DNA from: Gammaproteobacteria bacterium
GTDB taxonomy: Bacteria > Pseudomonadota > Gammaproteobacteria > SZUA-152
Direction of reading: 5' to 3'
Assembly (NCBI GenBank): GCA_021647505.1
Contig: JAKIUN010000044.1
Location: forward strand, 1 to 32,685
Length of the DNA: 32,685 nt
Numbering within the stretch: the stretch's first letter is position 1; each line of letters opens with the position of its first letter. The notes under the pieces were generated by a model, which was not told the DNA's origin, ran no database searches, and was given only the letters and a program-made list of their open reading frames with translations. A program made the position numbers and the translations under genes. Of this stretch, positions 1 through 32,685 are shown in pieces.

Positions 1-157
1 AGATTCAGACCGTCAAGTCAAATGCCAGGGGTTATCGTTCATTCGATGGATTCAGAAATAGCATATTGTTTTATTGTGGTGGCCTGAAAATGGCCCCATA
101 GGCCTTCACACAATTCTTCGAAGAACCCATCCAATTGGATTTATTAGAGGTGAACAA

Positions 158-307
158 ATGGCCAGAAAGAAAAAATACGACTATTGCGATGACGCCTTCA
201 AGGCAACCGGGGATGGGCGTTACAATATTTGCTACGGAAGACCAAGGGAGATTGTAATGATGAAAAATCGTGCGGGATTTCTGCTTAATCTTGGCTATCA
301 GTTCTGA
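158..307 (+). CDS. possible small protein, 49 aa, unrecognised
   Basis: A 49-residue frame begins at an ATG preceded by AGAGGTG at a good ribosome-binding distance. Its product starts MARKKKYDYC, is basic at the N terminus, contains two cysteines and ends in an aromatic, hydrophobic stretch (GFLLNLGYQF). It has no signal peptide and no motif I recognise. The frame stays open upstream to about position 74, but only the 158 start has a plausible ribosome-binding site. It lies just before the deacetylase gene on the same strand. It could equally be a decayed remnant or chance. Confidence is low because the only support is the ribosome-binding site and the open frame. Confidence 0.25.
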   Translation: MARKKKYDYCDDAFKATGDGRYNICYGRPREIVMMKNRAGFLLNLGYQF

Positions 308-329
308 TGGCCATTCAAGCATGCGCTAA

Positions 330-1403
330 ATGACCAGGAAAAATACCCATATTCACTGGCTGCTGCTCCTGACCATCCTCATCGGCCCGGTTTTTTTTAC
401 TGCTGTCAGCGCCGAAGAACGCCAGGCGGTGATCCTCATGTATCACCACTTCGGCGTCGAAAAATATCCCTCCACCAATGTGCACCTGGCGCAGTTCGAG
501 GCTCACCTCGACTATATCGCCGACAACGGTTACCAGGTCTGGTCGCTGCAGAAGGTGGTGCGGTTCCTGCGCAATGACAAACCCTTTCCGGCACGGGTGG
601 TGGCCATCACCATCGACGATGCCTATACCTCCGTTTACACCGAGGCCTTCCCGCGCCTGCGCGCACGCGGCTGGCCTTTCACTGTCTTTGTCGCCACCGA
701 TGGCGTCGATAAACGCTACACGGCTCTGATGACCTGGGCGCAGATGCGTGAAATGCAGCAGCACGGCGCCAGCTTTGCCAATCACTCGGCCAGCCATGGG
801 CACTTGATCCAGCGTCAGTCGGATGAGGACGAGCGGGCCTGGTTGGTGCGCCTGCGTGAGGATATCCAGCGGGCGCAGCGGCGCCTGAAAGAAGAGCTGG
901 GCAGTGCGCCGATGCTGCTGGCCTATCCCTACGGTGAGTTCAATGCCGCGTTAGCAGAGTTGGTCGCCGGGTTGGGTTATACCGCCTTTGGCCAGCAATC
1001 CGGCCCGGCCGGGCTGGGCTATGACTTTCGTGCCCTGCCGCGCTTCCCCATATCAGAGCGCTACGCCGACATGGACGGCTTCCGTACCAAGGTTGCCAGC
1101 CTGGCTCTGCCGGTGCTGTCGGCCGAGCCGTGGGAGCCCGTGATCGACGACGCCAGCAATCCGCCGCGTCTGCGCGTCAGCCTGGGTGACAGTGAGGCCC
1201 GCCTCGGTCAGCTCGGCTGTTTTATCTCAGGGCAGGGACGTGTCGATGTGGAATGGGAAGATCGCGCCGCACGGCGCTTCGTCGTGCGGGCCGCTGCGCC
1301 GTTGCCGATGGGCCGCAGCCGCTACAACTGTACCGCACCTTCGGCGCAGAAGGGCCGCTTTTATTGGTACAGCCATCTGTGGATTCATTTACCGGCGAAC
1401 TAA
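330..1403 (+). CDS. secreted polysaccharide deacetylase (NodB-homology, CE4 type)
   Basis: This 357-residue protein has an N-terminal hydrophobic signal segment (about residues 9-28, ending AVSA). A polysaccharide-deacetylase domain follows. Visible CE4 motifs are VILMYHHF (about 34-41), the TIDDAY motif with the metal- and base-type aspartates D96/D97, and NHSASH (H152 and H156), which gives the usual Asp-His-His metal site. The family removes N- or O-acetyl groups from carbohydrate polymers in the periplasm or at the cell surface; the substrate cannot be told from the sequence. The last 100 or so residues (from about PVIDDASNPP) form an extra domain I do not recognise. No strong ribosome-binding site precedes the ATG. 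It stands alone, away from the glycan operon at 21.5-32.4 kb, so a link to that locus is only a possibility. Confidence 0.87.
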   Translation: MTRKNTHIHWLLLLTILIGPVFFTAVSAEERQAVILMYHHFGVEKYPSTNVHLAQFEAHLDYIADNGYQVWSLQKVVRFLRNDKPFPARVVAITIDDAYTSVYTEAFPRLRARGWPFTVFVATDGVDKRYTALMTWAQMREMQQHGASFANHSASHGHLIQRQSDEDERAWLVRLREDIQRAQRRLKEELGSAPMLLAYPYGEFNAALAELVAGLGYTAFGQQSGPAGLGYDFRALPRFPISERYADMDGFRTKVASLALPVLSAEPWEPVIDDASNPPRLRVSLGDSEARLGQLGCFISGQGRVDVEWEDRAARRFVVRAAAPLPMGRSRYNCTAPSAQKGRFYWYSHLWIHLPAN

Positions 1404-1458
1404 TCGGCCCCCATCACGTCCAAGTCTCATGACCCACCCATGCAGGCCTCCGAGAAAG

Positions 1459-1490
1459 GTAAATGGTGGGCAGTGCCCACCCTACAGAAC
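1459..1490. repeat. dispersed intergenic repeat copy with internal palindrome
   Basis: The gap between the deacetylase and transaldolase genes contains GGTGGGCAGTGCCCACC, a near-perfect palindrome, followed by CTACAGAA. Read on the other strand it starts TGTAGGGTGGGCACTG, and the same 16 bases occur near 13828-13843. This matches a short interspersed repeat type seen between genes in many gammaproteobacteria, recalled from general knowledge and not searched here. Confidence 0.55.
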
Positions 1491-1562
1491 TAAAGTCATT
1501 CAAGACATGGCCGTTAGTATCAGCCTGTAGTGCCCCCTAATTTGGCGCAAAGGACAGACGCA

Positions 1563-2534
1563 ATGAACAAGCTTGAACAATTACGCAGTATGACTACCGT
1601 GGTGGCCGATACCGGTGACATCGAATCCATTCAGCAATACCGGCCCAGTGATGCCACCACTAACCCTTCGCTGCTGTACAAGGCGGCTCAGATGCCGCAG
1701 TACCAGCCGCTGGTACAGTCGGCCATCGAGTATGGCCAGGCCAAGGGCCGTAGCGAAGAACAACGGCGCCTGCTGACGCTGGACAAGATTGCCGTCAACT
1801 TCGGCAAGGAGATCCTCGCTACCGTGCCCGGTCGCGTCTCCACCGAAGTGGATGCACGCCTCTCCTTTGACACCGCTGCCACCATCGTCCGTGCCGAGCA
1901 GCTCATCGCCCTATACCGCGAGGCCGGTGTGGACAGCTCACGTATCCTGATCAAGATCGCTGCCACCTGGGAGGGCATCCGTGCCGCCGAAGTACTGGAG
2001 AAGAAGGGCCTCCACTGCAACCTGACCCTGATGTTCAGTCTTGCCCAGGCCGTTGGCGCTGCCGATGCGGGTGCGACACTGATCTCTCCCTTCGTCGGTC
2101 GCATCATGGACTGGTACAAGAAGGCCGAGGGCGTGGACGGTTACGCTGCCGCCGATGATCCCGGCGTCAAATCCGTCACTACCATTTATCAGTATTTCAA
2201 AAAATTCGACTACGCGACGGTCGTGATGGGTGCCAGCTTCCGCAATATCGATGAAATCACGCAACTGGCCGGCTGCGATCTGCTGACCATCGCCCCTGCG
2301 CTGATGGAAGAATTGCAGGCCAGTGAAGGTGAGCTGCCGCGCTGGTTGTCGCCGGAAATGGCGCGTGAAGCCGACATTGAACGCCTCGAACTCAACGAAG
2401 CCTGCTTCCGCTGGCTAATGAACGCGGACGCCATGGCCACGGAAAAACTGGCCGAAGGCATCCGTGGGTTTACCGCTGATACGCTGAAACTGGAACAGCT
2501 GGTACAGGCTATTGCGCACCAGAAAGCCGCCTGA
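1563..2534 (+). CDS. tal: transaldolase
   Basis: This 323-residue protein catalyses transfer of a dihydroxyacetone unit between sedoheptulose-7-phosphate and glyceraldehyde-3-phosphate in the cytosolic non-oxidative pentose phosphate pathway. It matches the TalA/TalB class along its whole length. Visible features are VVADTGD with D16, the TTNPSLL strand, and KIAATWEG with the Schiff-base lysine K131; length is as in E. coli TalB (about 317). The start at 1563 is chosen because AAAGGA sits 8 bases upstream and [10 protein letters not shown] is the usual family start; a GTG at 1530 would add 11 unconserved residues. A strong intrinsic terminator follows directly. Ribose-5-phosphate isomerase of the same pathway is encoded at 10558. 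Confidence 0.97.
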
Positions 2535-2541
2535 ACCCACC

Positions 2542-2575
2542 AAAAAAGCCCCGCTGCTTGCAGCGGGGCTTTTTT
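2542..2575 (+). terminator. intrinsic terminator after transaldolase
   Basis: A GC-rich stem, GCCCCGCTG (2548-2556) pairing with CAGCGGGGC (2561-2569) around a CTTG loop, is flanked by six A on the left and six T on the right. The stem is perfect and begins 13 bases after the transaldolase stop. The A and T tracts would allow function in both directions, but only the + strand has an adjacent gene ending here. Confidence 0.93.
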
Positions 2576-2603
2576 GTGTCTGCGTTAAAGTGTCATAAAC
2601 CGT

Positions 2604-2609
2604 TATAAT
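2604..2609 (+). promoter_or_regulatory. possible -10 element for the TRAP binding-protein gene
   Basis: A perfect TATAAT lies about 80 bases upstream of the lipoprotein start and 30 bases after the transaldolase terminator, where a promoter is needed. No good -35 box is seen at 16-18 bases spacing (the hexamer at 17 is TGCGTT), so the call rests on the -10 match and context only. Confidence 0.35.
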
Positions 2610-2687
2610 CCTCCCCTTTCGCCGAAGCTTTAGCGTTTTGGCAGTCCAAACACACCTCGGCAAGGCATTTTCCACAAGGTAACAAGC

Positions 2688-3791
2688 ATGCGTGTTCTTA
2701 TTCAGACCCTTTTTATCCTGTTCATTATTGGTGCTGTGCTCAGTGGTTGCAGCGGTCAGTCCGACACCCCGGCTGGCGCTGTGGATGCCGCACCGGCAAA
2801 GACCTACAACTGGAAGATCGTCACCACCTGGCCACCCAACTTTCCCATCTTTCAGGAAGGTGTACAGCGTTTCGCCGATGACGTGAAGACAATCAGCAAT
2901 AGCCGCCTGAAGATCAAAGTGTTTGCCGGTGGTGAGTTGGTGCCGGCCCTGCAGGTCTTCGATGCGGTGTCGCAGGGCACCGTGGAGATGGGTCACGGTG
3001 CTGGTTATTACTGGGCCGGCAAGCTGCCCGCCGCGCAGTTTTTCACCGCCGTGCCCTTCGGCATGAATGCCCAAGGCATGAACGCCTGGCTGTCGGCCGG
3101 AGACGGATTGACGCTGTGGCGCGAACTGTATCAACCCCACAACCTGGTGCCTTTTCCGATGGGCAACACTGGTGTGCAGATGGGCGGCTGGTTCAACAAA
3201 AAAATCGATTCTGTGGCCGATATTAAGGGGCTGAAGATGCGTATTCCCGGCCTCGGTGGCAAAGTTTTCGCCAAGGCCGGTGGTTCCCCGATACTGATGG
3301 CTGGTGGCGAGATTTACACCGCCCTGGATCGTGGCACCATTGATGCCACGGAATGGGTCGGTCCCTTCCACGACGAGCGCCTGGGTCTGCACCGCGCGGC
3401 CAAATACTATTACTATCCCGGCTGGCACGAGCCCGGCCCGGTGTTGGAGTTGACGGTCAATGCGCAGGCCTTTGCCAGTCTGCCGGCGGATCTGCAAAAG
3501 GTCATCGAGGTCGCCGCGTCTGATACCAATCAGTGGATGCTGAACCAGTTCGAGGCCCGCAACATGCAGGCTTTGCACCGACTGAAGGACGAGCACAGGG
3601 TGCAGGTGCTGCCCTTCCCGGATGACGTGCTGGCCGAGCTGCACCGACTTACTGGAGAGGTGCTGGACGAGGAGTCGGCCAAGGATCCCGCCTTTAAAAA
3701 GGTTTACGAGAACTATCGTGCTTTCATGGCCGACCACGACGAATGGGGCCAGCTTTCCGAGGCCGCTTACCAGCGTGCACGGGGGCAGTAG
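2688..3791 (+). CDS. TRAP transporter substrate-binding lipoprotein (DctP family)
   Basis: This 367-residue protein resembles the periplasmic binding subunit (DctP/P-type) of TRAP transporters, which capture organic acids and pass them to a Na+-coupled membrane complex. It begins with a lipoprotein signal: hydrophobic residues 5-19, then LSGC with C21 as the lipidated cysteine. The mature part starts with YNWKIVTTWPPNFPIF and carries the central GLKMRIPGLGGKVF and ALDRGTIDATEWVGP regions typical of the family. No DctQ or DctM membrane subunit lies nearby, so it is an orphan here and its partner must be elsewhere. Orphan lipoproteins of this group often resemble binding proteins for keto-acids such as pyruvate, but the ligand cannot be read from this sequence. 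Start fixed by the signal peptide; AAGGTAA precedes it. Confidence 0.9.
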   Translation: MRVLIQTLFILFIIGAVLSGCSGQSDTPAGAVDAAPAKTYNWKIVTTWPPNFPIFQEGVQRFADDVKTISNSRLKIKVFAGGELVPALQVFDAVSQGTVEMGHGAGYYWAGKLPAAQFFTAVPFGMNAQGMNAWLSAGDGLTLWRELYQPHNLVPFPMGNTGVQMGGWFNKKIDSVADIKGLKMRIPGLGGKVFAKAGGSPILMAGGEIYTALDRGTIDATEWVGPFHDERLGLHRAAKYYYYPGWHEPGPVLELTVNAQAFASLPADLQKVIEVAASDTNQWMLNQFEARNMQALHRLKDEHRVQVLPFPDDVLAELHRLTGEVLDEESAKDPAFKKVYENYRAFMADHDEWGQLSEAAYQRARGQ

Positions 3792-3904
3792 GCACGGATA
3801 TAATTCAATCAATTCGGCTATCAACTCGGGCTGATGCGTAGTGGCACCGGCTGTGATTTTTTCGCCGAGCCATTTATCACCAGCAAACGAAATAGAGGAA
3901 TCCC

Positions 3905-4405
3905 ATGACTATGGCAGAAAACACTATTCGGGAAGACAAAGTCGTCACCCTGCACTACAAACTGACTGACAACGACGGCACCGTCATCGACCAGTCTGAT
4001 GACGGCAGCTTCCTGTACCTGCACGGTGCGCAGAACATCATCCCCGGCCTGGAAAACGCCCTCACTGGCAAGACGAGTGGCGATGAACTTAGTGTCTCCG
4101 TGTCTCCTGAAGAGGGTTATGGCGAACGTGATGATTCCCGTGTCGCCAGTGTCCCCCGCGACCGCTTTCCCGCTGATGGCGAGATCGAGTCCGGCATGCA
4201 GTTCCATGCCCAGAGCCCCGAAGGCGAGATGGACGTGGTTACCGTCACCGAGATTAGTGACGAGACCGTCACCGTGGACAGTAACCACCCACTGGCAGGA
4301 ATACAGCTAAACTTCGAGGTCACGGTCGTCGATATCCGCGATGCCACCGCTGAAGAGCGGGAGCATGGCCATGCGCACGGCCCGGAGGGTCACCACCACC
4401 ATTGA
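3905..4405 (+). CDS. slyD: FKBP-type peptidyl-prolyl isomerase, SlyD-like
   Basis: This 166-residue cytosolic protein combines peptidyl-prolyl cis-trans isomerase and chaperone activity. The FKBP core starts at about residue 12 (VVTLHYKLTDNDGTVID). It is interrupted by the insert-in-flap chaperone domain (about 70-125, with SVSPEEGYGERD), and NHPLAGIQLNFEVTVVDI closes the fold. The tail is histidine-rich (HGHAHGPEGHHHH), as in SlyD proteins that bind nickel. The start has AGAGGAA upstream; an internal ATG two codons later is an alternative. The stop lies against a transposase remnant, but the length and metal-binding tail show the gene is complete. Confidence 0.94.
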   Translation: MTMAENTIREDKVVTLHYKLTDNDGTVIDQSDDGSFLYLHGAQNIIPGLENALTGKTSGDELSVSVSPEEGYGERDDSRVASVPRDRFPADGEIESGMQFHAQSPEGEMDVVTVTEISDETVTVDSNHPLAGIQLNFEVTVVDIRDATAEEREHGHAHGPEGHHHH

Positions 4406-4605
4406 GTGATGTTTTTCAGCAGAACCGTATCGATGGGCATCTATCCATTACCGTACTGGCCTACCAGTTTGTGTGGATTATCCGCCGGCAACTGCGGGAG
4501 AAGCAGCCCGACCCGAGGGTTGGCAGATGTCTGCCAAGCGCTTGGGATCGACGCTCAGCCAGGAGGTATCGAAAAACTGATCGACTGAGGAGAAAATCCA
4601 CAAAA
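4406..4605 (+). pseudogene. degenerate DDE transposase fragment (IS1634/IS4-like C terminus)
   Basis: Two neighbouring frames hold pieces of one transposase C terminus. The first (frame of 4402) reads NRIDGHLSITVLAYQFVWII followed by RRQLREKQ. The second (frame of 4406) reads VCQALGIDAQPGGIEKLID, then a stop. In intact IS1634-type transposases these segments, similar to DGHLFITVLAYQ and YQALGI.P.PGG, are separated by about 50 residues. Here they are nearly adjacent and out of frame, so the copy carries an internal deletion plus a frameshift and lacks all catalytic residues. No terminal inverted repeats were identified. The assignment rests on recalled family sequence, not a search. Confidence 0.7.
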
Positions 4606-4632
4606 TCGTCACTTTGTGGTGCCACGCGATGA

Positions 4633-5259
4633 CTTTTCAAATAATAACTTATTGTTCTTTATGGTTATTTTTTGTGTACTGACAAATATGGGTTGAAGGT
4701 AAGTCGTTGGGTAAGTCTGAGAATGGCAATCCAACATGGAAAACAGTCGATATCCAGGGGTGTTTCCTTATTGATAATGTTGCATTTTTGTGCCTGCCTG
4801 GCGGCTGTGCCAAGGAATGTTGGGCAACACGGTATAGCTCTACCAGTTGAGAGCGCCCAGCGAGGGGATTTTAACGTATTAACGGTGTAAAAAATAAAGA
4901 AACGTGCTCAATTAATGTGAAATATTAACAATTAATAAAAATATGTCCTGCATGCTCTGTCTGCAATGTTAATATTCACGGCTGAACAGTGCTGCTCCGC
5001 TAACAGCGTATCGTCATGCTGAGTTTTTCCTGGAATCCAGGAAGTCATTGAAACCACTGGTCTCTACCTCAAAAAAGCTTGTGTCCGACGGACTGGCCGC
5101 TAGCATTGCAATGAAATTTCATTAGCGAGACAGCAGTGCTGTTTGAAATCAATTTCCCCGGGCTGGATTTTCCGATGCTTACAGTGGAGCTGCCACGCTA
5201 CAAGACAGCCTGAGTGATAGGGACAAGAGACAATATATTTAAATAAGGCAGGCCATCAC
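4633..5259. other. AT-rich 627-bp intergenic region with palindromes
   Basis: No convincing gene lies here. A 55-codon frame at 4723-4890 has a hydrophobic stretch (SLLIMLHFCACLAAV) that could be a signal segment, but no clear ribosome-binding site. Two perfect palindromes are present: TTCCTGGAATCCAGGAA at 5027-5043 and AATGAAATTTCATT at 5110-5123. Base composition is clearly more AT-rich than the flanking housekeeping genes. The region probably holds the control elements of the autotransporter-like gene plus decayed DNA linked to the transposase remnant. Confidence 0.5.
5027..5043. repeat. perfect 17-bp inverted repeat upstream of the autotransporter-like gene
   Basis: TTCCTGG and CCAGGAA flank an AAT spacer. 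The repeat lies about 215 bases upstream of the start at 5260. It could be a regulator-binding site or a hairpin; no T tract follows that would make it a terminator. Confidence 0.4.
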
Positions 5260-6921
5260 ATGATACCGCTTTCTAAAATACAATGCCTGATGAACTCGCA
5301 TCTCAGTAATGAAAATATTGTCAATCACCGTGCATTGATTTCTTACGCCCATGTTGGCATGTCATTGGCTTTGCTGGCCTTGATGTTGTTTCCTGTTGCT
5401 GCTCAGGCTGAACTGAAAGATGTGACGATTTCAACTCGGGTGAACCAAGCAATATCAATCGATCTATCCCAAAGTATTCGTAATATCAGCAATCCCGTGG
5501 TCACAATTTCCTCCCCGCCCGCTTCAGGGGTGGCCACCATCATTGAATGCACTGACAACACACTGCTGTGTGTGGAATATCGGCCCGCAGAAAATTTCGA
5601 GGGCCGGGAAAGCTTTAATTATGCAGTGGATAACGATCAGGGTATAACGGAAACTGCGACGATAACCGTCAATGTGGGTAATGTGGCAATCTCTGATCAG
5701 GGCCGCTCTCCCGGTGTCGCCACAAGGAATACAATAGCGAATATTTGCCTGGATCAGGATCGAACAGATGACCTGTGTGAACAGTTTCGTATTACAAGCA
5801 ATTCGGGTTCTGCAGAGGATTTGCGTGAATTTATCGATGCCATTTCACCTACCAATGTCGGTGCGCAGGGCGCCTTGAACGATGAACTGACCAAAGAGCA
5901 GTTCTCCAACATCAGCCGCCGTTTGACTTCGTTACGGCGCGGTCAGAATCTAACATTGTTCAGCGGCCTTACCCTAGATTATGGCAATAAAACCATCACG
6001 GGTGACATGCTTGACCCATTATTGCAAGACAGTTTATGGCAAAAAAATGCCAGTGGTGGTAGCGCAGGCTCGGAACTCGGCAATAACTGGAGCGGGTTTG
6101 TCAGTGGTAAAATTGGTGGTGGCACACAGGATAAAACCATCTATGAAACCGGATTTGAGTTTGCTAACTATGCCCTGACCATTGGCTCTGACTATCGCTT
6201 TGGCAATAAGGGGTTAATGGGTTTGGCCTTGGGCTATGGGCAAACGGACATGGACATAGAGCGCCAGGGGGGTGGCATGGATGTGGGGAACTACAGCGGT
6301 ACGCTCTATGGCAGTTACTATCCCTCCGATAACAGCTATATCGATGTCGTTGGCGTTATTAGTCTCAGCAATTATGAAATGCGCCGGCGAGTGGTTTTTG
6401 GTACTACAAATGAAACGGCAAAAAGCAGTACCGACAGTACCGGCTATGCCATAAGCCTGGGCGGTGGATACGACCTCGTGTATCGGGGTTTTACTTCAAC
6501 CCTGAATGCGCGTCTGGACTATCTGAAAACTACCATCGACGGCTACCAGGAAACCAGCGCAGGCTCTTATAATTTTGCCATAAGCAAACAACAGGTGTCT
6601 CAGTTGATTTCCACCTTGGGTGCACAATTCCGCTATGCTTTCAGCTATTCATGGGGTGTGTTGGTGCCTCATGTCAATGTCTCGTGGTTACACCAGTTTC
6701 AGGGCGATGCCAATAATGTGGAAGGATACTTCCTCATCGACCCGAACAGCCAATTCAGTTTTGAAACCAATGAGCCGAGTTCCAACTATTATATGTTGGC
6801 TGTGGGTACTTCGGCCACCTTTGCTGATGGCGTGTCCTCCTATATCCAATACGAAACCACCGTGGCTCAGGAAAATTTGACCATCTGGAATTTGACCGCA
6901 GGGCTCAGACTTGAATGGTGA
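5260..6921 (+). CDS. autotransporter-like outer-membrane protein with short Ig-like passenger
   Basis: This 553-residue protein has a long signal region: an N-terminal extension of about 33 residues, then MSLALLALMLFPVAAQA with cleavage expected after residue 50. Residues about 51-140 look like a cadherin/Ig-like fold (YRPAENFEGRESFNYAVDN, then TETATITVNV). Residues about 200-230 (ALNDELTKEQFSNISRRL) resemble the linker before autotransporter barrels. The C-terminal 270 residues are alternating beta strands rich in Gly, Tyr and Ser and end in an aromatic residue (GLRLEW), as expected for BAM-inserted barrels. Cysteine pairs at 97/104 and 163/173 could form disulphides. An AAGGCAGG sequence precedes the ATG; a later ATG at 5359 would start directly at the signal peptide. 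The passenger is very short for a type V autotransporter. Role in adhesion is a guess. Confidence 0.8.
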   Translation: MIPLSKIQCLMNSHLSNENIVNHRALISYAHVGMSLALLALMLFPVAAQAELKDVTISTRVNQAISIDLSQSIRNISNPVVTISSPPASGVATIIECTDNTLLCVEYRPAENFEGRESFNYAVDNDQGITETATITVNVGNVAISDQGRSPGVATRNTIANICLDQDRTDDLCEQFRITSNSGSAEDLREFIDAISPTNVGAQGALNDELTKEQFSNISRRLTSLRRGQNLTLFSGLTLDYGNKTITGDMLDPLLQDSLWQKNASGGSAGSELGNNWSGFVSGKIGGGTQDKTIYETGFEFANYALTIGSDYRFGNKGLMGLALGYGQTDMDIERQGGGMDVGNYSGTLYGSYYPSDNSYIDVVGVISLSNYEMRRRVVFGTTNETAKSSTDSTGYAISLGGGYDLVYRGFTSTLNARLDYLKTTIDGYQETSAGSYNFAISKQQVSQLISTLGAQFRYAFSYSWGVLVPHVNVSWLHQFQGDANNVEGYFLIDPNSQFSFETNEPSSNYYMLAVGTSATFADGVSSYIQYETTVAQENLTIWNLTAGLRLEW

Positions 6922-6941
6922 AAGAAAGTGTGACGCCAACG

Positions 6942-7595
6942 TCAGGAACGCGCATATCTCTTAAGTGAGTATTGCCCTACACCATGATCGTGTTTGGTTT
7001 CGTCCCGCTGTTTTGGCCAGACGACTTTCCCCGTGTTGGGATCAAAGACCTGCTTGGTGCGCTGGATCATGGGTGGGCGTGGGCCGGTATAGCGTGATGC
7101 GGGCATGCGGTAGCGGGTCTGGGTGTCGGGCTTGGTCGGTATGACGACAATCAGATAGCCGGCCTTGTGCAGGTATTTGATGTAGTTTTTGGCATCGACG
7201 TGTTTGATGGTGATGTCGTCGGTGCTGGCTTGAGCGGCGAGATCTGTGCTCGAAAAGTCGCGCAGGATACGCATGGCATGCCACATGTTTTCCCGGCTAA
7301 GGCCCTGGGTGATGCGTTTCCCGTCGCGTGTTATGCGTGGCGCATCCACGCCGATGTCTTTGATCAGTTTCCAGCGGTTGGCGACAAATCGATTGTCGAC
7401 CTTTGCGCGGTGGTGATGTTCTGTGCGCTTTAGATAGCCGGCTTTGGTAAGCCCAAGGATGTAGGTTTTGATGCTGCTGTGGCTGATGCGGGTTTTGTCC
7501 TCGATCTCAGAGACACTGAATTCGTGCAGATCATGGATGGCGGCCCAAATGGCGTCGCGGTGGGTGGCGTGACCGTGACGGTGCTTAATACTCAT
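6942..7595 (-). CDS. winged-helix DNA-binding protein, possibly phage-derived
   Basis: This 217-residue protein begins with a histidine- and arginine-rich stretch (KHRHGHATHRD). A predicted helix-turn-helix follows at about residues 14-58 (FSVSEIEDKTRISHSSIKTYILGLTKAGYL written in two halves around SHSS). A second region of similar pattern lies at about 105-150 (KHVDAKNYIKYLHKAGYLIV), suggesting two related winged-helix units in tandem. The C-terminal 60 residues are polar and proline-rich. Proteins of this type occur in Mu-like prophages, from memory only. Its start codon overlaps the stop of the upstream small gene (ATGA), so the two are translated together. Its role is probably DNA binding, with unknown target. 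Confidence 0.65.
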   Translation of the reverse strand: MSIKHRHGHATHRDAIWAAIHDLHEFSVSEIEDKTRISHSSIKTYILGLTKAGYLKRTEHHHRAKVDNRFVANRWKLIKDIGVDAPRITRDGKRITQGLSRENMWHAMRILRDFSSTDLAAQASTDDITIKHVDAKNYIKYLHKAGYLIVVIPTKPDTQTRYRMPASRYTGPRPPMIQRTKQVFDPNTGKVVWPKQRDETKHDHGVGQYSLKRYARS

Positions 7596-7807
7596 GGATA
7601 AGCGGTCGCGTCTGGCCCGTGAACAAAAACATTGTGTGGACAGCCGTTATGGTTAATCCACTGCGGGGCGCTAATATTGCGCACGCGGCGTTGCCGCACC
7701 GGAAACTGGCCGGCCAAAAGTGGTGCGGGCATTGGTATTGGTATGTCGAATGGATCGGCATCAATGAACTCCTGATCGCCCTGCCACGGCCTATATCCGC
7801 CTCTCAT
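7592..7807 (-). CDS. small hypothetical protein, 71 aa
   Basis: The frame begins MRGGYRPWQGDQEFIDADPF and ends HGPDATAYP, with its stop overlapping the start of the winged-helix gene by ATGA. A GGGAG sequence lies about 12 bases upstream of the ATG at 7807; a GTG at 7876 would add 23 basic residues. The sequence is rich in proline and aromatic residues, with no signal peptide or known motif. The overlap with a well-supported gene is the main reason to accept it. I do not recognise the family; a phage early-region protein is one possibility. Confidence 0.5.
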   Translation of the reverse strand: MRGGYRPWQGDQEFIDADPFDIPIPMPAPLLAGQFPVRQRRVRNISAPQWINHNGCPHNVFVHGPDATAYP

Positions 7808-7876
7808 GACAGGTATTGTCTCCCGTCGGCGCCGTGCTACACTTTTCAGGTGCGCATGCTCCGCTTTTGCGCGCAC

Positions 7877-8238
7877 GCCTGCGGCTGGGCTTTATACCGG
7901 TGTATCCGGCAGTTATTTGTCCGCTGCTGGGGTATGGTCGGTGAAGGGTGTGTTTTTCCATCCGGGCGCTGCTGTAGCTGCGCGCCAGGGGTGGGTGGCA
8001 GCGTGGCGTGCCGGTATTGCAGGCGCCGGCAACAATGTCTGCGGGGTGCCTGTCTTCAGTGAGGCCGGTCTTTTTTGACGGTATAAACGCACTCATGCAG
8101 TCAACAATAGACGCTATATGGTGCTCTGTCAACACCGTAAACAGCGCAAAATTTGATGACAGGCACTGTTTTTAGTCTTTCCGGGCGTGGTCTATGTAGT
8201 TATATGAAATATAAGGATAATAATTAAAGTGCGAGATC
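7877..8238. other. divergent control region of the phage-like islet
   Basis: This stretch lies between the leftward pair and the rightward regulator gene. Both strands stay open for 90-147 codons (for example 7806-8078 on + and 7791-8135 on -), mostly because of high GC. Their products are full of Arg, Cys and Trp and do not look like real proteins. The right end (8185-8230) is AT-rich (TATATGAAATATAAGGA), consistent with a promoter. The region likely holds promoters and operators controlled by the regulator at 8239. Confidence 0.45.
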
Positions 8239-8784
8239 ATGACTGACGATAACAGTAAGGGCCGCACACCGATTAATGCACGTCTAACACTAAATTCAGG
8301 CCTATCTGGTAGGCTGAAAAGCGTCAGAATGGCTATTGGGGTGACTCAGAAGGAAATGGATCCTTTGTTTGGGCTTGGAAAGCGATCATGGCAGCGTTAC
8401 GAAAGCGGTAAGAATGCGCCAGGCAGCAAGGTGATTACCGAGCTTGCGCTAAGGGGGTTCGATGCCAACTGGATCCTGATGGGAAAGGGCGAGATGCGGC
8501 GGCCAGATGCCGCCAAATATGCGCGGGATCAACCCGCAGGCTATGTATTGCGGGATGCAATCGACCCATCGTCGGACATCGAGGTGAAAAATGAGGCCGT
8601 ATTTTCGCGGCTAAGGCAGGCAAGCTATACCCTGGAAGAGATGGAGCACGAAGCTGGCTGGAGGCCGCCAGTGTACTGGCACGAGCTGATCAAGACGCTG
8701 ATGTTTGTCCACGGGCTTGATGAGCCGGGTGCGGCAAGGCTTTTGGATGCCCTTCAATCGCACTTAAAAACGGATGTTTCGTGA
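8239..8784 (+). CDS. Cro/CI-type (XRE) transcriptional regulator
   Basis: This 181-residue protein carries a helix-turn-helix at about residues 24-80: GRLKSVRMAIGVTQKEMDPL, then GKRSWQRYESGKNAPGS, ending in GFDANWILMGKGEMRR. That ending is the hallmark of phage-repressor-like XRE proteins. A second polar helical region (about 105-181) may mediate dimerisation; there is no LexA-type peptidase site, so it is not a self-cleaving repressor. The gene diverges from two small leftward genes, the usual arrangement of a phage regulator controlling an early operon. AAGGA lies about 22 bases upstream, further than usual, so the start is less certain. Confidence 0.85.
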   Translation: MTDDNSKGRTPINARLTLNSGLSGRLKSVRMAIGVTQKEMDPLFGLGKRSWQRYESGKNAPGSKVITELALRGFDANWILMGKGEMRRPDAAKYARDQPAGYVLRDAIDPSSDIEVKNEAVFSRLRQASYTLEEMEHEAGWRPPVYWHELIKTLMFVHGLDEPGAARLLDALQSHLKTDVS

Positions 8785-8797
8785 GTCTCTAGAGTAG

Positions 8798-8921
8798 CCC
8801 CAACGTTTTTCGACCAATTCCACCTGACTCCCGAATTTTCTATCTGCTGTGCGCTATGCGTACGCGGAGAGTGGAGTGCCGCAGCACACGTTGGGGTTCG
8901 CAAAAAACGCTTATCCCAACC
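8798..8921. repeat. intergenic repeat element with nested inverted repeats
   Basis: CCCCAACGT at 8798-8806 is the exact reverse complement of ACGTTGGGG at 8888-8896. The right end also folds locally: TTGGGGTTCGC (8891-8901) pairs imperfectly with GCTTATCCCAA near 8909-8919 around an A-rich loop. Read leftward, the right end begins GTAGGTTGGGATAAGCG. That resembles the GTAGGTTGGG-type dispersed intergenic repeat of many proteobacteria (recalled, not searched). It separates the regulator gene from the 3' end of ilvA. Confidence 0.5.
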
Positions 8922-8931
8922 TACGTTTCCG

Positions 8932-10446
<1,515 letters not shown>

Positions 10447-10557
10447 AATGCCGCAACGGTATCAGCTTGGCGTGTGCCTGTCAGGCGCAGAGTGTGGTGC
10501 TTGCGGTATACTGCTGCCAGACCTGAATCGGTAAACCAGTCAACGGGAAACAGAAGC

Positions 10558-11214
10558 ATGAATCAAGACGAAATGAAAAAGGCAGTGGCCAAGGCAGCCA
10601 TCGACTACATCAAGCCCGGTATGACGGTGGGTGTGGGGACGGGTAGCACGGCCAATTATTTCATCGATGAACTGGCCAGCATCAAGGGCCGGATCGAGAC
10701 TACGGTGGCCAGTTCCGAAGTCTCGGCCGAGCGTCTCAAGGGGCATGGCATTCCGGTAGAAGAGCTGAATATGGTGAGTGTGATCGATGTTTACGTGGAC
10801 GGTGCCGACGAATCCAACAAGTATTTGCACCTGATGAAGGGCGGCGGTGGTGCGCTGACGCGTGAAAAGATCGTTGCGGCGGTGTCGAAGCAATTCGTTT
10901 GTATCGCCGATGAATCCAAGTTGGTGGATATCATGGGCGAATTCCCGTTACCCATCGAGGTGATTCCCATGGCGCGCAGTTATGTCGCCCGCGAGTTGGT
11001 GAAGCTGGGTGGCCAACCGGCCTACCGTGAGGGTTTCGTGACCGATAACGGCAACGTCATCCTCGATGTACATGGCTTGCAGATTATGAACCCAGTGGAG
11101 CTGGAGCAGACCCTGAATAATATTGCCGGAATCGTCACCAATGGTCTGTTTGCCATGCGTCCGGCGGATGTGCTGCTGCTCGGTACCCCGGGTGGCGTTA
11201 AGACTATCACCTGA
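10558..11214 (+). CDS. rpiA: ribose-5-phosphate isomerase A
   Basis: This 218-residue enzyme interconverts ribose-5-phosphate and ribulose-5-phosphate in the pentose phosphate pathway. RpiA motifs are present in order: [13 protein letters not shown] (phosphate loop), [22 protein letters not shown] (catalytic acid region), [14 protein letters not shown] (catalytic Lys/Glu region) and the C-terminal [11 protein letters not shown]. Length matches E. coli RpiA (219). The start at 10558 gives the normal N terminus and has GGGAA upstream; an open frame extends leftward to 10114 but is antisense to ilvA. A TATACT at 10507-10512 could be its -10 box. The divergent pairing of rpiA with ilvA is common in gammaproteobacteria. 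Confidence 0.97.
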
Positions 11215-11272
11215 CACCCCTTGCCACGGGGCGGTTCCTTCGCTCTGTGGCATTTTTACAGCGTTTGCGGCA

Positions 11273-11479
11273 ATGAATTTTCCACGTTTGTTCATCGGTT
11301 TGGGTATCTTCTTTCTCGCCGTGGGCCTGCTTTGGCCCTGGTTGCTGAAGCTGGGGCTTGGGCGTTTGCCCGGCGATATCTTCATTGAGCGCGGTAATGT
11401 GCGTTTTTACTTCCCGCTGACCACCGCCATCATTGTCAGCCTGTTGCTCTCTCTGCTGTTCTGGTTGCTGCGTAAATGA
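11273..11479 (+). CDS. DUF2905 family small inner-membrane protein
   Basis: This 68-residue protein has two membrane helices (about residues 7-27 and 47-65). They are joined by a loop reading GLGRLPGDIFIERGN, the signature of the DUF2905 family. The family is widespread and has no known function. The start at 11273 fits the usual family start; the frame is open further upstream inside rpiA. Its stop overlaps the next start by ATGA, so the two genes are translationally coupled. It begins 58 bases after rpiA and may be part of that transcript. Confidence 0.88.
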   Translation: MNFPRLFIGLGIFFLAVGLLWPWLLKLGLGRLPGDIFIERGNVRFYFPLTTAIIVSLLLSLLFWLLRK

Positions 11480-12258
11480 GCGGTGGCGGGCAGTTTCGTC
11501 TGCTGCGGATCCTGATCCTGTTGCTGATCCTGTTTGCAGTGGCGGCGAGCAGCCTGCTCACCTGGTTGCGCACCACCGATTGGGACCGGCCACTGGTCGT
11601 GGCTATCTATCCCATCAATGCTGATGGCAGTGCAGCGTCGGAAAATTACATCGCCCGGCTGGATAGAGAGACGTTTACGGATATCGAGGAATTTTTTGCA
11701 CAGGAAGCCGAATATTATCGCCTGACCCTGGGCAAGCCTTTCGAGGTGGTGCTGGGCCCGGTGCTGACGGAAAAACCACCGCAACCGCCAGCCGAACGCA
11801 GTGTGCCGGGTAATGTGATATGGAGCCTGAAGATTCGCTATTGGGCCTGGCGTGTCGCACGGAAGCATGGCCCGCCAGCGGATATCCAGATATTTGTGCT
11901 GTACCACGACCCCACGGCCCACCCCCGGCTGGGTCACTCGCTGGGTTTGCAAAAGGGATTGCTGGGGATGGTGAATGCGTTCGCCAGCCGCCGCGCCACG
12001 GGTGGCAACAATCTGGTCATTACCCACGAGTTGTTGCACACGGTCGGCGCCCGTGACAAGTATGACCCAGTCACGAATCTGCCGGTGTTTCCCCAGGGTT
12101 ACGCCGAGCCGGATCGTCAGCCATTGTTACCGCAGGAGCTGGCGGAGATCATGGCTGGTCGCATACCCACCGCGCCGGGGAAGGCCGTGCAGGCGCGCAG
12201 TCTCGCCCAGGCGTTGATCGGTCAACAGACGGCACGCGAAATCTACTGGGTTGAATAG
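11476..12258 (+). CDS. membrane-anchored putative zinc metalloprotease (HExxHxxGxxD)
   Basis: This 260-residue protein has an N-terminal membrane anchor (about residues 9-29, LLRILILLLILFAVAASSLL), putting the rest in the periplasm. Residues 184-194 read HELLHTVGARD, which fits the HExxHxxGxxD zinc motif with H184, H188 and D194 as candidate ligands and E185 as the base. A downstream KYD, then FPQGYAEPDRQPLLPQ, could form the lid. I do not recognise the family. The order HExxHxxGxxD resembles the snapalysin-type metzincin variant, but no overall similarity is claimed. The gene overlaps the DUF2905 gene by four bases, suggesting a shared envelope role. Substrate unknown; protease activity is inferred from the motif alone. 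Confidence 0.75.
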   Translation: MSGGGQFRLLRILILLLILFAVAASSLLTWLRTTDWDRPLVVAIYPINADGSAASENYIARLDRETFTDIEEFFAQEAEYYRLTLGKPFEVVLGPVLTEKPPQPPAERSVPGNVIWSLKIRYWAWRVARKHGPPADIQIFVLYHDPTAHPRLGHSLGLQKGLLGMVNAFASRRATGGNNLVITHELLHTVGARDKYDPVTNLPVFPQGYAEPDRQPLLPQELAEIMAGRIPTAPGKAVQARSLAQALIGQQTAREIYWVE

Positions 12259-12298
12259 TGATTGTTGTGCGATCCCTAACCCTCAGTAGAGGCCATGT

Positions 12299-13135
12299 TC
12301 AGTCAGTATGATCTGTTGAGCGCGTTGATTTTGCGATTTGCCACATGATGACCAGTCCTGCGCTGAGGTTATCGGCGCGTTCTATCAGCGGGCTATCCAT
12401 AAAGACGGCATTCGATAACATGTCATAGCGAAGCAGGCCGATGAGAGACAGTTTGTTGAAACGTTTATGGATCGCTAGCGTGATCCGGCTGCCACTGTAG
12501 CCTTTGTCGGCATCATATACTGACCGTGTTGAGAGTGAATCTTCCGTTGATACATCGTAAAAATAGCTATGATAACGCTGTGTTGCGTAGATGGGGCCCA
12601 GTGAAAGTTCCCATCTTGAATGATTGTAGTAGTGTTTTATATTGATGAATGGTGCAAATGTCCAGCCGTGATCACCGAGAGACAAATCATCTTCATTGAT
12701 GGAAAAGGCGGCTCGCAGGGGAAGTTCCAATGACAGGTGAGTCTTTTTGTTTTCCGATTGCCATAATCGGCTAATGAGTGATGGGCCAATTTCAAATGTC
12801 GGGTCTAGCCGTGACATCCCCCGCCGGGCGCCATTATCATCCGGGCTGGCGGGCAGGCTGGCGGCAAGGCTAAAGTCGAGGCTTACTGTTTTGGAGGTAT
12901 AGAGAAACCCTTGTATGCGTCCGTCGCCTACTTTGAGGCGTTCGCCTCGGTATATTATAGCGGGAAAAGGGAGCACAAGCGTACTGTAGCTATTGGAGCC
13001 ACGGTAGTGGGGTAAGCTCATGCCGGCAAGGCCTGCGCGAACCTCCCAGACAGGCAGGTATTCGGCCCGGGTAGGAGAGATATTAATGAATAATATAAAT
13101 AGCAATAAAAATAATTGAGTGGACTGTTGTTTCAT
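12299..13135 (-). CDS. MipA/OmpV family outer-membrane protein
   Basis: This 278-residue protein has a clear signal peptide (about residues 8-24, ending PTRA-E) and a beta-barrel body. Family features include WEVRAGLAGMSLPHYRGS near the N terminus, LPFPAIIYRGERLKVGDG after it, and later strand pairs such as LGPIYATQRYHSYFYDV. MipA/OmpV proteins sit in the outer membrane; E. coli MipA bridges a murein hydrolase and a synthase, while others respond to antibiotics or osmolarity. The C terminus runs past the last strand (QIAKSTRSTDHTD) and lacks the usual terminal Phe. This gene lies in an accessory stretch of lower apparent GC than its neighbours. Confidence 0.87.
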   Translation of the reverse strand: MKQQSTQLFLLLFILFINISPTRAEYLPVWEVRAGLAGMSLPHYRGSNSYSTLVLPFPAIIYRGERLKVGDGRIQGFLYTSKTVSLDFSLAASLPASPDDNGARRGMSRLDPTFEIGPSLISRLWQSENKKTHLSLELPLRAAFSINEDDLSLGDHGWTFAPFINIKHYYNHSRWELSLGPIYATQRYHSYFYDVSTEDSLSTRSVYDADKGYSGSRITLAIHKRFNKLSLIGLLRYDMLSNAVFMDSPLIERADNLSAGLVIMWQIAKSTRSTDHTD

Positions 13136-13245
13136 TATCTATTTAAGTATTACGCTTCCAGCGTCTGATAAGCTTTCCAGGAACTGAGGGGGGCAAGATA
13201 TTCCGCAGGTTTGGTGGCGTGCGGCACTCAGGCTAGCACAGTACA

Positions 13246-13716
13246 CTAGGGATACCTGATCGCGATAGCTACTTCACCGCTGTCCGGCGGTTGCATCCTG
13301 GCTGCTTCAAATGATGGTGGGCCAAAACGGATTTTCGCGCCGGAAGAAAATCCAATACCCTCCGCAGGAATAATGCCTGTCCAGTTTTTTTTCACGCTTC
13401 CACTTCTGTCCTCGTCATGATGAATTTTTAATGCGAAGACAGCATTAGGCACGGTGATTTTCAAGTTATACGGATTATTTTTTGCAACGAATATATATTT
13501 TTTTAGTGCTTTACTATGGTCTTTTGGGAACCCCTTCTCCTGAAAAACCAATACAATAATTTCTCCGCCACGGGTTACATCAATATCTGTCACTGTCAGA
13601 TTTATTTCTGTCCAATTCATTGCAACGGTCTCTTGCGTCAGCAGGATTCCTAGCAACATGCACTTTATCGCAATCGCTCTGGCCCTTGAGATTGGCGGCA
13701 CTTTATGGTTTGTCAT
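13246..13716 (-). CDS. DUF2141 family secreted protein
   Basis: This 156-residue protein has a signal-like N terminus (about residues 12-32, IAIKCMLLGILLTQETVA). The body is typical of DUF2141: LTVTDIDVTRGGEIIVLVFQ, then KGFPKDHSKALKK, and AVFALKIHHDEDRSGSVKKN leading to IPAEGIGFSSGA. DUF2141 proteins are small exported beta-sandwich proteins with no known function. The N terminus is longer than usual; an internal ATG at about residue 33 would remove the signal, so the upstream start is preferred. It lies 110 bases upstream of the MipA/OmpV gene and may be co-transcribed, but each could also have its own promoter. Confidence 0.82.
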   Translation of the reverse strand: MTNHKVPPISRARAIAIKCMLLGILLTQETVAMNWTEINLTVTDIDVTRGGEIIVLVFQEKGFPKDHSKALKKYIFVAKNNPYNLKITVPNAVFALKIHHDEDRSGSVKKNWTGIIPAEGIGFSSGAKIRFGPPSFEAARMQPPDSGEVAIAIRYP

Positions 13717-13827
13717 CGCATTTTCCTCTTATTAATAAATAGGATTTACACCATATTACAAATACACCTCTAAATAATTTCCGGTTTGAGGCGTGTGCCG
13801 AAATAAAATACACTGTTACTTTATTAT

Positions 13828-13843
13828 GTAGGGTGGGCACTGG
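13828..13843. repeat. second copy of the 16-bp dispersed repeat
   Basis: TGTAGGGTGGGCACTG at this point matches the reverse complement of the repeat near 1470-1485 over 16 bases. It then diverges (GTAATTAG), so only the left half of the palindromic element remains. It lies in the gap between the DUF2141 gene and the end of the VTT-domain gene. Confidence 0.5.
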
Positions 13844-13858
13844 TAATTAGTTTGTATT

Positions 13859-14524
13859 TTACAGCTTGGCTATTTGTTTGTTTTTGCTCTTGCGCAGGAA
13901 AATAAACCATGCCAACCAAAGAGACAGTGAAATAGCAATGGCGGTAAAAATCGCGGGTTTTGGGTTGCTCAAGCTGCTTTGTGAGCCCGCATAGGATGCA
14001 ATAAATGCGTAGGGGATGGTTCCAATCGAGTAATAAAATAAAAATTTCCAGAAGGACATGCGATTGGCTCCGGCAAGGCAACAACTCACTTCTGGCAAAA
14101 TTGGAAGTGCACGACAAATGATCAATGCCATAGATCCATGCAGGGAAAATACACGTTCCATTTCGCGGAGTTTTTCAGGGTTTTTATAAATTTTTATCAG
14201 CAATCCCGGGCCATAAAGCCAACAGAGCATATAGCCGGCCAGTCCCGCCAGAAGCATGCCTGACATAGCGCTGATGCCGCCCAATACAAAACCAAGAAAA
14301 TAGCCTGACAAAATGGCGATGGTAAGCGTGGGTATCGCGATGAATAAATCTGCAAATAACAGCGCGATAATGATTGCTGCGACGTAAAGTGGATTTATTT
14401 TCGAGGCTGCGGCCAATGCCGATTCGATATCTTCCACTGTCAATATCCCTGTTGCTTTGATCAGGATAAATGTAGATACAAAGATAGCGGCCAAGGTCAG
14501 CGCAAGTGTTATTAGTTGTCTCAT
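13859..14524 (-). CDS. TVP38/TMEM64 (VTT domain, DedA superfamily) membrane protein
   Basis: This 221-residue integral inner-membrane protein has about six hydrophobic segments (near residues 5-25, 48-70, 72-90, 92-112, 165-182 and 190-210). The SNARE-associated/VTT core is visible as PTLTIAILSGYFLGFVLGG, then GMLLAGLAGYMLCW, and ALIICRALPILPEVSCCLAG, where the conserved arginine R138 sits in RALPILPE. DedA-superfamily proteins move lipid carriers or phospholipids across the membrane; the cargo here is unknown. It starts 26 bases downstream of the SDR gene on the same strand, so the two probably form an operon. Confidence 0.88.
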   Translation of the reverse strand: MRQLITLALTLAAIFVSTFILIKATGILTVEDIESALAAASKINPLYVAAIIIALLFADLFIAIPTLTIAILSGYFLGFVLGGISAMSGMLLAGLAGYMLCWLYGPGLLIKIYKNPEKLREMERVFSLHGSMALIICRALPILPEVSCCLAGANRMSFWKFLFYYSIGTIPYAFIASYAGSQSSLSNPKPAIFTAIAISLSLWLAWFIFLRKSKNKQIAKL

Positions 14525-14550
14525 GATGCCCTTCCTGTTTTAGCCAAAAC

Positions 14551-15288
14551 TCATCCTGCCTTCATAATAGTGCCCATCAGTGAGGGGCTGATTCGCGCCA
14601 ATAAAGGTATCAGCCTTGCTTTTCCGACGTAGATTTCTTCGCGATTGTTTTCGATGCCTTTAATAATCGCTCTGGCGGTTTGCATGACTGACATTTTTCC
14701 TTTGCCCCGTCCTTCGGTCATTGGCGTGTCTACCAATGGCAGGATTGCTTCATGTACTGATATCTGAGTTTCTTCGAGCTGATAACGTAAGCTCCTTGAG
14801 AAATTTCGAAGCCCCGCTTTGCTTGCACAGTAGACCGCAGAATTCTTTTTGGGAAATAAAGCGAGGCCGGAGGTGATATTGACAAAAGCAGCAGGTGCCT
14901 TTAGATCAAGCATGTTTCCGAGCATTAAGGCGCATATCCAAATAGGCGCCGTTAAATTAATGGTGATTTCATTGTCTATGCCATTGCGATCGAAATCGCT
15001 ATCCAGAAAAGTTGGCGTCACCTGTATACCTGCATTATTGATGACCACAGAAATGTCCGGATGGTTATCGGTAATTTCACCCATCGTTTTTTCGACATCC
15101 ACTTTGCTGGCCAGAGAACATCGATAAGGATGAATATTGGAAAATTGTTCAGCCAGCTTTTTCAATTTCGCCGAATTGCGGGCAATGATGACAAGCCCAA
15201 TATTTTGCTGTGCCAGTTGCTGAACCAGTGCCTCGCCTATTCCTGAAGTCCCACCAGTAATCAAAAGCGTTCTGTCGAGTAATTTCAT
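14551..15288 (-). CDS. short-chain dehydrogenase/reductase (SDR)
   Basis: This 245-residue oxidoreductase has a Rossmann fold. Classical SDR motifs are all present: TGGTSGIG (11-18) for NAD(P), NNAG (84-87), and the catalytic S140, Y153 and K157 in ITSGLAL and YCASKAG. R37 after the second strand (IIARNSAKL) hints at NADP preference. The start at 15288 is chosen because GGAG lies 8 bases upstream and the product begins MKLLDRTLLITGG; the open frame to 15378 would add 30 residues without SDR character. The substrate is not predictable; DltE-type dehydrogenases look similar. The gene diverges from a TetR regulator with shared palindromes between them, so repression by that protein is likely. 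Confidence 0.92.
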   Translation of the reverse strand: MKLLDRTLLITGGTSGIGEALVQQLAQQNIGLVIIARNSAKLKKLAEQFSNIHPYRCSLASKVDVEKTMGEITDNHPDISVVINNAGIQVTPTFLDSDFDRNGIDNEITINLTAPIWICALMLGNMLDLKAPAAFVNITSGLALFPKKNSAVYCASKAGLRNFSRSLRYQLEETQISVHEAILPLVDTPMTEGRGKGKMSVMQTARAIIKGIENNREEIYVGKARLIPLLARISPSLMGTIMKAG

Positions 15289-15328
15289 CGTTGCTCCGGT
15301 GTTGATCTTATCCTGTATCCTGACGATC

Positions 15329-15349
15329 CCGTCAATATCACTTTGACGG
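15329..15349. promoter_or_regulatory. inverted repeat near the SDR start, possible third operator
   Basis: CCGTCAA (15329-15335) and TTGACGG (15343-15349) form a perfect 7-bp inverted repeat with a 7-base spacer, about 40 bases upstream of the SDR start. The half-site TTGAC is the same as in the two palindromes nearer the regulator, but the spacing differs. It may therefore be a weaker or unrelated site. Confidence 0.4.
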
Positions 15350-15428
15350 AGAACCCACGGCACATTATTTTTTGTCACTACTCAGTTCACCACAGAGACG
15401 CAGAGGAGCTGAGCCGGGCATCACCTAT

Positions 15429-15443
15429 CTTGACGCTGTCAAG
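15429..15443. promoter_or_regulatory. putative TetR-family operator 1
   Basis: CTTGAC-gct-GTCAAG is a perfect 15-bp palindrome in the SDR-TetR divergent gap. Its centre is 44 bases (about four helical turns) from that of a near-identical palindrome at 15473-15487. Size, symmetry and place fit a TetR-family binding site. Confidence 0.65.
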
Positions 15444-15472
15444 TTTATGTTGATGTGATTGTTGGCGATAAA

Positions 15473-15487
15473 TTTGACGATGTCAAG
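15473..15487. promoter_or_regulatory. putative TetR-family operator 2
   Basis: TTTGAC-gat-GTCAAG repeats operator 1 with one changed arm base and a different central triplet. It lies 24 bases upstream of the regulator ATG, where binding would block its own transcription. The embedded TTGACA on the - strand and TTGACG on the + strand could also act as -35 boxes. Confidence 0.62.
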
Positions 15488-15510
15488 ATTCACGTGTAAA
15501 AAAACATCCT

Positions 15511-16104
15511 ATGTGCAACAAACCACAAAAAAAACACCACCATCACGGCAATCTTCGCGAGGCACTGATTACGGCTGGGATCGATCTTTTGAACGAAGGA
15601 GGGCTATCGGCCTTGACACTGCGGAGATGTGCGGCTAATGCAGGCGTCTCTCATGCTGCGCCCGCCTATCATTTTAAGGGTTTGAACGGCCTTCTAACAG
15701 CGATTGCCGCGCGAGGCTATCAGGCGCTTGCCGCAACCATGCTCGAAGAGCGCGAGGTTTCTTCCGCCACGGATCCGCGTGCGCGCCTTGTCGCTATTTG
15801 CAATGGCTACTTGCGGTTCGCGCAGGAAAATGAAGCGTTGTTCGATCTCATGTTTTCAGCCAAAGAGCTTTGTTACGATGACCCTGAACTTCAGCAGGAA
15901 TCGGCGATTGCCCGTCAGGTGCTTCACGAGGGCTGTGCTCCATTTAAGCATGGCTCAACCGGAAATAAAGGCACCGAAATCATGATCTGGGCGTTGGTAC
16001 ATGGCTTTGCGGGTATTTTACGCAAACGCCGGGTTCGTGCTGATAATCACCCTGCCAAAAACATTCGCTTTGAGGATATCCTGCCTCACCTCGATTGCGC
16101 ATGA
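15511..16104 (+). CDS. TetR/AcrR family regulator with WHG-type C-terminal domain
   Basis: This 197-residue protein begins with a histidine-rich stretch (KKHHHHGNLREAL), as is common in TetR proteins with a WHG C-terminal domain. The helix-turn-helix spans about residues 14-62 (LNEGGLSALTLRRCAANAG, then VSHAAPAYHFKGLNGLL). The ligand domain starts near residue 75 and includes the FDLMFS segment typical of the group. It is transcribed away from the SDR-VTT pair, and two matching palindromes lie between. It most likely represses both itself and the SDR operon and is released by an unknown small molecule. Length is normal and no defect is seen. Confidence 0.92.
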   Translation: MCNKPQKKHHHHGNLREALITAGIDLLNEGGLSALTLRRCAANAGVSHAAPAYHFKGLNGLLTAIAARGYQALAATMLEEREVSSATDPRARLVAICNGYLRFAQENEALFDLMFSAKELCYDDPELQQESAIARQVLHEGCAPFKHGSTGNKGTEIMIWALVHGFAGILRKRRVRADNHPAKNIRFEDILPHLDCA

Positions 16105-16247
16105 AGCGGCTGGGCACTACCAGCTTGTCGCTGTACTCCATCGGTTGTGTTGAACTGGGTCGCTTGTCGCTGCGGGAGTGGGTGAGAATCCTGACTGGCA
16201 AACAAGGTGCGCGAGAGGTCTACGAGATTGAATGCTGCGAATCCGCA

Positions 16248-16271
16248 TGTATCTGGATACATTCGGATACA
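16248..16271. promoter_or_regulatory. direct/inverted GATACA cluster upstream of the DUF72-mla operon
   Basis: TGTATC-TG-GATACA (16248-16261) is a perfect inverted repeat, followed after TTCG by another GATACA (16266-16271). A possible -10 hexamer TACAAT sits at 16268-16273, but no good -35 is seen. The cluster is about 90 bases upstream of the first gene of the operon. The rest of the gap (16105-16356) shows no gene. Confidence 0.4.
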
Positions 16272-16356
16272 ATGTTGGGGTAAGTGGCTATTTTATTTTG
16301 CGCCAGGATGTCAGAGTATGTGCGCATGCAAATGGGCTGGTTGAGGCGGAGGGTTG

Positions 16357-17073
16357 ATGTCAGTAGAGCAGATAGACGGCGGCGATGGAAATTTTTTCGT
16401 TGCCGCACGCGGCTGGCGGCACCCGGCCTGGAAAGAGAGTTTCTATCCCGAGGGTCTGCCGGTAGACTGGCAGCTGTCCTACTATAGCAACGAATTCCGT
16501 GCCGTGGTGGTGCCAGCGGAAGAATGGGCGAAGGCCGATGCACGGGAAGTGGCACGCTGGCAAGAAGACACCGATAAGGCATTCCGGTTTTTTTTCGAAG
16601 TGGTTGATCTGCGAAACAACTGGATGGATTTCCAGGCAGTGGTGGCTTTACTGGCGGGGCAGGTTGGCGGCATCCTGTTGCGGCCGACGCACTGTGACAG
16701 CGACCTGACACAACTGGAATTGTCTTTGCAGCGGGCACGGCAGCTGGCGCCGGTAACGGTGATCCTGCCGCCGGGGTTGACACTCAGCGATGCGGGACAG
16801 TACAGGTTGCTGGACCACGGTGTGGTCTCACCCTGGAGTGCCGGCCAGGGGGCGCCGCCGTGCTGGGAGCTCGGCCTACTGGCGCTGGCGCGCGCCGACG
16901 CCACTGTGCGCACACCGCGCCAGTGGCGTGAAGTGGTGGAGAACTGCCTGAGTTTCGGTGCCGGCAATGGCACCGTTCTATTGATGATGGAAGGAGAGGC
17001 CCCGGACATCGAGGCCTTGCGAATGACGATGATGATTGCCGATATGCTGTCCGCCGCCGAGGTGTTGAGTTGA
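16357..17073 (+). CDS. DUF72-like protein at the head of the mla operon
   Basis: This 238-residue protein is not a known Mla component. Its first 60 residues contain GWRHPAWKESFYPEGLP followed by WQLSYYSNEFRAVVVP, closely resembling the start of DUF72 (YecE-like TIM-barrel) proteins (GWSYPHWRG.FYPEGLP...YY...F). The rest, with VALLAGQVGGILLRP and a C-terminal LLMMEGEAPDIEALRMTMM, fits a divergent or shortened barrel. The start is the ATG at 16357 with GGAGG 5 bases upstream; a TTG just before it is less likely. Its stop overlaps the mlaF start, so it is coupled to the transport operon. Function unknown; the DUF72 link is from motif resemblance. Confidence 0.72.
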   Translation: MSVEQIDGGDGNFFVAARGWRHPAWKESFYPEGLPVDWQLSYYSNEFRAVVVPAEEWAKADAREVARWQEDTDKAFRFFFEVVDLRNNWMDFQAVVALLAGQVGGILLRPTHCDSDLTQLELSLQRARQLAPVTVILPPGLTLSDAGQYRLLDHGVVSPWSAGQGAPPCWELGLLALARADATVRTPRQWREVVENCLSFGAGNGTVLLMMEGEAPDIEALRMTMMIADMLSAAEVLS

Positions 17074-17909
17074 GCGCGGAACCCGTGAATTCGCAACAAC
17101 ACTCGATGCCGGAAGCCTGGGTGCGTATCCGTGGCCTGCGCTACACGCGTGGCGAACAGGTCATCTTTGATGGTGTCGACATGGACATCCCGCGCGGCCG
17201 ATTGACCGCCATCATGGGCCCCAGCGGCACCGGTAAGACCACCCTGTTGCGCCTCATCGGCGGCCAGTTGCACGCCGACGCGGGTACGGTGGAGGTGGCC
17301 GGGCAGAACGTCGCCGCTCTGCGCAGCAAAGCGCTGTACCGCCTGCGTAAGCGCATGGGCATGTTGTTTCAGAATGGCGCCCTGCTGACGGATCTGTCGG
17401 TGTTTGACAATGTGGCCTTTCCACTGCGCGAGCATACCCGCCTGCCGGAGCTTATGATTCGTGATCTGGTGCTGATGAAGCTGCACGCGGTGGGCCTGCG
17501 CGGTGCGCGCGAGCTGATGCCGGCACAGCTCTCCGGCGGCATGGCGCGGCGCGTGGCATTGGCGCGGGCCATCGCCCTGGATCCGGAGATGGTATTGTTC
17601 GACGAGCCGTTTACCGGCCAGGATCCCATTTCGCTGGGTGTGCTGGTAAGCCTGTTGCGCAGTCTCACCGATGCACTGGGACTGACGTCAGTGGTGGTAT
17701 CACATGATGTACAGGAAAGCCTGTCCATTGCGGATTATGTGTATGTGATTTCTGCGGGCCGGGTGGTGGAACACGGTGCACCGGAGGCGCTGCAGCAATC
17801 CACCTCGCCGTGGGTACAGCAATTTCTGCAGGGACAGAGCGACGGCCCGGTGCCGTTCCACTATCCGGCACCCGACTATCGCACCGATCTGCTGGCGGAC
17901 AGCCCATGA
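17070..17909 (+). CDS. mlaF: phospholipid ABC transporter ATP-binding protein MlaF
   Basis: This 279-residue ATPase powers the MlaFEDB complex, which moves phospholipids between the inner membrane and the periplasmic carrier MlaC. Motifs are Walker A GPSGTGKT (50-57), Q-loop FQNGALL (100-106), signature LSGGM (154-158), Walker B MVLFDE (174-179) and switch histidine H212. The [15 protein letters not shown] stretch and the FTGQDPIS segment after Walker B are typical of MlaF. The TTG start at 17070 overlaps the previous stop and has GAGGTG upstream; GTG 17085 and ATG 17106 are alternatives. The C-terminal extension past residue 250 is longer than average and proline-rich. The stop overlaps the mlaE start. 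Confidence 0.95.
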
Positions 17910-18688
17910 TGGGCCTCCTGCAACGCCTGGGTGCGACGACCCTGGGTATCACCGAACGCATCGGTCGTGGCCACCTGTTCCTGCTGTATGTGCTGGGCGG
18001 CTTCCCGAGTCTGCTGCCGCGTTTTGGTTTGGTGATAAAACAGATTTATGCCAGCGGCGTTTTATCCCTGCTGATCATCGCCGTATCCGGTCTGTTCGTC
18101 GGCATGGTGCTGGCCCTGCAAGGCTACAATACGCTGGTCGACTTTGGCGCTACCGAGTCGCTGGGTGTGGTGGTAGCGCTGTCGCTGGTGCGTGAATTGG
18201 GCCCGGTAATGGGGGCGCTGCTGTTCGCCGGCCGCGCCGGCTCGGCGTTGACTGCTGAAATCGGCTTGATGAAGGCCACAGAACAGCTCTCGGCGATGGA
18301 AATGATGGCGGTGAATCCGCTGCATCGGGTGGTGGCGCCGCGTCTGTTGGGCGGCATCATCGCCATGCCGTTGCTGGCCGCCATCTTCAGTGCGGTGGGT
18401 ATTATCGGCGGTTATCTTGTTGCCGTGGGCCTGCTGGGCGTGGACGAGGGTGCCTTCTGGTCGCAGATGCAGGCCAAGGTGGATCTGTTCGATGACGTGG
18501 CCAGTGGCGTTATCAAGAGTGTGGTATTCGGTTTCGTCGTGACCTGGATCGCGCTCTTCGAGGGCTATGACGCCGTGCCCACATCCGAGGGGGTGAGCCG
18601 TGCCACCACACGTACGGTAGTCCACGCCTCGCTGGCCGTGTTGGGGCTAAATTTCATCTTGACCGCACTGATGTTTGGGGATGACTGA
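17906..18688 (+). CDS. mlaE: phospholipid ABC transporter permease MlaE
   Basis: This 260-residue inner-membrane permease is the transmembrane subunit of the Mla complex. It has five or six hydrophobic segments and the family core [18 protein letters not shown], then [19 protein letters not shown] and [18 protein letters not shown]. The start ATG at 17906 overlaps the mlaF stop and gives the normal N-terminal length; the frame is open upstream to 17810 but inside mlaF. The end ([13 protein letters not shown]) is typical. It is followed by a 78-bp gap with a tiny ORF before mlaD, the only loose junction within the mla core. Confidence 0.96.
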
Positions 18689-18762
18689 TGTTTGAGGCGC
18701 TTCGACTCATAGTGAGTAAGGGCGTACCCATTTTAAGGGCAAGGAGCAACCGTTGGGGATGA
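18688..18762 (+). CDS. 24-codon ORF bridging mlaE and mlaD
   Basis: A short frame begins at an ATG overlapping the mlaE stop (TGATG) and runs 24 codons ([15 protein letters not shown]...) to a TGA four bases before the mlaD ATG. It fills the gap almost exactly. It could keep ribosomes moving from mlaE to mlaD (translational coupling), or be a remnant of a longer mlaE end. As a protein it has no recognisable feature. Confidence 0.3.
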   Translation: MFEALRLIVSKGVPILRARSNRWG

Positions 18763-18766
18763 GCAA

Positions 18767-19228
18767 ATGATGCAATCGCGCAGTGTACAGATATGGGTAG
18801 GCCTGTTTGTCATTGCAGGCATGGCGGCGTTACTGATGTTGTCCATAAAAGTTAGCAACATCCGGGCCTTCAGCAATGAGCAAGGCTATGAACTCAACGC
18901 CAATTTTGAAAACATCGGCGGCCTCAAGGTGCGCTCGCCAGTGACCATGGCTGGAGTGGTGGTGGGCCGGGTATCGAAAATTGGTTTTGACAGTGAGATC
19001 TACGAGGCGGTGGTGACTCTGAATATCGATCCGCGCTACGACAACCTTCCTGAGGACACCTCGGCCAGCATTTTTACCTCCGGTCTGCTCGGTGAGCAAT
19101 ATATTGGCCTGGAGGCCGGTGGTGCAGAGAACTATCTGCACGATGGCGACCGTATCCAGCTGACCCAGTCGGCGATCGTGCTGGAAAAACTCATCGGCCA
19201 GTTCCTGGTCAGTCAGGCGGATAAATGA
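18767..19228 (+). CDS. mlaD: MCE-domain phospholipid-binding protein MlaD
   Basis: This 153-residue protein has one N-terminal membrane helix (about residues 8-27) and one MCE domain in the periplasm (about 38-117). MCE motifs are YELNANFENIGGLKVRSPV and MAGVVVGRVSKIGFD, then TSGLLGEQYIGLE. MlaD forms a hexameric ring that passes lipid between MlaE and MlaC. The C-terminal helix after the domain is of normal length for a short single-MCE protein. GGGG lies upstream of the tandem ATG-ATG start. Its stop overlaps the start of the TolC-family gene (ATGA). Confidence 0.96.
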   Translation: MMQSRSVQIWVGLFVIAGMAALLMLSIKVSNIRAFSNEQGYELNANFENIGGLKVRSPVTMAGVVVGRVSKIGFDSEIYEAVVTLNIDPRYDNLPEDTSASIFTSGLLGEQYIGLEAGGAENYLHDGDRIQLTQSAIVLEKLIGQFLVSQADK

Positions 19229-20598
19229 ATATGACTCACCGACTGAGCCTGTTTTTGTTGATTGCCCTGCTGCCTTTGTCTCAGGGTCAGGCCGAGACCG
19301 TGGTGTTGGATTTGCAGCAGGCGGTTGATCGTGCCCTGGAGGTGGATCCGCGTATTACGGAGAAAGAGCGCCACGTGGATCTGGCGCGTGCCCAGCTGCG
19401 CGAGGTTCGCGGCGCCGATGGCTGGAGCCTGTATATGAACACCTTCCTGGGTTTTGCACCCAAGGTGCGTGGTGGTGTTTTCGAGACCACCAATGCGGAC
19501 GGTAAAAAAAGTATTGGACTTGCCTCGGATGCCTTCGATATCGATGGTCTGTCACCGTGGTATTATCTGGAGATGAGGCTTGTCAAGCCACTGCATACCT
19601 TTGGTAAGATCACGCACTATTCCAAGGCTGCGGCGGGCAATATTCAGGTCAAGCGTGGTGATATCCAACTGGCGCGCGCGCAGACACGTATGGACATTGC
19701 CAAGGCCTATTACGGTTATCTGGCGGCGCGTGACAGCCGGCGATTGCTCGACGATACCCTCGACAAGCTACAGGCTTCACTCGATCTGTTGCAGGGCTGG
19801 CTGGACGAAGGCGAGGGTGACGCCAAGCAATCCAACCTGTTTGCCCTGCAGACGGGCACGGCGCTGCTCAAGCGCTATCAGGTCGAGGCGCAGGGCTATG
19901 AGCGCATCGCCTTGGAAGGCCTGCGCATCCTCACAGGCCTGGGTGCGAACGACAATGTTCAGGTGGCGGACAAACGTCTCAAACCGCTGCCCCTGCCGGA
20001 GGGCAGCCTGAAGGAGCTGACCGCCCGGGCCATGACGCGACGGCCCGAGGTGCGGCAACTGGCGGCGGGGCTGGATGCGCGCCGCGAATACATGCTGGCC
20101 AAGCGTAGTGAGTCCCTGCCCAATCTCTATGCCGGTCTGGCAGGCTCTGTTTCCTATGCGCCGGGGCGCGAGGATCTTAACGATGTCAGTATTTACGATC
20201 CCTTTTACTATGCCGGCATGACACCTGTTATCGGTCTCAAGTGGGACTGGAACAGCGGCCGTCAACCGGCGCAGGTAGCGCAGGCCAAGGCCGAGCTGGA
20301 TGCCACCCTGGCATTGCGGGATCAGGCGCGCATGGGTATCCCCTTTCAGGTTGCCGAGCAGTATCACACCGTGCACAGCCATCACGAGATGGTGCAGCGT
20401 CTGTATGAAGGCAGTCGTTCGGGGCGTCGCTGGTTGATCAGCGTCTATGCGGATTTCGAGGCCGGCGTGGAAGAGACGGACAACCTGGTCGCGGCCTTTC
20501 AGGGCTATGTGCTGGCCTATGGGGATTACCTTAGGGTGGTGAACGCCTACAATATGCATGTCGAGCGCCTGCGGGTGGTGACGGGAGATATTCCATGA
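19225..20598 (+). CDS. TolC-family outer-membrane protein embedded in the mla operon
   Basis: This 457-residue protein has a signal peptide (about residues 5-23, LSLFLLIALLPLSQGQA) and the two-repeat outer-membrane-factor architecture. The first half starts LDLQQAVDRALEVDPRI and has long helices such as QLARAQTRMDIAKAYYGYL. The second half begins at TARAMTRRPEVRQLAAGLDA and contains the paired-strand turn WDWNSGRQPAQVAQAKAELD. TolC proteins form trimeric channels across the outer membrane for efflux or type I secretion, with an RND, MFS or ABC partner. None of these is present here; its neighbours are only Mla genes, with four-base overlaps on both sides. A role in outer-membrane lipid delivery or retrieval, in place of MlaA, is an inference. 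MlaA is absent from this operon. Confidence 0.92.
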   Translation: MNMTHRLSLFLLIALLPLSQGQAETVVLDLQQAVDRALEVDPRITEKERHVDLARAQLREVRGADGWSLYMNTFLGFAPKVRGGVFETTNADGKKSIGLASDAFDIDGLSPWYYLEMRLVKPLHTFGKITHYSKAAAGNIQVKRGDIQLARAQTRMDIAKAYYGYLAARDSRRLLDDTLDKLQASLDLLQGWLDEGEGDAKQSNLFALQTGTALLKRYQVEAQGYERIALEGLRILTGLGANDNVQVADKRLKPLPLPEGSLKELTARAMTRRPEVRQLAAGLDARREYMLAKRSESLPNLYAGLAGSVSYAPGREDLNDVSIYDPFYYAGMTPVIGLKWDWNSGRQPAQVAQAKAELDATLALRDQARMGIPFQVAEQYHTVHSHHEMVQRLYEGSRSGRRWLISVYADFEAGVEETDNLVAAFQGYVLAYGDYLRVVNAYNMHVERLRVVTGDIP

Positions 20599-21230
20599 AA
20601 CAGATGATGTTTTGGGCCGGGGTCGGCCGGGTAGTGTTGTTGTCGATGTTGCTGTGCTTGCCGTTGTCGCTGATGGCGGCGGCCCAGCCACCGCAAGAGC
20701 TGGTGATAGAGACCACCAACAGGATCATCAAGGCCCTGCAGGCCGAACAGGCGGAGATCAAGAAAAATCCTGCACGGCTGTACGAAATCGTTGACGAGAT
20801 CGTCCTGCCACATTTTGATTTCCGCCGTATGTCCAGTTGGGTGCTGGGCAAGCACTGGCGCAAGGCCAGTCCGGCCGAGCGCGAGCAGTTTGTGAAGGAA
20901 TTCCGCGCCCTGTTGGTGCGCACCTATGCCGCAGCCCTGAATGACAATTACGATCAAGAGATCGACTTTTTGCCATTGCGCACCAAGAAAGAGGCGACGG
21001 AGGTCACCGTGCGCACCGAGGTGCAGCTGGATGCCGGTTTTCCTATACCGATCAATTACCGCATGTACCGCACCGAGGGGGGGGAATGGCTGGTCTTTGA
21101 TGTAAAGATCGACAGTGTCAGTCTGGTGACCAATTACCGGAGTTCTTTCTCCAAGGAAATCCGCCAGGGTGGCCTGCCCAAGCTCATCGCCAAGCTCTCC
21201 GAACGCAACCAGCGGGTGAAGCGTGACTGA
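20595..21230 (+). CDS. mlaC: periplasmic phospholipid carrier MlaC
   Basis: This 211-residue soluble protein ferries phospholipid across the periplasm between the outer membrane and MlaFEDB. A signal peptide covers about residues 1-29 (LLSMLLCLPLSLMAAA). The MlaC/Ttg2D fold is recognisable from YEIVDEIVLPHFDFRRMSSW, VLGKHWRKASPAEREQFVKE and the end EWLVFDVKIDSVSLVTNYR followed by SSFSKEI. Its ATG overlaps the stop of the TolC-family gene, and its own 3' end overlaps mlaB by eight bases. Confidence 0.96.
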   Translation: MKQMMFWAGVGRVVLLSMLLCLPLSLMAAAQPPQELVIETTNRIIKALQAEQAEIKKNPARLYEIVDEIVLPHFDFRRMSSWVLGKHWRKASPAEREQFVKEFRALLVRTYAAALNDNYDQEIDFLPLRTKKEATEVTVRTEVQLDAGFPIPINYRMYRTEGGEWLVFDVKIDSVSLVTNYRSSFSKEIRQGGLPKLIAKLSERNQRVKRD

Positions 21231-21519
21231 GGTACGTCTCGAAGCGGTTTCTCCCGGGCATTACCGGCTCATTGGCGAGTTAGATTTTGACAGTGTGCCA
21301 GCGCTGGCGGGGCGTAGCGAGGAGTTGTTCAGCGGCGATGGCAGCGTGCAAGTGAGTCTCGATGCAGTCGGACGCGGCAACAGCGCGGGTCTTGCTCTGC
21401 TGGTCGACTGGCTGCGTGAGGCCAGGCGCCGAGGGCGTAACATTAGCTTTACCAATATGCCATCTCAGTTGCTGGCGCTGGCCCGAGTCAGTGGTGTGGA
21501 CGAACTGTTGTCCCTGTAA
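21223..21519 (+). CDS. mlaB: STAS-domain protein MlaB
   Basis: This 98-residue STAS-domain protein is the cytosolic subunit that binds MlaF and supports its activity. The core is LIGELDFDSVPALAGRSEEL, then VSLDAVGRGNSAGLALLVDW and LREARRRGRNISF. The conserved serine-alanine-glycine at NSAGLALL is present, while the residue before it is N, where Asp or Thr is more common. It starts with GTG inside the mlaC 3' end and closes the operon; the convergent AlgE-like gene ends 35 bases later, with no clear terminator seen between them. Confidence 0.93.
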   Translation: MTEVRLEAVSPGHYRLIGELDFDSVPALAGRSEELFSGDGSVQVSLDAVGRGNSAGLALLVDWLREARRRGRNISFTNMPSQLLALARVSGVDELLSL

Positions 21520-21554
21520 GGATCGTGCTCGTTCGTTCCTCAGCGGTATTTTTT

Positions 21555-23087
21555 TCAGAAATTGTACTGAACCTGAAGCGTGATACTCGATGCTTTTTTG
21601 CCAGAGAATATGCCGTATGCTTTACCCGCACGAAATTGAGTGGCGACCAGTTCTAATTCCAGTTGTTGCCATTCCTCCAGGCCCAGGATGATGTTGAATT
21701 CTTCACCGATGTCGCGATGCTTGCCTTCCGGGCGGGTACGAATCCGGCTGTTACGCAGCTGATCCGAGGCGTGGACTTGTGTATAGCGGTGATAAACCAG
21801 ATCAAGAGAACTGTCTTTCAGCAACGGAAAGCCCAGCGCAAGCGTCCTGATCACCAGGTTGGACAGCTCGGGGCGTGACAATTCACCGTAATATCGAAAG
21901 CTGGTGACGCCACGAAACTTGTGATCATTGCTTTGCAGACCACTTTGGCGATAGGCGCGGTTCATGTCATCATCGGGGTTCGCGTCGCCTGAACCCTTCG
22001 CGTAGCCGAAAGTCAGACTCGGTTGATAGGGCAGTTTGGTCTCCCACGTGGCGCCGAAATCCAGCCCCCAGCCGTTGATGGTGTGGTCGCGGCGCTGGTC
22101 GATTTTGCTTTGACCGTCGCCGATATCAGTAACGTCAAACAGTGTTTCTTTTCCATAAACCACGCCGCTGTCCAGCCAGTAATAAGCCTTGCCAAAATCA
22201 TCGCTTTTCACTCTGCCGCGGCTACGCAGACCAAGCCAATTGATCGTGGCATCTTCGTTGTCTTCCTGCTTTTCAGAGATGATATCGCCGACATTAGGCG
22301 TTGAGGAATGATCCAAACGGGAGAGGAAAAATATCTCGAAGTGGTTCTTTTTCGTCCACTCCCAATCTGCACTGGCGATTAGCCAGGTGATATCTTCATC
22401 CTCGGGATCCAGGCGATCACTTTCGGTGGAAATGGTGGTCGAGTTCGCACCAATGGCGAACTGAGCGCTGAATGAGCTGCCAGTGTATTGGACACGCACG
22501 GCATCCAATTGCTTGTCCCACCACCATTCACGCTTGTCACCAAAATATTGGCGGCCAATTTGCAGGCTCAGGCGATGATTTCCAAGTCCCCCGACATAGA
22601 CCCACAGTTCTCCCAGTTCGATTTTTTGGGTTGTGTCCATATCGTTATCTTCAGCATACAGATATGTCTGGTAACTGGGGTCTATTTCAATATAAAACGA
22701 TGTTTCGGGTGTCAAGTGATAGAGAAATTCAAATTTCAGGCCGAGACTGAGACGAAAATCGTCATCATCCCGACGGCCCAATGATACATCCTCCCGGTAT
22801 CTTAGCTTGGTGTCGATGTCGCCGCCGATGATCAAAGGGCGATTGAACCATTGCACCGTAAATTGTTCTTCGGGCCGTTCGTCATCCTGTGGGCGCTGGA
22901 CGAATGAGGCACCACCCGTTTGTCTGATCTCTTCTGGCGGTAGGGGTGGAATGTTTTGTCCGATGGCGGTTGAGCAGAAGGTTGCCAATGTGAGTGCCAG
23001 GCAAGTGCTCAAGTTGGTTCCTCGGCTGGCGAAAAATAGTGGCGCGGAGTTTCGTGACCCCATTGCCGGAGTGTTTGATGATTTCAT
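21555..23087 (-). CDS. AlgE-like outer-membrane beta-barrel (alginate export family)
   Basis: This 510-residue protein has a signal region (hydrophobic about 27-43, ending STAIGQ), a proline-rich linker (NIPPLPPEEI), and then a large barrel ending in phenylalanine (QVQYNF). The order of strands resembles the alginate-export family: FEFLYHLTPETSFYIEIDPS, the ELWVYVGGL...LQIGRQYFGD segment, and WWWDKQLDAVRVQYTGSSFS. AlgE itself lets an anionic exopolysaccharide leave the cell, so a glycan pore is a natural role here. It is the last gene of the leftward operon, and its ATG overlaps the stop of the upstream kinase gene. No AlgK-like scaffold is seen nearby. The C-terminal strands are rich in charged residues. 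Confidence 0.85.
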   Translation of the reverse strand: MKSSNTPAMGSRNSAPLFFASRGTNLSTCLALTLATFCSTAIGQNIPPLPPEEIRQTGGASFVQRPQDDERPEEQFTVQWFNRPLIIGGDIDTKLRYREDVSLGRRDDDDFRLSLGLKFEFLYHLTPETSFYIEIDPSYQTYLYAEDNDMDTTQKIELGELWVYVGGLGNHRLSLQIGRQYFGDKREWWWDKQLDAVRVQYTGSSFSAQFAIGANSTTISTESDRLDPEDEDITWLIASADWEWTKKNHFEIFFLSRLDHSSTPNVGDIISEKQEDNEDATINWLGLRSRGRVKSDDFGKAYYWLDSGVVYGKETLFDVTDIGDGQSKIDQRRDHTINGWGLDFGATWETKLPYQPSLTFGYAKGSGDANPDDDMNRAYRQSGLQSNDHKFRGVTSFRYYGELSRPELSNLVIRTLALGFPLLKDSSLDLVYHRYTQVHASDQLRNSRIRTRPEGKHRDIGEEFNIILGLEEWQQLELELVATQFRAGKAYGIFSGKKASSITLQVQYNF

Positions 23088-24124
23088 ATGCCGAGGCGCT
23101 GCTCTGTGAGTTCAAGCAAGGCTTGGGTATAGGGACGCCGTTGAGAGAACAGGGTGCTGATATGGATGTGCCGTGCCAGCGTCAAGGTGGCATAGGCGCG
23201 AATGGCTTGTGCTGAGACGCCAGGGTTGAGGCGTAAAAATCGTGCTTCAAGTGCTTGTTCCACATGGGCAAGCGCACTGGCGTCTCCTAAGTTTCGTAAA
23301 CTGAATTCGGTAATGTGCGCAATGAAGTTGCCGATATCGAGCGCGGGGTCTCCCTTGCAATAGAGGTCAAAATCCAGCAGATAGAGCCGTTCGTCATCTG
23401 CAATGATCTGGTCGGCGTAAAAGTCCCGGTGGATGCCGCAGAAGGGGGCGGTGGTCACGCGGTTTCCCAGGCGCTCGCAGTGGTCAATGATGCGCCCAAT
23501 GCGGTCGGACCACTGCGGGTATGCGCGGGCTGTCTTGCCAAGGCGTTCGTGCAAAATCTGTAATTCATCCGTCATTGTGTGGCGGCGTCGCGCCGGGACA
23601 CCGCTGCGGTGGATTTTGTGGGCGGCTTCGGCGACGCGCTCGGCCAGATGTTCGCCCTGTGGGCCGGCAAGTCGTCGCTCCAGCGTAACGCCCGGCACCT
23701 TGGACTGCAGCCACATATGCCACTGGGGAATCTCGCCAACAGGGTGCGGTAGCGCGATGCCGTCGCCGGCTTGCTCATTCATACCTGCCGCCCACAGCCT
23801 GTTGAGCACGATCCAGGTGCTGTGATCATGGCTTTTCATCCGTATTTTGGCCATCAATGTCAGGCGCCGCGGCTTGCGCGAGGGCTGTTTAACCAGAAGG
23901 TCGTATTCGATCAGGCAACGCCGTCCGGGCTTGTGACGGTTGAGGCGAATCGCGGTGAGTTCCGGCAGGGCGCCTTCGTCGCGGAAGAAGGGTAGACGTG
24001 ATAATTCGGCCTGCACCGCTACGCGGTCAAGCGCCTGATGAACCCCCTCAAAATTCTCGTTGATGAGGTGGGTTGATGGAGTCTTTGTGATCATATTCAG
24101 AGGGCCCATAACTGCTGCAATCAA
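23084..24124 (-). CDS. APH-fold phosphotransferase (single N-lobe)
   Basis: This 346-residue protein has the aminoglycoside-phosphotransferase/choline-kinase fold. The N-lobe is seen as LNRHKPGRRCLIEYDLL (about 61-77). The catalytic loop is HRDFYADQ (232-239), and the metal-binding segment LLDFDLYCKGDPALDIG starts at about 249. The usual Asn of HxDxxxxN is Gln (Q239), which is known in some sugar-kinase-like members. Such enzymes phosphorylate sugars, choline or antibiotics; in a glycan operon, sugar activation or polymer modification is more likely than resistance. Its stop overlaps the AlgE-like start. The frame opens with a TTG overlapping the upstream stop; in-frame ATGs at 24109 and 24094 are alternatives, and no start has a good ribosome-binding site. 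Confidence 0.85.
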   Translation of the reverse strand: MIAAVMGPLNMITKTPSTHLINENFEGVHQALDRVAVQAELSRLPFFRDEGALPELTAIRLNRHKPGRRCLIEYDLLVKQPSRKPRRLTLMAKIRMKSHDHSTWIVLNRLWAAGMNEQAGDGIALPHPVGEIPQWHMWLQSKVPGVTLERRLAGPQGEHLAERVAEAAHKIHRSGVPARRRHTMTDELQILHERLGKTARAYPQWSDRIGRIIDHCERLGNRVTTAPFCGIHRDFYADQIIADDERLYLLDFDLYCKGDPALDIGNFIAHITEFSLRNLGDASALAHVEQALEARFLRLNPGVSAQAIRAYATLTLARHIHISTLFSQRRPYTQALLELTEQRLGI

Positions 24125-25398
24125 GCGGTTGGATAGGGTGAATGTAGAATATCATTTATTTGTTCCAGTCGTTTTTGTATACCCTCCGGCCAGTTGGGTT
24201 CATGGGCCCTGAAGGGTCTGTGAGACAGCGAAAATAATCCCGCCGCGATGTGGCAATGAAGCGTGCGGGTTATCGGTTGTTGTGTGCTGGACTGATAGCC
24301 TTCGATGAAGGCCTCTATCAGTAATTCAGCTTGGTTATGTGTTATTTTCCCGGTGTGTTCATACCTGAGCAGGCGTGCGATGAACAGGCCAATATCCTCC
24401 ATCGGGTCGCCACAAACATTTTCATCATGGTCGATAATGGCGACTTGGCCTTTCTCCATCAGGATGACTTGACTGGGGCTGAAATCGCCATGTATGCGTT
24501 GCGCAGCGGGGGGCTCTCGTAACAGTTTTTGGGCGATGCCTGTGGCGATCTCTTGGGCAAGTGAGGCCAGTGATGAGTGAAGATGGGTGATGGTTTTGGC
24601 AACAGCCGTTAATTTGTCAGCCTTTATACTGGCTGTGCGGTGCTTCAGGTCGTCTGTGGCCAGGGTATGAAATTCGGCCAGTGCGGCGCCACATGCATGG
24701 AGAGAGCAGGCAGCTGGAGTAGTGGTTATTTCACTATCCAGCAAGCGTCCGGGGAGCCATTCGAATGCCAGACTTTGATGGTGTTGTGATCGTCCCAAGG
24801 TGCGCGGAATGCGTAGCCGGGCGGTAGCCGGGCAGTCAATCATCGTGGCCACTGCCGCCTTGTGATATTCGTTTTCACGATAGTGTTTCACGACGACACT
24901 ATTTCCGTGTTCGAGATTGATACGGCCAACGTAGCGTCGTTGTGGCTTATACGCCAAAGTTTCAATATCGGCCGGCCACGCTTCGGTACTGGCAGGGAGT
25001 AGTGCCTTTAAAATATCCTGCCTGCTATCACGATTGGCTAGCCCTGCGAGGGAAGTCAGTCTGGTATCACCTGGAAAGAGGGAAATCAACACCTGATCTT
25101 GACATATAATGTGGTGATCATTACCGATGGGTATGGACAACCTGCCCCAGGCTTTTCCATGGTAGGCCGTCACGTGGGCCAGCATGGGTGTGACGGTATC
25201 CCGAATCCTGACTTGATAGGAGCCCAGACAAGAACGTGTTGGCCGGTAACGCAGGTAGGTTAATTGCACGCTGGTCACATCCAGTTCGGGCCGGGCGACC
25301 TGTAATGTTGTAAGAAAGGCATCCGGGTCTATCACTACCTTCATTCCGGCAATGGCTTGATCACGTTGTACAAGGTTGGCATCAGCGGTTGACAGCAT
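24121..25398 (-). CDS. large APH-fold kinase, copy A (duplicated N-lobe)
   Basis: This 425-residue protein ends in an APH-type C-lobe with HGDFSPSQ (303-310) and IIDHDENVCGDPMEDIG (from about 321). The N-terminal half is unusual: two regions look like kinase N-lobes, LRYRPTRSCLGSYQVRI at about 49-65 and LAYKPQRRYVGRI with VVVKHYRE at about 148-174. K171 is the likely ATP-contact lysine of the second. A first-lobe copy without its own C-lobe might be structural or regulatory. As in the small kinase, Gln replaces the usual Asn of the catalytic loop. It is in the operon with the exporter and glycosyltransferases, so a sugar or lipid-linked glycan substrate is likely. Its neighbour, copy B, is a near-identical paralogue. 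Confidence 0.83.
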   Translation of the reverse strand: MLSTADANLVQRDQAIAGMKVVIDPDAFLTTLQVARPELDVTSVQLTYLRYRPTRSCLGSYQVRIRDTVTPMLAHVTAYHGKAWGRLSIPIGNDHHIICQDQVLISLFPGDTRLTSLAGLANRDSRQDILKALLPASTEAWPADIETLAYKPQRRYVGRINLEHGNSVVVKHYRENEYHKAAVATMIDCPATARLRIPRTLGRSQHHQSLAFEWLPGRLLDSEITTTPAACSLHACGAALAEFHTLATDDLKHRTASIKADKLTAVAKTITHLHSSLASLAQEIATGIAQKLLREPPAAQRIHGDFSPSQVILMEKGQVAIIDHDENVCGDPMEDIGLFIARLLRYEHTGKITHNQAELLIEAFIEGYQSSTQQPITRTLHCHIAAGLFSLSHRPFRAHEPNWPEGIQKRLEQINDILHSPYPTA

Positions 25399-25579
25399 AG
25401 TTATTCTCCTCTTTTTTTACGCCTTTCAGGTCAGTCTTGAACATGGCTGCATAGTGTTGGTTGGCCTGCACCGCTACGCGGTCAAGCGCCTGATGAACCC
25501 CCTCAAAACGTTCGTTGATGAGGTGGGTTGATGGCGTCTTTGTGATCATATTCTGAGAGTCCATAACCGCTGCAATCAA
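25382..25579 (-). pseudogene. chimeric 65-codon ORF at the duplication junction
   Basis: The first 39 codons match the start of the small kinase (ITKTPSTHLIN, then ALDRVAVQA). The last 26 match the end of the ABC exporter (YAAMFKTDLKGVK, then EENNYAVNR). The two pieces meet in frame at the GGCCTGCA microhomology. The ORF keeps the same overlaps with its neighbours as the parent genes: it starts at the TTGA overlap with copy B and its 3' end overlaps the start of copy A by 17 bases. It contains no catalytic part, so it is a by-product of the duplication, but it may still keep translation coupled between the two kinase copies. Confidence 0.85.
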
Positions 25580-26856
25580 ACGTTTGGATAGGATGAATGT
25601 AGAATGTCGTTTATTTTTTCCAGTCGTTTTTGTAGACCCTGCGGCCAGTTGTGTTTATGGGATCTGAAGGGTTTGTGAGCCAGCGAAAATAATCCCGCCG
25701 CGATGTGGCAAGGAAGCGTGTGGGTTGTTATCGGTTGTTGTGTGTTGGACTGATAGCCTTCGATGAAGGCCTCCATCAGTAATTCAACTTGGTTATGTGT
25801 TATTTTCCTGGTGTGTTCATACCTGAGCAGGCGTGCGATGAAGTGGCCAATATCCTCCATCGGGTCGCCACAAACATTTTCATCATGGTCGATAATAGCG
25901 ACTTGGCCTTTCTCCATCAGGATGACTTGACTGAGGCTGAAATCGCCATGTATGCGTTGCCTAGCGGGGGCCTCTTGTAACAGTTTTTGGGCGATGCCTG
26001 TGGCGATCTCCTGGGCAAGTGAGGCTAGTGGTGGGTGAAGATGGGCGATGGTTTTGGCAGCAGCCGTTAATCTGTCAGCCTTTATACTGGCTGTGCGGTG
26101 TTTCAGGTTGTCTGTTGCCAGGGTATGAAATTCGGCCAGTGCAGCGCCACATGCATAGAGAGAGTGAGCTGCCGAGGTGGTGGTTATTTCACGGCGCAGC
26201 ACGCGTCCGGGGAGCCATTCGAATGCCAGACTTTGATGGTGTTGTGATCGTCCCAAGGTGCGCGGAGTGCGTAGCCGGGCGGTAGCCGGGCAGTCAATCA
26301 TCGTGGCCAATGCCGCCTTGGGATATTCGTTTTCACGATAGTGTTTCACGACGATACTATTTCCGTGTTCGAAATTAATACGGCCAACGTAGCGTCGTTG
26401 TGGCTTATACGCCAAAGTTTCAATATCGGCCGGCCACGCTTCGGCACTGGCAGGGAGTAGCGTCTTTAAAATATCCTGCCTGCTATCACGATTGATCAGC
26501 CCTGCGAGGGAGGGCAGTCCGGCATCACCTGGAAAGAGGGAAATCAACACCTGATCTTGACATATAATGTGGTGATCATTGCCGATGGGTATAGACAATC
26601 TGCCCCAGGCTTTTCCATGGTAGGCCGTCACGTGGGCCAGCATGGGTGTGACGGTATCCCGAATCTTGACTTGATAGGAGCCCAGGCAAGTACGTGTTGG
26701 CCGGTAACGCAGGTAGGTTAATTGCACACGGGTCACATCCAGTTCGGGCCGGGCGACCTGTAATATTGTAAGAAAGGCATCCGGATCCATCACTACCTTC
26801 ATTCCGGCAATGGCTTGATCACGTTGTACAAGGTTGGCATCAGCGGTTGACAGCAT
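25576..26856 (-). CDS. large APH-fold kinase, copy B (duplicated N-lobe)
   Basis: This 426-residue paralogue of copy A shares the same domain order, with two N-lobe-like regions and the C-lobe HGDFSLSQ and IIDHDENVCGDPMEDIG. Differences from copy A cluster in the loop after the second N-lobe (GRVLRREITTTSAAHSLYAC against GRLLDSEITTTPAACSLHAC) and in the C-terminal 50 residues. The catalytic-loop Pro of copy A is Leu here. All key charged residues are kept, so both copies could be active, possibly on different acceptors. One extra codon sits in the ITTHTLPCH region. The start overlaps the end of the ABC-exporter gene by 17 bases. This copy, next to the intact exporter end, keeps the ancestral upstream junction. 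Confidence 0.84.
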   Translation of the reverse strand: MLSTADANLVQRDQAIAGMKVVMDPDAFLTILQVARPELDVTRVQLTYLRYRPTRTCLGSYQVKIRDTVTPMLAHVTAYHGKAWGRLSIPIGNDHHIICQDQVLISLFPGDAGLPSLAGLINRDSRQDILKTLLPASAEAWPADIETLAYKPQRRYVGRINFEHGNSIVVKHYRENEYPKAALATMIDCPATARLRTPRTLGRSQHHQSLAFEWLPGRVLRREITTTSAAHSLYACGAALAEFHTLATDNLKHRTASIKADRLTAAAKTIAHLHPPLASLAQEIATGIAQKLLQEAPARQRIHGDFSLSQVILMEKGQVAIIDHDENVCGDPMEDIGHFIARLLRYEHTRKITHNQVELLMEAFIEGYQSNTQQPITTHTLPCHIAAGLFSLAHKPFRSHKHNWPQGLQKRLEKINDILHSSYPNV

Positions 26857-28666
26857 AGTTATTTTCCTCTTGTTTTACGCCTTTCAGGTCAGTCTTGAAC
26901 ATGGCTGCATAGCGTTGGTTGGCCTGCATCAATTGGGTGTGGGTGCCTTGTTCCAGTATGCGACCTTGCTCGATCATCCATATTGCATCGGCCTGCATGG
27001 CATGGTGTAAATGGTGGGTAATTTGGAACGTGGTACGGCCTTTTGACAGCCGGTTTAGTGCGTCGATTACAGCGATTTCATTTTCACGATCAAGCCCTGT
27101 GGTGGGTTCATCAAGAATGAGAATCGGTGAATCACGAATGGCTGTTCTGGCAAGGGCGATACGTTGTCGCTGGCCATTGGAGAGGGTGGCGCCCCGTTCA
27201 CTGATAAGGGTGTTATAACCCTTAGGCAAGGCCAGGATGAACTCATGTGCATTGGTGAGTTTGGCCGCTGTTTCAACTTCTGCATCGGTGGCATCCGGGA
27301 AGCCACAGGCAATATTGTCGCGCACGCTGGCGGCGAATATGCAGGGGTCTTGCAGGGCCACACTGATCTGGCTGCGTAGAGAATGGACGCTGAAGTCACG
27401 GATGTCGAGACCGTCGATCAGTACCCGGCCGCTTTGTGGATCGTGCAAGCGCAATAACAGACTTATGATCGTGGATTTGCCACTGCCTGAGGCACCGACC
27501 AGGGCAATTTGTTGGCCTGCAGATACTTCAAAATCCAGATTATGAAGTATCGGATGTCCGGGTTCGTAGGCAAAGTTGACCTGCTCAAAGCGGATATTGC
27601 CGCATAGCGGCGGTGCGGGTTCGGCATGGGGGCTATCGATGATGTCCGGTGTTTGTTCAAAGATATCCAGCACGCGCTCACCTGCAGTGGCGGCTTTGGC
27701 AAGTCGGCTGACTTGTTTGGAGAAACTTTTGACAGGTTTGAAGGCGGATTTAATATACGAAAGAATCACCAGTAACTCACCGGGAGTGAGTTCGTTGCTT
27801 AAAACCAAACGTGCGCCAAACCATAATACCAACGCGGTGACCGTACCGACAAGGATGCCTACCGTGCCGGTCAACAGGGCGGTAAGTCGTTTGGCTCGAA
27901 TACTGTACTGGAGGTCTTTGCGGTTGTTGGCGCCAAATGAATGTGCGAATTTTTGATTGAGTGACAATGCCTGTACGGCTTTAATCGACGCAATGGATTC
28001 AGCCGCAGTAGAGGCCATGGCGCCTTCCTGGTGGCGCTGCTTGCGGGATGCCTTTTGTATGCGTTTTCCCAGATAGCCTGCTGCGAAAAAAAACAACGGA
28101 ATTATTGTCAAGGCAATCAGTGCGAGCTGCCAGTGTAGCCAGAATATGACAGCAAACATGCTGATCAATAAAACGATACTGCCAAATAGCGGGAGTACCG
28201 TACTGATCATAACTTCTTTGATAATGCCCAGATCACTGATAACCCGTGTGGTCAGGTCGCCGGTTTTGTTTTTGCTGTGGAACGTCAGGGACAAGGTTTG
28301 TAGATGTTGGTAGAGATCCTGACGAACTTCGGCCAATACCCGGCTACCGATTATGGCAAAGCCGACGGTGTGGAGATAGCCTGCCAATGCCTTGAGTCCC
28401 GCGATGGCGATGATCGCTGAGGCAGCCAAAATCAGTAATAATTCTGGATTTGATAATATTTCGCTGGCACTGGTGTCCTGGATAATGAGATTGTCGATCA
28501 CAAACTTGAGCGGCCAGGGGGCGGCGATCACGAATACAATTTGGCATAGCATCGCAATAAACGAACCTGTCAGCAAAAGCCGGTAAGCGCCCATTTTTGC
28601 TGAGAAAAATCGGCCGATTCGCCATAAGCTGGGCGCACTGTCACGAATATGTTTACTTTTTCCCAT
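26840..28666 (-). CDS. type-I half ABC exporter (fused membrane and ATPase domains)
   Basis: This 608-residue protein has a six-helix membrane domain (about 28-330) fused to an ATPase domain. Motifs are Walker A GASGSGKS (391-398), Q-loop VALQDP (about 436-441), signature LSNGQ (495-499), Walker B LILDE (516-520) and switch histidine H551. The architecture is that of MsbA- and lipid-linked glycan exporters, which work as homodimers in the inner membrane. GGAGG lies 8 bases upstream of the ATG. Flanked by kinases and glycosyltransferases, it most likely flips a lipid-linked glycan or glycolipid. The last 26 codons are repeated at the duplication junction downstream. Confidence 0.94.
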   Translation of the reverse strand: MGKSKHIRDSAPSLWRIGRFFSAKMGAYRLLLTGSFIAMLCQIVFVIAAPWPLKFVIDNLIIQDTSASEILSNPELLLILAASAIIAIAGLKALAGYLHTVGFAIIGSRVLAEVRQDLYQHLQTLSLTFHSKNKTGDLTTRVISDLGIIKEVMISTVLPLFGSIVLLISMFAVIFWLHWQLALIALTIIPLFFFAAGYLGKRIQKASRKQRHQEGAMASTAAESIASIKAVQALSLNQKFAHSFGANNRKDLQYSIRAKRLTALLTGTVGILVGTVTALVLWFGARLVLSNELTPGELLVILSYIKSAFKPVKSFSKQVSRLAKAATAGERVLDIFEQTPDIIDSPHAEPAPPLCGNIRFEQVNFAYEPGHPILHNLDFEVSAGQQIALVGASGSGKSTIISLLLRLHDPQSGRVLIDGLDIRDFSVHSLRSQISVALQDPCIFAASVRDNIACGFPDATDAEVETAAKLTNAHEFILALPKGYNTLISERGATLSNGQRQRIALARTAIRDSPILILDEPTTGLDRENEIAVIDALNRLSKGRTTFQITHHLHHAMQADAIWMIEQGRILEQGTHTQLMQANQRYAAMFKTDLKGVKQEENNYAVNR

Positions 28667-28696
28667 GGTGTTTTCCTCCGGCGGCCGTATGCTTCA

Positions 28697-29896
28697 TTAC
28701 CGGGATGTTCCGCTTAAGCTGGTTTGGCTGATTTGTTGTGCTGGCTCTGGTGCCCTGATGCCAGCCAGTTTAAGGATCCGCTGTGTGACTGAATGCCAAC
28801 TATGGGATTGCACGACTGTACGGCGGGCTTCATTACCCAATGTTTGACGCAGAGCCGGGTTCTTCATGAGTTGTTCCAAGGCCGCGGCCAGGGCGGCAGG
28901 CTGGCCTGGAGGGCAGAGTATGCCGTTACGACCATGTTGGATGAGTGAGGCGAGTTGGCCTATGCGGCTGACGACCACCGGCAGGCCCGCTGCCATGTAT
29001 TCCAGAACCTTTAAAGGCGAGAAATAAAAATCCGGGCTGTCGGGATAGGGCGCGACGGCGACATCCATTGCGGCCAACAGTGCAGGCACCTGGTCAGGCG
29101 CTACTGCACCGGTAAAGTGAGCGAAATCAGCCAGGCCGTGAGACTTCAGCGTCTCTTCCAGGTCGCCACGTTTGGGGCCGTCGCCAACAATCAGCAATCG
29201 AACCTGGGAATAACGACGACGCAGCAGCACAAATGCTTCGAGTAAACCATCGAGCCCGTGCCAGGGTTTTAGTGTACCGACAAAACCAATAGTGAAGCCC
29301 TCCTCTGATTTGGCTGCCGGCGGCCATTGAAAGCGTGCGGGATTGACACCGTTGCTGATCGGATGAACGCGCTCACAGGTCTCGCTATAGGTATCCAGAT
29401 AACTGGCGACTTCACCGGATACTGCGACCAGTGTCGATGCGGCAGCAAAAGCCCGGCGGGATTTATGTTCGGCCTCAGCTCGATTGAAAAGCTGACGGTG
29501 GCGGCTTTGTTCTTCGATCAATGGCGCATTGACTTCCAAAATACCAGGCAGTGCGTGAGTTTGGGCAAACTCCATGGCCGCATGGCTCCAAAGCGAATAG
29601 CGTTCGTAGATCATGTCGAAAGGGCCAGTCTTAGCCAGTGCTGTGGCGATGTGTTTGTTGAGATTTTGGGAGAATATTTCTCGTTGACGGGGATCCGTGG
29701 AGGCGGCACCAGGCAACTGGATCAACGTCACGCCTTGCAGGTCGGATGGGGGTTTGCCACCGGGGCGCGGGGTAAAGAGTGTCACATCCGCTCCCTGGTT
29801 CAAAAAGGCGCGAATAATCTCTTGGACATGTATCGAGCATCCCTTGTAACCGAAAACCGGCACACCAAAATCGGCGCAGATATAGGCAATTTTCAT
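28697..29896 (-). CDS. glycosyltransferase family 4-like
   Basis: This 399-residue retaining GT-B enzyme is typical of GT4. The N-terminal acceptor domain starts MKIAYICADFGVPVFGYKGC with the usual glycine-rich loop and HVQEIIRAF. The C-terminal donor domain includes IGFVGTLKPWHGLDGLLEAF, LLIVGDGPKRGDLEE, and the sugar-nucleotide site SPLKVLEYMAAGLPVVVS, in which Lys replaces the first Glu of the common E-x7-E pattern. It adds a sugar to a lipid-linked or polymer acceptor at the cytosolic face; the sugar is unknown. AGAGGTAGG precedes the start, which overlaps the upstream glycosyltransferase stop by ATGA. The ABC exporter begins 30 bases after its end. Confidence 0.92.
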   Translation of the reverse strand: MKIAYICADFGVPVFGYKGCSIHVQEIIRAFLNQGADVTLFTPRPGGKPPSDLQGVTLIQLPGAASTDPRQREIFSQNLNKHIATALAKTGPFDMIYERYSLWSHAAMEFAQTHALPGILEVNAPLIEEQSRHRQLFNRAEAEHKSRRAFAAASTLVAVSGEVASYLDTYSETCERVHPISNGVNPARFQWPPAAKSEEGFTIGFVGTLKPWHGLDGLLEAFVLLRRRYSQVRLLIVGDGPKRGDLEETLKSHGLADFAHFTGAVAPDQVPALLAAMDVAVAPYPDSPDFYFSPLKVLEYMAAGLPVVVSRIGQLASLIQHGRNGILCPPGQPAALAAALEQLMKNPALRQTLGNEARRTVVQSHSWHSVTQRILKLAGIRAPEPAQQISQTSLSGTSR

Positions 29897-31137
29897 AATC
29901 CTACCTCTTGGCAGTTATTTATCCTGGATGTGGCACGGTCAAATACTGATCGCAACACAGCCGTGTTTTGATGAATGTCGAAGGCATGCTCAATCAATCG
30001 GCGAGCCTGTTGTGCAAGCCGTGTGCGCTCTTGTGGATGGCTTAATAAATGCTCCAGCCCTTGAGTGAGAGCCGCGACATTTTTTTGTGGCACGATAAGG
30101 CCCGTGTGGTCGTGCTTAATGGCTTCTGGGATGCCCGTGACATCGGTTGAGATACACGGCACACCCAAGGCCATGGCTTCAAGTAATACGGTGGGCAAAC
30201 CGTCACGGTTGCCATCGACACCGACAACGCACGGGGCGGCGAATACAGCGGCTTGTTGCAGACTGTCGATGACTTCTCGTTGCGGTAGCGGCCCCAGCAT
30301 CCTCACTTTTTCTTGCAAGCCGCGCCGATGAATGTCTGCATTGAGCATGTCCTGCAAAGGGCCGCCGCCGATAATATGGCATTCAAAATCGATATTCCGT
30401 ATCTTCAGTTCAGTGCAGGCGGCGATTAAATCAGAGAAGCCTTTTTTCTCGATTAAACGGCCGATGGCAACAATGCGAGGCGATCGATTATTGGGGTTCG
30501 AATACGGCAAACGGGATAAATCGAGGCCATTATAGATGCGCTGTACCTTGCTGGCGGAATTGCCGAACTTGTCTTGCAAAAAGTCCACATTGTAATCACT
30601 GACCGTGATGACCGATGTAGCATCTTGAATTTTTGTCTGTAGATCGTCGTTCTTTACGCTCTCATGAAAAATGTCTTTGGCGTGGGCGGTAAACGAATAT
30701 GTCAATCCGGCAAACAGTGAGGCCAGGCGGGCAACCGTCGTCGCCGAGGTAGCGAAATGGGCGTGTAAATGTTCAATGCCTTTTTCTCGTGCCTGCAGGG
30801 CCAGCAATGCCGCTTGATAAACGTCCCGCGCCGTTTCATTCCGCGCTGCGTTGAGGCCGCTTTCCCAGCCCGGCAGGTTTTTCACTGCGGTCATAAGTTC
30901 GTTCCAGAATTCACCGGCGCTGAGCACATTCGGCGCAGACAGATAGGTGACCGGTGCTCGCACACTGGCGATGGTATCCTGAAAGTGAGTGTCGCAAGAT
31001 TGACGCAGGGCGAAAATGTCCAACGACAGCCCCGCTTTCTCGTGCGCGAGGATTTCATTGACGATGAATGTTTCCGAGTAGCGTGGATACCGCTTTACTA
31101 CATAGCCAATGCGTGGTGTGTAGGAATAGTCAGGCAT
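29893..31137 (-). CDS. glycosyltransferase family 4
   Basis: This 414-residue GT-B enzyme starts with RIGYVVKRYPRYSETFIVNE, the sequence typical of exopolysaccharide GT4 enzymes that begin with YPRxSETFI. The donor domain has RIVAIGRLIEKKGFSDLIAA, CHIIGGGPLQDML and VLLEAMALGVPCISTDVTG, with GIPEAIKHDHTGLIV after it. The acidic patch around DGLPTVLLEAMA matches the E-x7-E site (first residue Asp). AGGAGAGG precedes the ATG. It overlaps the next glycosyltransferase start by four bases. It likely builds a repeat unit with its neighbours; linkage and donor are unknown. Confidence 0.94.
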   Translation of the reverse strand: MPDYSYTPRIGYVVKRYPRYSETFIVNEILAHEKAGLSLDIFALRQSCDTHFQDTIASVRAPVTYLSAPNVLSAGEFWNELMTAVKNLPGWESGLNAARNETARDVYQAALLALQAREKGIEHLHAHFATSATTVARLASLFAGLTYSFTAHAKDIFHESVKNDDLQTKIQDATSVITVSDYNVDFLQDKFGNSASKVQRIYNGLDLSRLPYSNPNNRSPRIVAIGRLIEKKGFSDLIAACTELKIRNIDFECHIIGGGPLQDMLNADIHRRGLQEKVRMLGPLPQREVIDSLQQAAVFAAPCVVGVDGNRDGLPTVLLEAMALGVPCISTDVTGIPEAIKHDHTGLIVPQKNVAALTQGLEHLLSHPQERTRLAQQARRLIEHAFDIHQNTAVLRSVFDRATSRINNCQEVGL

Positions 31138-31151
31138 AATAATGGCCTCTC

Positions 31152-32420
31152 CTATGGGTTATTTTGTTTGATTTGACAGATTTCTCTGACCAGGGCAGGT
31201 AATCGGGACAAGCCACCAAAATCCATTTGGGCATGCACCGAAGGCGTACTTGGACACCGACTGGCATTTTCCATCCATGCCGAGAGTCTCTCCGGAGTGA
31301 GCTGGTCAGGAAGGACGACATCGATGATTCCCAGGGTTTTAAGACGTTCGGCGCGGAGCCGTTGTTCATGACGGGGAGTGGTTCGAGGAACGATGAGCGC
31401 GTGTTTTTCAAACGACAGAATTTCCGAAACGACGTTGTAACCGCCCATGGCAATCACATAGTCGGCTTGATGAATCAGGAATGTTGGTTTGTTTACGAAC
31501 TCCAGCACCCTCAAGTTGGTGCGTGAGGCAGCCATGTGGTGGAGTTCAGCCTTCATTTCAGGCGGCATGAATGGGCCAGTGACGATGACCCCGAACATGT
31601 CCTCAGGGAGCGTGGCACGGGCGAATGCCTTGGTTAGAGGCGCACCGTCCTGTCCGCCACCCGCCATACATAAGACGAAACGACCATCGGGAAGATTAAA
31701 TTCGCTGCGACTGGATTTTATCGCGTGCTCAGTGTGTTGCTCAAAACAAACACGGCGATCAAAATAACCGGTATAGCTCACCTTGTTGGCAATATTGCCG
31801 GTCATTTTATATTCGTGAACGGCATCGTAAACATTCGGATCACCATAAATCCATATTTTGTCGTAAAATTTGTCGATCGTCTCCTCGTTGCTGGCCTTGT
31901 GCCATTCGGCTTTCACCTGCTCAGGCTCGTCAAGCACGTCCCGCAAACCCAGCACACAAGAAGTTTTATTCTGTCGGCGGATATCCTCCAGCGTCGCGTC
32001 CAGTTCATTGAGCGCGCCACGAGGTACGTTGTCGACAATAAATATATCCGGCTCGAAGGCGGCGATTGAGGCACGGATCATTTGTGCGCGAATTCTTTTT
32101 AAATCTTCCACCGGAATATCCAATGATCGGGGTAGGTAATTACCGTTACTCTCCTTGCGCAAAGACGGCAGTGTGATGCAGTCAACCCCCGGTGGCATTT
32201 GCGCGGCGCTGGCTTGACGTGCGCCTGTAATCATTAAAATACTGGTTTGCAGGTTGGAATAGGATAGGGCCTGACTGATCATTAGGTTACGCCTCATGTG
32301 CCCCATTCCCACGGTATCGTGGGAATATAAGGCGATGCGAAGTTTGCGTGCTCCAGCATTAACACATCGTACCGGACTTTTCGACGATGCCAGGGGTAAT
32401 GGCAAGATTACTTGAGTCAT
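31152..32420 (-). CDS. MurG-like/COG4671-type predicted glycosyltransferase
   Basis: This 422-residue GT-B-like protein has the N-terminal signature RIALYSHDTVGMGHMRRNLM, as in COG4671 predicted glycosyltransferases. The C-terminal half has VLCMAGGGQDGAPL, IVTGPFMPPE and the donor-site-like ADYVIAMGGYNVVSEILSFE, similar in pattern to MurG (AGxxT...E). The ATG at 32420 is chosen because AAGGAG lies 9 bases upstream. A GTG at 32429 would touch that ribosome-binding site and is unlikely. It is the first gene of the leftward operon. The donor is probably a nucleotide sugar; the acceptor is unknown. Confidence 0.87.
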   Translation of the reverse strand: MTQVILPLPLASSKSPVRCVNAGARKLRIALYSHDTVGMGHMRRNLMISQALSYSNLQTSILMITGARQASAAQMPPGVDCITLPSLRKESNGNYLPRSLDIPVEDLKRIRAQMIRASIAAFEPDIFIVDNVPRGALNELDATLEDIRRQNKTSCVLGLRDVLDEPEQVKAEWHKASNEETIDKFYDKIWIYGDPNVYDAVHEYKMTGNIANKVSYTGYFDRRVCFEQHTEHAIKSSRSEFNLPDGRFVLCMAGGGQDGAPLTKAFARATLPEDMFGVIVTGPFMPPEMKAELHHMAASRTNLRVLEFVNKPTFLIHQADYVIAMGGYNVVSEILSFEKHALIVPRTTPRHEQRLRAERLKTLGIIDVVLPDQLTPERLSAWMENASRCPSTPSVHAQMDFGGLSRLPALVREICQIKQNNP

Positions 32421-32429
32421 ATAAGGCAC

Positions 32430-32685
32430 TCCTTATGCTACATACTGTTAGGCCGGGATCAGTACGGCTGTTGTTTAATGTTGGCTTGTTTGAATCATGA
32501 CGCGCTGTTATGAAAGCTTCATGGCTTTAATATTAAAGTTTGATAAAGGAGGTGCGCAGGAGGTGATGTTTCGTCTTACATTCCAGACATAGTCCGTCAA
32601 AAGGAATGCCTTTAGAGGGCATTCCAGCAAGGCATACTGCTTGTGCGTCAGTTCGATTAGTCATCCGCTCCGGTGCACGCCCCTA
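32430..32685. other. upstream region of the glycan operon, with palindromes
   Basis: This stretch holds no convincing gene. CTTTAATATTAAAG at 32525-32538 is a perfect 14-bp palindrome about 105 bases upstream of the first glycosyltransferase. GGAATGCC (32603-32610) and GGCATTCC (32618-32625) make a perfect 8-bp hairpin with a 7-base loop. The AAGGAGG and AGGAGGTG sequences at 32546-32564 on the + strand lead only to an 8-codon frame. The operon promoter probably lies here, but no clear -35/-10 pair was identified. Confidence 0.45.
32603..32625. repeat. perfect 8-bp stem hairpin upstream of the glycan operon
   Basis: GGAATGCC and GGCATTCC flank the loop TTTAGAG. No T tract follows on either strand, so it is not a normal terminator; it may be a regulator site or an RNA structure of a transcript from outside the window. 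Confidence 0.5.

Follow-up and report, generated by a model that had tools for sequence, protein, structure and literature searches.

A TolC-family channel gene inside an Mla operon of a gammaproteobacterial genome without detectable MlaA: a putative variant of the phospholipid-transport pathway

A gene encoding a TolC-like outer-membrane channel has been found inside the Mla operon of a gammaproteobacterium, between mlaD and mlaC, in a genome where MlaA is not detected. The structure of this operon, its conservation among relatives, the predicted fold of the channel, the divergence of its tips and its strong mutual exclusion with MlaA are shown here. That the locus encodes an Mla variant with a dedicated TolC-family trimer as its outer-membrane component, instead of the MlaA lipoprotein-porin complex, is inferred from this genomic pattern, without interaction or phenotype data, and is a reading that we hold with moderate confidence. 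Since MlaA is nearly always missing where a channel of this type joins the Mla operon, its place has probably gone to a protein of another kind. The standard pathway of lipid homeostasis in the outer membrane is Mla, whose direction of transport and whose step at the outer membrane have been disputed for years. If nature has put an unrelated channel into the operon slot of MlaA, and has done so in several classes, the requirements of that step can be tested on an independent design, and TolC-family proteins would seem able to serve as parts of lipid pathways.

The window (the whole stretch of DNA that was analysed, 32,685 nucleotides) carries on its forward strand a run of six genes, identified from open reading frames and from Pfam and NCBIfam matches, in the order mlaF-mlaE-mlaD-(TolC-like)-mlaC-mlaB (Table 1). 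Both this order and the four-base overlaps on either side of the TolC-like gene had been claimed in a first-pass annotation made from the sequence alone, and both claims held once coordinates, domain matches and the two ATGA overlaps were inspected. Moreover, mlaF and mlaE overlap by four bases (ATGA) and mlaC and mlaB by eight; 78 bases separate mlaE from mlaD. Directly 5' of mlaF, and overlapping it by four bases, lies a gene with weak similarity to DUF72 (16354-17073), a relative of which is retained 5' of mlaF in many related loci.

Table 1. Genes of the Mla operon and the overlaps flanking the TolC-like gene (positions in the window).
Feature	Position	Strand	Evidence
mlaF, ABC ATPase	17070..17909	+	PF00005; top NCBIfam match MlaF PRK11831
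mlaE, permease	17906..18688	+	PF02405 E=1e-74; NCBIfam NF033619 MlaE
mlaD, short MCE protein, 153 aa	18767..19228	+	PF02470; TIGR04430 MlaD equivalog
TolC-like outer-membrane channel, 457 aa, between mlaD and mlaC	19225..20598	+	PF02321 96 bits; AlphaFold2 model
mlaC, periplasmic phospholipid carrier	20595..21230	+	PF05494 E=1e-57; matches solved MlaC/Ttg2D structures
mlaB, STAS-domain protein	21223..21519	+	PF13466
ATGA overlap, mlaD stop / tolC start	19225..19228	+	sequence
ATGA overlap, tolC stop / mlaC start	20595..20598	+	sequence

Judged by its other components, the system is of the Mla kind; it fails the criterion of possessing MlaA, and the TolC-family protein as a replacement is inferred from the genomic pattern. 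The permease meets the criterion for an Mla-type MlaE (409 bits with NF033619, cut-off 315), and MlaD that for a protein with a single MCE domain (196 bits with TIGR04430, cut-off 135), the latter being, at 153 aa, without a beta-barrel extension and encoded by the sole MCE gene of the genome (a single PF02470 match genome-wide). MlaC, also found once in the genome, meets the carrier criterion (194 bits with PF05494, cut-off 26); it lies under the stricter NCBIfam MlaC equivalog cut-off (94 versus 195 bits) and scores nearly equally with HpnM, a hopanoid-associated relative. MlaF reaches 399 bits with PRK11831, slightly under the equivalog cut-off of 441, and MlaB is recognisable but under its NCBIfam equivalog cut-off (32 versus 90). 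The presence in the operon of both the MlaF ATPase and the MlaB STAS protein meets the criterion for Mla membership.

From a structural perspective, the channel has the predicted fold of an outer-membrane factor. Its AlphaFold2 model, built with an input of 37 relatives, has a mean pLDDT of 85.5 and is predicted to contain four barrel strands and two long helical hairpins; it aligns over nearly the whole length with the structures of TolC, OprM, OprN and CusC (Z 25-29; 27-29 for TolC, OprM and OprN) at an identity of 12-19%, mostly 13-18%. The OEP domains (PF02321, over the cut-off) together with the alpha/beta-barrel fold satisfy the criterion for the TolC/outer-membrane factor family. The protein is far under the cut-offs of the NCBIfam TolC and NodT models, and searches of solved structures by sequence gave no close relative (one search returned none at E 0.001, another returned CusC at 5e-4). 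The hairpin tips are located at about residues 196-201 and 413-417. Tip 2 of the subfamily reads DF-x-AG[VL]E in all rows compared, as against YEVGTRTSVDVL in the genome's own TolC homologue, and in the comparison with the other channels of the genome this channel lacks the TolC/RND-type adaptor-binding motif (row L121, a wrong-strand open reading frame, was disregarded). The loop of tip 1 is longer; acidic residues dominate it in the gammaproteobacterial members, and its composition is more mixed in those from Sulfuricella and Thiobacillus. As the tips have diverged from those that bind adaptors, a different docking partner is suggested, although this remains an inference.

Nor has a pump been found next to the gene. 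Genes of the TolC family typically, though not universally, have one for a pump or adaptor (RND, HlyD) close by. None was present among the window genes scanned with Pfam, where RND pumps, MFS pumps and HlyD adaptors were all looked for; the other genes scanned are mostly metabolic, regulatory or glycan genes plus single outer-membrane proteins. The earlier claim that no RND, MFS or ABC efflux partner is near thus held for RND and MFS and must be qualified for ABC, given an MsbA-like exporter at 26840-28666. Being on the opposite strand and within a glycosyltransferase cluster, this exporter is not an evident partner of the channel. The minus-strand region to which it belongs (21555-32429) encodes APH-type kinases and glycosyltransferases and resembles a surface glycan locus, adjoined by a gene for an alginate-export-type porin (21555-23087). 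The genome holds nine TolC-family genes in all. Near six of the eight others an RND pump gene is found; another has no RND pump in view and carries the standard TolC tip motif, and the last lies in a thioredoxin/regulator neighbourhood, with no RND pump found beside it.

The position of the gene is conserved far beyond the genus. Of 15 genomes of its own family/order, 14 bear MlaC, and each of these has tolC immediately before mlaC. A large scan of 84,980 species genomes, queried with signature peptides of this TolC subfamily, yielded 42 loci, with mlaC directly behind tolC in every one (42/42) and mlaD upstream in 39, contig ends cutting two of the remaining three; the carriers include Tenderia-like Gammaproteobacteria (Candidatus Tenderia), Sulfuricella, Sulfurimicrobium, Sulfuriferula and Thiobacillus. 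Furthermore, a phylum sample added four carriers, three of them from other classes, all with the order mlaFED-tolC-mlaC. An order kept over such distances, other classes included, indicates an old conserved operon rather than a local oddity. In one related genus (g5), unrelated genes lie between mlaE and mlaD or between mlaD and tolC (L067:3700-5900, L071:3770-5950, L068:1700-5400). Judged by eye from the translations, these inserts differ by species, being a LysR-like regulator with an NAD-binding dehydrogenase-like protein, a peroxiredoxin-like protein or ankyrin-repeat-like proteins; they may possibly reflect a relaxed constraint on the operon where MlaA is present. The g5 channel stays intact despite them.

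MlaA (PF04333) has no match in the whole 3.74-Mb genome, which is 98% complete, and is therefore also absent from the window, as the first-pass annotation had stated for the window only. It was likewise not found in four genomes of the same genus, so that the absence holds for all five genomes of genus g1, as it does for g2 (1/1) and g3 (2/2); MlaA is present in g4 (1/1) and in 5/6 genomes of g5. MlaA and the TolC gene thus coexist in these sister genera, and the latter probably goes back at least to the origin of the family. In a sample of the class (131 genomes at least 95% complete, about one per family; subfamily membership at E below 1e-30), the channel was found in 17 genomes, once in each and always beside MlaC on the same strand. 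MlaA is absent from 14 of these 17 carriers and from only 3 of the 106 other MlaC-bearing genomes (Fisher's exact p = 4.4e-13, odds ratio 160). MlaA is likewise absent from 28 of the 33 genomes behind the scan loci, the five with MlaA being four in or near genus g5 and one Thiobacillus metagenome-assembled genome (MAG), and from all four carriers of the phylum sample. Incomplete assembly as the reason for the absence is ruled out, for it repeats in the five g1 genomes and in 14 of 17 genomes at least 95% complete.

The association was also considered on a tree of MlaF, MlaE and MlaC, a quick tree with several weak branches, from which rows L157, L158 and L163 and two long-branch rows were left out for the contrasts. 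At least nine changes of the TolC state occur on this tree. With weak branches included, about nine independent contrasts are obtained, in which the TolC/no MlaA side is set against the no TolC/MlaA side in 7.5 on average, with the reverse in 0.04 and no difference in 1.4 (median sign-test p 0.008). When only strongly supported branches are used, there are just two or three contrasts, almost all of them pointing the same way and too few for significance. Both MlaA and the TolC operon are kept in g4, in most of g5, in three further genomes (G111, G123 and G145) and in one Thiobacillus MAG, so the exclusion is strong but not absolute. Conversely, three genomes bear MlaC with neither MlaA nor this TolC (G060, G085 and G118; loci L126, L127 and L128), and MlaC can therefore exist without either; in L128, mlaC lies apart from a divergent mlaD-mlaF-mlaE-mlaB set. 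These genomes may have a further outer-membrane solution or be incomplete.

Standard gammaproteobacterial operons in the sample have mlaC directly after mlaD, with mlaA elsewhere or divergent just upstream (the latter in L182, L196 and L197). In one genome (G128, locus L174), which on the MlaF+MlaE+MlaC tree is sister of the Sulfuricella/Thiobacillus TolC clade, the order is mlaF-mlaE-mlaD-mlaA-mlaC-mlaB, and mlaA occupies the exact slot held by tolC in the window. G111 has two Mla loci, with mlaA before mlaC in one and tolC before mlaC in the other.

What had been proposed from the start, a TolC trimer in place of the MlaA-porin complex, is thus supported at the genome level: the gene order is kept in relatives and MlaA is mostly missing from carriers. 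An mlaA elsewhere in the genome combined with a poorly conserved position of the TolC-like gene, or a clear efflux partner, would have spoken against it; in the genome of the window MlaA is absent and the position conserved, and no efflux partner is encoded beside the gene. That the channel does the job of MlaA is still an inference from the genomic pattern. In the proposed mechanism, MlaFEDB would sit in the inner membrane and MlaC would ferry lipid, most likely docking, alone or on the MlaD hexamer, at the coiled-coil tips that the TolC-like trimer would extend about 100 angstroms into the periplasm, thereby opening a lipid route to or from the outer membrane; the direction would be retrograde if the system works as Mla does in E. 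coli. In that organism a basic patch on MlaC mediates its recruitment by the acidic tail of MlaA (PMC10719372), and the surfaces of MlaC that bind MlaD and MlaA overlap (PMC10245069); as a docking site for MlaC, the acidic tips of the trimer may play the part that the MlaA tail plays in other systems. The trimeric state, the contact with MlaC or MlaD, the carriage or receipt of lipid, the direction of transport and a role in outer-membrane lipid asymmetry are all inferred. In the alignment of the basic patch, the MlaC residues for recruitment by the MlaA tail (K84/R90 in the numbering of the E. coli paper) are largely kept in both the TolC-type and the other group, with no clear loss of the MlaA site; columns 72 and 130 differ between the groups, a difference confounded by descent. 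Together, a TolC barrel and the short MlaD ring would fall short of bridging the periplasm; the retention of MlaC fits this, as a carrier of its kind would remain necessary. Counting against the main reading, a TolC barrel has no obvious lateral entry for a lipid of the outer leaflet. A bolder version, namely a widespread second architecture of proteobacterial Mla in which a TolC-type trimer replaces the MlaA-porin complex as the lipid-exchanging station and MlaC docks on its diverged, often acidic tips, is in our judgement slightly more likely than not.

Among the rival explanations, the strongest, though itself rather unlikely, is that an Mla-type ABC transporter has turned into a trans-envelope exporter, with MlaFEDB driving a lipid or hydrophobic compound (for example a hopanoid, a solvent or a modified lipid) outwards through MlaC and the channel in the manner of MacAB-TolC, rather than maintaining asymmetry. 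TolC-family channels normally serve export, and the MlaD of E. coli is a hexameric ring, as adaptors are; in addition, the MlaC of the window scores about as well with the hopanoid-associated HpnM, and no MlaA is left for lipid extraction. Against this, MlaE and MlaD are above the curated Mla cut-offs, MlaD is short, MlaC and MlaB are retained, the operon is without biosynthesis genes, and the exclusion pattern with MlaA points to the same job and not to a new one.

Less likely again, the protein might be an all-purpose outer-membrane factor serving pumps whose genes lie elsewhere, its place in the Mla operon reflecting no more than a shared site of action, the envelope, and the loss of MlaA being unrelated. 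Its ordinary TolC fold, the two other channels of the genome beside which no RND pump was found either, and the g5 channel that is intact though unrelated genes entered the operon are in favour of this view; however, every carrier examined, whatever its class, has the gene adjacent to mlaC, the exclusion with MlaA is strong, and the tips are unlike those of the pump-type channels of the same genome, six of which have their own pumps. Still less credible is that the function of MlaA is dispensable or performed by an unrecognised protein, the TolC-like protein being an accessory such as a periplasmic scaffold for MlaC. The three MlaC-bearing genomes of the class sample with neither MlaA nor this TolC, and the genomes that keep both, speak for it, but the absence of MlaA is rare (3/106 MlaC-bearing genomes) unless this TolC is present (14/17).

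The variant Mla system favoured here can be placed beside known ones. With the Mla of E. coli and Acinetobacter (MlaA-OmpC/F, MlaC, MlaFEDB) it shares the inner-membrane transporter, a short MlaD, MlaC, the STAS protein and the order FED-C-B; it differs from that system in having no MlaA in the genome and a TolC-family gene between mlaD and mlaC. With MacAB-TolC and the RND-type channels (TolC, OprM, CusC) the fold is common over the whole chain, whereas here adaptor and pump are absent beside the gene, the tip motifs are different and the sequence identity is low, as given above. A tolC gene in the company of MCE genes is not without precedent, since a minimal Mla operon, mlaEFD-tolC-tamB, has been published for Veillonella parvula (PMC10665443), likewise without MlaA and with a tolC homologue after the mla genes. 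In that system MlaD is long and carries a predicted C-terminal outer-membrane beta-barrel, MlaC is missing and tamB belongs to the operon, in contrast to the short MlaD and the MlaC found here; the bridge was assigned to MlaD, and TolC appears as an outer-membrane marker with no transport role in the relevant passages (PMC10665443). A long-MlaD bridge of the Veillonella type is ruled out for the window, where MlaD has 153 aa and MlaC is present. The reading proposed here bears on the unexplained tolC of the Veillonella operon and, if true, would mean that a TolC-family protein handles membrane phospholipid rather than efflux, and that genomes scored as Mla incomplete for want of MlaA may be complete. 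The chimeric Mla-Pqi system Mpc of Brucella abortus, described as homologous to components of both Mla and Pqi, also deviates from the usual make-up of Mla in Proteobacteria; TolC occurs in its description only in the reference list (PMC12436622). No description of a tolC between mlaD and mlaC was found in the open-access literature searched, subscription papers being mostly outside its scope. Finally, several members of the class possess a second, distinct Mla-like set, mlaE-mlaD-mlaA-mlaC, with mlaF partly separate or reversed (L130, L156-L159, L163), which a deep split on the tree sets apart from the main Mla.
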